Of a stretch of DNA of 64,000 bases, positions 1-64,000 are shown in pieces. The stretch's first letter is position 1; each line of letters starts with the position of its first letter. Location of the stretch: positions 330,279 to 394,278 of the forward strand of contig NW_017567004.1 in NCBI RefSeq assembly GCF_001661265.1, in the 5' to 3' direction. Below the pieces are notes generated by a model. The model was not told where the DNA came from. It saw only the letters and a list, made by a program, of their open reading frames with translations, and did not search any database. Made by a program: the position numbers and the translations under genes. Source of the stretch: Saitoella complicata NRRL Y-17804 (taxonomy: Eukaryota > Ascomycota > Saitoellomycetes > Saitoellales > Saitoellaceae).

Positions 1-131
1 ATGTTTGGCACATCCGCTACCAATGATTCTTTTGCTAACCCGAGCGCAGGGCGGAATTCTCCATTATGGTTGACGATATGGGCGGCCTTGGCTTTGGCAA
101 CACGTCTTCAAACAATGGGGCTAGAGCGTAA
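1..131 (+). CDS. 3' end of an unidentified gene (partial)
   Basis: The window opens inside a gene. A splice acceptor (branch-like GCTAAC followed by GCGCAG ending at 49) precedes a reading frame starting at 50 that ends at a TAA at 129-131. The encoded tail is glycine-rich and ends with VDDMGGLGFGNTSSNNGARA. The first 49 bases would be the end of an intron. An alternative frame from the ATG at position 1 also stays open past this point, so the frame choice is an inference from the acceptor and from the natural look of the tail. I do not recognise the family. Confidence 0.35.
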
Positions 132-525
132 AGCATACATGAGACAGAACATCGACGTATAGGAGCGCTACAGGTGTTCAAAAGGGCTATAGACTGGGGG
201 TTCAACGGGTTTTGGCGTCATCGGGTTACTTTTAGTTTTTCGCATCTTCTCTTCTCTTTCATACACAGGTCTGCGATCAGCACAGGCTGCAAGTTCAAGC
301 TCTCTGATAATACAAACGGATCTCTCTTCTCTACCTTACGGTTTAATTATCGTAGGACCTGCTCTTGTAAGGATACGGTTCTGTCTTGGCGGCTGCATCC
401 CGTCGGTCAGCGCGGGTGTCGTGCCTGCCCCAGCCTAGTGCGCTCGAGGGTGCCGTGACGAACGCGTTGACCGAAACTGAACTCCAAGCGATTGCCCGTT
501 GGAACCCGTACACTTGACCGGCATC
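132..525. other. Intergenic region upstream of WBP1
   Basis: About 390 bases with no convincing coding frame. Short ORFs on both strands overlap each other and show no recognisable protein. It probably holds the 3' UTR of the upstream gene and the promoter and leader of the oligosaccharyltransferase gene. No clear TATA box is seen near the ATG at 526. Confidence 0.5.
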
Positions 526-1900
526 ATGCGGTTTTTTCAAATGGCTGCGGCCGTCCTCTGTGCCGCTGCTGGTCTTGTCAGCGCAAAGTCAGCGACCGGA
601 GATCGACTGCTGGCAGTCCTTGACGCTGGAACGGACCATGCTGATTATTCCCAATTCTTCGACGGCCTGACAGGTACACATGTCAATTGTCTTTCTCGTG
701 TCTCATGCTTACGATTTCTAATCAGACCGTCATTTTGATATCACATTCTCAGACTTGAAGGATGCGGATCTTGCATTGTTCAAGCTGGATGAGAGGACTT
801 ATGATCATCTGATCCTTTTCCCTTCTCGATCCAAAGGGCTTGGCCCGAACCTTGCTCCTCTGAAGTTGTTGGAGTTTGTGAATGCTGGTGGAAATATCCT
901 CATTGCTACAAATCCTTCAAGTGTTCCAGAGCAACTGCGAGATTTCGCAAGAGAACTCGGTGTTGAGATGGCGGAGCGAGACGCGGCTTTGGTTGACCAC
1001 TGGTCCTACGACTCATCGAGCCATGAATCTCATGCACTTATCACTGCCAACGGCTTTACTGGCAATGAGTACATCTTGAGCGAGGAAGTTCGTAACGGTC
1101 CGCCGGTCCTGTATTCTGGCTCTGCGCATGCATTGTCAAATAGCCCACTCGTCGTCCCAGTCCTCAGTGCTGGCCGCACTGCCTATGTGTACGACACCAA
1201 GGAGGAGCAAGCCGCTTCTGAGGATCCCTGGGTCTCTGGCACACAAGCCCATCTTGTTTCAGTTTTGCAAGCCCGCAACAACGCGCGCGTGGCTGTTGTT
1301 GGTTCAATGTCCATGTTCTCCAATGAGTTCATTGACAGGAAGGAATACGGAAACGCAAAGTTCGTGAGGGATTTGTCTGGTTGGGTTTTTGCGGAGAGGG
1401 GCGTGGTGAAGGTTGTCCGTGTCAGGCATCACCTTATGAACGAAACTGCCCACGCAACGAACCCCAGTAATTACCGCGTGAAGAATGACATCACCTACGC
1501 CATCGAGTTGTCGGAATGGTCTGTTGGTCATTGGCAGCCTTACATCGCGGAAGATGTTCAACTTGAGGTTATCATGCTTGACCCATACATCCGTACGACA
1601 TTGCCGTTGCTTCTCACAACACCTACCACGTCCGTTTACGAGAAGTCATTTATGCTCCCGGACCACTACGGCACCTTTCACTTCAAGGTTAACTACAAGC
1701 GTCCTGGTGTAACTTACATTGAGGAGAGGGAGAGTGTTACGATTCGACACTTCAGACACGATGAGTACCCTCGCTTCATCAGTGCTGCATGGCCTTATTA
1801 TGGTGCTGCTGCAGCCGTCTCCCTTGGCTTTTTGGGAGTGTGCATTCTCTGGATGGGCATGAGTGAGGAGACGCTGTCCGAAGGAAAGAAAAGAGATTAA
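526..1900 (+). CDS. WBP1: Oligosaccharyltransferase 48 kDa subunit (WBP1/OST48)
   Basis: Non-catalytic subunit of the ER oligosaccharyltransferase complex, which transfers glycan from dolichol to nascent proteins. Two exons, 526-673 and 726-1900, joined across a 52-bp GT-AG intron, give 440 residues, the usual family length. Residues 1-20 form a signal peptide (MRFFQMAAAVLCAAAGLVSA). The lumenal domain has the family's DDOST features, such as HLILFPSRSKGLGPNL and FVNAGGNILIA. One C-terminal membrane span (YYGAAAAVSLGFLGVCILWM) is followed by a cytosolic tail ending KKRD, a fit to the KKxx ER-retrieval signal. The start is the ATG just before the signal peptide; an upstream in-frame TTG was not used. 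Family assignment is secure. Confidence 0.95.
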
Positions 1901-4900
1901 AATCTTTACGTAGCGGTATGTCTCGAGTGCGAATTAGTTAAGGTAATATCTTGCGCCGTGTAGTGGTGATAGCGCAGTGGGATTCGGTAAAGCTCAGGCT
2001 CTGCTGCTCAAAAAATTGAGATATCATATGTAAGAATGAAACATCTCTGACTGGTTTCAAGAAGCTTTTGCATACATGAAGCTGAGCCGTCCTCGCGATA
2101 TCTCCGAACGGCCCTATGATCACGGAAATTATGGATACAGTTTAGGGTTTAATCCCATCGCCAGACAAGGAAAATCAACATTTTGTAATCCATGATATGA
2201 TCAGACTTCTTTTGTGCGGCTCAATACTGATCTTTTCCATCCAGGATGTAATCCCTGGTATTGTCTGAGAAACATTGATCTTGGATTTGTGAACCCTGAC
2301 AATGTGCGTCATCTCAGACTAATCCCAGATCAATCCATTTTATCATGGTGGGTTATGCGTACACCTAAAAGAAATTGGGTTTGATCGTTAATTTGTGCGA
2401 TCATGGGGGCGGAAGGGGCTTCATAGCTCATGTAACTTACTTTCTCAAACGATTTCCCTGAAGACTCCTCGTCTGAACTACGTGTGTACTCAATGAATTT
2501 CAAACAGTTTGCGCGAGAACCTCATGTGAGATACTTGCCCTACGAAGTCAAAAATCATGGATTAAACCCGAAATCCACACGCGGGGATTACAATCCATGA
2601 TTTTTGTGGATTACATCCTTGACACCATCATGGATGGTGCTGAACACTCTCCAGGATATAATCCTCGACGCTGTCCAGCATTCAATCCCTTTGTTCAACA
2701 GGGATAAAGCAACCCCAGGCAATGCTCATAGCCCGAAAGCTTGATGCCGTTCAGCGCAATGCAGAAAGTCCACCTTACGTATAATCCGCACTTTGATCGA
2801 GGATTAAGCACGATATTGTCCCGCCGAAAACCTGAAGGCAACCATCAATCTCGGCTTGGATAATGCTCAATACCATGGTGGCTTTCCCCCTAATCTCTCC
2901 GTATCAAGCCCGTCTTCCTCGTGCATACCCCAAAATCGGGATTCAGGATTTATACGATGACCTTTGCGTACAGCTCACAATGCTATCCTACGCCAACCCC
3001 GTAAAGGAATGTGCATGAGCAAGTGCTTCAGCAGTTTGTTCTGGAATTTCCATGAGCGCTGGAACCGTAGGGAATACGACTTTGAATTTCCCCCACACTC
3101 CTCGCATTTTTCTATGATACTGCTACCATGGCCATTAGAATACTCATAATACACTTCATTTTCTTGCACTTTTGCCCCTATAATGCTGCGCATTTGCCCT
3201 CAATTTGAAACAATATTCCTGATTTTCCAAGAATCTTACATGATAGAATCATGTAAAGATCATGGACTATGCATGATTAAATCAAAAGCAATGGGTGCGC
3301 AAAAGCCTGAGAAAATCAGGCACAATCCATGACAAAACATCAAGGATTAAGCCCACCTTTTTGTCCACGATTAGTTTTGACATAGGGGGGATTTTGAAAC
3401 CTATCATTCTCACGACCGAAGGGACGTTTGCAGGTTCGACATACAACCTGTCGGACAACGTAGAGAAGGCCGCAGAACGTAAGTGATGGCAACTTGATAG
3501 ACTCTCCGGTGGAAGTCCGTTGTTTATTGCAGGAGAATGTGGGAGGTGCAGTGACGAGGTCTAGGCGATACATATATTGTAATGCCTTTGACTTGAGAAA
3601 CATTGAAGATATGTGAGAACTGAATAAGAAAAGGGTGAAGTGTGGACTTCTGTGGGTGATATACAATTTTTCTACATTACACTCTTATAACTAATAAATG
3701 TATACAAAGAACCATATTGTTTTTTTATAATCTTCCACATTTCAATGCTCAGACCATACAAACGCACATTCACTGTGCACATTCCTCCATGTTTACCCAG
3801 ATTGGCCCACGTATGGGTAGTTCCAATGATCTGATTCTGGATAAATCACGAAGAGAATGGGCTTAATCCCAGAAGACATCATGGAAAAATGCGAAAGAGT
3901 GTGGAGGGACGTTCACAGAAAGTTTAGGCCAAAAGAGCAAGATTACTTTCAGATAAGTAAGGGTCTTCTACATACGTAGGTTATGTACTTATTTTTCAGC
4001 ACAGCCACAGCGCAGTCCTGCACTTTAAACTAAAATTCATGAGGTTGTAATGATTGCACTTATGTGTCACACATGATAGCATATGACAGCATTTATGATA
4101 TCTGTGTTGATCATGTCCATGTATAGAAGGAGGGACCTCTGGGGTAGGTACATGAAACGTCTGTAGCAAGCCTTCAACCTTTCAAGACATGTAGATGTTA
4201 TTTTGGCAAATTTTTCCAGGTATTTTTGCTGTGACTGTTTTTTCGGCAGTGAATCGTGATAATATCAGGGATTGTAATCCATGATTTTGTCCGGGATTTC
4301 TGCCAGGAGAGTAATCCATGACGGAATGCGTAACCAATGCCGAATTCTCAACGAATCTAGCTGCAGGCAAGTGTCCTGGAATGTCCTGGGTGCGCCTAAG
4401 TAAAGGCAGTTTCATAAGTTCAAACAAAGGCGCGCGGAAGTTGCACCACACTACAGCCCAAAATCACTGCCGGCAAGGCATGGATGTTTGTAGAACTAAT
4501 CGCGACTGGGTGTCCTAGATTAAGTGAAGGTCTACCATTCTGCCCGTGGAGTCTGTTTTTGAATAGATAGCAGGAGTTATGAGTCAGTGCTGCAAGTTGG
4601 CTGCAAGTTAATGTGTGTGGGCTGCGCGCAATAGTCTAAACCTATGAAACCGAGTATAACTTCATTCCGATTACGTCCACGATCTGACATTCATAGGGTA
4701 CCGGTAGTTGTGTACAACAAGTATCCGATTTTTCAAGAATTATGTGTGGGCTGGCACTTTGGTGGGCTTTCTTGATTTTGACAATAATCACAGGGTTGTG
4801 CCATCTTTGTCGGTACCGATGGCCTAACTCACTGTAGACATCTCTGTATATGCCTAAATCGGGAACTGTTACTTCCTACATCAGCTACTGATATTCTATA

Positions 4901-4971
4901 AATATAAGCTACTAACTTCCAAACTCCCTTGGCAGCAATGACCGCCTTTTCAGCGGCTGCTACTACTAATA
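1901..4971. repeat. Gene-free, AT-rich region with dispersed GTAATCCATGA motifs
   Basis: About 3 kb with no frame above about 110 codons and none that looks like protein. Short related motifs recur: GTAATCCATGA at 2185, 4274 and 4311, CAATCCATGATT near 2591 and ACAATCCATGAC near 3317. A 14-bp perfect inverted repeat (AAAAATCATGGATT at 2550-2563, complement at 2592-2605) and a 9-bp one (TTACATGAT, 3236-3244 and 3248-3256) lie inside. This looks like decayed repeat sequence. No element boundary or coding remnant can be defined by eye. Confidence 0.5.
2550..2605. repeat. 14-bp perfect inverted repeat with 28-bp spacer
   Basis: AAAAATCATGGATT at 2550-2563 is exactly complemented by AATCCATGATTTTT at 2592-2605. 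The arm contains the AATCCATGA core that recurs elsewhere in the 2.1-4.3 kb region, so the arms are probably repeat units rather than a chance hairpin. Confidence 0.8.
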
Positions 4972-5676
4972 CCCTACGAGACCCCCAAATTCTACCAAAC
5001 ACGATTATAAAACACGAATAAAATTATCCAGTAATAGAAATAGAGTTGTTCGAGTTAGTGGGATTTTTCTGGGCACAATCTGGATTGTTAATTCGTCTTG
5101 AAAGTAGATTTTCTTTTTATACGATTTACCACTACTACACTGTTATACTATTCTTCCTTATGACTGTACAATGCACAGACATGACGTTCATTGGTCCCAT
5201 CTATCACAGGTCATCAATCTATGCCCATTGGTATTATTATGAGATTCAAATGATAACGATAGCAGTTGACTGTACAGAAATGCCTGTTCCACCAGCAAGC
5301 AGCAGCAGTTCTGTCTGGGTTCCCACTCACCCGAATAAGAGGAGACATCAAGCAAGAGTGTCGAGATCAAACAACCATCATGTTAACCTTTCAGCAACAG
5401 CAATCATGTGCCCAGTTTGGGCTGAGAGAATACAAGCCATAGCATCGGGAGAACAGATGGGAGAGAGCCAGGGACTCGTACATCGATAGCCAACCTCACA
5501 ATCCAAACCCGGACACTAGAAATGCTCTACTTGAATACTTTCCCACTTTATTCGTGTCTTTCGTACAGTTGAATGACTTATTCAAGTGCCTTTGCTGGAA
5601 GTGGAATATGTTATTCCAGATTTGTGCAATCACGATTCACGTATTCGTGGCAGTCGAATTCGGGGGGCTCGTAGGG
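4972..5676. mobile_element. Terminal-inverted-repeat element, copy A (about 705 bp)
   Basis: The left end begins CCCTACGAGACCCCCAAATT and the right end closes with GAATTCGGGGGGCTCGTAGGG, which is complementary to it with two mismatches. A second, longer copy lies at 5817-6971 and shares the ends and several internal blocks, such as the stretch containing GGGCACAATCTGGATTGTTA and the one containing GAGGAGACATCAAGCAAGAG. The internal ORF (a 147-codon frame) shows no transposase motif, so this is a non-autonomous, MITE-like DNA element. A target-site duplication is not obvious; both copies are preceded by TA. The superfamily is unknown. Confidence 0.75.
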
Positions 5677-5730
5677 AGTCATTGGGGGGGCACACAAACA
5701 AAAAAAACCAACAAAAACCAAAAAACTTAC

Positions 5731-5784
5731 CGGGCATATTAGGCCCCAAACTCTTGGCCTCGTTGATTGCTGGTGGTCCGGGAA
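5731..5784 (-). pseudogene. Orphan exon-like segment between the two repeat elements
   Basis: On the minus strand a 54-nt open stretch is bounded by an acceptor-like CTACCTACCAG and a perfect donor GTAAGT. One frame reads PGPPAINEAKSLGPNMP, which looks like ordinary protein. No neighbouring exon is recognisable because inverted-repeat elements lie on both sides. It may be a remnant of a host gene broken up by the insertions, or cargo between elements. It is a reading by eye of splice signals; I do not recognise the protein. Confidence 0.35.
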
Positions 5785-5816
5785 CTGGTAGGTAGTGTGT
5801 AAACATGGCGTTAGTA

Positions 5817-6971
5817 CCCAACGAGACCCCCAAATTCTACCAAACACGATTATAAAACCCGAATAAAATTATCCAGTATCACGAATAGAGTTATTCGAGT
5901 TAGTGGGATATTCTGGGCACAATCTGGATTGTTAATTCGTCTTGAAAGTAGATTTTCTTTTTATACGATTTACCACTACTACACTGTTATACTATTCTAC
6001 CTCATGACTGCACACTGCACAGACGTGACATTCATGTCTTCATCATCATCGTCATCATCATCATCATCATCATCATCGTCATCATCGTCATCAACGTGAA
6101 ACTCTGGATCATCTTGGAAACTGCGATTGGACGTGTATCAATTTGATGCTCCTGAAGTGCGCAAAATCTTCTTTCCGGGCTGGTTTCTACCACAAACCTT
6201 CATTGCCATTGGGTCAGAGCGGGTTAGTAAAACCTGATGAGTAGTCGTTTTGCTGTTGCTGTCGACAAAGTGTGGGACTCACCAGAATAAGAGGAGACAT
6301 CAAGCAAGAGTGTCGAGATTAAACAACCATCATGTTAACCTTTCAGCAACAGCGATCATGTGCCCAGTTTGGGTTGACACGATACAAGCCATAGCATCGG
6401 GAGAACAGATGGGAGAGGACCAGGGAGGCGTAGAAGTTGGTGATCTCGAGGGAGCGAGCCAGGGACTTGTACATTGATGGGAGAGGACCAGGGAGGTGTA
6501 GGATTCGATGCTTTCGTCAATCAGTCGTGAGACATCCAGGGAGATTGAGACGAGGAGATTGAGACGTTGATGGTGGTGCGTTGGGTCCTGGTTGATGCTG
6601 AGGACTTGGTGAAATTTGCCAGCGCATCAGCGCTTGTGCTCACATGTCACTCTCGAGAGGTGCAGGCCGAAGAACCGCCACCAAAGACCATTGATCCTCG
6701 AAGACCCTCAATCATTGATCCTCAGTCTCTTTTTTATTGATGTGGGATATCTTATTCTCCTGGAACGAATATCATTCCAGGTCAAATAAGGTATTCGTGT
6801 ACCATGAATTGGAATTCCACTCTACTTGAATACTTTCCCACTTTATTCGTGTTTTTCGTACAGTCGAATGACTTATTCGAGTGCTTTTGCTGAAAGTGGA
6901 ATATGTTATTCCATATTTGTGGAATCACGAATCAGGTATTCGTGATAGTCGAATTCGGGGGGCTCGTAGGG
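5817..6971. mobile_element. Terminal-inverted-repeat element, copy B (about 1155 bp)
   Basis: The left end CCCAACGAGACCCCCAAATT matches copy A with one change, and the right end GAATTCGGGGGGCTCGTAGGG is the same. The outer and central blocks align with copy A. Extra material includes a (TCA)n microsatellite at about 6040-6095 and about 300 bp between the central block and the right end, partly built from a repeated GATGGGAGAGGACCAGGGAG unit. No transposase is encoded. Same orientation as copy A, 140 bp away. Confidence 0.75.
6040..6095. repeat. (TCA)n microsatellite with interspersed TCG
   Basis: A run of TCA triplets broken by a few TCG triplets, inside repeat element B and absent from copy A at the equivalent point. 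It is not part of a believable coding frame. Confidence 0.9.
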
Positions 6972-7214
6972 TGAATGAAGCAACGAAAAAGAAACAGCAC
7001 ACACACCTCTCCCTCAATCACGCTCACTTTCTTCCTTCGGCTGCCTAGTATGTCGTACCCCTAAGCACTGTACTTAAGCAGTAGTTCGTCCCTTAGAATC
7101 GTCAGCAATTCGGCGACAATTGTAAGGATGGTCAACATGGCCACTCGCCGTATGGGCGTGGGAATGCATGATGTTCGTGGTTTCTCCGCGCCTCACGAGA
7201 TCGAGAGTTAAACG

Positions 7215-7260
7215 ATGCACATGTACAGTTACTTTCAATGCACGTGTACAGTTACTTTCA
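7215..7260. promoter_or_regulatory. Tandem 23-bp repeat with E-box-like cores upstream of the NmrA-like gene
   Basis: Two head-to-tail 23-bp units (7215-7237 and 7238-7260) differ at one base: one carries CACATG, the other CACGTG, each followed by TACAGTTACTTTCA. They sit about 160 bp upstream of the NmrA-like start codon and about 75 bp upstream of a TATATAA at 7334-7340. CACGTG is the classic bHLH core, so a regulatory site is plausible. Function is an inference. Confidence 0.5.
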
Positions 7261-7333
7261 TCTTGATCTCGGCTGTCAAATCAGACCGCATCCCGATGCG
7301 CGTGACTCCCAGAGCGACGGACCCAGAACGGGA

Positions 7334-7340
7334 TATATAA
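7334..7340 (+). promoter_or_regulatory. Probable TATA box of the NmrA-like gene
   Basis: TATATAA lies 79 bp before the ATG at 7419 in an otherwise GC-balanced stretch. Spacing suits a fungal core promoter with a leader of a few dozen bases. Confidence 0.45.
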
Positions 7341-7418
7341 CGCTCTCTGAGCCCAACCTCTGGGGACACAAGTTGACATTGTCGGACGCGGATCAAACTG
7401 TGAACAGAACTCACACCA

Positions 7419-8626
7419 ATGTCTTCCAAAGTCGTGGCTATTGTAGGTGCTACAGGCAACCAGGTTTGCGCGCCTTATACAGCGACATCAGATGTTGACG
7501 TACTGAAGCACTTTCTGACGTAGGGCGGTTCAATTATTCGGGCTCTTTCTTCTTCCCAGGAGAAATACCAGCTCCGCGGTCTCACCCGTGCAGTAGACAA
7601 ACCGGCTGCACAGGCCCTTGTTGGCCAGGGAGTTCAGATGTTCAAAGGCGAGAATTGCGGATAATTGGATTTCCATGGACATCGTTAACTCCTTTCAGGT
7701 GATATCTCTACGCCCACTAGCCTCAGTGACTTCTTCAAGGGGGCTGATGTCGTGTTCGCCGTGACGAATTTTTGGGAACACTTGTCCAAAGAACAGGAGA
7801 TCAAAGATGGAAAGGCGATCGTGGATATGGCGAAGGAATGTCATGTGAGTCTTCTGATTTGGAGTTCGCTTGACGATGTTTCGAAGGTTAGCAAAGGTAA
7901 AGCATCCTCTTCAGTTTCAGTAGGACGACGCTGAGCTGGCTGCTTAGGCAAATATACGCACGTGGACCATTTCGACGGCAAACACGCTGTGGAGGAATAT
8001 GCACGCTCGGTTGAACAGCCGGCCGTGTTCTTTTATGCTGGATGCTTCGCGTCGAATTTTTCAGGTATGTCGTTTTATGAGTTTCGACAACGATTGAAGA
8101 CGTAGTCCCTAACGCGAAACCAAAGCTGGGGGTATGGGTCCGAAGAAGCAAGAAGATGGAAGCTATGTCATGGCCTTCCCAGTGCCAGGTTCTACGATCA
8201 TCCCTATCTTCGATGTCGCCGACACAGGCATGTTTGTGGCGGGGATTTTGAATGGTCCAAAGAAATTGATGGGACAGCGCGTCCTGGGATTCTCTGAATT
8301 CATTTCTCTCAATGACATGGTGAAACAATACTCGTCGGGTTAGTAACACCGCCTGCCTTGTCGCGGTTCTTTGTATTGACATCGCTTGATGTTTCACAGT
8401 CCGCGGCGTTCAGGCCAAGTTCGTTCAGATCGATTATGATACGTACGAGGCTTATTTTCCGAACAAAACTGTGGCCAAGGAGCTCTACGAGATGTTCGCG
8501 TATATGAATGACTTTGGGTATTATGGTGAAACCACGGATGAGGAAGTTAAACAAAGTCATGAGATCTGCGTGGGAAAGCCCACTACGTGGTCTGAATTTG
8601 TGTCCAAAACGCAATGGAACGACTGA
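7419..8626 (+). CDS. NmrA-like NAD(P)-binding Rossmann protein
   Basis: Six exons: 7419-7463, 7524-7647, 7699-7896, 7948-8064, 8126-8338 and 8400-8626, giving 307 residues. The N-terminus carries the atypical-SDR dinucleotide motif VGATGNQGGS (residues 9-18), split by intron 1 after GNQ. Further family features are FAVTNFWEH, LIWSSLDDVSK, KYTHVDHFDGK and a C-terminal half typical of NmrA/HSCARG-type proteins. These bind NAD(P) and serve as redox sensors or reductases; the substrate cannot be told. Intron 2 (7648-7698) starts with GC rather than GT (AAAG/GCGAGA), a rare GC-AG intron with CTTTCAG at its end and GTTAAC near it. The 3' end faces EMC1 convergently, 209 bp away. Confidence 0.85.
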
Positions 8627-8835
8627 TTTCAGTGCATTGCACGAAATGTTTGCGCGCGACGTCTGGTTGGTTTACATCATATAGTTATGTCATTTAGTTT
8701 TTCATATTTTGGGTATTAGTTAGTTGGCCTTATGTGAAGCCGATTTTGTCAAATTGCAAGCATATTTCTAATCTTTTCCTGAACACATTTCCCGCCATGT
8801 GTAACACAACCAGTTTTGGTTGTAGCTGACGTAAC

Positions 8836-11787
8836 TCACTGAACGCCCCACAGCGCGTTCAGCTGTTTCCTGCGAACCATCGGACTCGTAAGAGCGACCG
8901 CAGCGCAAAGGGCAATCATAGTCAACAGAAGCTGTCCCTTGCTGAAGCTCGCGCTTAATTTGTCAAATGACTGACTTGGCGTCACTCGTGTGAAAAACAT
9001 ATCCAAACCAAAGGCAAACACTAACGAAGTGCTCTCCAAATAGGCAGGACCCGAAATAATATCCTTCACCGCAAAGATCTGTTTCCTGGTCAGCAAGTTT
9101 TTCCACCATATACGTCGGGATGGCATACCTCATTTTTGTGCGAAATCACCCATCGCCTTTCGTCAGGGAGGATTGGATCGTAAGGAATCAAGCCTTCCTC
9201 CTTTTCCGCGGTGCTCATTTGCTTCACATCCTTCTTCGGCCTCCTGGGATCAAGAAGACTCTTCGGAAGCTCCACCAACATATTCAGATCTGGAAGGAAA
9301 GCAACGGTATCGCGTTTAGTTATCCCATATCGGGTCTGAGTCGTCGCTAATGCCGAAATACGTGCGGGGTAACGGTATGCTTGACCAACCACATAAGGTT
9401 GCAAGTCGACATCGCGAGACACATAGTCCAGTGGAACGGGATCAAGCCGCTGATTGGGCTTTTCATGTTCATAAAGCTCCAAGACATTGATCTGCGTTCC
9501 AGCACTAGGCCCAATAGACCAAAAGGCGTACACAACTCGGTTCTCATCTAGCTCGATACTGACAGTCTTTGTTGTGTCAACGTCACCATGGCGAGCTTGG
9601 TGCACAATGGTACCACGCGCAAGATCAACAAGGTAAATCGTCACCGATGATGCAGACGCATCAGTCGTGACAATACCGACCAAATGACTGTGAAGGTATT
9701 TGTACATAACCGAGCGGTCACCCAAGACCCTGCCAATACTTGCAACGTGGTTGGCTCCTGCTGCAGAGATGGACTGGATAACTTCAGCAGAGGGAAAGTC
9801 AATTTTCCAGAGCGACCTTGCACTTGCAGTAGTTGCATCAAGCTCAAATCCCTGGACTGCTGAGCTGCCGTTGGTAACAGCAAAACGAATGCCAGTAAAA
9901 GTAGCACTGATGGCCTGCATCCCCTTGTCTTTCGGGAAGACTTTCAAAGCACCTTCTTGACTGACGACGGCTACGGACAATGTATCTTCAGGTCCTTGAA
10001 CTCCTTCAATTGCGAAGGCCGCACCAAACGAGCCTGTCCAAGACTCGCTTCCAACTACAGTACCATCTAATGCGTTCAACTCGAGCCAGTCCATGGTACC
10101 TTGTCCCTTAAGGAGGACAGCGACAACCGGAGGATGATCGGGAGATGCATTTCGGACAGTCCATAGACCCACGGCTGCATTGCCCTGATAAAACTGCGAC
10201 CATACCACCTTGCCGGTTGCCGTATCCAGGGCAGCAAGCTTTCCCTTCTCCGTGCCAGTGACAATGAACTTCCTGAATCCGAATGTATCACGGGCGATCG
10301 CGGCGCTTATACCGGTTGGCGATACCTCATATTCGCCTTGCGCAAAGCGTGCTGCCCAGCCAGAGAAGAAGGCCGGAAGACGATGAACTTCCCCGATGTG
10401 TCTAGTGACCCTCTTCAGGAATGCAGAAAGACCTTCATGAGTTTCCTCGTCCGCCACTTCTTTTGAAACACTGGGATCGGGCAGGTCAACGAACGTAGCA
10501 TGCGTAGTATGCGCCAAACTCTCGTGTCTCGTCCACAACGGCATAGAATCGCGCCACAGGTGAATTGATCCATCGACAGTAACGAGCAGAACGCGACCCA
10601 CGAGACCATCAACAGCGGTCATGATCTCGCTTGAAGCAGCCAACACGCCCCCAAAGTGACCCGTGCTATGCGCGTCGGCGAGATCAACTCTCCAAGATTT
10701 GACGACCCCCCACTCTGCAACACCGAAAACTTCAACACGCCCAACATCACCTTGAATACACGAGCGCGTATGATATTCCTCATCAGACTCCGCAGCGGAG
10801 TATGCACAGTGATCAGAACCCTCGGGGTTCTGAATGGTATACTTCAATACAAGGGAGCCATCCTCTGCAGAGACAGTGTAGAAGGTGGTAGAATGCTGGA
10901 ACTGCACCAAGATAGAGCGGCCAGTTCGTGAAGAGAATGCACGAGCGTGGCCTACGTTGGCAGGCGCCTGCAGTTCCATAACCTGAGCTTTGCCAAGCGT
11001 CACATACTCCAAGGTCTCGCCATTCTTCCAAATGAGGAGGCGGGGTGACAGGTGCAGCACATCGGACGGAGACGTAACAATCGTATCAAGCACCAGAATC
11101 TCACTCAAAGCCAGGGCACGTGCGTCTAGAATGGCAGTGGTTAGTGTAGAGGACGCAATGTTCGAAGTCGTGCCCACGACCGCAACATGACCATCTGTGG
11201 TGTGGGTAACGTTTGTGTAGACAGTAATACCGTCGTGTCCAGACCAAGAGGCAGCGACAGTACCGTCGGTGAGATCCACAATGCGAACCAACCCTCCATC
11301 TGTGAGCAAAACGGCGTTCACATCCGAGACGGAGACACTGGGCTCGATAGCTTCTTGCGACAAGAATGGCGAAGACCACAGCAGGTGGCCTTGTGTAGCA
11401 GAGTACGCCGACAGGACAACATTCGTACCGCTTTGTGAAAGCACAACGATGCCTAATACGTCATTAGCAGAACACTTTTAAGGAGAGTATACACGCACGT
11501 TCACCCGACGCTTTCGCATCCACAAGATCCCCTTCAACAATCTGCCTCCACAACAAGTCACCGCTCTTCAGTCCGATGGCGGCGATAACATTCTTCTCAG
11601 TGCCGACATAGGCAAGCTTTCCCGATCCAGCAACGGGGGCGTGCAGAAAACTGACACGAGGTGTACCGACATGAGCAAGATGGAAGTCGATGACTGATGC
11701 TTCATCCGCATATATGGCCGACACCGGCTTATAGAAAGTGAGAAGGAGTGCAAACAGCAGGCTTAGGAGCCCTGTGTGCCATTGCAT
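8836..11787 (-). CDS. EMC1: ER membrane protein complex subunit 1 (EMC1)
   Basis: Largest lumenal subunit of the ER membrane protein complex, which inserts tail-anchored and multipass proteins. Exons on the minus strand are 11787-11505, 11452-9129 and 9078-8836, giving 949 residues, the usual length. A signal peptide ending PVSAIYADEA starts the protein. A PQQ-like beta-propeller region follows. The C-terminal DUF1620 part has the highly conserved ESTSLVFAFGLDMFFTRV and a last membrane span (QLLLTMIALCAAVAL) with basic residues after it. The last intron (9079-9128) must be removed to restore HKNEIFAVKDIISGPAYLES. The gene is convergent with the NmrA-like gene, and its promoter shares the 472-bp gap that holds tRNA-Met. 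Confidence 0.93.
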
Positions 11788-11925
11788 TTGCGGTCAATGG
11801 TTTTCGGGAGTCGTTGTTGCAGCTCTTGACGTCGTCGTATACCGTGATGCACCACAATGCAATCATGCTGAGGATGAGTAGCTGCCAATATGAGCGATCC
11901 TCAATTTTTGAGGTCATACGCCTTC

Positions 11926-12016
11926 GCCTTCGTGGCTCAGCTGGTTAGAGCGCCCTGCTCATATCTGCTACCAAGCGGGTACGGGGAGATCGCGAGTTCG
12001 ATCCTCGCCGAGGGCA
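11926..12016 (+). tRNA. tRNA-Met(CAT), elongator type, with a 17-nt intron
   Basis: Acceptor stem GCCTTCG pairs with CGAGGGC, with discriminator A. D arm GCTC/GAGC and T arm GCGAG/CTCGC with loop TTCGATC are standard. The anticodon stem CCCTG/CGGGG closes a loop CTCATA, giving CAT, interrupted one base after the anticodon by TCTGCTACCAAGCGGGT, the canonical intron position. A TTTT tract just downstream suits Pol III termination. Six bases (GCCTTC) identical to the start of the gene are repeated directly upstream. Confidence 0.93.
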
Positions 12017-12259
12017 CGCTTTTGCTTTAGTAAGCTGCGGACAGGGGTTTTGTAACACTAGTTCGTTCGCAATTTGTTCAGGAAGGAAGCTTTTGTCAAG
12101 CCAATGTCGGAGAATATCTCGTCGTTCTTAACCGACACGGCAGTTCGGCGGCCGACGTACATTGTGCGGGGTTACTTAGCGCGCGGACAACCATACCGAT
12201 ATTTGTGGGGACCCCCAGATCACTGAGGACTTTACACCACGGAGAAACAACGATTGAGA

Positions 12260-12750
12260 ATGCCTTACACACCAGTCAAGCCTGAATGGGTCGCGATCTT
12301 GTACGTTTAAGCTGCGGCTTTTCCGTGAGAGACGAAGCCTAACGAAGATGGGACAGGCCGGATCACCCCGGGAATGTCGACAAACGTCTCCAGCATCGCC
12401 CCGAGCACATGGAACGTTCCAAGCAGATGCACGCAGAGGGTATGGCCTAGTACCACTTTCATGAGCATCTTTGTGCTGATTAGTTGCAGGAACTAAGAAC
12501 TTTGGCGGTGCGTTTTTCGACAAGCACCCCGTCGGCGATGAGAAGCCGTCATTCAAAGGCAGCATTACCGTCTACGAAGCCGACTCTGAGGAGGAAGTAA
12601 GGAAGATGATCGAGCAAGACCCGTATGCGGTAAACGGTGTTTGGGATTTGTCAAAGGTAATGTTCCAGTTGAGGTTGAAAAAGCCATAGCTAACCCCGCG
12701 CTTGCGAGCAGGTCCAGATCTACCCGTTCAGGAGCGCGAACCGCAAGTGA
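12260..12750 (+). CDS. YCII-related domain protein
   Basis: Four small exons (12260-12300, 12357-12439, 12490-12656, 12712-12750) give 109 residues. The protein begins PYTPVKPEWVAILPDHPG and has the YCII/DGPF-type ferredoxin-like fold pattern: a strand with the DHP motif, the KRLQHRPEHMERS helix, FGGAFFDKHP, a GSITVYEADSEEEVRKMIEQ strand-helix unit, then the WDLSKVQIYPF strand. The conserved His-Asp pair (DHPG) that marks YCII proteins is split by intron 1. YCII proteins are small putative enzymes of poorly defined function. The three introns are 50-56 bp. Gene call is firm, function is not. Confidence 0.8.
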
Positions 12751-13148
12751 GTTACAAGTTAGAATGCAGGTAAAAATGAATGATACATGTCTATACCCGC
12801 ACTGTATACAAAATCGTAGGAGCCTGGTGAACCCGCTCAGGCCTTAATCTTCGTTGCAGTGCAGGGGCTGCGCTCGGACCCAGCTAGCATGAAGTGTCTC
12901 GCCTAGCGTCGATCATCGAGCGACAGAGATGCCGCGGGTGTATTGCGTCCGCGTACTCTGCCTGAACGCTTCAGGTAAACACTGCCACCGCGACTCCTGA
13001 ACTCCTGAATCCACAATCACCCTATAAAGCCCACTCCTTCTCTCTCTCTTACCTCTTCTGCTTTACAAACAACTCGAACTCAAACTTACAATTGCTTACT
13101 TGCACTTACATTGCTTGCTTTCGAATCCACCTCTACAAACACACTACG
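12751..13148. promoter_or_regulatory. Promoter region of the ferritin-like gene
   Basis: A 398-bp gap. A TATAAAG at 13023-13029 is followed by a pyrimidine-rich stretch (TCTCTCTCTTACCTCTTCTG) and a CA-rich leader up to the ATG at 13149, the typical architecture of a strongly expressed fungal gene. No other gene is seen. Confidence 0.45.
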
Positions 13149-14155
13149 ATGAAGTTCTCTGTTATTATCGCTGCTTTCGCCGCTGCCTCCGTCACTTTTG
13201 GGATTCCACTTGTCAAGAGAGCTCACATCACCGATGCCGTTATCCTCCAGTACGCTTTGACGCTCGAGCACCTTGAGGACGCCTTCTACCATCAAGCTCT
13301 CCAGAACTTTACCGAGTATGAATTTGCCCAAGACGGCTTTGATTCTTCCTTCTACGCCCAGTTGCAGAGGTATATGCTACCCATGTGCGGATGTATGCTG
13401 AACTAAATGCTGACTGAATGCACAGTATCGCCGCCGACGAGCACGCTCACGTCGAGTTCCTTACTGCCGGCCTCGAGGCTGCCGGTGCTAACGCGACCAA
13501 GCCTTGCAACTACTCCTTCCCTTACACCACCCCTCGTGAGTTTGTCGCCCTCGCTCGCGTCGTTGAGGGTCTTGGAGTTTCCGCGTACCTTGGTGCCGCC
13601 TCTTCGATTGCCAATGCTCAGTATCTGACGGCGGCCGGCTCGATCTTGACTGTTGAGGTGTGCTGAGTTTGTTAGTACTGTCCACGACCCTGTACGCTGA
13701 CGAACATATCATAGGCCAGACACAATGCTTTCTTGAACACCGAGCTTTTCGATAATCCCGCCCCCACCCCCTTCGACACTCCTCTCGGTTTCTCGGAAGT
13801 GTACAGCGTCGCCGCCAACTTCATTACCGGCTGTCCCCCGTCTAACCCAACTCTTCCGGTCACTGCCTTCCCGTCCATCAACGTCACGTACGCCAACTCC
13901 ACGACGAAACCTCTCGTTGCGGGCTCGAAGGTGAACATTACCACCGAAGCTACCACCAATTCTTCCACCTATGCCGCCTTCCTGAGTGGTCTCGACACCG
14001 AACTCGTTGCACTCCCTTCCAACGGAAGCTTGACTGTTCCCAAGACCGTCGCCGGTCAGGTTTACCTCCTCCTCGTCAACACGAACAACGCTACCAAGAT
14101 CAATGATGAGACTGTCATTGCTGGTCCAGCCATTCTCAAGGTTGAGGCGGCGTAA
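13149..14155 (+). CDS. Secreted ferritin-like (Rds1-type) protein
   Basis: Three exons (13149-13369, 13426-13657, 13715-14155) give 297 residues. The first 20 or so residues are a signal peptide ([18 protein letters not shown]), followed by a KR at LVKRAH that could be a kexin site. The rest of exon 1 and exon 2 encode a ferritin-like helical bundle with the signature [13 protein letters not shown] and [10 protein letters not shown] (E/H metal-ligand pattern ExxxxxxH). The C-terminal half is beta-rich with several NxS/T sites ([20 protein letters not shown]). Related fungal proteins are stress- or nutrient-induced, but no enzymatic role is established. The promoter structure suggests strong expression. 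Confidence 0.85.
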
Positions 14156-14416
14156 AGTGTTGGAGTAAGGTCTTGTTTGTTACATACAGGCGGGCGTCGC
14201 TATACCATATGATATCCTTTTCCTTTATTCTTCATACCATTGACACTATAGCTATCGAGGCATCCGAATTTGGGATTGTCTGGGAATAATGTACATTTAT
14301 CCTTAATTCAAGCTTGATTATCATCACGACTTGAACGTAGCCATGGCCATAGACGTAGGATGCGTGAGGTCATCATGACAACATGTCATGCGTACGGACC
14401 ATTCGATAAAAATTCC

Positions 14417-14488
14417 GGGCGTTTAGTTTAGGGGTATAACATTCGCTTCGCATGCGAAAGGTCCTGGGTTCAATTCCCAGAACGTCCA
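14417..14488 (+). tRNA. tRNA-Ala(CGC), copy 1
   Basis: Acceptor GGGCGTT/AACGTCC with discriminator A and a G3:U70 pair, the alanine identity element. Anticodon stem TTCGC/GCGAA closes loop TTCGCAT, so the anticodon is CGC. T arm CTGGG/CCCAG. No intron. Identical in sequence to the copies at 20198 and 22605. Confidence 0.95.
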
Positions 14489-14752
14489 TTTCTTGTTTGA
14501 GTTTTTTGCTTGTTGAGGACTCACGTCACCGCATCTGCTTTTCCCTCACAGTCGACCTGATCTGGCAAACATCGTAATCAATTAATTGTCTTTTGTCGAT
14601 TTTCCACGCCGGAACTTTTTTGGACTTTTCAACGTCGACGTCTACACGTGAGCTGCACGTATGAGTCTAACCGATTGTAGGCAACTCATAACCTTGAACA
14701 GTCGCGTACAGTACAACGTCGAGGACATCTGAGGCTTACAGTGAAGAACGTG

Positions 14753-17700
14753 ATGAGCAATGAAGCCGATTCTCCCCTCTTCAGGGCGTTGGAATCGGTT
14801 GCTGCTTCGCCATATGCTCCGTCGTTAAGGGCATGGCCTTCTGACCGCCGTTTGTTAACATTTATGCTGACCGTCGACTTGCAGGCTTTATCACGCGAAC
14901 TCGAGAAGTCAAAGCCGAGTGAAGTCACGAAATGGGTCAACATATATACGTGCAGAATTCCATCGCTAGCACGTCTCATCATATCAGCGCTGGAGTACGA
15001 GCCGTACGCCCCTACTGTCATCGAGAAGCTCGCCGTTGTCGAGCAGATCAGAGATGCCATTCTGGAGTACCGACCTAGTGTCATTGATGCCAGTCTGAAG
15101 GCTGCGACTACGAGCGAGAGCAACTTCCAGAAGTATGCTAGCATGTGTACGTCGCTCCTTTCTCATCCACTTCCGTCAGGATTGCCTCATCTGCCGGGGT
15201 CACTACAATCCTTCCTCGCTCACCTCGTGAAGCTGATATTTTTGAATCCGAACCGGAGCAACATCCGGTTGTTGTATCGGCTTCTGCAAGGGAAACATGG
15301 CGAGGTACAAGATGTTCTCACACGAGGAAGCACAAGTTACGGTCTTCATACGGCGCTTGGTGGATGCCTGTCCGCCGATCAGTCAGGCTTGGTGTTTTTG
15401 GCTCTTGCATGCCTCGCAAGAATTATGTCTCGGTCTGAAAGTGCCAGTGAGAATCTAGAGATGAACAGGACGAGTGATGCTAACGGGCTCGAAGCGTCTG
15501 CAGGTATGGGTACACCAACATCTTCGGGACGCTCTCTTTTCGCTGGAGACAAAGGCGGAAAGGTTCTTCGCCTTGCGGCAAATGTCATCATATCCGCTGC
15601 TACTGGAGGTGACGACGATGAGGAAGTGGTTTCCTTAGCACTTGTAGTGGTCGAGGCCATCGATGCGGATGTGGTGCGGACTTGGGCGGAAAGCAGAGAG
15701 GGTATGTTTGCCATGAGGAAACTTGCCGAACTCTTGAGCAACGGCAACATCCCACATTCAGCAACCCTTCAACAAATCGCAGAATTTCTAACCTGTGTAG
15801 TCGGCAAAGCCGGTGCATCATCCTTGGGTGCCAAAGTAATCAAGTCATTGCAATTCGCTATCGGAGAGGCACTTTGGCGTGAAGTAAGCTATGCAAGTAC
15901 ACCAGCGGTTGGAGCAAAGTCAAGGATTGCCTCTGCAGAAGCTACGAAAAGTCTTTGCGAGTTACTGTCGGCGATGGATCCATTTGAAGACACGTCTTTT
16001 GTCGAGATCCTCAAGTCTGGTTATCTTCTCGCAGCTTCCTCGGGCAGAAATCCCCCATCAATTGCCAACCTCTGTGCGGTTGTTGCGCACGTATCAGCTT
16101 TGCAGACTTTTGAGCGCCTCGTTGAGACATGGACGCCTCTCCGAAATGCCTTCCTGTCAGCACTTGCGACTAACGAGTTCATGTCCCCGGTAACACGATT
16201 TCTGGACACTGAACCGCTCGATGTAAAGGCAGAGTCTTGCGCTGGCATGCAAGGCAAGAGCAACGCCTGTCCTGGAGAATTGAGGAACGCTCGTCTTGAT
16301 CTGATCAAGGTCCTTTGCATGTTACCTTTGAAAGTGAACGTTTGTTTAGGGGGTGAACCTACCTCGGCCCCTGGTGCTGTCGTAATCGATCAAAGCGACC
16401 ATGATTCATTGGACGCGAACTTATCTTGCAACTTCATCAACAAACTCTCGTCTCTTGTCACGGCGTCTCCTCAACAGAGCCGCCATCATCCTTATAACGG
16501 TTCAAGCGGAATGTCTTCGAATTTCACAAACGGGTTTGCCGTTTCCATTGTGCAGGAGTCTTCCACGCCATATATTCATGCGAACCCTTCTTACGAATGG
16601 CAGCAGCGTCTGCTGTTGGACCTGAATCAGGAGGCTGCTCATCGCCACGAGAACCTGGTGAAAGAGATGGGCAAGATATGTCGTGATCTGGAAGAACGAT
16701 GCATGAACGTCGAGGCACCTCTACGGCTAGCACAAAGTCAGGCCCGGAAGTTTGCTGAAGAACTTGGCAATGCTAAGAGAATGTACGAGCAGCTGCAAAC
16801 GACGACGGAGGAAGGCCACGAGCGTGTGACTTTCGAGATGAACAGTCTACGGGATGAAAAGGAGAGACTTGAAACTGCTGTGGGAGAGCTGGTTAGTGAA
16901 GTGGAGGAGGCAACATCGCGATCGAAGAGCTTGGAGGACCAACTAGCCAGTCAAGCCGCTAACAACGACGAGCTGAAATTGCTTCTCGGAAGAGAGACAG
17001 CCCGGGGCACCGAGCTCGAGCAGTGTCTTGCTCAAGAGCGAGATGCCATGACAAACCTTCGTGTGCATGCTGCTGAATTGGATCAGAACTTGTCAAGCGC
17101 GAGAGAAGAATTGAAGGCCGCCAGTGAGGAATTGCAAAGAAGAGCGGAAGCTATGGCTTCGTTGCAAACCGAGGTGCACGAGAAGACAGCTGTGTTGGAC
17201 GAAGCTCGAGACGAGGCTGAAGCGCATCAAGTACAGATCGGTGAACTGGAGGAACGTGCCACGGAATTGGAAAACATCGTAACGTCCGAAAGAGAAGCGT
17301 CTGCCCAAAAAGATGAAGCGATCGGGAATATGCAACAAGAGGCAGAAGCGTTACGTCGTACCCTTATTGAGGTGAACAATAACCTGCACTTGCAACAGGA
17401 AGCATTTGCAGATTCCGAGAGAAGCCGGGCTTCGCTCGATTCAAAGCTCAAAGAGGCACGCATGCTTCACGAACATACAGTCAAGACCTCGCGAGAAGAA
17501 CTGAACGATCTCAGGCAGCAGTTTGCTGAACGTGAATCTGCGATGGTTACGGAAAACAAACAACTGATGAAAAAGCTGGCGAAGCTACAAGGACTTCATG
17601 AGAAACAGCGTGTAGAGATCGCGCAGGCGCAAGAGCTGAGTCGGAAACTCAGCTCATTGTTCCCAGGTGCGACAATCCTTGGTCAACGCGATGAGCTTCC

Positions 17701-18073
17701 TACCTCAACAACCCCTCAACAAACTGAATCTGTACCGCTAACCGCTCCGACCGTCCCGGTCGCGAAACGTAGTAGGCGATCAAGGTCACCAACACCCAAA
17801 GCATCTGATTACGGCGATGGAAACTCAGACCAACAGATCAGGGAAACAGGAGAGCCGATGCACGAGGCGGCGAGCGAAGCCGAGAGCGACGGAGATGAGA
17901 TCACGGCCGATGACACCAGAGATATGACAATGGATTTTAAGGCACTAGTGAGGGATAGCCGGCGGATGAGCAATTACGCTGCAACCCGGTTCGGCTTGAC
18001 ACAAGGAACAAACTACGGCACAGGGCACGAAGACGACGAAGTTCTTGGGGAATTGAATCAATTAGGGATATAG
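14753..18073 (+). CDS. Unrecognised protein: helical-repeat N-terminus and long coiled coil
   Basis: A single 1106-residue exon; the ATG at 14753 is the first in frame after an upstream GTG. Residues 1 to about 480 are leucine- and alanine-rich alpha-helical repeats resembling an ARM/HEAT-like fold. About residues 640-970 are a strong coiled coil with heptads of L, E, K and Q. The tail has a basic patch KRSRRSRSPTPK near residue 1005 (possible nuclear signal), an acidic stretch and a conserved-looking end DEVLGELNQLGI. I do not recognise the family; a structural or tethering role (nuclear, spindle-pole or Golgi) fits the architecture but is an inference. It is convergent with CPS1, 52 bp away. 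Confidence 0.8.
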   Translation: MSNEADSPLFRALESVAASPYAPSLRAWPSDRRLLTFMLTVDLQALSRELEKSKPSEVTKWVNIYTCRIPSLARLIISALEYEPYAPTVIEKLAVVEQIRDAILEYRPSVIDASLKAATTSESNFQKYASMCTSLLSHPLPSGLPHLPGSLQSFLAHLVKLIFLNPNRSNIRLLYRLLQGKHGEVQDVLTRGSTSYGLHTALGGCLSADQSGLVFLALACLARIMSRSESASENLEMNRTSDANGLEASAGMGTPTSSGRSLFAGDKGGKVLRLAANVIISAATGGDDDEEVVSLALVVVEAIDADVVRTWAESREGMFAMRKLAELLSNGNIPHSATLQQIAEFLTCVVGKAGASSLGAKVIKSLQFAIGEALWREVSYASTPAVGAKSRIASAEATKSLCELLSAMDPFEDTSFVEILKSGYLLAASSGRNPPSIANLCAVVAHVSALQTFERLVETWTPLRNAFLSALATNEFMSPVTRFLDTEPLDVKAESCAGMQGKSNACPGELRNARLDLIKVLCMLPLKVNVCLGGEPTSAPGAVVIDQSDHDSLDANLSCNFINKLSSLVTASPQQSRHHPYNGSSGMSSNFTNGFAVSIVQESSTPYIHANPSYEWQQRLLLDLNQEAAHRHENLVKEMGKICRDLEERCMNVEAPLRLAQSQARKFAEELGNAKRMYEQLQTTTEEGHERVTFEMNSLRDEKERLETAVGELVSEVEEATSRSKSLEDQLASQAANNDELKLLLGRETARGTELEQCLAQERDAMTNLRVHAAELDQNLSSAREELKAASEELQRRAEAMASLQTEVHEKTAVLDEARDEAEAHQVQIGELEERATELENIVTSEREASAQKDEAIGNMQQEAEALRRTLIEVNNNLHLQQEAFADSERSRASLDSKLKEARMLHEHTVKTSREELNDLRQQFAERESAMVTENKQLMKKLAKLQGLHEKQRVEIAQAQELSRKLSSLFPGATILGQRDELPTSTTPQQTESVPLTAPTVPVAKRSRRSRSPTPKASDYGDGNSDQQIRETGEPMHEAASEAESDGDEITADDTRDMTMDFKALVRDSRRMSNYAATRFGLTQGTNYGTGHEDDEVLGELNQLGI

Positions 18074-18125
18074 AGGGTGACTATGATACTGGCGTTCTCG
18101 CGCAGCATTAGGTAATTATAAGCTT

Positions 18126-19918
18126 TCAAAAGCTTGCTTCGTCGGCGTTCCTGATAAGTTCGTGATAGAACTTGAGGCCGTCGATGTGGTCGTCCATGCT
18201 CATTCGCTCGTTGACCGTGTGGATTCCTTTACGGCCCGAAGCGCGCGATGGCGTGAAGCGATAGATGTTCTGTAAATCATCAGCTTCGTGATTAGTAAAT
18301 CCAGTTTTGAATGACTTACCTTTGACACGTTCCAGTAATGTAGCGTGTCCGTGTTGCCGGTCATCAGGGATGGTGCCACGGTAATGGTCTCCCCATCCGG
18401 GCCAGGATGGCGCCAAACATGTTTAATGGTTCCTTGCAAGACTGCCCATGTCCTGCTGCCAGTGGAACTGATTGGGGCAGGTTCGAGCGGGTTCAGGGCC
18501 TCGAGGTTCACCTTGCCTGCCCGCGGACCAATCCTTCCGAACCTGCGTTTGCCAATCTTCGCGCCAAAGGCGTAGAATTCCAGGTCGAGAGATTTGGCTT
18601 TGGGAGCGAGGAATTCGATGAGGTGGTCCTGAATGTCGGACACGCGACTGTGAACGGCGATACCTTGAATACCTCATTAGCATTCATTCACATATTGCGA
18701 AGCGTAGCACTTACGATAGTTCACAATTGTCTCCGCTCTTTCAGGAAGCGCATTTACCTTATTACCACCCTGCAAGATATCAATCGCCTGTGATGTCTGC
18801 ATCAGAAAGCGATTCTTCCGGTCTTGACCAGCCAAGCCGCGCGCAACCCGCTCCAATTTCTCAGGCTCACCGGACAGAATTGAATCACGCAAAGTACTCT
18901 CCATGGAGTAACCAAAACGAGCCATGCAGCGGAGAGTCTCGTAATATGGAGATTCGGTATCCAGGAAGAGTTCCTTGTCTGGAGGATTCTCCTCGATCGT
19001 CCTGATAAGCTCTGATAACAAACCAATTGCGGTATGAGGCGGAGGAATACTGGAGTGACCACCTGGTGTTTCTACGACGATCTGCATATCAACGTAACCC
19101 TTCTCGGCGATTGCCGGCAAAGCAAACAAAGATCCATACTGTTCTTGCAGGCCGAGACCGCCTTCATCGAGAATGAACTCGATGGAGTCCTTGCCATGGA
19201 CTTGCTCAATATGGGCTGCCAAGTGAGCAGCACCATATGACCCACCAATCTCCTCATCAAATCCAAAGCTCAGCAATACTGTCCTCCGTGGCTTGAATCC
19301 ACCCTGTATAAGTGCGGTAATTGCCTCCATAATGCCCATCAGGTTATTCTTGCAATCACCGGCCCCACGCCCCCAAACTCCAAAGCCGTCATAGTGGCCG
19401 CCAAAGGGTGCATGTAGCCATTGATCTTTTGTATTTTCAGCTACCCGCACAACATCTTGATGTGCCATAAGCAAAATAGGCTTCAATGACCAATCTGATC
19501 CAGGCCACGTGTACATCAGACCATGTCCATTGATGTGCTCCAACTTGAGCGTCTCGTGTACAGTATTGAACGTCTGCCTTAGAAATTCCTCAAAGTCTTC
19601 AAATACATCCCATCGCGAGTCGTTACCCGGTGGTCCCATGTCATCGTATGAAACAGTCTTGATCCGCACAGCTTCCCCAAGGGATTCCGCAGAGATATTG
19701 CGGTATCGTGCTGATTCGAAACGATCGAGGTTCTTCTTGAGCTGAGGAGCGTTTCTAGGTGGAAGAATGGGTGCTTGAGGACAGATCATGCGGTGGTCGA
19801 TGATCCGCGTGCCGACGCCCACGCTGGTTGCTGGGTTGCCGCCATGCCTGTAGAAGATGGTGAAGCTGACCAGGAAGATGAGCAGGTACACGAAGAACGT
19901 TCTCCTTTGCCTGTTCAT
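18126..19918 (-). CDS. CPS1: Carboxypeptidase S-type M20 metallopeptidase
   Basis: Vacuolar zinc exopeptidase that releases C-terminal residues from peptides. Minus-strand exons 19918-18715, 18663-18320 and 18269-18126 give 563 residues, matching the family. Residues 7-26 are a single N-terminal membrane anchor (TFFVYLLIFLVSFTIFY), as in yeast Cps1. The metal-site motifs are all present: MAHQDVV, GRGAGDCKNN, FDEEIGG, ILDEGG, and a last histidine in NTDTLHYWN. GGHSS (PGGHSSIPPP) marks the dimerisation/active-site region. The ATG at 19918 is chosen because the upstream in-frame codon is GTG. Two tRNA-Ala genes in inverted orientation bracket this gene and its convergent neighbour. Confidence 0.93.
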
Positions 19919-20197
19919 GACATATATATAGCCGATATCTGGTTGGCGTAGAGTTTGGTCCCCCACCCTTCTGATTCTCCATTTGCTTATCGCAACGGCC
20001 CGGGAACGTACCGTCGATCAATCTAGCGCTGTAGGGAAGTGTGCATGTGTTCAGCAGAGTGGGTAACAAAAGCCGACGACGAATCAATTCTTGATGAAGG
20101 AGAAGGTCGTGAAAGATTCAGAGAAGGAGAACGTTCTTCATCTAGTATTTAATTAACTCTGCTCATTCCTTTGAAAGTGCAAAAAAAAGACAAAAAA

Positions 20198-20269
20198 TGG
20201 ACGTTCTGGGAATTGAACCCAGGACCTTTCGCATGCGAAGCGAATGTTATACCCCTAAACTAAACGCCC
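20198..20269 (-). tRNA. tRNA-Ala(CGC), copy 2
   Basis: Exact 72-nt reverse complement of the tRNA at 14417-14488, sharing also the ATTCC just 5' of the gene. The 3' flank on the transcribed strand is T-rich (TTTTTTG), as expected for a Pol III terminator. Confidence 0.95.
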
Positions 20270-20733
20270 GGAATGTTGTCTGATGCTTCCCAGTTAAATC
20301 AACGATACCGAAGAAGAGGGAGGCTGGTCAACGTCCTCCCAGCCCGGCCGCTCAAGCCTATCGATTACTCACGGCAACCAGCCCTTCCAGCGTTCTTCAT
20401 CCAACAAGGAAAGCGATGTAGGCCACCCCCTAATTGGGAGGACCGGCTGGGACGGCGATGGTCTTGACGTCCATTTGAGACATACCGCTTCGGGGATCGT
20501 GCTCACATGGACCAGCCGATGGAAGTCATGACGGTCGCACATGCAATCCAACGCTCACTATCAGAAACGCTGACCTGATCCGGTTCGACAGCCAGCCGGA
20601 CTGCCTTTGGTTGTGCTCGTTTATATGGGATGAGGGTCCTCGCTGAGCTTGGCATCGAACCTTCGGCCGATCAGTATCGCTGAGGCCTCTGATCCGTGCG
20701 AGTTCTGTTACACCTCTTCACCCTTCGCTTGAC
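20270..20733. other. Intergenic region upstream of the Amn1-like gene
   Basis: 464 bp with only short, unconvincing frames on both strands. It holds the promoter and leader of the downstream gene. I see no clear TATA box or repeat. Confidence 0.4.
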
Positions 20734-22315
20734 ATGTTCATGACAGACTCGACACCGGCTTCAGGCCCTACGAAGCGCTCCTCGGCACCTCTATCGCGCA
20801 CCCTCTCGCCGAGTTTCAAGGACACTGTGAAGAAGATCACCTCGTTCCCCGACAACTCTCCTCGGAAGCGCTCCCTGAAGCGATCTCAGCAAAGTACGCC
20901 TACCGTCGCAGTTGTCAAGCATGCGTCATCAGGTCTATTCAGCTCAGCTTGGGAATCGAGAAAGTTGCCAGAGATTTTCGGTCGATTTTCTTCGGCGCCG
21001 CGACGACGCATCGTATCGACTGAGCCGCTTCCTCTACAGCTACCTTCACGACAAGATCATACGCGCCAGCGTAGGTCACAGAGACCAGCAGCTCATCGAG
21101 CTTTATACATCCCGGAGATTATGTCGGCCATCTTCGAACACATCGATGGATCTACGCCTATGAAGAGTAACGCATCCCAGCGGAAGAGACGGCACAGTCA
21201 GATGAGCAAGGAGAGCGGGCGCGACAATGAAGAGATCGACGAGACGTCGGGGACTTTGCACAACTGTATGAGGGTTTGCAAGGCGTGGTATCCGCTGGCA
21301 AGAGATGTCGCCGAAAAGCGCGTGTCGATGTCCTACGCCGAAGATCAAAGGATGTCATCATGGGTCAGTGGTCCGGCGAAGGCGGGGAGGGCCAGAGAGC
21401 TAGTCCGTGCGTATACTTGATGACGTTTCTCTGTAGTAGGAGGGCGGTGCTGACGGGTGTGAATATAGTGCACCAATGCAACATTAAGCAAGGAATATTG
21501 GCCGACATCCCAGAACAGCCTTTCCTACGGTCACTGGAGATGTATTGCTGCACGAGCGCGATACCGCCGAAATCGCTCTTGCAGAGCAACCTTCGGTCAC
21601 TATCACTCCCCGGTTGTAGCCTGGTCAGTGACCAGTTACTAGAATATATCACGCAGCAATGTCGGGGTTTGGTACACCTCGATTTACGGGCGTGTGATCT
21701 GATCAGCGACCGTGGGTTGAAAGCCGTCGCGCATTATTGCAGAGACCTTCGGTATTTGAATGTAGGAAGGGTGAACAAGTGTGAGAACATCACCTCTTCG
21801 GGAGTTTCAGCCATTGCACGGAGGTGTGTTGCCTTAGAGACAATCGGCTTGGTAGGTGGATACCCCCCTTCTGATCAACCGTTATGCTAATAATTGGAAA
21901 GGCGGGAACTGCTGTTTGCGACTATGGTTTGATTGCTCTCGCAAGGGGTCCTTCTGCTCAAACCCTTCATCGTCTGAGTGTAAACGAATGCGCTTACCTC
22001 ACAGACCACTGCGTTAGCATCCTCCCAGACTTACCATCCTTGATCCTCTTCGAAATCCGCGGCTGTTACATACAAAAGGCATCGGAGTTGGTCCGCTGGC
22101 GAAGCGGCATCAGTGGCATGGGACGGAGTAAACGGTGGGTGGAGGCTGGCGAAACATTGAACCATGCCATGCATAGGTTTGAGCATTATGCAAAGTATTG
22201 GATGGAGATGGCGCAGCAAGTGAAGGCTTTGTCGGCACCGCAGGCGGTTGTTCCGCAACGGAGGAAACGCCGGCAAAGTTTGAGGGGTGGCAGTTTCGAT
22301 GGGAGGTTGAGGTGA
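20734..22315 (+). CDS. Amn1-like F-box/leucine-rich-repeat protein
   Basis: Three exons (20734-21406, 21469-21851, 21902-22315) give 489 residues. The N-terminus is serine- and arginine-rich and probably disordered. A divergent F-box-like segment follows (ALYIPEIMSAIFEHID ... LHNCMRVCKAWYPLARDVA), interrupted by a basic insert. From about residue 230 come leucine-rich repeats of the cysteine-containing type (LRSLSLPGCSLVSDQLLEYI, LVHLDLRACDLISDRGLKAV, LHRLSVNECAYLTDHCVSIL). This layout resembles fungal Amn1, an antagonist of mitotic exit, and SCF substrate receptors. The last 60 residues are basic and helical. The start at 20734 has a second in-frame ATG two codons later. Orthology to AMN1 is an inference. 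Confidence 0.8.
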
Positions 22316-22604
22316 TCATCATTATTAAGGGCGTTGAACGGACATTGGCGTTTTCAGAATACTGGACATTGGGACATTTGTACGGAGACAGGCCGGAAGA
22401 AGGCCGCAATCTAATAGACACAATATTAATATACGTGTTGTGCATTCTTACTTTGGCTCTCGCCATACAATTAGCTACTACTAATTACTACACATCCAAG
22501 TATGCGGATATGAAGACGAAGTGAGGTGTAAGCGTCCGTCACAGTATGTGGAATTGCAATGCTTGATTGACTGCGGGAAAACACTATTGCTTTGCATAAC
22601 AAAA

Positions 22605-22676
22605 TGGACGTTCTGGGAATTGAACCCAGGACCTTTCGCATGCGAAGCGAATGTTATACCCCTAAACTAAACGCCC
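22605..22676 (-). tRNA. tRNA-Ala(CGC), copy 3
   Basis: Exact repeat of the minus-strand copy at 20198-20269 over the 72-nt gene; 5' flanking sequence differs (CTAA rather than TTCC), so the similarity stops at the gene edge. A TTTTG follows on the transcribed strand. Confidence 0.95.
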
Positions 22677-22886
22677 TTAGCGTGTTGATCTTTCACCTGA
22701 GATCATAATTTCGAGAATAGGTCGTTTTTCTCTGATGCCCGATTATTTCCCTCACAGGACGATGAAGCATCGAACAGTTCGTCTATCATGCACTCATTAC
22801 CCTAATGCTATCAATCATCTCAAAGCAAAACGCCATCCGGAGTCCATATTCTAATGTCCTCATGCCATATTATCCTCAATAACATA

Positions 22887-23800
22887 TCATGCCGTTGCCG
22901 CAGCGTTCTTCTTGTCATCCGCAGCTTTCGTATGATGCCCTTCGTGCTCCTGCGTGACAACATCCGCAATGTCAGCTCCCTCCGTCGGAGTCTCCTCGTC
23001 TTTCTTCACTGTCCCCTCCCTCTTCGCTCGCCGTCGGTCTCTGATCACGAAGCCAACGTGACAAAGGATGATACCAATCTCCATCACGAAAACCAGGATA
23101 TAGTTGACGGCAGCAAGGATGTCAAACGTCTGGAAGACCAATGACAGAAAGGAGAACAGCGCGCCTGACATGTCAATGCTGAGGAAATAGAAGCTGATTC
23201 CTCTCACGCTGCGGTGTTTCCAGATATCGATATAGGGTGGACACAGACCGGCAACGATCAGCACGACAGCGATGACTCCAATCAGTGTAATCGGCCACGT
23301 CACACCGTCATCGTATGGTATCTGTCAATAACGTCAGTAAGCCAATGGTAAGTCAAAATGCCACGCGCGTTACGCACCCTCAGTCCAACGATACACCCAG
23401 CTTCAATTCCTCCAAAAAGGACACTCAGGACAATAGTATACACCCAACAATTCCACGCAGCGACTTTGTTCTCATAATGAAGACATTGGGCCCATGTGAT
23501 AAGCGACAGGATACCGAACAGTTGCGGCTGTATCTGAAGGGGAATATTGAGTTGCTGCACGATGGCATAAATTCCGTATGGAGGAGCAGCAACGGCCCAT
23601 AACATAAGCATCCATGGTGATAGTCCAGTAGTCGATTTGCGTCTCCAGTTCGTCCAGATTTGTGGTACCAATTGCACACTGCGAAAGAATGTGAGACTCC
23701 GGCCGCGGTCTGTGGCAATGGTCGAACGGCAAACTTACCACCAACAAACTGTGCCAATAGTACCTAATACATTGGCGGCTGTTCCTATATGTTCAGTCAT
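22887..23800 (-). CDS. PQ-loop repeat membrane protein
   Basis: Minus-strand exons 23800-23739, 23678-23378 and 23321-22887 give 265 residues. Seven hydrophobic spans are apparent. The first PQ loop reads VQLVPQIWTNWRRKSTTGLS, directly after GTIGTVCWC at the exon junction. The second repeat has PP in place of PQ (GLCPPYIDIWKHRSVRGISF). The C-terminal 55 residues are hydrophilic and acidic. PQ-loop proteins include vacuolar/lysosomal amino-acid exporters (Ypq1/PQLC2, cystinosin) and sugar transporters; the substrate here is unknown. The third exon must start at ATACCA to keep the frame, giving IVGLR/IPYDDGV. Confidence 0.85.
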
Positions 23801-24090
23801 GAAGGGCTCATCTGCTATTGGGTGGATGTATGCTGCTTTTATTTCGTCGCAGTAAACGGTTCCCGGTGTTGTATGCGCCCTGATTGCCGAACGCTTCGGC
23901 CGCGGGGCAAGCAGCTTAAGTCGTATAGCGAGTGACAGGAGTTCGGCAGCTTACGCTTAGTGGATCGTGCGTAAAAATAGACGGTATTGTAGACAACTCC
24001 CTATACCCGGCAAATAATCCAAAAACTCCAAACACAACAGTCCATCCTTTTCCATCTCGACACCTTTAACTCCAAAATACCGCTCAACGG

Positions 24091-27000
24091 CTAAATGGCC
24101 TTCAATGCTGTCGCACACACCTTGCAAAGCTTCTTCGAATGTAACACCCCGAACGTCGATGGAACAATCACACAATCCCCACACATGAGGACACCACAGA
24201 CGGAACAGTTTTGACGACGCTCCATCACCCCAAACTGCATCCTGCAAACAAGGCAAACATCCGATGCTGCTTCCGATACGTAGTGCCTTGTGCTCGTAGT
24301 GTCAGGCAGGTTAAAAATGTACAACCTTCCCAAGCGGTCTGCCACAAAAAGCGTGCGTGCTTGACCGGACGGAAGAATTGCCGTCACATCCTCCGTAATC
24401 TGCGTATTGCTTATACGGTTGTGTAACTTGAGTTCGTGTAGCGGAGTCAGAGTCCACTCATCGCCTGTCTCGGCTAGTTCTTTTGTCCAGATTGTGATTG
24501 CCCCACGATGACCGGTGAAGAGCAGGTCGCGATGGAGATGCTCATTACTGATGCCTTCGTAGAATATGCACGATGTGACGATATCTGCACGATCACCTCC
24601 CTGTAGATGTGTTGCTAAGTGTTCGCCGTTTATCGTCCACAGATCAAGCGCAGCTTTTGTGCATGTCAAGATATCACCATTGACATCGTTGATCGCAACC
24701 TTGGTAATAGGTCCAGACCGTGGCTGAAGCTTGCGAATAAACTTCAAACGATTGAGGTCCCACACGATAACCGTTTCGTCAGTCGACCCACTAACAGCAA
24801 AGCTGAATGCCTTTGACACAGCAAGGCTCGTTATAGGCCCCGTGTGACCACGCAAGCACTCGCGTAGCTGAATATCTGTGTTCTTCCCAGTCTGCAGACT
24901 CCATATGCAAACGAGATGACCCTCATCCCCTGCAACTATCATGCGCTGACCAAGGAATTCAACGCACGTCAAGCGATCTTCAGTAAGATGTTCGAAACGA
25001 GCACCCATGCTATTGATATCAGGTCCAATGAGCCGTACAGAGCCGTCCACAAGTCCCACGTCGAGAAACCTGTCGCCCGAAATGTGAATCCTGCTAGCAG
25101 TGCTGGCCACTAAGGCATCAGTCTGAGGCAGATACGTCAATGATTGCGTAAGCTGCTTGAGGTCTCGCAAGGGAGAGAACGCCTGTATTAGTTGCGTTAC
25201 GTTGTCTTCAAACCGCCCAAGAGAAGTCGATGACCGCTCTGCAAAGTCGGGTTGCCGCGGTGGGTGCGTTCGCGTGAAGACTTGCCTTGGTGTTTGACCA
25301 AAGTTATGAATAATACCGATGGTAGCCAATCGTTCCACAGGGTCTGCGATCTTGTCTAAATTGATCGCACCCTGGTACGACAAGTGATGGAACACATTTG
25401 TTGTGCGAATGGCGGCCTCACCGAGCTGATTGGATCCAAAGACGAGATCGACCCACTCGTGAAGGTGAGCACTGACATAATCGCTCTCAAGCGCCTCACG
25501 GTGTTTCTGAATAAAAATCCGCGGATCCCCTTTGGCCCATGGAGGCAGGATCACGTCGCTCACTGGCGTTCCAGACCCTTGCAATACACCGAAATCGAAT
25601 CCATTGGAGTTTTCGAGGAACTCGGGTAAGTAGAAAAATTCTGGGATAAGCTCACGAACGTCGGTACTCGATTCTCTTGATGCGGATAACCATGCCTTCT
25701 CGAGCGAATAGAAGAGTCGGTCAGCATGATCAAACTGTCCACCTTGTAAGAGAAGGTAGGACTCCACGAAGGGTCGCAGACGAATCAAGTAAGAGCACAC
25801 AATCATGGCGGAGCTGTAATGAGTTCCGTAATGGAATGGTCTCGAAGTTGCATCCATCTCTGCAAAAGCTTCATAGCGATCCTGAAAATCCTTTCGCCGT
25901 TCTGGAGTCTGGGCACCCATGGGCTTGGAGAAGTCGCGGAACGTCTTCGGATCGGTCAGATCAAGTTCCTCGCTGGTGTAATCCGCAAGAACCCACGGGA
26001 AGACAGGATACTGCGTGATGTCGTTATATGTGCGACCGGCAATCGTATTAATCAGCATGAGATAATGGAAGTTCGAAATCTCTCTGTTCTGCCACCTTAT
26101 TGTGGCCGGATTCTGCTGAACACCAGTGAAGAAGTTGTTGAACTTCATGCTTAACTGGGATGCAATGCCTCGATTCTGGTCATACACCCACTCCTCTTCC
26201 GCACTACTTAGTCCCTTGGCATTTAAAGTCCCAAAGGGTAGTGTTTGGTGAAGTAGCTTCGCATGCAACTGATTCCGTTGTCCAACAGAAAGAGTCGTAA
26301 TCAGATAGCTTCGACCATCCGCAAAGAAGATCTCAAGTGCAACGTCTCGAAAAAGAAATTGGCGTTTGGAGACAGACACGACATCCTGGTATGCCCAGTG
26401 GCGCACTTCATGTGTATCTCCAAGGGCACCCGCACTCGGAGATGCATTTGAACTGGACTCTTTGCCGGAGATCATCTGCAAATAAGAATCGCGCTCGGCT
26501 TGCGGAGCATCCCATACATCAACAATCTCACCATCGGATCTTTGGAAGTAGAAATCGAGAAGATACACATTGTGCCTTCCAAGAAGAAGCAACCCCTCGC
26601 AAGCCTCCAGACCCATGATGCGGGAGACATTCGCAACATCAAGAACGATATCGCCAGGCTGAAGATTACGAAGGACTTTGCGATGTTTATTCTCCTCATA
26701 AACTGTATCATCCTCGATCTCATTTCGAGGATCTTCAACCATTTCGAAATCATCTTCCGCTCTGACTTCCTGAGGTTCTCCGGATGGCGACGGCACAAAC
26801 TGATCGCTGTTCTTCTGCTCATCACTGTTGACAAATGATGCATCTTCGAGTTCACTGATGGTGCCTCGTCGCGACTGAGGTGGTGAGCCATCGGGAGACT
26901 GAACCAGGCGATTACTGTCTGCAACTGATTGAGATGAACCTTTGGTAGAGGGCGCTGCTTTTAGACCCTTCAGAGACTTCCCATGCTTTTCAGGAGCGAG

Positions 27001-30000
27001 CTTCTTCCTCATGCGATTCCTGCCTTCCGTAAGATCAAGTCTCCAACTCTGTGGTTGGCCATCAACTTGCAGAAGCCCCGCCGGTCCAGTCAAAGTATCC
27101 GAGAGCGCGGTCCATTTGGTATCGACGAAGGCGGTGTGATCCGCTTGATCCTGCGCAGCTTTGAGAAATCTGACTTGCTCAACGTCGTATATGCTTCTAG
27201 TCCACTGCGCCGTCGAGTGGTCATACCGCGCCATGCTTTCCCGTTCCACAGAATCATTGGATATCCACTCCTTCAGTTTCGTCTGCCTCTTAATGGCCCG
27301 TGACTTCAATGCTTCCTGGCTAACCTTGTTTTCAGACTGTACGAAGGCATCCCAAGCCTCTGCCATGCTAGTAAAGAAAAAGGTATCTAGCGGATGACGG
27401 TGGGCGTCCACCCAATCCAGGAAGCTATTCGCATCGGTCTCCATGATTCGCAGGAAACCTGCTGATATCTGCTTGTACTCCAACGACTTCGCTTGGTTCA
27501 GGATGATGGATGTCTCGACGGGCTTTTGCAAGAGCAGCAGACGCCAGATGTTACTGGTGATCAATCGAACAGTCCGGTCGCCTTCCACGAGAAGGACGTA
27601 AAGGTGATAGCACAGAAGCCGAAGAAAATTGCCGTCCGTGTTTACAGGTGACAATAACACCTGCTGGTAATGCAACAAGCGATGAAGAAGCTCGGTTGCA
27701 GCCTGTTCATGCTCATGTATATCACCCAATTCCGACAACCGCCATAAAGTGAGCCTATGGAAGGCTTTATGGAGAGTAAAAAGCGAGTTCTCACATATTT
27801 GCACTGTCCTCAACGACGCGATCTCAGGCTGTTGGAGGAACTCGATGATCTTCGCGATAAACTCGAATAATGGCTCCGACCCCTCAAGAAAGAAACCTTG
27901 ATATACTGCATCCGTGGACCGCTGTACAAAGCGTGCCACGTTTGTAAGGGTTCGCACCTCGCAGAGCTGTTTCATGTGCAGAGAGAGCGTGTTATCAAGT
28001 TGTGCAAGAGCATTCCGTTTCAGATATGTCTCGAAGTAGATGTGATACTCGGCAAAGCTAGGCGGCAATATCGTGTCAAGCTCGACATAATCCTTCCTGC
28101 CAAGAATAGCATCGATGATGATAGTAAGCAGTAGCTCGACGAGGCTCTCTACAGCGCGATTGGAATGATCGAGAATGGTTGGTGCCTCACGAGAGGTGTC
28201 CGTTTTCATAGCAGGCTCAAGTCTAGCCTTCGTGGGCGAACCCTGTCTTTCTTCTGTCACCTCGGATACCAACACGTAAGAACCTTCACGCCTCAGTGAC
28301 GTGCGCCTGAGTGTATCTGGTCGAGCTCCTCTTGGGCTGCTTGACGGTGAAGTAGACACAGGGCGTATCACCGGCGCGCGTCCACGATTGCCCGCTAGAG
28401 AGTCAATAACCACTTCACCATCAAAGGTCAACGCGGAATTGCTGGACTCCAGCTCGGTTGCGGGCTCAACGGCATCCGCAGCACAGATTATTGGAAATAG
28501 GATTGACAGGACCTTTTCCAAGAAAAGGGATGATGCGCAGAAGTCACGGAAAGACGCACTGTTGAAATGAACATTCTGGAAGAACTGAACCAGAACCTGG
28601 ATCATTCGTCCGTTATCCTGCGGACGACTTGATGCAGGTTCCTTCAGTTGTGAAATCGAGACTTCTGACATCCAAGAGCCAACCGAGCGCGAACGGCGCC
28701 GGGTGTTTGCAGGACGCGATGCGTCTGAGGACGGAGGTGACAGGGCTGAGCTTTCATGTTCGATCCGTTCTCGTACTAATGAGGCGATAGAGTTCTTGAG
28801 CATAGCAGCAATGGTGGGGAAAACCTCCAGGTACACGACTTCCGGCTCTCCCTCTTTCTTCTGCGTACTCTCGAGTAGATGATACAACTCGATGGGCTCG
28901 TCAAGGTCCACGCTGGCTATGTCGACGCCAAAGAGTACACAAATCAGGATCATCCAGAGTGGAGAGACCTGCCAGTGTTGCCGCAGATGCATTTTCATGA
29001 TCAAAAATCCGTTACTTTTGGGGCTAGCAAACTTTGCTACATATTGGGCGCCCTGAGACACGAATAATCGAGCGAGGATCTTGGCACCCAAGATGACGCA
29101 TCGGGGGCTGGATTCAGCCAGCAAGAGCAGAGGCCACTTATTCGTGATGGTCGTGGCAAACTTTGTGCAGTACGTTGAATCCGAAGGATCGCAGATAAGT
29201 TCAGTCAGCAACTCCACCAGAGATATGCCAATGTGCTGCAGCGACGGCTCGTCACCAGCGGAGATAGGTGAGCTTACTCGCACAGTAGTGCCCAGGGTCA
29301 TATTCCGACGTGGAGGCTGCTTCCGTCGATACCGGAGTGACTTCTGACAAAAGCAATGCGTGATAAAAGTTGCCAGAGACCGCACCACCTCGGTGGAGAA
29401 GTTGACCTTCACCAATATTTTGAGGGTCGAAAAGAATTCATCGGATAGCTCCGGTGTCAACTTTCTCGACTTTAGCACGTTCAACATCTTCTTAACGACG
29501 TGCATCTTTGCGAATCGCTTGATGTTGAACTGCTGGAATGTCCCCCCGCAAGAAGCGAGTATTCTGAAGTGCTCCAAATGAGCCTTCTGAGTTGCAACGT
29601 CACCTTTTCTCCAGATATCAAAGTCCAAGACGAGGAAGCGGTACGCAAGGGGATTGTTGACCACCGACTTTTCCGTGGCAGTACTTCTCATACCAACAAA
29701 ATCAAGCGCTAATCTCAGCAAATCTTCCGTAATCACACCGGCATCTTTTTCCTTGAGGAGCTGACCAAGCACCTCATATCCATTGGACCTTTCCACATCA
29801 TCCGAGTTTCGCCAACTCCTGCGGATCAATCCAAAGAAGAATTTGATAGCGATGTACACTTGCTCAGCGGTATGCGCATTCTCAATCATCTTCAACGAAG
29901 CCGAACACCCTGCCATCTTCCATGCCACAGCATCTGCAGGTGTTGGGAGCACGACTGTGGGTGAATTGACAAGGAATCCAAATCCACTTCTCACGGTCAG

Positions 30001-31734
30001 AGCTTCAACGGGTTTAGGGATAGCGCCGTTCAGGATCACGTTCCCCGCCCCTGCCTTTTGTTCGAAAGAGAAAAGATTTCTTTTCGCTTGGCGAGTCAGA
30101 AGATTGCGATCGATCACCGTATTGCCAGCAGAAATATTGAGAATAATGGAACGCTCCAAGATCGCAGGAACACCTTTGCCCTTGACAGCGTTCATTAACG
30201 GGCTCTTCTCAGCTTTACTCGGCGGCATTGCCTCAAGCACTCTGTTCAATGCAGTAGATGCTTCGTACGTCTGAAAGCTGCTCAGTGAGTCCTGGTAATT
30301 GCCTGTGTACCTAGGTCCCAAATGGTAGAAGAGTTTGATCAATTCGTACGGCATTCCGCCATCAAACAGGTATGCCGGACCCAAGCTCCATTCACCCTTG
30401 AAAATACCTTTGCCCAGCTCGGGTGATATACTTGCTGGTGTACCATAATAAGCCTGCACTGGGGCGCCCGATGGTGAATCCGCGGGGAATGGCTGCTTCA
30501 CTTCTTCCACCTGCCTCCCATTTACGTATAAAACCGCCTTACTTGGCGTACTTCCCGAATGTCGATAATGCACAACTGCGACATGATACCACGTTCCCGC
30601 CTCAATCGTCCACTCCTTGAACCGTGAAGCTGATCTCAAAGCAGTCTGCAGCACAATTGTCTTCGTCTCTTTCTCGACGTACAACACTACATAACTCTTC
30701 CAAGACTGATCATGACACGCGAAGAGTGTTGTGTGCATCTTATCGTCAAGGACATCAATGTTGATCCACATTGCCACGGTGTATCCGTTCGTGTTCGGTG
30801 TAGGAAAAGGACGTCCAAGAGATTCGATTTCAAGAGATGAAGCACCGCGGGGCGCCATAGAGAAATGGATATGAGCTGGAATGCGGGTGGATTCATCTAC
30901 GCTGTTAAGGAGGAAATCTGCCAACTGGCCCGGTTGTGGTTTGAGTACGGCAGAACGGAACAGGGGGCGGAAGTCGTTCTGTTCGACACCCCATCGTGAG
31001 AGGGTTTGGGCCATCGATGAGACAAGTGACCTCAAGTCTCCCTCCAGAACCACAGAATCAGATTCCCTGCCTTCAGGCCATAAAATCCCGGTTATTGCTC
31101 CAACCAGACCTGCTCGCCGTAAAGACATTTGGTTCGCACGGTTCTCCTCAATTAACTTTTTCAAGAGTTCGCATGCTCGCAAACAGCCCGAATCATTCTT
31201 TGGATTCATTTTCGCGACCAATTCAACGATGATTGGTGAAACTCCGGCATGTCGCAGCTCATGGCTCGCTCCATCAACCAGGAGGTCGAGACACGCTTGA
31301 AGTACTTGCGCCGAATCCTTGTCCGCCAGCCCGTCAACGACCAACACCTTCCTCAGCTGCTTCCAACCATCCATATCATACCATCTTTGCGCCGGTAGAA
31401 CAACGCCCAGCACCTTTAGTAACCCCACCAGCAATGGTGTGCATTCTTCATCCAGGGTATCATTTGCCGACACATGCACCAATTGACTATCTTGACTGTC
31501 GCTGCTTGCTGGTTGCCCACTGCTGGCGAGTTGATGGAGTACATCTAGGGCGTTTTCAAAGCCCCTCTCGGTAATAAATGCTGCCCTTGACTCAAGGGAA
31601 TCCGTACACGCGGTACATATTGCTTCGCATGCGTCTACCCGCTTCGTTATCGGATCATTCGATGAGCTGAACGCGTCGATATGATCCTGTATTCCAATCC
31701 TGTCGGATGAATGCGCTGACGATGGATCAGACAT
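24091..31734 (-). CDS. Giant BEACH-WD40-FYVE-like protein (WDFY3/Bph1-type)
   Basis: A single uninterrupted 7.6 kb exon encodes about 2547 residues from the ATG at 31734. Order of parts: helical ARM-like N-terminus; concanavalin-like lectin domain near residue 320 (GYTVAMWINIDV, TWYHVAVVHYRHSG); long helical middle; acidic linker; PH-BEACH domain near 1695 (PGDIVLDVANVSRIMGLEAC); BEACH domain about 1860-2150 (NREISNFHYLMLINTIAGRT, YPVFPWVLADY); WD40 repeats about 2200-2480; and eight cysteines at the C-terminus. This order matches WDFY3/Alfy, a selective-autophagy scaffold. The zinc finger has CxxC-x12-CxxC-x4-CxxC-x15-CxxC but reads RRQNCSVCG where FYVE domains have R(R/K)HHCR, so PI3P binding is doubtful. 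It shares a 416-bp divergent promoter with the subtilase gene. Confidence 0.92.
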   Translation of the reverse strand: MSDPSSAHSSDRIGIQDHIDAFSSSNDPITKRVDACEAICTACTDSLESRAAFITERGFENALDVLHQLASSGQPASSDSQDSQLVHVSANDTLDEECTPLLVGLLKVLGVVLPAQRWYDMDGWKQLRKVLVVDGLADKDSAQVLQACLDLLVDGASHELRHAGVSPIIVELVAKMNPKNDSGCLRACELLKKLIEENRANQMSLRRAGLVGAITGILWPEGRESDSVVLEGDLRSLVSSMAQTLSRWGVEQNDFRPLFRSAVLKPQPGQLADFLLNSVDESTRIPAHIHFSMAPRGASSLEIESLGRPFPTPNTNGYTVAMWINIDVLDDKMHTTLFACHDQSWKSYVVLYVEKETKTIVLQTALRSASRFKEWTIEAGTWYHVAVVHYRHSGSTPSKAVLYVNGRQVEEVKQPFPADSPSGAPVQAYYGTPASISPELGKGIFKGEWSLGPAYLFDGGMPYELIKLFYHLGPRYTGNYQDSLSSFQTYEASTALNRVLEAMPPSKAEKSPLMNAVKGKGVPAILERSIILNISAGNTVIDRNLLTRQAKRNLFSFEQKAGAGNVILNGAIPKPVEALTVRSGFGFLVNSPTVVLPTPADAVAWKMAGCSASLKMIENAHTAEQVYIAIKFFFGLIRRSWRNSDDVERSNGYEVLGQLLKEKDAGVITEDLLRLALDFVGMRSTATEKSVVNNPLAYRFLVLDFDIWRKGDVATQKAHLEHFRILASCGGTFQQFNIKRFAKMHVVKKMLNVLKSRKLTPELSDEFFSTLKILVKVNFSTEVVRSLATFITHCFCQKSLRYRRKQPPRRNMTLGTTVRVSSPISAGDEPSLQHIGISLVELLTELICDPSDSTYCTKFATTITNKWPLLLLAESSPRCVILGAKILARLFVSQGAQYVAKFASPKSNGFLIMKMHLRQHWQVSPLWMILICVLFGVDIASVDLDEPIELYHLLESTQKKEGEPEVVYLEVFPTIAAMLKNSIASLVRERIEHESSALSPPSSDASRPANTRRRSRSVGSWMSEVSISQLKEPASSRPQDNGRMIQVLVQFFQNVHFNSASFRDFCASSLFLEKVLSILFPIICAADAVEPATELESSNSALTFDGEVVIDSLAGNRGRAPVIRPVSTSPSSSPRGARPDTLRRTSLRREGSYVLVSEVTEERQGSPTKARLEPAMKTDTSREAPTILDHSNRAVESLVELLLTIIIDAILGRKDYVELDTILPPSFAEYHIYFETYLKRNALAQLDNTLSLHMKQLCEVRTLTNVARFVQRSTDAVYQGFFLEGSEPLFEFIAKIIEFLQQPEIASLRTVQICENSLFTLHKAFHRLTLWRLSELGDIHEHEQAATELLHRLLHYQQVLLSPVNTDGNFLRLLCYHLYVLLVEGDRTVRLITSNIWRLLLLQKPVETSIILNQAKSLEYKQISAGFLRIMETDANSFLDWVDAHRHPLDTFFFTSMAEAWDAFVQSENKVSQEALKSRAIKRQTKLKEWISNDSVERESMARYDHSTAQWTRSIYDVEQVRFLKAAQDQADHTAFVDTKWTALSDTLTGPAGLLQVDGQPQSWRLDLTEGRNRMRKKLAPEKHGKSLKGLKAAPSTKGSSQSVADSNRLVQSPDGSPPQSRRGTISELEDASFVNSDEQKNSDQFVPSPSGEPQEVRAEDDFEMVEDPRNEIEDDTVYEENKHRKVLRNLQPGDIVLDVANVSRIMGLEACEGLLLLGRHNVYLLDFYFQRSDGEIVDVWDAPQAERDSYLQMISGKESSSNASPSAGALGDTHEVRHWAYQDVVSVSKRQFLFRDVALEIFFADGRSYLITTLSVGQRNQLHAKLLHQTLPFGTLNAKGLSSAEEEWVYDQNRGIASQLSMKFNNFFTGVQQNPATIRWQNREISNFHYLMLINTIAGRTYNDITQYPVFPWVLADYTSEELDLTDPKTFRDFSKPMGAQTPERRKDFQDRYEAFAEMDATSRPFHYGTHYSSAMIVCSYLIRLRPFVESYLLLQGGQFDHADRLFYSLEKAWLSASRESSTDVRELIPEFFYLPEFLENSNGFDFGVLQGSGTPVSDVILPPWAKGDPRIFIQKHREALESDYVSAHLHEWVDLVFGSNQLGEAAIRTTNVFHHLSYQGAINLDKIADPVERLATIGIIHNFGQTPRQVFTRTHPPRQPDFAERSSTSLGRFEDNVTQLIQAFSPLRDLKQLTQSLTYLPQTDALVASTASRIHISGDRFLDVGLVDGSVRLIGPDINSMGARFEHLTEDRLTCVEFLGQRMIVAGDEGHLVCIWSLQTGKNTDIQLRECLRGHTGPITSLAVSKAFSFAVSGSTDETVIVWDLNRLKFIRKLQPRSGPITKVAINDVNGDILTCTKAALDLWTINGEHLATHLQGGDRADIVTSCIFYEGISNEHLHRDLLFTGHRGAITIWTKELAETGDEWTLTPLHELKLHNRISNTQITEDVTAILPSGQARTLFVADRLGRLYIFNLPDTTSTRHYVSEAASDVCLVCRMQFGVMERRQNCSVCGVLMCGDCVIVPSTFGVLHSKKLCKVCATALKAI

Positions 31735-32150
31735 AACCCTGAGGTCATAGCAGGCCGGACGTGTAAACGGTATACGAGCCAACCCCCGCGCAGGGTCGTG
31801 CAAGCTTCCGCAGGCCAGGCAGGCTCATGCTTGACCACATCTTCAACATTTGAACAGATTTTAGAAGGATTGGATAATGATTCAATTTCGAAATGATTCA
31901 CGTTTTTCTGCTTCAACGGATTCCACGACACGTCGGCTGCCACCTGGATGCGTCACGGTGCTTTATCATGAGCCCCGCTTTAGCACGTACGCAATCACGT
32001 CTATACCCAGCCCCGTATAAGACGCCCAGCATTCACTCCCGCCCCACCATCAATCCATCAACAACAATCCCCACGTCTACGTCCATCTACGAACCGAATT
32101 AACGAGCATACATCCTCATCTTTACTCAGTATCATAACGACCTGTCCAAG
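31735..32150. promoter_or_regulatory. Divergent promoter between the BEACH gene and the subtilase gene
   Basis: A 416-bp gap between divergently transcribed start codons. On the plus-strand side, TATAA at 32016-32020 lies 130 bp before the subtilase ATG and is followed by a CA- and CT-rich leader. Nothing comparable is evident on the BEACH side. Confidence 0.4.
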
Positions 32151-33647
32151 ATGAAGCTCTCTCTTACGACTCTCGTTGTTGCACTCACCTCTGCAACCGC
32201 TGCTCTCGCGAGCCCTGCTCCCTCGCTCAGGACTTCTATCGTCGACGGAATTGCTCCTCTTTTCTCTGCTTCCACCGCCGAGACCATTGACAACTCGTAC
32301 ATTGTCGTCTTCCATCCTCATGTTGAGTCACACCACGCATCCACTCACCACGAGTGGGTGAGCGACTGCCACTCCTCCTACTTGCAGAAGCGTGGTCAGA
32401 CCTCTTTCTCTGCTACTGATACCGAGGAGGTCGATGGTGAAATCTCTACCATGTTCAGTGGTGTCAAGCACGTGTACGACTTTGCCGACGGTGCTCTCAG
32501 GGGTTACGCTGGTTCGTTCTCCGATGAAGTTTTGGAGCAGATCCGCTCCCACCCCGATGTTGCCTACGTCGAGCGTGATCAGCTCGTCCACACTACCTCC
32601 GTCCAGCGTGGCGCGCCTTGGGGTCTCTCCCGTATCTCTCACAAGGATGCATTGACCTTCTCCACTTTCAACAAGTACCAGTACGACTCCGTTGCCGGTG
32701 ATGGCGTTACCGCTTACATCATCGATACTGGTGTCAACATTGACCACGTTGACTTTGAGGGCCGTGCCAAGTGGGGTGCTACCATTCCTCAGGGTGACCA
32801 GGACATTGACGGAAACGGCCACGGTACCCACGTTGCTGGTACCGTCGCTGGTTCCAAGTACGGTGTCGCCAAGAAGGCGAACGTTGTCGCTGTCAAGGTT
32901 CTCCGTACCAATGGTTCCGGAACCATGTCCGACGTCTTGAAGGGTGTTGAGTGGGCCGCTGAGGACCACATCAAGCGTCAGACCAAGGCCAAGAAGGATG
33001 GCAAGCCATTCAAGGGATCCACTGCCAACATGTCTCTCGGTGGTGGTAAGTCGCGTACCCTTGACGTCGCCGTCAACGCTGCCGTTGACGCTGGTCTCCA
33101 CTTCGCCGTTGCTGCCGGTAACGACAATGCCGATGCTTGCTCTTCCTCCCCCGCGGCTGCCGAGGGCCCCATCACCGTTGGTGCTTCCACCCTCTCCGAC
33201 GAGCGCGCGTACTTTTCCAACCACGGAAAGTGTGTCGACATCTTTGCGCCCGGTCTCAACATCCAGTCCACCTGGATCGGCTCCAAGGTTGCCACCAACA
33301 CCATCTCCGGAACCTCGATGGCTTCCCCTCACATCTGTGGTCTCTTGACCTACTTCCTCTCCCTCGTTCCTTCCGAGAACTCCACCTACCATGTCCCGAT
33401 CACCCCCAAGAAGCTCAAGGCTCGCATGATCAGCATGGCTACGCCCGGTAAGTTGGGTGACATCCCATCCGGCACTCCCAACTTGTTGGCCTACAACGAG
33501 TTCGCCAATGGTGGCAAGAAGAAGAAGGTTGACGGTGACCGCGCTTCTCGCATCAAGGAGGCCTTCGAGGAGTGGATCTCCAAGGTCGAGGAGACTATTG
33601 AGGATGAGGTCAGGGCCTTCTCCGAGCGCTTCGAGGTTGAGATGTAG
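32151..33647 (+). CDS. PRB1: Subtilisin-like vacuolar serine protease (PRB1/cerevisin type)
   Basis: Intronless, 498 residues. Signal peptide 1-20 (ending ALASPAP), then an inhibitor I9 prodomain (NSYIVVFHP to about residue 145, ending [11 protein letters not shown]), then an S8 catalytic domain. The triad is Asp192 in IIDTGVN, His227 in GHGTHVAGT and Ser389 in GTSMASPH; the oxyanion Asn lies in AAGNDN. A 60-residue C-terminal helix-rich extension after the catalytic domain resembles vacuolar protease B homologues. Codon use is strongly biased to C-ending codons, indicating high expression; that bias produces a 483-codon antisense open frame that is not a gene. Vacuolar location is inferred from the family. 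Confidence 0.92.
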
Positions 33648-34425
33648 ATGGCCATGGCGTTCATCATTTTTCTCCATTTCTCTGAGGTTAGGGTTCAGTA
33701 GGTACGATATTCGGTTGCATTGGATAGGTCTATGGGGTTTTGTTGGTGCTTGTTTCTTCTTTTTCATGGAGGGTTTCATACAGGGTTGGGATTGCTGTTT
33801 GGGTTTGCCGTTTACTGTAACTATAATTGATCATGATAAATCACTTGAGGGTGCAAATTGTAATTGTTGCAGTAGATGTCCGAGGGCCAAGCTTCCGGAT
33901 GCCGTCAGAGGATGCCCTACTGGGTCGGAATGGACGAACTGAGGAGCTCGGAATAGCGGCTTACTTCCTATCATAATGAGCGCACCTGCGCCCTTGCCAG
34001 TCCTGTTACACGTACAGATTTCCCTCGTCCACGGAACTCTGCTCCTACATCTTGTTCTCAATTGTCTGATAATTTGTCTGGATGTCGTGCTTCTGTCCGT
34101 TTATCACGTACGCGTCGGCTCAGCTCCGGCCTAGCGGGATTTCGGATTCGGGGCTAAGCATCGACCGCACAGATCGCACGTGAGATATGAGAGAAAAGGA
34201 GTATATTAAGCGAAGAAAGATCCAAACAAGAGAGTTCCTTGCAATCGAAAACCAGAGATCTTCCACGTCATAAACAGACATCGTCACAGCAGCCCCATGA
34301 ATCGTTCATCTGTAATCCCATACGCTGCATCTCAGCTACGAATTCCAACAACACGCCCAAAAGCGTTCCAAAGGCAAGTAATACCGATAACTTCATGATC
34401 ATATATAAGTATAAAAGTGTTGCAC
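33648..34425. other. Convergent intergenic region
   Basis: 778 bp between the 3' ends of the subtilase and GH16 genes. Only short overlapping ORFs occur. A TATATTAAG near 34202 resembles a promoter element, but no believable coding frame follows it on the plus strand. It presumably holds two 3' UTRs. Confidence 0.4.
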
Positions 34426-36045
34426 CTAGAAATACTGTCGTTCAGAACCAAGCCATTGATACATCTTCACTGATTTGACGACCATTCCACGCTCCTCCTC
34501 GGTAAGCCAGGTCGGATACCAGGAGTTGCGCGCAGTCCAAAAGTCACTTTTAGCAGTGGGAGACTTATCCGCCCAGGGTTTCCCAGGCATGTCGTCGGCA
34601 AAGTAAGCGTTGGTGCCGCCGACGGCGACGTTGAGGATGAGGTAGAAGTCCTGGTCGAAGGGTGTAGAATCTGTAGCGTTGGCAACATCCCAGGGGTTGT
34701 CAATGATCGTGAGATTTGTCTTGTCGATGACATCGAAGTTTCCTCGATCCCAAAACTTCTTGTTGAACTTGACAGAGAGGCCCTGACGGAGCCTACTGTC
34801 GACGTATGCGAAGATGTACCTCGGAGTCCATTCAATAGCGTAGGTATGGAAGTCCTGAGAGAAGTCACCGTGGAGCTGCTGAATGACGTTGGAAGTTTTG
34901 TAGTACTTGTTCAGATCGCCGGAAGGACCCCAATGGATGGTGCTGGACACATAGTCCCTTCCCTGGAGACCGAAATCAGGTTTGTTACCACGGGCTTCGG
35001 CAATGTCGATTTCTCCTGAGCGAGGCCATTCACCGTACACACTGTCACGAGGCATCATCCAGATAGCAGGCCATATCCAATCACCGACAGGCATTTTAGC
35101 AACGACTTCCACCTTCCCATACTTAATACCGTAGTGACCCTTGGTATTGAGGCGAGCAGACTGAACAGGTGGCAAGACGTCTCCGAGAGTCGAGTTCGAA
35201 ACAGCGGCGCAGTCGGAAGCACTTTCGGAAGTGCAGCCATTGCCGGTAATGTTTACCGTATATCCATTGGTGATGGCGTCGAAGCCAAGAACGTCACTGG
35301 TAAGAGTCGGCACGATGTGCAACATGCCATCTTTGACGTACGAGTTCCTCGAATCAGTAGTGGTCCAGTCGAAGTTCCCAGTGCCGAAACCGTTGAGCTG
35401 AACTTCGTGGTTCCAGATGGTGGGATCAATAGCACCGGCGGAGAAGTTCTCGTCCAAGATGAGCTGGTAGGTGCTTTCAGGGACAGACTGCCAGCCCCAC
35501 CACCCAATGAAGGCGGAGGCGAGAAGTCCGATGAGAATCCCCACCCATGGTAGGGTTTGCATGAGTCTCCAATGATTCTTCGTTTCCTTCTCCCATCCGG
35601 TTTTGTTGATAGGTTCGTGGAGACGGCGCGAGACAAAAGGCTTGGGAAACATGACATATTCATCGTCGTCCTCAGTCTTGCCGTGGGTTGGAACGCTTTC
35701 CTTGTGAAGGATCATGCTCATAGGTGCCGAACCTGTGCTGGACATGATCGATCGTGCAGGACCGCCCGAAACACCACGGGTTCTGCCGCGAAGCTGTGGA
35801 CTTCCAGGAATAGTTCCGATGGGTGATCTTCCCTCGTCAGTGAAGCGTGAAGCCACAGAAATGCCTCCTGGTGAGCCGGGCATTCGTCCGCCAGAGGTAT
35901 CGAAGTTGTCCATGGTAAGAGAGTCGAGAGAGGCTGGGATGGAGCGATTCCCACCGTTGTAAATGGGTGCTGGCAGTGCAGGGGGCTGGGTATGCACCGT
36001 TTCGCTGGTGATCTCGTCTTTCTCGCTCTGAGGTAGTCCCGACAT
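34426..36045 (-). CDS. SKN1/KRE6-type GH16 beta-glucan assembly protein
   Basis: Intronless, 539 residues, type II membrane protein needed for beta-1,6-glucan formation in fungal walls. A roughly 160-residue serine-rich cytosolic region precedes a single span at about residues 163-183 (LPWVGILIGLLASAFIGWWG). The lumenal GH16 domain follows, with LDENFSAGAIDPTIWNHEV, the conserved FDWTTTDSRNSYV and the catalytic motif GEIDIAEARG (Glu345, Asp347, Glu350). N-glycosylation sites are frequent. The start at 36045 is the only ATG ahead of the long N-terminal region. The length is shorter than yeast Kre6 (about 720) but normal for basidiomycete-like members. KRE6 and SKN1 cannot be distinguished here. 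Confidence 0.92.
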   Translation of the reverse strand: MSGLPQSEKDEITSETVHTQPPALPAPIYNGGNRSIPASLDSLTMDNFDTSGGRMPGSPGGISVASRFTDEGRSPIGTIPGSPQLRGRTRGVSGGPARSIMSSTGSAPMSMILHKESVPTHGKTEDDDEYVMFPKPFVSRRLHEPINKTGWEKETKNHWRLMQTLPWVGILIGLLASAFIGWWGWQSVPESTYQLILDENFSAGAIDPTIWNHEVQLNGFGTGNFDWTTTDSRNSYVKDGMLHIVPTLTSDVLGFDAITNGYTVNITGNGCTSESASDCAAVSNSTLGDVLPPVQSARLNTKGHYGIKYGKVEVVAKMPVGDWIWPAIWMMPRDSVYGEWPRSGEIDIAEARGNKPDFGLQGRDYVSSTIHWGPSGDLNKYYKTSNVIQQLHGDFSQDFHTYAIEWTPRYIFAYVDSRLRQGLSVKFNKKFWDRGNFDVIDKTNLTIIDNPWDVANATDSTPFDQDFYLILNVAVGGTNAYFADDMPGKPWADKSPTAKSDFWTARNSWYPTWLTEEERGMVVKSVKMYQWLGSERQYF

Positions 36046-38200
36046 GTCGAAAGGCAGACGGTCTCGTAGCGATTATTAACAAGGTAAGAAGGATGCGGCG
36101 CTTGTTATAGAAGAAAAATGCGAAGTCGTAAAAACATCCTTAGAGTATAGGATCCCGTCCTCGCTCGGTAGACTCAACTTAAGTGGCAAGGCATGATCCG
36201 ACCGTATCAGGCCGTAAACGGCTCGTTCGGTTTACGACTTGAATCCCTTAACACTCGGGAGAACAGAGCGTCTGATCCACACATCCACACATCACCACTT
36301 TCTTCGTGGAGTTCCAGGACATGAGTTTCTCCTTTGCCCGCGGCGGCGTCCTTCACTCTATTCTATGTTTCGTTGTGATGATAACTCTTAAAACTCATGA
36401 GTCAGACAATTGCAAGGCTGCACGCCTCGTGCAGTATTGCTCAAATTCTCGAATGGGAGAGCACAATTGCGCGAGCGGGTGCCTATTGCTTCTCGACAAA
36501 AATGAGTACTTTTCGTTTGATCTGGGCTGCCACTGGACTTCAAGGCCTTGACTCCGTCCTACTCGTTCACCTTTCGTAGGCCTTGCCAACCTCCAACAGA
36601 AGCAAGATGCACACGATAGAAGCGCATCACCTTGCGCTTCACTTTTTTCGAAACCCTCGAGGCCAACGACCGAAGTTCTCGGATGTGGGAACAGCCCCCC
36701 GGTGCCTTACAGGGCCGGAACCTATAATATTAACGCCCCTCGAGCTCGGGCCTGCGGCTCGGCTCGTGTATGCTCGCTTCCTACGTAGCTGAGACACGTC
36801 GAGTTCAGTTCCGTAATCTTATTCTTGATCTCTCGTCGAGACAAGCTTCATACCGCCTACCCTGAACCTTGTTCGCGATATCGCTGCGGTTGGGGCCCGC
36901 GCAGCGCTACAGTTTCGTGTATAGTCGTTCATCCCTCCTAACCAAATGCTCATCCCTGGGCCCCGGATCCACGGGGAGGTGAATGCGTAAGATGCGACAG
37001 AGCCTTTAGGTCGATCGAGCACGGACCGTTTATTCTTCCTCTGCCGCCGTTTTACATCTGTCTCGTTGTCCCTCCCCCAGAACGCCGCCTTTGCAATTGC
37101 GCGGCCGCGGTGGCAACAATTGCAAGTGAAACGTCCCGCGCGGCTACGTACTTAAGGCGACACCTCAAGCAATTACAACCCTTCGATGACATCAATCTCT
37201 CCTTAAATGAGGTCAAAGCGTATCTTTCTATGTTTGCAAGCCTTTCATTTGAGGCCTTCGTTCCGGGGAAACTTGTAGCCAGCCCGGGAATTCTGTGCCC
37301 CACGCAAAGCTTTGGGCAAGCGTTCAGGCTGAGGGCCCTCATTTGAGAGCCTCACATTTGTTTGCCAGTGAGGCCCATTCGAGGGCTGTCGCGATGCACT
37401 CGGACGTTTCACAGCAGAACAGCCTGCCAGGCGCAGGAAACTTAAAATAAGAGGGTTTACAATAGACAGAGGTGTCCCAAGCGCCCAAGCAAGACAGAAA
37501 CAGAAGATTGGATCATGGAGTGAGGCACCTTTACACTTCCTCCCGCGGAGGCGGTTTCCTTCTTTACGGGGAGAATCGGCCGCTGCGGCGCATACCTCCA
37601 TTACCTGGAGACAATCAATTCTAAACCCGCCGAGTTACGTTAAGAGCTCATCGCTGCTATTGCTGGCAGGATATACTCATTTCCGGGGGGAGCGGGGCAT
37701 CTTACGCTGATTCTCCGAGTTGAAGGAGACGGGTGAACCATCCAGCCGTCGGTGGTCAGGCTTCGTCGCACTCAAAGTCGGAAGGGCTTCAACATGCCGT
37801 CCCAGAAGTCATGGCCTCAATCTACGGCTGGAGAGTAGGGGCTTTGGCGCTTCTCTGTGCGCAGAGTACACCTTGTACGCCGCGAGGATATTGCAATGGT
37901 TTAAGGAAACTCTCCACCGAGATTGAACGGCTCGGCTTTGAGTATCCTAACGCCAGAACATGGAGGCGGCCCCGGCTCTGGAGAAGAACCTGCTTGCCGC
38001 TGTTTAAGGGTTCGGGGAAACTTCGAGCCTCGGTATTCTCGAAGTGCCCTTGAGCCCGTTTTGCAGTCCGCTCGCTTGCTGAATAGTCTTAAAGTCTCGC
38101 TTCGTGCTTCTCTGCGTTCGCAAGAGTCTATAAAGCTTGCTGTCTTCCTGGGCTTCTCTTCGTTCGTCAAGGACCGCCAGCAAGACGCACGCTTCGCAAC
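36046..38200. other. Gene-free 2.1 kb gap
   Basis: Between divergent GH16 and GT2 genes. No frame on either strand looks like protein; the longest open frames overlap each other. A 9-bp perfect inverted repeat (TTGCAATTG at 37091-37099, CAATTGCAA at 37117-37125) flanks a GC-rich core, and CATTTGAG recurs near 37246 and 37344. It may contain a long 5' leader for GT2, an unannotated ncRNA or decayed sequence. I cannot assign anything. Confidence 0.45.
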
Positions 38201-40886
38201 ATGGGTCAGTCAACAAGTCACTTGGGCCGATCTTCCGGAAATCACGGCACGATCAGTTACCGCGACAACTCCGACACTTCCTCCGTCCTCTTCGAGGACG
38301 AGAAGTCCTACAAGCACAACCCTATCCGCAGCCTCAAGAGCTTCTACATCAAGGAACAGGAGATTGGAAGCGATGGATCTTTTGACGTCTATGCTGAACG
38401 GATGTTTCGGTACGCTGCCATGAAGGGGATGTTCGGCAGTGAAGGCAACTACGGACGTTCCGCTGTGTGTCTCCGCGTGGATGACGAGTATACGATCTAC
38501 AATGCCAGTCCCGAGGCTACTGTCATCAATCTTGGAGCTATCCTCTCGCGCATTGACGTCGCCTCTGCTATTGTCATTGACAGTCCTGTCGTCGAAAGTG
38601 TCGCGAGCAAACTCGCCAATGCCAAGGAAGACATCATATTGTCCGACGGCCAGATGCTTCAAGTCTTCGAGAGCCTTGCCCAACTCCCTAGAGCAAGGCT
38701 AGACCAGCCTGCTGCTTTCGTCCGTCAAGAACGCTTGATCATTGTGTGGGCCGACGATGCCCAGGACTGTATGAAGATCGCCTCCTCGGTTCACAGTGGT
38801 ATCCTTCAAGTCGTTTGGAACGACGAGAAACCCGTAACACCTAGTAACGTTGGGGATCGTGAGCCGGGCGACGTTGAAGCCGCCGAGGAAAACACCGCCC
38901 CCTTGCGCGAACGATATATCCGCGGTCACATCACTACGATGATTGCACTCGTTATTGAGGGTCTCGCTTTCGGGCTGCTCGTTCGTGAGCTTATTATCGA
39001 GTATCGCTACGACGGAAAACTTCCTCGCTTCGCTTTGATCGCATACTTTCCGATTACATTCGCCATGTCGTTATTCTTTATTCTCGTCATCATCACCAAT
39101 GTCTGGCAGATTGTCGGACCAATGGCGAGCGCTTTCAAAAACTCCTTCTCATACTCTGCTGAACCCTTGAAACGCATGACCGGCGCATTACCAGACGTGA
39201 CGATCATCTGCCCTGTATACAAGGAATCTCTTTCGGGTGTCATTGGTCCGACGGTTGCTTCTGTGAAGACAGCGATGGAGCGCTACAGGAAGCAGGGAGG
39301 TCAGGTGAACTTGATCATCTGTGATGACCGTATGCAACTCGTGGACGAAGCATCGCAGACTTTCAGACAAGAGTATTATCGCAAACACCATATTGGATGG
39401 GTGGCTCGTCCTGGTCATGGGCAAGATGGTTACATTCGAGCTGGTCGTTTCAAGAAGGCGAGTAACATGAATGCCATGATGGGGATCTCTGTGAAAGTTG
39501 AGGAAGCCCTCGGGAAGGTCGAGCGTCCTGTTGAAGGGTGGACCGCATCCGAAGAAGAGCAGGTTTACAACGAGATCTTGCAGGACGTCATTGCCAAGGA
39601 CGGGCGTCTCTGGGGCGAGGGTAACATCCGTATCGGAGACCTTTTTCTTCTCATTGACTCCGATACTCGCGTGCCGTCCGATTGTCTTATCGATGCTGCG
39701 TCTGAGTTCGGTAAGCTCTTTTCAGTCTTCCTCCCGATGTCTCAAACTAACTCCTCCTTAGATGCTTCTCCTCACCTTGCGGTTCTTCAGCATGCGTCTG
39801 GTGTGATGAAGGTTTCGCACGACTTCTTCGAAAACGCAATGACGTACTTCACCGACCACATCTACCGCTCGATTCGTTTCTCCTGCTCGGGTGGTGATAT
39901 GGTATGTGTTTCTAACAACGAGTCTCACTGGCATCTACTAACCATGGCGCTAGGCTCCCTTCGTTGGTCACAATGCCTTTATCCGCTGGCGAGCCGTGCA
40001 AGAGTCGGCCGAATGGATGCATGAAGACGGCAACCCCCGCTGGTGGTCCGAGTCCCACGTCTCTGAAGATTTCGAAATGGCTCTGAAACTGCAATGTGCC
40101 GGCCACAGCATCCGGCTTGCGGCTTACACCAATGGAGAATTCAAGGAGGGGGTTTCCCTTACTCTGTTCGATGAGATTGCTCGCTGGGAGAAGTATGCAT
40201 ACGGGTGCTCCGAGCTCATCTTCAACCCGGTGAGGACTTGGTTGTGGAAGGGACCTATTACGCCCATGTTCCGTCGTTTCGTCTTTGCGAAGGAGATTCC
40301 AATGTCACACAAGTTCACGTTGTTGTCTTACATTGGTACCTACTATGCGCTTGCCTGCGTTTGGCTTCTCGTCCTGTCGAACTACTTCTGGACTGGATGG
40401 GCTGCGGACATGATCGATCACGCGTGGCTCGACTCCCTCCGCGTCACTGTGACTGTCGTCGTTGTCTTTACAGTCCCGCTCGCCCCGGCCATCTTCGCGT
40501 ACCGCATGAAGGACAAGGGTTTCTTCCAGGCACTATGGGAAGCCACAAAATGGACGCCGTTCTACATGTTCTTCTTCAACGGCGTCTCGTTCCGTATTTC
40601 CATGGCACTACTCAGTCACATGTTTGAATACAACATGCAGTGGGGTGCTACCTCGAAGGAGACAGATGACTCGGACTTCTTTAGAGAGTTACCTCGTATT
40701 CTCAGGGAGTTTAGGTGGACTTATGTCTTCTTTGGGCTTCAGATCCCGATGATGATTTACCTTGCTCGGTTTGCGCCTTACCAATGGCAGATCCCAAACT
40801 TCTGGAGTGTTTATCCTTTGGCGATGAGCGTCGGTGGGCATTTGGTTATGCCGCTTGCTTTGAATCCGAAGTTGTATCCGTTTTGA
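38201..40886 (+). CDS. Family 2 glycosyltransferase, fungal polysaccharide-synthase-like
   Basis: Three exons (38201-39710, 39762-39901, 39954-40886) give 860 residues. A soluble N-terminus is followed by two membrane spans (about 240-300), the GT2 domain, and at least four more C-terminal spans. Catalytic motifs are LIICDDRMQ, LLIDSDTRVP (Asp486 region), SHVSEDFEMALKL and, in place of the QxxRW processivity motif, EIARW followed by EKYAYGCSE. This matches the fungal type 2 glycosyltransferases linked to hyphal growth and cell-surface polysaccharide; the product is unknown. Intron 1 (39711-39761) is 51 bp, divisible by three and free of stops, so retention would insert 17 residues in frame. 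Intron 2 must be spliced to continue as GGDM/APFVGHNAFIRW. Confidence 0.88.
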
Positions 40887-41698
40887 GGTATTGCCGAGTA
40901 TGATCACTTAGAGTTGTATTCTTATGTTGAAAAAATCTTCTAATTAATAAAGTTTGATCTCTTTTGAATCGTACTTCTAATCCATCCTGACTGACTTTCT
41001 GCGGTTTGGCGGTCGCAGGAAAAAGTACCTTCCTCGAAGCGTGCAACGAGACAGCTACAGCTGGTTGCAAAATGCTTGTCGTAACTTTCCCATGTGCGCG
41101 CGAATCGCAAACTCCATATGACAAAAACCCCTAAAACAACATAGATAAAGGCCTCGGAGGTCGAGTAAGGGTTCAAACTGATCATAACTATCCTTAGCAA
41201 TCACGTCGTGCCACCGGTTTTGGGCCATAAGGCCTCCCTCAGTCGCTTCATGCTGAAAAGGTGATTTCAGGTTTAAGAAAGAAACGGACCCTGGAAGCCA
41301 CTAAGGATGCAGCTCCGGGTTCCATGAGATAGAGGGAGCTTGGATGAACAAGTTCTACGTGTGGTTTCTTTGATTCTAACAGGTTTTGAGGTTTGTGGGT
41401 CCAGAGAGTGTTTTCATTGCTTTCATGCATGTTCATGCAACATTATGCACCTGAACCTGATCTATCAATGTCTCCCCTGAAATCGCCCTCCCAAGCCTTG
41501 TCTATGAAGATGGGGGGGTTCATGAAACTATCCCCGCGCAGATAGGCGGTAAAATGCGCCGCGTCAAGCATTTTGCAACCAGCAGTAAGCTACCCTACAT
41601 TATTTTGAGGTCGTTCACGGTATACTATATTATATTATAGCAATCTTCACGTTTTTGTCAGTCAAGTGCCGGACTGCAAATCTCACAGCATCAATTCT
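40887..41698. other. Intergenic region downstream of the GT2 gene
   Basis: 812 bp with no coding frame above about 90 codons and no recognisable product. It holds the 3' UTR of GT2 and the upstream flank of tRNA-Arg. Confidence 0.4.
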
Positions 41699-41770
41699 GC
41701 CCGGCTGGCGCAATGGTAGCGCGTCAGACTTCTAATCTGAAGGCTGCGGGTTCGAGTCCCGCGTTGGGCT
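41699..41770 (+). tRNA. tRNA-Arg(TCT)
   Basis: Acceptor GCCCGGC pairs with GTTGGGC (two G-U pairs), discriminator T. D arm GCGC/GCGC with loop AATGGTA, anticodon stem TCAGA/TCTGA closing CTTCTAA (anticodon TCT), T arm GCGGG/CCCGC with TTCGAGT. No intron. T-rich tract (CTTTTTGCTTTT) follows. Confidence 0.95.
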
Positions 41771-42150
41771 GAATTCTTTTTGCTTTTCTGGCTCAGCACA
41801 TTATCTGAACAGGACACTGGTTGCTTTTTTGCGGGTAATATAGTCATGATGGGGGCCCGTGCTTTGTCTGGTTCTGGGTAATGGGGTTGAGGCGGTGATG
41901 TTGCTTGTGAGAAGCATACCGGTACCGGTAGGATGCCATTCCGGCGTCACTACACCGTCCAGAGAAACTTGGAGAATTAACTCAGAAGACAGAAAAACCG
42001 TTCGATCATTACGGATAGCAAACTATTACCCAGGGAAGCCATCAAACCCTTCGACGGGACCTATCCCTCCTAAAGAAAAAAAGCAAACCGTACACAATAT
42101 CCGTACGTAATCCCTATCGTTATCATCCCTCCTTATCATGCTCGTGCAAT
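41771..42150. other. Intergenic region with a 14-bp perfect palindrome
   Basis: 380 bp between tRNA-Arg and the 3' end of PMP3. It includes TACCGGTACCGGTA at 41917-41930, identical to its own reverse complement. No gene is seen. Confidence 0.6.
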
Positions 42151-42528
42151 CTAATACTTCAGAATGATGTAGAGAGCGTGGATGATTCCAGCTGTGTTCC
42201 CATCGTTAGTAACGTGTATGAAGGGGGGCAAATGGAAGAGACGTACGGATGTAACCAAGGATGGTCAACAAGATGTTGATCAAGAGATCGGCACCGCAAC
42301 CGCGCTCGAGGAAGACTCCGAGAGGGGGGAGGATGATGGCGATGATGATCTTGCAGATGTCGCTATGCCAGTATTAGAACGCGTTTCGCGGAAGATGAAT
42401 GCGTGTTTGTTGGGGATGTATGCTACGAGAAAAGCCGCAAAGACGAACAAAAGCGCAGCATACAGCCAGCATAACAGCACACTCCCTCCAATTGCAAAGG
42501 GCAGCACTCACGAAGCGGTGAAAGCCAT
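42151..42528 (-). CDS. PMP3: PMP3/UPF0057 plasma-membrane proteolipid
   Basis: Small hydrophobic protein that limits cation leakage across the plasma membrane under stress. Minus-strand exons 42528-42512 (17 bp only), 42362-42247 and 42191-42151 give 57 residues. The sequence has two membrane spans and the family signature LPPLGVFLERGCGADLLIN, followed by LGYIPGIIHALYII. Introns are 149 bp and 55 bp; the first is about three times the local norm. The gene is too short and split to stand out as a single frame. Family identification is certain from the near-complete match to the conserved core. Confidence 0.95.
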
Positions 42529-42744
42529 GGTTGTGTTTGTGTTTGTAGCAGGAGTAAGTTGTGTCGTGACGTCTTTTCTATTCTGTGCGGGTGGCTGAGC
42601 CCTTTATACAAGCCGCCGGCTCCCGACGTATCACGCTATGACGCACAAGCACATTCATCCACGGCTGTCCGCCAAGTCCGCGGCCGACTAATTAGGCGAC
42701 CTCCAATTGTAATGTAGATTTACTGGGAGTAATACAGCAGCTGG

Positions 42745-44531
42745 TCACCGCCGACGACCCTCTCCGCTCTGGATAGCCCTAAACCCTTGGATCAGAACGT
42801 CGCTCCCCTCACACATCTCCCGTCCCATTGACCCCACCGCACTCCCGTCCCGGTTGAACATAACCGCATTCGCACACATCCTCATCACCTCCACGTGGAA
42901 CTCCTCTGCCGTCTGGATACTCCCATCCCTAATCCGAGCCTTGATAGTTTTGAGCGAGGTCGGGTGGTAGACTGCGCTTGTATATCCCGGCGCCGATGAC
43001 TCGGTCGGATTCGTGGTGAATACTGAGGCGGATTTCTGGGCGGATATATCGTTCCATACCGCGGTGATCATTTGTTGGAATTTCTTGCCTGTTGCGGGGG
43101 TTCCCGGAACGCCTCCAGCTGGGGCGGGTGACGATTCGTCGATGCTTGCACCCGTCTTTCGGCGGGAATTGCGTTTTGGGGTTGGTTCGATGTCACCTTT
43201 GTTGCTGCTTTCCAGTGTCCTTGATCGCTTCCTGCCTCGAGTGACTGTAGCTGATTCCGCCTCAGTCTTAATCTCGGCATCTTCCTCCTGCTCTACATCG
43301 ACCACCGGCCCAGCAGGCGTATGTACCAAATCCACCGCAGACGCGGTCCGACTTGGCTCTAATGGCGCAGCAGCTGGCTCAGTGACGTCTCGTACCTCCT
43401 CCGCGACGTCAATTACTTCTTGATCTGTCCTCACACCCTGATCTTTTGCGATCTCCGGTAGCTGTGGTTCTTTATCCGAAGCTTTGATTTCGTCGGCTGG
43501 CTGCACGAAGTCTGGCTCTTTCTCTACTTGTACTGGTGTCTGTTCGGGTTTGGTGCCGATAGCGACTTCATCCTGTGCCAACTCTGCAAACTTTGCCGGG
43601 TCATCCTCGGTGGCCTCCGCAGCGGGGGCTTCGGGTGTGAGTGCCTCAGCGATTGGCGTCACAGCTTTTTCTGTCTCGGCTTCGAGTGCAGCTGCGCGTT
43701 CATCCGCTTGTTTTGCGAGGACCTCATTGATTTGCTCGTCCGTGACCTTCTCCAGTGCTGCGACTGCGACTCCCTCTGTGGTGACGTTTTCCTCGACGAC
43801 GGGTACGGCGTCGGTTGGTGATCGCACGACTTGTTCCACTGGTTGGACGGTTTGTGCTTGTTCCACGCCTTCCATCTCGTCTTCGGCGGGTGGTACGACG
43901 GACGCGGCCGCGGGTGAAGGAGCAATCGCGTCGAGTGCCGCATTAACTTGTGTCTCCGTCATCTCCTGCATCGACGCATCCTCCTCCTCCTCCGCACCAT
44001 TCTTCACCGCCTCAGCAGTCGTCGCAGTAGGCACACTTTCACCCATCTCCACATCACCATCGCCGGCTTGACCGAGTTGCGCAGCGAACTTCTCGTCCCA
44101 TTTCCCGGCTTTGATGTCTTCCAGTTCTTGCACCAGGATCTTGAATTTCTGCTCTTCGTCCCGGATTTCGGCTTTGAGGGCTTGGACGTGGTGGCCGTGG
44201 AGGATTGATGCCAGTTTTTGGAGGGATGCGGATGCTGTACACTTCTTGTTAGCTCTTCTCCAATGAAAGTCCTACAAGAGGAGATACGTTTAAATGTCGG
44301 ACCAACCGGCGCACAAGCTTCCCGCTGTAACCCATGCTCACTCAACAACTCCTCATACCGTGCCTCACACTCATCCGCCGTGACGTTCCATCCACTGAGC
44401 TCCGGGTGTGAGACGACTTGTAGGAGGGGGTGTTTGATCAGGGAGGCGGCGATTGTGGGGAACGATGCGTCGCCGTGTTTGTAGATTGTTTGGGCGAGGA
44501 GGAGGGAGGAGAGGGCTGTCCATTGAGCCAT
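42745..44531 (-). CDS. BRD8-like bromodomain protein (NuA4 subunit, Bdc1 type)
   Basis: Two minus-strand exons (44531-44315 and 44234-42745) give 568 residues. The N-terminus (QWTALSSLLLAQTIYKHGD ... CEARYEELLSEH) matches the SANT-like start of BRD8/Bdc1 proteins. A short coiled coil (LKAEIRDEEQKFKILVQELE) follows, then a long acidic, Ala/Glu-rich low-complexity region, a basic nuclear signal (RGRKRSRT, KRNSRRKTG) and a C-terminal bromodomain-like module. The bromodomain tail keeps YHPTSLKTIKARIRDGSIQT, the EFHVEVMRMCANAVMFNRDG helix and its Asn. BRD8 proteins belong to the NuA4 histone acetyltransferase complex. Intron donor GTGCGC is inferred. It is divergent from the TBC gene with only 159 bp between ATGs. 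Confidence 0.85.
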
Positions 44532-44690
44532 CTTGTATTGGGGGTGTAACGTAGACACGACGTCGTGCTTGCTTGTGCTGCGTTCCCTGCGCGCACCGGC
44601 CCGGTGACATCGTCGTCGCTGAATGTTGCGCACAAAACACAACACCATCATCCATCATCCCTACAATTACAAGGGTGCCAAGGAGAAGGG
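44532..44690. promoter_or_regulatory. Compact bidirectional promoter
   Basis: Only 159 bp separate the start codons of the BRD8-like gene (minus) and the RabGAP gene (plus). It must hold both core promoters and leaders. No TATA box is seen on either strand. Confidence 0.55.
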
Positions 44691-47426
44691 ATGGACCTCT
44701 CAAGTCTCAGGAGAAAGGCTTCCGTGGCTCTCAACCTCGCTCTCAACCCCTCCTCATCACCCTCCCCACCTCCCACGGATCCTCTCCCAACCCGGGACGA
44801 CATCTTCCGTACACAGTTCCGATTACCGGATTCAGAGCATTTACTCCATGATATCGCATGTGAATTCGCTTTACCGCATTCGAGTGTCGCGAATGGGTCG
44901 AATCAGTCACAGCTGCACTACACCGGTCGAATCATGTTAAGCGAAGCCTACCTCTGCTTCTGGACCAACGACCGGAGATCCGCGTCTTTCGTACTCCCGC
45001 TCTATACCATCCGCCGCGTTGAACGACTTCATTCCAAATCATACCTCTTCGCACTCTCAATCATCACTTGGCACGACTTGAAACTCAACTTATCCTTTAT
45101 TGGATCGAGGGGGACGTGTGAGGCCTTTTGTGATGCGTTGAAACATAATTTGAGAGGACAGTTGAGTGAGATGAAGAGTTTGAAGCCGTTCTTGGGGACG
45201 GTTTGGAGTGAGTATATGATGACTACTGCAAAAGAGAAGGAGAAAGACAATAATGGGACTGAATCCGAGAAGGAGAAGAAAGGCCCGAGTACCGGATTGG
45301 GTGCGATATATGGGTATCCAGGCGATGCCAGAAAACTGAGAGATAAGAGCAAGATGCGTCTGTGGGCGGAGTATCTCAGAGAAAACGGCCGCAACTTGAC
45401 CCTCATCCGCTTTCCCACCTTCTCCAAACTCATCCGCGTCGGACTCCCCAACAAACTCCGCGGCGAAATTTGGGAACTGTGTTCAGGCTCCATGTACTCC
45501 CGCTGGTCCCACACGGGTTTCTACCAGAAAATTCTTGTTGACAACGAAGGGCGGACGAGTTTGTCATTGGAGGAGATCGAGAAGGATTTGAATCGGAGTT
45601 TACCGGAGTATGCGGGGTATCAGAACGATGAGGGGATTGCTGCGCTTAGGAGAGTGTTAAGTGCGTATTCGTGGAGGAATCCGGAACTGGGGTATTGTCA
45701 GGCGATGAATATCGTCGTGGCGGCACTCCTGATCTACATGTCCGAAGAACAAGCATTCTGGCTTCTCGACCTCCTCTGCGATAAATTCCTGCCGGGGTAT
45801 TACTCGACGACGATGTATGGTACCTTGCTGGATCAGCGCGTGTTTGAGTCGTTGGTGGAGAAGACGATGCCGGTGTTGTGGAGTCATTTCACGAGTACGG
45901 ATATTCAGTTGAGTGTGGTGTCATTGCCGTGGTTCTTGAGTTTGTATATCAACTCTATGCCGCTGGTCCTGGCGTACCGCGTGCTTGATTGTTTCTTTTT
46001 GGAGGGACCGAGGGTGTTGTTTCAGGTCGGTCTTGCGATATTGAGGATTAACGGGGAAGAGCTGTTGGATGTTACGGATGATGGCTCTTTCATTTCGGTG
46101 TTGAAGAGCTACTTTTCGAGGTTGGAGGAGAGTGCGCATCCAAATTCGAGCAATCCGAAGTTGAGACAGGTTACGCGGTTTCAGGAGTTGATGGTCGTGG
46201 CGTTTAAGGAGTTTTCGGGGATTACGCACGAGACTGTCGTTTCCGAACGCCGAAAGTACAAGAACTCGGTCCTGAACTCGATCGAGTCCTTCGCAAAACG
46301 TACTCAGCTGCGGAACCTCCACAACACGGGGCGTTTGACGCCGACGGATATCTCGAATATCTATGATCGGTTCCACACGGCGATTTTTACGCGGAGAGTA
46401 GGGTTGGGAAGTACGACGGAGTCGAGGATGGATTATGAGGCGTTTAGGGTGTATTTGAGTGGGATTGCGTCTTGGGCACGGGATGACTCGTTGGAGGATT
46501 TGCCGACGGGAGAGAAGAGGTTGGTGATGACTGCGACGCCGGCGGATCACCCATTCCTGCAAAAGATCTTTGCGAGGTGGGATACGACATTGTGTTCGGC
46601 GTTGTCGTTGCAGGATGTTGTATCGGGGTCTGCGCAGCTCGCATTGGTGGATTTGATGCATTTGATACAGTGGTGGTTCGAATTGTTTGACGATGATGGT
46701 GATGGAAAGGTTGGGCGGGAGGGGATCTTGGGGATTGGCGAGGCGATGTTGTGGGTTACGAGGAATGACGTGGAGAGGGATGAGGGGTTCTTGAACGCCG
46801 TGAGTGGATTCTTGAAGAGGACATTTGAGTATGCGGAGAAGGAGCCTACGCCGGCATCGACGCCGCAAGAATCGACCTTGATTGATTTTCTGGATGATTC
46901 CGATGCGGAACCAGAAGAGGACGAGAAGGACACCAAGACGAAAGAGGCACCGGCGAATGCTGACCAAGCACTTGGAGAGTTGTCGATCACACTGCCGACG
47001 TTGAGGATGGTCATCCTCGCGGACGAATACCTAGAGAACTTCTTTGACCACAAGTTCGCGGAGACGATCACCTTCGCACCACAAGACACCTCCGCCTCAA
47101 GCGGAAAGACTCAGCAGCGTCTCCGGGGTATGCTCGATACGCTCGTCACGGACGGTATGCGCGTCGCTACCGAAGTTCGTCGCAAGATGGAGGAAAGTCA
47201 GCGTGAAGCGCTCAAACAGCAGGCTGCGCAACGTGCTGCGGCGGGTGCGGGACAGAAAGCGAAAGAGAGGGAAGAGAGTTTGGAGGAGGAAGAGGCGGAG
47301 GAGGGGGTGCAGGAGGGTGATCGGGATTTGTTGAGTACGGGTGATTTCATGGATTCGCAAGGGGCTAGTGGGGGGAGGAGTCGGGTGGGGAGTATAGCTG
47401 GCCCCACAGGCGTCAGTATTCATTGA
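44691..47426 (+). CDS. GRAM-TBC-EF-hand Rab GTPase-activating protein (Gyp2/TBC1D8-9 type)
   Basis: Intronless, 911 residues. A GRAM domain near residues 75-165 (GRIMLSEAYLCFWTNDRRSA) is followed by a TBC domain at about 250-460. The dual catalytic fingers are present: Arg in IEKDLNRSLPEY and Gln in GYCQAMNIVVA. An EF-hand (FDDDGDGKVGREGI) lies near residue 668, followed by acidic and Gln/Ala-rich tails. The same order occurs in yeast Gyp2/Mdr1 and animal TBC1D8/9, which act on Rab GTPases in endosome/Golgi recycling. The ATG at 44691 is chosen as the first in frame after a non-ATG codon upstream. Confidence 0.92.
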   Translation: MDLSSLRRKASVALNLALNPSSSPSPPPTDPLPTRDDIFRTQFRLPDSEHLLHDIACEFALPHSSVANGSNQSQLHYTGRIMLSEAYLCFWTNDRRSASFVLPLYTIRRVERLHSKSYLFALSIITWHDLKLNLSFIGSRGTCEAFCDALKHNLRGQLSEMKSLKPFLGTVWSEYMMTTAKEKEKDNNGTESEKEKKGPSTGLGAIYGYPGDARKLRDKSKMRLWAEYLRENGRNLTLIRFPTFSKLIRVGLPNKLRGEIWELCSGSMYSRWSHTGFYQKILVDNEGRTSLSLEEIEKDLNRSLPEYAGYQNDEGIAALRRVLSAYSWRNPELGYCQAMNIVVAALLIYMSEEQAFWLLDLLCDKFLPGYYSTTMYGTLLDQRVFESLVEKTMPVLWSHFTSTDIQLSVVSLPWFLSLYINSMPLVLAYRVLDCFFLEGPRVLFQVGLAILRINGEELLDVTDDGSFISVLKSYFSRLEESAHPNSSNPKLRQVTRFQELMVVAFKEFSGITHETVVSERRKYKNSVLNSIESFAKRTQLRNLHNTGRLTPTDISNIYDRFHTAIFTRRVGLGSTTESRMDYEAFRVYLSGIASWARDDSLEDLPTGEKRLVMTATPADHPFLQKIFARWDTTLCSALSLQDVVSGSAQLALVDLMHLIQWWFELFDDDGDGKVGREGILGIGEAMLWVTRNDVERDEGFLNAVSGFLKRTFEYAEKEPTPASTPQESTLIDFLDDSDAEPEEDEKDTKTKEAPANADQALGELSITLPTLRMVILADEYLENFFDHKFAETITFAPQDTSASSGKTQQRLRGMLDTLVTDGMRVATEVRRKMEESQREALKQQAAQRAAAGAGQKAKEREESLEEEEAEEGVQEGDRDLLSTGDFMDSQGASGGRSRVGSIAGPTGVSIH

Positions 47427-47645
47427 GAGTGGGATATGGGCATCTTGGGGTTTTTGGCTTTTGTATTTTTTGGCGTATTCATTTACCGGGTACCATGTAC
47501 CATGTGTGTTTCAATCCAACTGCAACTGAACGTGAAATGACAAGTTTAAACTGTATGATTAGACAAGGGCAACAACAATATGAAATAATGCAAACAAAAA
47601 GACCAGCTCCTATCGTTTTCTCCACCTCATATCGCCGCTCTCCGT

Positions 47646-48107
47646 CTAGTCATCGTAACCGGTCAAAGTCGTATCCCGTGCTCTCTTCGGCACTGTAGGT
47701 TTCGTTAGCATACCGAATTCGGTGAAGCGCCTGGCCAACGCACGAGGGTATCCCATAGGAAGGGGAATATGATCTGGGTATCCCAATTTTCTCCTGATTG
47801 GTGGGACGGTGTAAGCGATGACGGGACCGGCGAGACCCATGAGCATAGAGTAGAAAACGGCGGGGTGCTCAACGGCAGCCCAGTGCTGTAAAGGAAACAC
47901 ACGTTAGCAGGCGGTTTCTCGTTACATGGCCTTCCGAGCGCAATCCCGGATAATCCATCGAGAGCTGCGCGGACGTCACCGAGGCATGTGCGATCAGCGC
48001 AGCTCCAACGCATTCAATCTGGTGATTGCTGGACGGTCGTTGGAAGGCGAGGAGGGTGAACATACGCAGTACTTGACAGGGTTTGCCCAGAATCGTGAAG
48101 GAGCCAT
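47646..48107 (-). CDS. Complex I 9.5 kDa subunit-like protein (NUO9.5)
   Basis: Two minus-strand exons (48107-48066 and 47885-47646) give 93 residues. The protein begins MAPSRFWANPVKYCHWAA, has one membrane span (FYSMLMGLAGPVIAYTV), then the motif PPIRRKLGYPDHIPLPMGYP and the C-terminal GYDD seen in fungal NADH:ubiquinone oxidoreductase 9.5 kDa subunits. It is an accessory inner-membrane subunit. The intron is 180 bp, over three times the local norm, and contains two adjoining hairpin-forming inverted repeats. It lies directly downstream of the phytochelatin synthase gene's 3' end, on the same strand. Confidence 0.85.
47962..48044 (-). ncRNA. Structured intron segment (two adjoining hairpins), possible ncRNA
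   Basis: Within the 180-bp intron of the 9.5 kDa subunit gene, GAGCTGCGC (47962-47970) pairs with GCGCAGCTC (47997-48005), and TCCAACG (48004-48010) pairs with CGTTGGA (48038-48044). Two hairpins with 26-27 nt loops therefore abut. H/ACA RNAs have two hairpins, but no ANANNA hinge or ACA tail at the right distance is evident, so the class is unknown and the call tentative. Confidence 0.25.
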
Positions 48108-48231
48108 TTCGAATGGTTGTCAGTTATCGACCGTCGTTTCGCTGCGTATGCGGGGGTTCAGCTGTTGCATGGCATTAATTGTTCAGGCACGCGTGAATTA
48201 ATCTATAATCTAATTCCAAATATTCTACGGA

Positions 48232-49720
48232 TCAATGGCATTTCTGGAAGCCAGTGATGATACATTCACACCCTCCTTCTGCTTCTTCGTCTTTACAGCA
48301 TTTTTCTAGGTTCCTCATTTGGCTGACAAGGAAGTCCACGACGCTTTCCATGCCTTTTTCTTGGATGAGGGCGGGTTCTCCGCGGTATCTTTGGAGGGCT
48401 CGGATGAATAGGGTCGTCAGAGCTGTTGATTGGTCGTCTCCTGATTCTTGGATTGTTTCGTATACTGGTGATTTCTTGCATACGGTCCGTAGGCGTCTCC
48501 ATTCCTCTGCGTAGGCGATTGCGTCCTGGCCTTGTTGCACGGCTCGTTCACTAACGGGGATGACACCGGATGATTTGACGTAATACAGCAGATCGTGTAC
48601 GTCTGAGGTCTTTGGCATGTGTCGCACAAACCGTGACCAGGTACTCTTGTTGAAGTTCAGGGTCACCAGCGCTCCGCTCGAAGCCTCCTTCAGCGAGTTA
48701 GGTGAGAGGATAGAGTATCCCCTACTGACACCACTGACCGGGTCAACCTCAGCAAGCGCCTTCCATAGCAGCTCCACTGACACCCAGTAACATGGGTACT
48801 TGAACCGTGCGACGTCCAGTACGAGGACCATGTCATCTTTCCGGGAGTAACCACCTATTGGCGAGAAATGGCCCGTGCCAGTTTGTGAGAGTGCCTTCCT
48901 CGAATACGAGATAGCCATATGCACCGATGGCGTCGTCGACGCCAACTCAATATCCCTCCTAAACTGCTCCAAACTCGTCGAAGTAGCATAATGCGTCCTC
49001 TCATGCAACGAATTACACTTCGCCAAACACGCAAACTCAGCAAGCGTAATCCCACTCTCCTTGATATCGGCCAGCGGCCGACAACAATCCAACATCTCTT
49101 GTTCGTACCACCGCCAGGGTCCTTTCCATTGTCGGCCGGGGTCGACGTTGAGGGCGTTTAGGATCATGCAGAGGGTTCCGATGCCGCAGTATGCTGGTTC
49201 GTTTTGGGTGAGGAATTGTTGGGCAAGGGGGAAGTAAGATTCCATGGTGCCCTCGACGAGGGCTTTGGCGAAGAACTTTTTCCCGTCGGGTGAGTCAAAG
49301 GGGATGCAGGAGGCGGGAAGGGAGCGTTTGTAGAAGGAGGATGAGGGTGGTGCTGGTGCGGGCATCTTGTGTGGGGTCAAGACAAGAGCGGCGGCAGAGA
49401 TAGCGGGAGAGGAATGTAGGTTTCTGCGTGCGTTACAAACTTAGTCAGTAAGTGCCATTCCATATGGCATCCTAGATCACCTACCTGGCCCGAGGAAGTG
49501 CTGTCAACGATGTAGAGGACGGTCGAAGCAGGCGACTCAACCCAGAAGGGTGAATGGAAGCAAGACGACGAACGACTGTATTCGATGCCAAACCGGCCTT
49601 CTGTCCCAAGAACCTTAGAGGATGTCGATTTCTGGAGTAGTGTTTTGTCTTCGGGGGCGAATTCGAATTCGAATAAAGTTCGGATGACGGCGGGTACCTT
49701 CGTATTGCGCAACCCTGCAT
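48232..49720 (-). CDS. PCS: Phytochelatin synthase with a probable mitochondrial presequence
   Basis: Gamma-glutamylcysteine dipeptidyl transpeptidase that makes phytochelatins from glutathione in response to Cd and other metals. Two minus-strand exons, 49720-49485 and 49423-48232, give 475 residues. The catalytic triad sits in EPAYCGIGTL, GTGHFSPIGGY and VLVLDVARF with spacings of 106 and 18 residues, the same as Cys56/His162/Asp180 of Arabidopsis PCS1. Other landmarks are GTMESYFPLAQQF and WKGPWRWYEQEMLDCC. Exon 1 and the start of exon 2 add about 118 residues rich in Arg, Ser, Leu and Ala (RRLASIHPSGLSRLLRPSS, ARNLHSSPAIS), typical of a mitochondrial targeting signal. A shorter form could start at the ATG at 49365. 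The C-terminus is Cys-rich. Confidence 0.9.
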
Positions 49721-49879
49721 CCTACGAGACTCACCGCCAAGGAAAGATATGGAGAGATGACTTGTTTGAATATGTATTTTTAGCAATATGCTATATGCTT
49801 CTTGCACGCTCTCTTACCCTTGCAATTGATGACAATCGCATGCCTCCTTTAACCTTTCATATATCATACACCAACCATC

Positions 49880-50964
49880 CTACGCACTCATACTCTCCTT
49901 GGGCTCCTTAGGAGCGCTAGTATCCACGATCCTAAAAGTACCTTTCCGAACACCTTCATACGCCTTCCTCTGCACAATACCCTCTACCCTCATCCTCTCA
50001 ATCCGCTCCATCTCATCAGCCTTCGCAAGTGCTTCCTGCTCCAGCTCATTCATGGTCTTGATCTTCATGACCTCCGCAGCGTCCTCGGAGGTAATAGAAC
50101 GAGATTCAGGGACCATCGTCATACGAGCGTAGCCTGCTTTGGTGGGAGACATGATAGTGACGGCGTCTTCGGGCTCGGTGGTGTTGGTGAGGTGAGGGAG
50201 GTAACGGTGGACTTCCCTTTCGAAAGTGAAGAGGGTATGCTGGTTCTGTGTAGATCATTAGCTTCTATTTGCTAGATAACTTTGATGATGCTCCGTGTCT
50301 GGCATGATTGACGGTGTACGATCAATCCAGGAGAAGTGCTTGTTCGCTCAGGAAACAGGTATAATTTGGAACCATGTGGTATGTCTTAAAGACTAATCGT
50401 ATGTTTGAGCATCATGCGAGACAAGCACATCTCCCGTATTGGATTGATTTGTCGTAAACCATCGCACAGCCGTTATCACGAGCAAATCGGAGGAGCAGAA
50501 CATACCGAGTCAATCATCTTGCGCTCAAAGTCAACCAACCTCACAACAGCCTTCACTCTCTCCAAGGAAAGACTTCTTTGCTGAGAAAGCTCAAGAATGG
50601 ACTTCCCGTTCTGCCACGCCTCGTAAATCGAGTCCTTCTCTGCACGAGAGAGGACAGGTCTGGGCCTGAAGGTAGGGTTCGAAGGGAAAGGCACCCTGGC
50701 CTGGTTGATGTATGTTGGACCGGAAGGATACTTCAACGCTAAACCCTTCGTCTCCTCCCATCTGAAGAAAGCAGCTCTCAGCCTGTTTTTGACCGGCCCT
50801 CTGGGCTTCGCCTGGGTGGCCTCCTTTTCGACTGCGGTATCTTCAGCTGAGGTTTCGGCTTCTTCGGCGAAAGCTGGCCGCGATGAAGTGAATGTCCGTG
50901 ATGGTGCAGCAAAGAAAATTGACTTGTTCTTGCACACAGAGGCGGTTATTCTTCGAGGAAGCAT
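49880..50964 (-). CDS. Mitochondrial ribosomal protein mS45-like (Bot1/MRPS35 family)
   Basis: Two minus-strand exons (50964-50506 and 50245-49880) give 274 residues. An Arg/Ser-rich N-terminus (MLPRRITASVCKNKS, PSRTFTSSRPAF) is a typical mitochondrial presequence. The body matches the fungal eukaryotic-mitochondrial-regulator family: RAAFFRWEETKGLALKYP, AEKDSIYEAWQNG, SLERVKAVVRLVDFERKM, then a helical C-terminus. Yeast Mrps35 and fission yeast Bot1 are small-subunit mitoribosome proteins. The single intron (50246-50505) is 260 bp, by far the longest in the window, and carries a probable C/D snoRNA. The ATG at 50964 is the first in frame and begins the presequence. Confidence 0.85.
50336..50428 (-). 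ncRNA. Candidate C/D-box snoRNA in the mS45 intron
   Basis: On the minus strand, inside the 260-bp intron, GTGCTTGTCTCGC (50428-50416) pairs with GCGAACAAGCAC (50347-50336), a 12-bp terminal stem with one bulged base. Immediately inside lie a C-box-like ATGATGC (50415-50409, 6 of 7 to RTGATGA) and a perfect D box CTGA (50351-50348), leaving a 68-nt core. The core contains CGATTAGTCTTT (50399-50388), the exact complement of AAAGACTAATCG, a universally conserved 25S rRNA segment near the sites methylated under snR39/snR59 and snR60 guidance in yeast. No clear D' box is seen. The rRNA match is from memory. Confidence 0.65.
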
Positions 50965-51446
50965 TGTCGCTATATCGGGGTTATGGAGGTCGGAAGAAAC
51001 AGGAAGAACGCCGGAAAAAGAGATGAACGCCGAAGGACGAGAGCTGATCAATCGATGTAAATGAGCACGGGAGGCTCTGATCAGCTATGCGGATAAAGAA
51101 AGGGCGATTGTTGGAGTTTCTCCTTCTCCATCTGCCAGCGATTTCGCACTGGTGCCCAGAAATTTAGGACAGTCACGTGCAGGGACTGCCTGGGAGCGCT
51201 TCAAGTAAACAGAAGGAGCACGCAACGATTACGACAACCAGCGACTTGATCCGTGAATGATTCACGCTGTTAAAGTGTTTTAAGGTTGAGCGTGAAGCTG
51301 GACTTCCATTGGAATCAACGTATACCGCTGGACTGGCCGTAAAGGCACTTGTTGTGAGTGACCTCATCCACACGGGAGCCGTCCGCTTGCTGACTTCCAT
51401 TGTAGATCGACCAGTTTTATACCTTTTATTTATTCGGTAGCCCTCC
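50965..51446. promoter_or_regulatory. Divergent intergenic region between mS45 and the zinc-finger gene
   Basis: 482 bp with no coding frame of note. TTTATACCTTTTATTTATTC lies about 30-50 bp before the ATG at 51447 and could serve as an AT-rich core promoter. Nothing else is evident. Confidence 0.4.
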
Positions 51447-53621
51447 ATGTTAGCCGGCAGACATCCAGCGTTGTCAATCCTCCTGCCAACAGCGGTGCCG
51501 CAAGCACCTCCACCGACAATCAGGGAGGATGACGACCCGGACATGGTCTTTGGGGAGTTACATGACGTACCACGGCCTACGACCTCGGCTGAGCCTAATC
51601 AGCAAACGCAGAGATTGAGGATGATGTTTTCGTGCCCGGATTTCAGTGCTGGGACGACGAGGGGTCTTGGTGGGAGTAGGATTTTCATGCCCGAGGTGAT
51701 TAAGGAGGAGCCGGAGGATGCGCCTACGGATGTATCGTCAGAGAATGAGGAATCGGATCATGAGAGGGATAACCATGAGGAAAGGACGGACAATGATGAC
51801 ACAGAAGAGGCAGCTCCGAGTTGGTCCCACACGGTCACCACCCAGTCTGGTTCCGAGGGCGCCGTGATTGGTTCCATCCCCATTACAACATCAGCATCGA
51901 GAAGTAGGAGGGGAAGCCTGAGCGAAATGTCGTTTCAAGGAAGGAGGACATCGTTGTTGAGCGAGTCGTTGAGGGTGGAGAATGTGTTGCAGGAAAGCAA
52001 GGAGCCGGTTCATACACCACTGACGAGACCCACAACGGCTCGGCCTACTACGCCTACACCTTTACCCAAGGAAGACAAAACGAAGAAGAGTGGTGAGACG
52101 GCCGTTTCGTCTTCGTTGTCATCCAGCAAGTCTCCAAACCCATCCCTCGCAGCACGTCCTTCTCCAATCCTGCGCCGTCGTTCATCCGTCATCAACGGAA
52201 AACTCCATTTCAACCCCTCGGCACCCTCTGTCGCAGCCCCCGCTACTTCCACTGGCACCTCCTTCACCGACGGCGCGGCCCCCATCATGACTAACATGCG
52301 TTCAAGACGCAACTCATCTGTCGACGGCAAACTCTACCTGCACGATACCCTAGAGCGAATCGAAGGAAGACCTAAATTCAAGAACGAGGAAAGGGAAACA
52401 CGCGAGTTCCGCGCCGCAGCGGCAGTTGCGGAGCCGGAGTTGGTTGTCGGGAAACCTGTGAAGGCACAGCTGGGAAGGAGATCAAGTACGAGTGCATTGC
52501 GCGACTTGGTTCGGACGGAGCCGCAGAGGCCCAAGCGGGGAGAAGTGGCGACTTTGGAACGTCGGATGCCGGAGAATGTGAGAGCATTGGGATCTGGTGG
52601 GATTCGGCAGCCAAGTGTGAGCGTCGCGCAGGCTGAGGTGAAGGCGGACTTCGCTGTTGGAAACGAAGAGGGTGAGGCGGGTCCAAGTAAGGGACGGAGG
52701 TTGGGGAGGAAGTCAAGCGCGGCGAGTTTGCGGGAGTTGGTTGCGCTGAAGAGAGGTGGAATTGTGGTGGAGTCTTCGAAGCCACCGACGGTTGCGGATG
52801 TCGAGCGTCTCGATATCCCGGCAGACACTGGAGACAGGAGAGCTTCTGCAGCGTTTCGTCGCGAACCGGAATTCACGCTCACGGTTCCTAAAGTCCGTCG
52901 GAGGCCGTTGAGAAGGTGGCGCTCGAACTTGTCTGTTTTGCTGGAAAATGACTGGGAAGTTGAAACTGAGCGATATGGCTGTTCGCCCGACGAGGTCAAG
53001 GCAAAGCCTCCGAAGAAGGAGGGAGACGTAACAACAACGCCGGTGAGGTTGTGGAGTTTTCCGGAGATCATTGAGCCGCCGCAAACTCCGGAAGAACTGA
53101 GGAGCCCCAACCCGACACTTGAAATCATCATGCCTCCTGGCGAGGATGATGACACCGAAGTTCAACCTTTCCGCATTCCATCAACCCACTCCTCCTCATC
53201 CAGCCTGAGACCGAAATGCACTAGATGCAATCAAACCTTCCACGGCCTCCGTAAACCCTTCACTTGCGTTGGCTGCTCTAACGATGTTTGCCGAGCATGC
53301 TCCTCCCGCGCTCACGCCTCTCGCGAGAAGTATCGATTGAGGGTGTGCAGTACCTGTTCACCCGATGGTATTGCGCAAAAGTTGAAAGCGCACGCAAAGG
53401 GCAATGCGCATCGGCGGAATGAGAGTTGGGCGCCAGCGAGGGTGGAGAGAAAGGGGACGAAGGAGAGGGCGAAGAAGGGGTGGGGCGTCAAGATTGTGGA
53501 GGCGATGCTTGGGAACGGGAATGGGTGGATGAGTGTGCTTGGGAGTGCAAGGGGGGAGGAGGCGGTTAGGGAGGTTGGGCAAAAAGTGAGGTTGGTCAAT
53601 GCAGGAGCTTTGACGATGTGA
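51447..53621 (+). CDS. Unrecognised protein with a C-terminal FYVE-like zinc finger
   Basis: Intronless, 724 residues. Most of the protein is polar and low-complexity, with repeated short motifs of the type RRxSxxxxLRDLV/LREL (RRSSTSALRDLVRTE, RKSSAASLRELVAL) and SRRGSLSEMSFQGRRTS, which look like phosphorylation or docking sites. At about residues 590-637 eight cysteines are spaced CxxC-x12-CxxC-x4-CxxC-x15-CxxC, the FYVE/FYVE-related pattern, but the basic R(R/K)HHCR motif is replaced by LRKPFTCVGC. A basic stretch and amphipathic tail follow. A membrane- or Rab-effector-type role is possible; no function can be assigned. The start is the only in-frame ATG ahead of the low-complexity region. 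Confidence 0.75.
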   Translation: MLAGRHPALSILLPTAVPQAPPPTIREDDDPDMVFGELHDVPRPTTSAEPNQQTQRLRMMFSCPDFSAGTTRGLGGSRIFMPEVIKEEPEDAPTDVSSENEESDHERDNHEERTDNDDTEEAAPSWSHTVTTQSGSEGAVIGSIPITTSASRSRRGSLSEMSFQGRRTSLLSESLRVENVLQESKEPVHTPLTRPTTARPTTPTPLPKEDKTKKSGETAVSSSLSSSKSPNPSLAARPSPILRRRSSVINGKLHFNPSAPSVAAPATSTGTSFTDGAAPIMTNMRSRRNSSVDGKLYLHDTLERIEGRPKFKNEERETREFRAAAAVAEPELVVGKPVKAQLGRRSSTSALRDLVRTEPQRPKRGEVATLERRMPENVRALGSGGIRQPSVSVAQAEVKADFAVGNEEGEAGPSKGRRLGRKSSAASLRELVALKRGGIVVESSKPPTVADVERLDIPADTGDRRASAAFRREPEFTLTVPKVRRRPLRRWRSNLSVLLENDWEVETERYGCSPDEVKAKPPKKEGDVTTTPVRLWSFPEIIEPPQTPEELRSPNPTLEIIMPPGEDDDTEVQPFRIPSTHSSSSSLRPKCTRCNQTFHGLRKPFTCVGCSNDVCRACSSRAHASREKYRLRVCSTCSPDGIAQKLKAHAKGNAHRRNESWAPARVERKGTKERAKKGWGVKIVEAMLGNGNGWMSVLGSARGEEAVREVGQKVRLVNAGALTM

Positions 53622-53983
53622 GGAGGTGATCTGCGGAACAGAGGTTACAACGCTGGACGACTTTTTGGATTGAGATATCAAGTGAGCATTGCATAGGTTT
53701 TGGGTTTCTTTGCGTTATGGGGTGTTATTTGTCTGTCCTTACTACTGGCGTTTTTGTATTGCTAATGGGATATCTATTACTCGAAACTTTACGGTCGCGC
53801 GGTTCCAGCTGTGATGTCGGCATGTTTGTAGTTTGGTGTTAGTAAAGCATAAGTGATCGCCATCACTTGCAAGACCCTCGTCAAATTGACCATGCCAAAA
53901 TCCAAGGACATGACCGTACAGAACAAGGGTCGTCAGATTTATTGGATTAGGATAGCACCTCTCGCCCAAACACCAAGCCGTAC
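53622..53983. other. Intergenic region
   Basis: 362 bp of 3' flank of the zinc-finger gene. Short ORFs on both strands overlap; none looks real. Confidence 0.35.
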
Positions 53984-55077
53984 ATGGAAGACCATATGCG
54001 CAATTCACCGACGGAGATTTTCGCAAATCCTCTCAAGACCCTTGGAGAAAAAGCCTTGGAGGACTTGCAAAGCGATCCATTCTGCCCTGAAGACATCTCC
54101 GCTTCCGACCATGCCCTTGACATTGGGTGCCAGATCATCCGCGGTTCGACAAAATCCTCGATGTGTCGACTGCGCTCCGCTGAAGACTTCGAGCAATTGA
54201 AGGAGACCGTTGCAGACCTTCAACAGCATGGGGTAGGTAAAGGGAAGAAGTGTGCTGTTCATATTACGCTCAAGACTGATTTCAGACCTGCCGACGGTAT
54301 CGGCGGTGAATCCGACAGTGAACTACCCAATGCTGCTAGGACGAATAAGGGTGGACGCAATGATAAAGGTGAAAAGAAGTACGGCAACAACCCTACGAAG
54401 CGTATGCTAAAGGATATTAAGAAGGCAAACGAGAACAATCCATTCAAACAGTCGGTTTTGCGAAATGTCGAAACCCTTTGAGATCAGTGGGTCTGCACCG
54501 AGCATGAAGGTGGCCTGTGCTACATCAATCCCTTCACCCGCGCTCATCAACGGCTCAATTCTCACCATATTTACCTACTGGGCAGAGGCCATGACCATAC
54601 CAAATGCGGACGTCGGCTTGACAAATCCACCAACTACCCCAGCCTTCGTTAAGTTCAACAAGTCTACACTATCACAATCAGACTTCTACGGGACACCCTG
54701 CGCTGCTTCTCTTCCGACACCAGCAACCTCCATGGCGCACCTAACTGCCGGAGGTGCTTCGACCAGATATTTTCCCACGCCTAATGAACCTCCCTCGAGC
54801 CCATTGAAAGCCGCAGACGCCAATGTATCTGCCCGGTTTCATGAACTTTGTCAACAGGCTTACACCCACTTATGCTGGTTTTGAACCCTTGGTTGTTGAA
54901 GAGGCGCTGAAGTACAATGGTATGGTGTTGGATGATACACCGAATCTGCCACCAGGGCAAGAGATTCCAGGAGTGAAGCTGGGCCATCTCATGGCAATGA
55001 AACGTCACTGGCCAGCATTCAAGCACAGTAAGAAGGCCTGCCGTAAGTTGGCGGATGAGTTATTTCGCATGGATTAG
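53984..55077 (+). CDS. Unrecognised ORF cluster, possibly one spliced gene or a relict
   Basis: Three overlapping plus-strand frames follow one another: 53984-54481 (165 codons, charged, Lys-rich C-terminus), 54465-54884 (139 codons, Pro/Ala/Ser-rich) and 54823-55077 (84 codons, ending HSKKACRKLADELFRMD). Each reads like protein rather than shadow sequence. The second starts with an ATG overlapping the first's end, and the third takes over where the second loses sense. Introns or frameshifts could join them; I cannot decide which. Composition resembles uncharacterised, transposon-neighbouring genes of basidiomycetes. A transposase remnant lies 470 bp downstream. No domain is recognised. Confidence 0.35.
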
Positions 55078-55542
55078 GAGGTCTTCAAGCCCGCTGTCTC
55101 AGAGACCTTCCACCACCTCAAGGATGATGGAGAGCTGTACAAGAGATATAGATAATGCTCGCGGCGATTGACTTTGAGGCAGGGTCTCGTATTTTTGTAA
55201 TCCGCAAAAATTGACGAGTGAGGACAAATCCACTAGTAGCAGATATTTTTTGATGGGACGGCCGCTGCCTTGTAGATTGGAATGTTGCCTTCCAGTAGAA
55301 CTAGTTTTTGTACCAATCCGACGTTTTTTGCTGTTGTAATAAGGTTCTTGGTGGATCATTCATGGTCCTCAAGTTTTCTGACGTCCAGAACTGCGCTTGT
55401 GCCTGGTTCATCCAGGAGTCTCCAATTAGATAGTGAATGCCGAAAATTGTATAGGAAACACGCACAAAAACGAGCATGAACTATCGTGAGAAAGCAGCTG
55501 CGTAAAGGTCTATGAAGTGTATGTTTGGCTAGATGTACTATG
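55078..55542. other. Flank between the ORF cluster and the transposase remnant
   Basis: 465 bp, AT-leaning, without a coding frame of interest. It could hold one end of the transposon, but I cannot identify a terminal inverted repeat. Confidence 0.3.
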
Positions 55543-56265
55543 CTATGTGATAGCGAGCCGACCTGGAGTCTCGTCATACGTTTCATTTACGCTAATATTA
55601 CCCCATGTACTCGCCTCAGCTGGAGTCAAGCTGTACCCGCATTTATGCATCAAGTTGCAACACTTTTCAGGGTAGGCATTGATTGACAAGTCCAACCCTT
55701 CACTCAAGAAGTATTCCGGCTGCTCCATAGTCCACCGGTGCTCACGGTTGCGGTTGATCCAAGCCTTGCGCATCGGAAATGCAATTTCTATGGGGTTGAG
55801 ATCTGGCAAATACGGTGGTAGGTACTCGATTCGACATCCATGATCGATGATCAGCTCCCGCACCCCAGGATCCTGATGAGTGCCACAGTTCACAGTTATC
55901 CATGACAACCACACTATGCTTTGCTGGGAAGGGTTTCAGTACATTCAGCAGCTTATCGGCCACAAAATCCACGAACCTGTTCGTATCAAAGCTCCCTTGG
56001 TAGACCGAATGGCAGATCATCCCTTCTTAGGAAATTGCAAGCAGTAATGACCATCTCAGACCTCTTGAAGGCCTCAATCTTCACACGCGGGTGAACCATG
56101 CGGAGCATACCCAAACTTGCAGTAAGCAGACCTATTGTCGACGGCCGTTTCGTCAAGGAAAACGAGTTGATCCATGGTGTTAGATGTTGTGCGCAGTGAG
56201 CCGCTCATGCAATTGCATACCCGTGACTGACTCAAGGTGGGCACCATTGTTCTGATATTTATCAT
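55543..56265 (-). mobile_element. Decayed Tc1/mariner-IS630-type (DDE) transposase remnant
   Basis: Read on the minus strand, three frames in sequence carry the DDE_3-type catalytic core: MDQLVFLDETAVDNRS (first Asp) at about 56074-56265, KHSVVVMDNCELWH (second Asp) at about 55742-56020, and RIEYLPPYLPDLNPIEIAF (Glu) within 55543-55914. The frame changes between these blocks, so at least two frameshifts are present and the gene is dead. The N-terminal helix-turn-helix part is missing: the remnant stops about 40 bp short of tRNA-Met at 56307. It is a plain DNA transposon of the Tc1/mariner superfamily, old enough to be degraded but with motifs still clear. Confidence 0.8.
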
Positions 56266-56306
56266 CGGGTTATATATTTTTATGGGGTTTCCACGACATT
56301 GCCTTC

Positions 56307-56397
56307 GCCTTCGTGGCTCAGCTGGTTAGAGCGCCCTGCTCATATCTGCTAACAAGCGGGTACGGGGAGATCGCGAGTTCGATCCTCGCCGAGGGCA
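56307..56397 (+). tRNA. tRNA-Met(CAT), intron-containing, second copy
   Basis: Identical to the tRNA at 11926-12016 except one intron base: the intron here is TCTGCTAACAAGCGGGT (A for C). The mature sequence, the upstream GCCTTC hexamer and the downstream CGCTTTT are the same. A TTTTT tract follows as terminator. Confidence 0.93.
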
Positions 56398-56703
56398 CGC
56401 TTTTTGTAGTGTACTTTCTTTTGCTTTGCTCGGCTATGTACTGTACCCACTCATCGATCGGTATGCGAAGAAAACAGCGAAGATCTCGAGTTTTATGTTT
56501 CAGACGCGTCGGCATTCCTTCCTCCTTCCAGATCTACCTACCCCAGCTGAGCTACGCGTACAAGCATGGCGCGTACATCGGCAAAAGTTGCCCAAAACCT
56601 CCCCAGAGCAACTTGAGCCCCTGAAGCATTCACTCCCAAACGACTCCACCAAGAGAGTCAGTCAGCGTTCAGTCGTTGAAGAAGAGCATACATTCTCTAC
56701 AGC
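56398..56703. other. Promoter region of the GH72 gene
   Basis: 306 bp between tRNA-Met and the GH72 ATG. Short frames are not convincing. No clear TATA box is seen; the last 60 bp are A/G-rich leader-like sequence. Confidence 0.4.
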
Positions 56704-58098
56704 ATGGCGAAAATGCTCAATTCTCTTCTCTCCCTTGCCGCTCTCCTGACCACGGCTTTTGCAGTCAACCCCATCGAGATCGTCAACAACAAGTTCTACG
56801 ACTCAGTCACTCACAAACAGTTCTACATTATCGGCGTAGACTACCAACCAGGCGGCTCGTCCGGCGTAGGCACAGGTTCTGATCCCTTGTCTGACCCAAC
56901 ACAATGTCTCCGCGATTTTGCGCTCTTGCAGAAGTTGGGGGTGAACACCATCAGAGTTTACTCTGTCGATAACACCTTGGACCATGATTACTGCATGTCT
57001 CTGCTCGATACAGCGGGGATGTATCTGTTGTTGGATGTCAACACTCCCCTCTCATCTCAGTCACTGAACCGATACGAACCTAACACGACGTGGACTGCCG
57101 ACTATTACTCCCATATCTACTCCACCATCGACGCATTCAAAGCATACGAGAACGTCCTCGGATTCTTCTCCGGAAATGAGGTGGTCAACGACGCTGCGTC
57201 CCTTGCCGCCTGTCCCGGATACCTGAGAGCCTTGCAGAGAGATATGAAGGCGTACATCAAGAAGACCGCAAACCGTATCATTCCGGTTGGGTATTCGACC
57301 GCGGATGATGCAACGATCCGGAGCGAGCTGGGGAGTTACTTGACGTGTGGGGATGATGCTTCCGCTGCTGATTTCTATGGGATTAATACGTACGAGTGGT
57401 GTGGAGATTCGAGTTTCACTTCGTCTGGGTACTCGACCCTTACATCCGCTTTCGCGAACTTCTCCGTTCCAATCTTTTTCTCGGAGTATGGGTGTAACAC
57501 CGTTTCGCCTCGTACATTCACTGAAGTTACGGCGTTGTATGGTGATCAGATGAACGAGGTGTTCAGTGGAGGGTTGATTTACGAGTACAACGAGGAAGAC
57601 AACAATTACGGTTTGGTCAACACAGGTGGAGACTCCGCACAGTTGTTGCAGGATTACGTCAACCTCCAATCTGCCTACACCAACCTCTCCATCCCCAACA
57701 TCACCCTCTCCTCCACCACCGCAACAACAACTCTCCCCTCCTGCTCCGGCCTCAACCTCGATAACTGGACCATCCCCGCAGCGCCATCTGGTGCTCCCAC
57801 GGCCGGCGCAGGGAACTACGGAACGTTGATCGAGTTGACGGCGGAGGAGTTGGTGGTGAATTCTACGGTGACGGATGTGAGTGGGAATGTGATTAGTGGG
57901 TTGAGTGTTACGGCTGTTGGGAGGGCTGTTAGTGGGAGTGTGAGTGGGACGAAGAGTGCTAGTGCCTCTGCGACGGGGGGTGAGGGGAAGAGTGGGAATG
58001 GTACTACGACGGTGAGTGAGGCGGTTGGGATGGGCGTGGGTGTGGGTATGGGAATGGCGGTATTGGCGGCGGTGGGTGCTGTTGTCGTCGTTTTGTAG
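56704..58098 (+). CDS. GPI-anchored beta-1,3-glucanosyltransferase (GH72, GAS/GEL/PHR)
   Basis: Intronless, 464 residues. Cleaves and re-joins beta-1,3-glucan chains at the cell surface. Signal peptide 1-20 (SLLSLAALLTTAFA). The GH72 domain has FYIIGVDYQPGGSSG, acid/base Glu159 in GFFSGNEVV and nucleophile Glu261 in IFFSEYGCN, with conserved EYNEEDNNYGLV. There is no C-terminal X8/CBM43 module, so it is the GH72-minus type. A Ser/Gly/Thr-rich linker leads to a hydrophobic tail (VGMGMAVLAAVGAVVVVL), a GPI-attachment signal. The coding end uses a noticeably G-rich Gly/Ser codon run. Confidence 0.93.
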   Translation: MAKMLNSLLSLAALLTTAFAVNPIEIVNNKFYDSVTHKQFYIIGVDYQPGGSSGVGTGSDPLSDPTQCLRDFALLQKLGVNTIRVYSVDNTLDHDYCMSLLDTAGMYLLLDVNTPLSSQSLNRYEPNTTWTADYYSHIYSTIDAFKAYENVLGFFSGNEVVNDAASLAACPGYLRALQRDMKAYIKKTANRIIPVGYSTADDATIRSELGSYLTCGDDASAADFYGINTYEWCGDSSFTSSGYSTLTSAFANFSVPIFFSEYGCNTVSPRTFTEVTALYGDQMNEVFSGGLIYEYNEEDNNYGLVNTGGDSAQLLQDYVNLQSAYTNLSIPNITLSSTTATTTLPSCSGLNLDNWTIPAAPSGAPTAGAGNYGTLIELTAEELVVNSTVTDVSGNVISGLSVTAVGRAVSGSVSGTKSASASATGGEGKSGNGTTTVSEAVGMGVGVGMGMAVLAAVGAVVVVL

Positions 58099-58236
58099 GC
58101 AGTTATATGAGATGTAGAGGGTATATCATTGGAGACTGGAGACTGGAGACTGGATGATCGGGCGTTTGATTACACATAATACTTTGACATAATACTATCA
58201 CGCTTCACTATCGTACACCCCGCACTTCCTCAATAC

Positions 58237-58919
58237 CTACGAAAGGTATTGCTTCGTGGGATACCCACGCACAATCGGCTTCCCACTCGAATCAAACACC
58301 CTATTCTCTAATCTCGCCAACTTACTTGTATCGAGAACCGCGGGGAGGGCATCCTTCACCGCATCGTATGCCGCAACGAAGAGTGCGGCTCCTAAAAGAC
58401 CGACGCGGATATGGTTCACCTTGGCGATGGCGCCGAGGTGTTTATTCGCGTCGGAGGTAGTAATCGTCTCACCATGTCCACCCTCCACAACCCTCTTCAC
58501 CGCTTCCAATTTCGGATGAAGGAGAACGGCGCCCACACCCGCCGCTCCCACGATACATCCCAACGCAACCCCATCGGAGATTTTGCGGGTACGGTAGGTT
58601 AGGACGGTGAATGCTGCTGTCGTGATGCCTGCGAGGAGGGGCATGATGGAGTTTGCGTGGGAAGCGATGGTGGAGAAGAGGGTGAGGTTGTTGTGGCCAT
58701 TGGGTTGATGGCCGGGATGAGAAGTGGTTAGAGAGGGGATGAGGACGGAGGAGGTTAGGGTTGTGGAGCTGTACGCTTGGTGTTAGGTGGGTTGATGCGG
58801 GGAGGGAAGGGGAGGAGGGAGGGGCACCCGAAGAGAGCGGCGGTTCCGAAGAGGGCTGTTACGCGGAGGATGGTGTCGAGGTTTTGGAATTGGGCAAGAT
58901 AGGACGTTAGGGTCGACAT
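58237..58919 (-). CDS. Small DUF1772-like membrane protein, tandem paralogue 1
   Basis: Minus-strand exons 58919-58828 (92 bp) and 58768-58237 give 207 residues. Four hydrophobic segments are apparent. The exon junction lies in GTAALFG/STTLTSSVLIP; the same junction, in the same phase, occurs in the two neighbouring genes. The central part has ITTAAFTVLTYRTRKISDGV and the end is RGYPTKQYLS. The fold pattern resembles DUF1772/anthrone-oxygenase-like proteins, which include fungal small integral-membrane proteins; catalytic function is not established here. It is convergent with the GH72 gene, 138 bp apart. Confidence 0.75.
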
Positions 58920-59092
58920 GTCTGGCGAATGGAGTGGTGGTGGTGGTGGTGGTCGTAGGGTGCGGTGCGAGGGAGTTGAGGCGACGGTGTCCCAATGCAC
59001 AGCACGTAATGGTCATACGAGTCTCGTGTCGACATCCTATCGTACAGTCACTATTCCTATGGTATATATCGTACAATCAACAACTTCCATCT

Positions 59093-59776
59093 TTAATGAG
59101 CCGGCCTTGCAGTGGGATAGCCCACGATATTCGAAGACTGCTGCCTGTCAAACGGTCTCTCTCCGATGATCCTTCCGGATCCCTTCGCCGCGGACGAGCG
59201 TAACCCCGTAATAACCCCATCCCTCACAACATCGTAAATCCCAATGAAGCACGCAAGACCAAAGCATACGGTCTTAACGACGTCCAGGGCAGCGACGATC
59301 TTGATCTTCTCATCCGCCTCCTTGCCAGAGTCATTTGATTCGCCCTTCGTAGAGATCTTATGCAACTCCTTCCGAGGTCCGGCAGACATGAACACCTGCG
59401 CCCCCAACCCCCCAATCACAGCCGTGAATCCAACCAAATCCGACACCCTACGATTACGATAGTACAACACCCCCAGTGCCGTCGAGGTTACACCGACGAG
59501 GGCCAAAACGGCACGGTTGGCGTAGATGACAATTTGGTTTGCGATGTGGGATTTTTTGTTGGGGGGGAGTTGGGAGGAGAGCAGGGAGGGCATGACGGCG
59601 TAGGAGGCCCAGAACGAGGAGCTGTGAGAAGCGCCTTAGTTATGACCCATACATAGAGGGTTTCATGAGAGAGAAAGGACTAACCCGAAGAGGCCTGCGG
59701 TGCCCATCAGGGCTCCTACGCGGAGGATTGCATCCGGGTTTTGGAAGGACGAAAGGTAGGCTGTGAATGAGGACAT
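59093..59776 (-). CDS. Small DUF1772-like membrane protein, tandem paralogue 2
   Basis: Minus-strand exons 59776-59685 (92 bp, the same length as in paralogue 1) and 59621-59093 give 206 residues. It begins MSSFTAYLSSFQNPDAILRV, closely matching paralogue 1's MSTLTSYLAQFQNLDTILRV, and ends NIVGYPTARPAH. The conserved junction is GTAGLFG/SSFWASYAVMPSLL. Hydrophobic spans occur around the junction and at AVLALVGVTSTALGVLYY, LVGFTAVIGGLGAQVFM and VVKTVCFGLACFIGIYDVV. The middle carries the GPRKELHKISTKGESNDSGK insert shared in part with paralogue 3. The 173 bp upstream of paralogue 1 presumably contains that gene's promoter. Confidence 0.75.
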
Positions 59777-60080
59777 GATTGGATTGTTCAACTGATGGCG
59801 GGTGAGTTGAATTCGGTGTTGGTTGGTCGTGCGCTCATCATGCAGCAGCTGAGACCGGTACGGCGGGGACAACTGCAACGTAAAATCGGGAGAACTTGGT
59901 GGGCCATGGGTATCATATTGTCGAGTAATTATGGGAAAATCCGATCTCTTTATACTTGCACTTGTAATTGAGTGAGCATCCTCAGAGATTGGGTACTCGG
60001 GCTGTTCTTGAGTATCTCATCTCATAGCTGTTCTCCATCGAGGACTAAAGACGATATAGCAAAGCAACTGACCAACTGAC

Positions 60081-60607
60081 CTAACGACTAAATATCACCG
60101 CTAAACCAAGGAAAACCAACCTGATCGCGTTCGCCCTCCTGAAGACCTTAATCCTCTCATTGATCGCCTTCCCATCATCATTCCCCTCACCCTTCTTGAC
60201 AAACTCATTAACCACCGAATCTCCCTTCGGAGAAGGTCCGAACCAAAATTGAATGGGCAAGGTTGCCAACAAAGCTGTGAAGGCAGCGATGTCAATGGGC
60301 AAACCCGATCGGTAGGCTTTGGCGCCGAGGCAGGCGAGGGTGAAGAAGTAGGTAGGGCGGATGTACTTGCTGGCGTTGATGAACATGCGGGTTGTGAATT
60401 CGGCCTTTTTGTAGTTGGAGTAGGGTACCGCGAGCATACTGGGCATGATGACCATGAGCACTTGCAAGGTGCTCCTGCAGAGGAATGATCAGGTTAGTAT
60501 ACGGTTGCCAAATCGTGAGAGATAAAGGGCCGGGCCTACCCAAACAGTGCAGCGGTGCCAACGTGAGCACCGTAGCCAAGCAGACCATCGATGTTCGCAA
60601 GATCCAT
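60081..60607 (-). CDS. Small DUF1772-like membrane protein, tandem paralogue 3
   Basis: Minus-strand exons 60607-60540 (68 bp) and 60474-60081 give 153 residues, about 50 shorter than the other two because the C-terminal extension is absent. The same phase-2 intron splits HVGTAALFG/STLQVLMVIMPSML. GPSPKGDSVVNEFVKKGEGN, followed by NDDGKAINERIKVFRRANAIRL, parallels paralogue 2's GPRKELHKISTKGESNDSGK followed by EADEKIKIVAALDVVK. The protein ends right after the last hydrophobic segment (LVFLGLAVIFSR). The two neighbours downstream are more like each other than like this one, suggesting stepwise duplication. Confidence 0.75.
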
Positions 60608-61022
60608 TTCGTTTGTAGTTTGTGACAGAGTACAGAGTTACGAGGGTTCCACAACCATATAGAGGAATCTGGGTTTGCTTGGCAACAAGGATCACGGGGA
60701 TGCCTCGAGTGGAGCTGAGCGCACAATCGTCACGATGGGCCGAGGTTCAAAATCGTCTACGCCTCGGCGAATTGGCAAGAGTTATGTATCACGCGACGAC
60801 GGGTAGGCAATTTTGCCGACGAACCGTCACAGGTTCGAGAAATTGTGGATCGACCGGACCGGCCCGTTGATGGTTTTTCACAGCCGGGCCTCAACCTTGA
60901 GTGCTCCCCGGTCAAGAGATACGCCGGTTAAAGAAGTAGGCCTTTATATCACAGATGATCATTTTGATTTTTACGCTCGGTCTACATGCATGTTCCATGG
61001 TCTTGCTGTTCAGAACGGTTCT
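60608..61022. other. Intergenic region between HCS1 and the tandem array
   Basis: 415 bp between the 3' end of the helicase gene and the start of paralogue 3, both on the minus strand. It should hold the helicase 3' UTR and the paralogue 3 promoter. No other feature is seen. Confidence 0.4.
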
Positions 61023-63122
61023 CTAGATGCCCTCTGCCAACTCTGCCACGTCCGGATACCTCACCTCCGCATTCTCCTCCAACCAATTCATCCATCCCTT
61101 AAGGAACCCACCTCCCCTCGCCACCGTCTCCGAATCACCCACAACACACAACTGCCTCTTCGGCCTCGTCATACCCACGTTCAAGCGTCGTTTATCCTTC
61201 AGGAACCCGACGTCGCGCTCCTCGTTACTCCGTACAAGCGAAAGAATGATTGCTTCCTTCTCTCTTCCCTGGAAACCGTCCACGGAGCCGGTTTCGAGGG
61301 CTGGGTAGCGTTCTTTGAGAAGAGTTTGGAGGAGGGAGACTTGTGCGTTGTAGGGAGTGATGACGGCGATATCTTCAGGTCGTACCCCAGCTTCCACAAG
61401 TGCTTTAACGTGTCGTCCGACGATGATCGTTTCGTTCTCGTTACTCTTACTTTCCGCCAAGAGACCTCCTTTCCCTTTCACGTTTGGGTTGTCTGTGTCT
61501 TCAGCGTATTCGGGACAATCGTCTCCCTGCGTATCCCAGAATATGACAGGGACGGAGGTATCCTCCGTGTTCTCCACTTCAGGCAGGTCCTTCAGTAGCC
61601 TCTCTGCAACGCCTTCGCCAGCTATCAGTTTCCCTTCGTATAAAGCGTCAGACGGATACCGCATGATATCCTCATGCATGCGATATTGTACATTGAGCAA
61701 CTTCTTTATCCCCTCCCCATGCAGCTTCAACAGGCGATCAAAAAGCGTTGTCTCCAATGCGCCAGCACTCGCCGCGTGTTTCGTCTTGATCGTGGGCGGT
61801 AATTGCAGGTGATCGCCAAACAGTAGCAATTTGCTCGGTTGATGCCGTAGGGAAAGCGGGATCCAGCACTGCGCTTCCAGTGATTGGGACACTTCATCAA
61901 TGATGACCACATCGAACTTCTCGTGCGCAAGATGATACCCACCCGCACCGTGTAGTGTCGCCAAAACAACTCGACTTCCTCTCACCAACTCTTCCACACA
62001 CTTCCGTTCTCGAACACGATATTCTTTCCGTAGCTCTTTCATTTCTCCGTATAATGCTCGGCGTTCGCGTCCATTGCGAGTCTTGCTCACCTTTTTCAGC
62101 GTTTCATCCATCTCCTTTCGAACTTCGCCTACGATGACGCCCTGGTCTCCCGTTCGTGTAAGGATGTCGAGGGAGTGGTTGAGAACACTCGGTAATAGCC
62201 TTGCTGGATGGCCTAATCGAACCATCGGGATGCGGTACGGGGAAAGTCGCTCGACGATGTTGTCGACGGAGATGTTGGAGGGTCCACAAACAAGCACTCG
62301 CAGGTCGCGTGCTACCAGCTGGCGGATACATTCGATGAGGGTATACGTCTTTCCTGTCTTTGAGAGAGTCAGTTAGAGCTTCGATAGTCCCTGACGGATG
62401 ATTTCACCCCAGGCGGCCCATGGATCAAAGCGATATCTGGCGTGCTCAAAGCAAACCTGACGGCATCCTGTTGGCTCTCGTTCAATGTTTCATCCAGGAA
62501 CTTCAAGTCTTTCACTGCACTCTTATCCTGTGGCCCGGGCTTACCGAGGCCCAACAGAACCCTTACCAACCCACTCTGCTCTGACTCCGACATCTTCTCG
62601 AGTCTTCGCATCGCATGGGTCATCCGCGAATACGTGACATCGTTTGCGAGCTTAACGACCCATAATTTCCCAGTGGGTGGCTCGTCATCTTCTTTGGATA
62701 GCGCAATCGTAAGTTTCGCTTCGGTGACACGAGTTACCACGCCCTCAATGCCGGCGGATTTGGCAGCAAGCTGAGTGGTTTTCCGTGCAGTGGCTGCCAG
62801 CTGCTCTCGGATTGACACGATATCGCCGGTACGGAGGCCATGGGCGGGGAGTTCAGGCGTTGTACTCATCGCTTCAAGGTCAACTAAGCTGTACACAAAT
62901 CTCAGCATAAGACAAAAAGTCTTTTGCAACCTTACTATACCTCTTTCCACCAAAACCAGTCCGCGTTCCGCCAACTACCAGGTTCAACACAGCCAACCCT
63001 TTCTTTTGCAGAGCAGCAGGCTGACATGTCTCCAGCACCTCAGTCGTCTCCTCGACCTCAGCCTGTCTTTCCTTCTCAATCAGCCTCTGCTGCCCGCTCG
63101 CAAACACACTCAATTCGACCAT
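61023..63122 (-). CDS. HCS1: SF1B DNA/RNA helicase, Hcs1/IGHMBP2 (SMUBP-2) type
   Basis: Minus-strand exons 63122-62941, 62888-62408 and 62357-61023 give 665 residues (yeast Hcs1 is 683). The N-terminal RNA-binding-fold part has KKGLAVLNLVVGGTRTGFGG, joined by intron 1 to KSLVDLEAMS, and HGLRTGDIVSI. The Walker A motif GPPG/TGKT is split exactly by intron 2. Helicase motifs continue with VVIIDEVSQ, LLLFGDHLQLPPT, NVQYRMHEDIM, TPYNAQV, SVDGFQGREKEAI and LNVGMTRPKR. Family members are 5'-3' helicases associated with DNA polymerase alpha or with ribosomes. It lacks the R3H and zinc-finger extensions of animal IGHMBP2. Its start is 114 bp from that of the divergent thioredoxin-like gene. Confidence 0.93.
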
Positions 63123-63236
63123 GTCTTTTGTAGGTTGGGGTTGGTTCTATTTTTAGAATCGGCTGCAGAACGACCTCATTGTGCGTTTCTCACCTCGAAC
63201 CTCGAGCTCTCCTTGACAAGAACAAACAATATCGCA

Positions 63237-63791
63237 ATGAACAGATCGATCCGGAATACATTCGAAGGCATCGCGAGAAGAGGTTTTGCTACGAGCAATG
63301 TACTACAAAGGGTCTGGACGCCTGTCCGATCAAGGACGGAGTTTGAGGCGATACAGGCATTAACAACAGCCAACAACGTCCCACTGATTGCGAACTTTAC
63401 TGCGTTGTAGGTTGCACAGCCCAATTACATCTGCGATATGACTGACAGAAGCGATCTAGCTGGTGCCCGACCTGCAAAGTCACTGGTCCGATCCTTGAAA
63501 AGGTCGTGGAAAAGATCAGCGAGCAAAGCAGGATTGATATGGTTAATGTCGAGGTGGACGCACCTGAAGCTGCCGAATTGATGGTGATGTACCAGGTTTG
63601 TGGTCTCTAAAAAGCTCTCGACTCAATAGCTCACGATAATCATCCAATAGGTCCGCACATTGCCGACGTTCGTCTCCTTTTACAGGGATAGAAAAGAAGA
63701 CTCATTCGTGCCGGGTGGCCATGGATCGCAGTCAGAGCAACAGATACAGGATTGGGTTAGTATGACGGCAAGGCTTGGTAAGGGACAATAG
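63237..63791 (+). CDS. Mitochondrial thioredoxin-like protein
   Basis: Three exons (63237-63406, 63460-63595, 63651-63791) give 148 residues. The N-terminus (MNRSIRNTFEGIARRGFATS) is Arg-rich without acidic residues early on, apart from one Glu, and looks like a mitochondrial presequence. A thioredoxin fold follows: LIANFTAFWCPTCKVTGPIL with the redox pair Cys59-Pro-Thr-Cys62, VNVEVDAPEAAELMVMYQVR, and the cis-proline region TLPTFVSFYRDRK. The CPTC active site differs from the CGPC of classical thioredoxins, placing it among thioredoxin-like oxidoreductases. Intron 1 splits the residue just before the active-site Trp. It is divergent from HCS1. Confidence 0.88.
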
Positions 63792-63826
63792 ACTTGACAT
63801 GGGGTCTTGAACAGATCGGATGATGA

Positions 63827-64000
63827 TTAGATAGTATAACTCCAATTCGCAGGCTGCTCGCCGCTATTCACATACACCACATATGACAATCCGCCCCATT
63901 CCAACATCAACATCTTCCTCCTCCCCAACCTCGTCGACGACAAACACCAGACTCCATCGTTCCCACGCACCCTTCTCCTGCCACATTTTGATGAGTGCTT
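63827..64000 (-). CDS. 3' end of an unidentified gene, running off the window
   Basis: On the minus strand a frame is open from the window edge to a TAA at 63827-63829. Its tail reads EWGGLSYVVYVNSGEQPANW and ends SYTI. A second minus frame, with AWERWSLVFVVDE, is open over part of the same stretch and ends earlier, so an intron or the other frame cannot be excluded. The product is not recognised. It would be convergent with the thioredoxin-like gene, 35 bp away. Confidence 0.35.
   Translation of the reverse strand, partial: KHSSKCGRRRVRGNDGVWCLSSTRLGRRKMLMLEWGGLSYVVYVNSGEQPANWSYTI

Follow-up and report, generated by a model that had tools for sequence, protein, structure and literature searches.

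A putative single-guide box C/D snoRNA in the intron of a Bot1p-domain gene of Saitoella complicata, best read as snR83/CD39

The window analysed here, a 64-kb stretch of DNA, lies on the contig labelled C13 in the 14.1-Mb assembly of Saitoella complicata, an ascomycete of the Taphrinomycotina. Table 1 lists the features of a two-exon gene in this window and of the putative snoRNA in its intron. Splicing the two exons gives a protein of 274 aa that is 100% identical to a protein of S. complicata NRRL Y-17804 (P0001) and contains a Bot1p domain (Pfam PF12298, 97.3 bits); a protein search for its relatives, with 926 candidates, returned the host protein only. We take this Bot1p-domain protein to be mS45-like and mitoribosomal, and with this presumed identity the proposal of the initial annotation that an intron of a mitoribosomal-type gene hosts a C/D snoRNA is supported. 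The same annotation had counted such a host as an odd point, but the oddness is mild: PMC3511168 portrays snoRNAs as moving between host genes of broad expression. The candidate snoRNA is about 85 nt from the 5' splice site, as compared to the 41-60 nt given as usual for intronic snoRNAs of Neurospora crassa (PMC2780460). According to a genome search (very common words skipped), the intron matches a single place in the genome, its own locus, and on this ground we rejected that it is a repeat or a mobile hairpin.

Table 1. Host gene and putative snoRNA features (positions in the 64-kb window)
Feature	Position	Strand	Basis
Host exon 1 (Bot1p-domain protein)	50506..50964	-	joined translation and Pfam PF12298
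Host intron, 260 nt, phase 0, GTATGT...CAG	50246..50505	-	sequence
External stem, 5' side: GGAGA; TCAATCCA; TACGA; GATGGT	50430..50463	-	fold prediction
5' arm of the terminal stem (8+4 bp, a single bulged C)	50416..50428	-	fold prediction
Inferred mature C/D snoRNA, about 78 nt	50343..50420	-	box positions; ends inferred, about 5 nt outside the boxes
Box C ATGATGC, last base of RTGATGA changed	50409..50415	-	sequence
D' guide CGATTAGTCTTT, antisense to 25S AAAGACUAAUCG	50388..50399	-	rDNA antisense comparison
Candidate D' box AAGA, directly abutting the guide, site to A917 (yeast numbering)	50384..50387	-	register table
Weak C' candidate ATGGTTC, 4/7 to RTGATGA, 8 nt after D'	50369..50375	-	by eye
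Box D CTGA	50348..50351	-	sequence
Terminal stem, 3' arm	50336..50347	-	fold prediction
External stem, 3' side: TCTCC; TGGATTGA; TCGTA; ACCGTC	50310..50334	-	fold prediction
Branch-like GCTAATG in the host intron	50262-50256	-	sequence
Host exon 2	49880..50245	-	joined translation and Pfam

The boxes are found where a C/D snoRNA should have them, box C near the 5' end (6/7 to RUGAUGA) and box D (CUGA) near the 3' end, 57 nt apart at the inner end of a hairpin; that both sit directly inside the stem, in the right order and on the right strand, had been noticed before and holds. The one-base deviation of box C, noticed at the same time, is real and mild, and the changed base presumably lies outside the core pairs of the kink-turn. 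For comparison, 86% of the C/D boxes of N. crassa are highly conserved, and therefore some deviate, and D' and C' boxes are described as degenerate (PMC2780460).

An Rfam covariance-model search of the intron region (50200-50560), a check that the initial annotation had suggested, returned no family match even at E up to 10. At gathering scores the whole window gives six Rfam matches, all of them tRNA. Matches to the SNORD18 and snR69 families were absent from the genome, but also from the controls. We note that the window has three identical tRNA-Ala(CGC) genes within a span of 8.3 kb (14417-14488, 20198-20269 and 22605-22676), together with two near-identical tRNA-Met genes with a 17-nt intron (11926-12017 and 56307-56398; one base apart by eye).

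The terminal stem, annotated before as 12 bp, is predicted to pair as 8+4 bp: from the boxes outward it consists of 4 bp flush with the boxes (TCGC/GCGA), the bulged C, and then at least 8 bp (GTGCTTGT/ACAAGCAC). The predicted hairpin is longer than the initial annotation had it, with four outer helices, interrupted by up to 5 nt, in which each 5' segment of Table 1 pairs with the 3' segment of the same rank (GGAGA/TCTCC to GATGGT/ACCGTC). The fold z is -5.2 for 50320-50450 and -3.9 for the whole intron, and in both cases 0/200 shuffles were as stable.

To see these signals against chance, we collected all C...D pairs (defined as RTGATGN...CTGA, both strands) in the window, and 23 were found. 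The flanking stem of the candidate is the best of all 23 (-16.2, as compared to -8.1 for the next), and no pair but the candidate has an antisense of 12 nt to a 4.5-kb stand-in rDNA (L013), two others reaching 11 nt; no second snoRNA emerged among the 12 of the 23 pairs listed in the stem and antisense comparison, where the next C...D pairs have weak stems. Out of 20,000 shuffles of the intron, 908 contain a C...D pair, 56 of which also have a flush stem of at least 4 bp, and none has a stem at -14 kcal/mol or better. A 12-nt match anywhere in L013 is found in 383 of 5,000 shuffled introns, so the 12-nt antisense taken alone is weak and not decisive evidence. The earlier claim that boxes, stem and antisense are unlikely to coincide by chance is borne out by the stem and the boxes.

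We then compared the external stem with those of five C/D places that the Rfam models find in the same genome (three above the cut-offs, namely snR60, snR61 and one snR38, and two under them, U14 and a second snR38), using 30-nt flanks, each shuffled base by base 300 times, a test that also counts local hairpins. The candidate has 22 pairs across its flanks (-33.7, 0/300 shuffles), similar to snR60 (26 pairs, -37.1, 0/300) and snR61 (24 pairs, -33.7, 0/300). U14 reaches -32.7 (0/300), yet only 9 of its pairs are across, the remainder being local hairpins. The second snR38 has 18 pairs (-19.9, 0/300, or 4/300 with 45-nt flanks), no better than the window's 22 remaining C...D pairs, which have external stems of up to 18 pairs and up to -20.4; the first snR38 has 5 pairs (-11.5, 149/300). 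A long external stem is therefore clear in two of the five compared snoRNAs, arguable in two and absent in one. We rejected external stems as a genome-wide rule, given the few pairs across in U14 and a second snR38 within the window background; the long external stem of the candidate is of a kind also seen around two other snoRNAs of the same genome.

These other loci have neighborhoods of their own. The second snR38-like copy (L018:1501-1583) scores 43.2 bits against a cut-off of 45 and is flanked by exons of an elongation factor 1-gamma gene, with GST_N preceding it and GST_C and EF1G following; this gene is the host of snR38 in S. cerevisiae as well. Upstream of snR61 (L019:1499-1588) there is a weak SNORD33-like match (L019:1247-1330, E 0.17), an order that resembles the fungal snR57-snR55-snR61 cluster. 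The snR60 gene (L007:5962-6068, minus strand) stands in divergent orientation to the gene of ribosomal protein L5 (L007:6418-7317, plus strand) and follows an apparent ATG-GTAAGT splice donor (by eye), with its 26-pair stem around it. The U14-like RNA (L016:1501-1608, i.e. G000:C1:886530-886637; 55.5 bits, cut-off 64) is preceded, 181 nt upstream, by a snR107-like RNA (L016:1200-1319; 43.2 bits, cut-off 44), the same arrangement as described for the mamRNA locus of Schizosaccharomyces pombe (PMC12508059), and the snR107-U14 pairing may be older than Schizosaccharomyces. Finally, a tRNA-Ser(GCT) gene with a 26-nt intron (L017:1387-1494, i.e. G000:C1:1029187-1029294) is followed after 6 nt by the first snR38 match (L017:1501-1589, i.e. 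G000:C1:1029301-1029389), with TTTTT between them; it is this snR38 that has no external stem. By arrangement alone the pair resembles the tRNA-snoRNA dicistrons of plants, which as of 2009 were stated to be characterized exclusively in plants (PMC2780460).

On the yeast sequence, the segment AAAGACUAAUCG corresponds to A913-G924 (S. cerevisiae numbering), its first base being five positions past the D-guide site of snR60. Two patterns did not locate the rDNA of S. complicata itself in the assembly, and the 25S match therefore depends on conservation among other eukaryotes; the eight partial rDNA loci that served as stand-ins show the antisense match claimed earlier, but they were chosen for containing the segment, so that its presence there is by construction. 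For the numbering, the snR60 guide of the same genome (GTCTTTCGCTCCTAT) precedes CTGA and its D-5 position corresponds to the second G in AUAGGGG, which we take to be S. cerevisiae G908. With this anchor the yeast 25S has the expected base at 6/6 other positions that we take to be known methylation sites (805, 807, 817, 867, 876 and 898). Among the real rDNA loci, an A is found at the 817 offset in six of the seven that reach it (T in L008), a U at 898 in seven of eight (G in L005), and G908 and A917 in all eight, largely by construction.

The site to be modified depends on where the D' box is placed. With AAGA as D', the D'+5 position falls on A917, +9 from G908. Among the eight D' registers tried, three have two mismatches to CTGA (TTAA, AAGA and CATA), AAGA is the only one that borders on the entire duplex and at the same time retains GA, and the table was made after the N. 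crassa site list was known, i.e. not blind. The GA of a D' box belongs to the kink-turn. The initial annotation had seen no clear D' box: D' is indeed degenerate, but a candidate exists. The 12-nt guide ends flush at AAGA, with the reservation that D' is degenerate and that the 25S sequence comes from stand-ins. Assignment to A917 fits the register and spacing of snR83/CD39, with two of the seven other registers having as few D' mismatches. Elsewhere in the rDNA the guide forms weaker duplexes with G-U pairs (12 bp with three G-U in L008; 11 bp with two G-U in L013). No correctly placed target of a D guide was found in the eight partial rDNA loci (duplexes of at least 11 bp with at least 9 Watson-Crick pairs).

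We also looked for other A917 guides, and no other likely one was found in the genome with the two patterns tried. The guide 12-mer has a second place, on contig C30, which matches no Rfam model and around which no boxes are visible by eye, and the other guide pattern matches contig C17 shortly after the stop codon of a 237-aa ORF, where no upstream box C is visible by eye; both places were rejected as alternative A917 guides. No paper naming Am917 was found in a literature search.

Taken together, the locus is very probably a real, ordinary intronic C/D snoRNA, and we hold with good confidence that it is a single-guide, intron-encoded RNA, functionally equivalent to snR83/CD39 and probably orthologous to it. 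Alternatively, the snoRNA could be decayed, having once been a C/D guide but having lost its stable expression as box C and D' drifted, as the changed last base of box C, the two mismatches in D' and the lack of an Rfam match might suggest. Decay should break the predicted terminal and external stems and the 12-nt guide, but these are intact, the box C change presumably spares the core pairs of the kink-turn, and the two guide patterns revealed no second likely A917 guide; we therefore consider decay unlikely. Still less probable is that the hairpin is a splicing structure that brings the 5' splice site nearer to the branch point, the boxes and antisense being coincidental. The predicted pairing does extend far past the snoRNA, almost to the 5' splice site, but the boxes are exactly at the tip of the stem, none of the 20,000 shuffles combined a C...D pair with a stem of such energy, and the implied site is a listed guide site of other fungi (PMC2780460).

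The initial annotation had named snR39/snR59 and snR60 as the guides of this rRNA region. We take the snR39/snR59 site to be A807, which on the yeast numbering is 106 nt upstream of the start of the duplex at A913, so this part of the claim was wrong. As for snR60, it is the right neighbor: the duplex of its D guide lies slightly upstream and runs into the segment, the two duplexes having six bases in common (A913-C918), and therefore the candidate and snR60 could not pair there together. The candidate itself is not snR60, however, as none of the eight D' registers gives 807, 817 or 908, and the true snR60 (RF00309, 46.7 bits) is at G000:C13:400161-400267, on the same contig, 19.5 kb away. A guide of the snR39/snR59 (Am807) or snR60 (Am817/Gm908) type can thus be practically discounted.

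If the candidate is the snR83/CD39 equivalent, the Bot1p-domain pre-mRNA would be transcribed and then spliced, and the intron would fold into the long hairpin with the C/D kink-turn at its inner end. The snoRNP proteins would bind the kink-turn and keep exonucleases off a stretch of about 78 nt. The 12-nt element that precedes D' (AAGA) would pair with 25S rRNA, in which the adenosine corresponding to A917 of S. cerevisiae would be 2'-O-methylated by fibrillarin. For the release of the RNA, a rather doubtful but conceivable route is that some Saitoella intronic C/D snoRNAs are freed by an RNase III (Pac1-like) cutting the external stem, not by lariat debranching. RNase III Pac1 of S. pombe is described as cutting stems of at least 20 bp, tolerating small bulges (PMC12508059), and the stems of snR60, snR61 and the candidate are within this range in paired length, that of the candidate with larger interruptions of up to 5 nt. 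If true, RNase III cutting would compete with splicing, linking the output of a Bot1p-type mitochondrial protein to rRNA methylation. The candidate itself, by whichever route it is released, would add a mitochondrial-protein gene to the hosts of snoRNAs.

Four known systems are close to the candidate. The snR60 of the same genome is likewise a C/D guide for the same 25S neighborhood with a long external stem, but it marks G908 and A817 and has its own separate gene. S. cerevisiae also has an RNA named snR83, which we take to be an unrelated H/ACA RNA. The snR107 of S. pombe, located in the mamRNA intron and released by splicing, is likewise an intronic C/D snoRNA in Taphrinomycotina, but differs in its target (Gm2483) and in its non-coding host (PMC11971394). 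Another is CD39 of N. crassa, where 45 of 55 C/D snoRNAs are intronic (PMC2780460). CD39 was found as a cDNA of 73 nt (about 78 nt inferred for the candidate), is intronic, and is predicted to guide 26S-Am897 with a 13-bp duplex at D' (12 bp in the candidate), +9 from Gm888, itself predicted for the snR60 homolog CD48 (PMC2780460, Table 1). Because A917 is +9 from G908 just as Am897 is from Gm888, the candidate is best read, from its sequence, as the snR83/CD39 of Saitoella. One difference is the D-guide target listed for CD39 (Am375), for which no counterpart was found for the Saitoella candidate in the partial rDNA (PMC2780460). The homolog of CD39 listed for the same site is the C/D snoRNA snR83 of S. 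pombe, and the listing gives none for S. cerevisiae, Arabidopsis or human (PMC2780460). The Saitoella RNA would extend the A917 guides, so far listed in S. pombe and N. crassa, to another class of the Taphrinomycotina, and would support an old 2'-O-methyl at the A917 site, for which no guide is listed in S. cerevisiae (PMC2780460).
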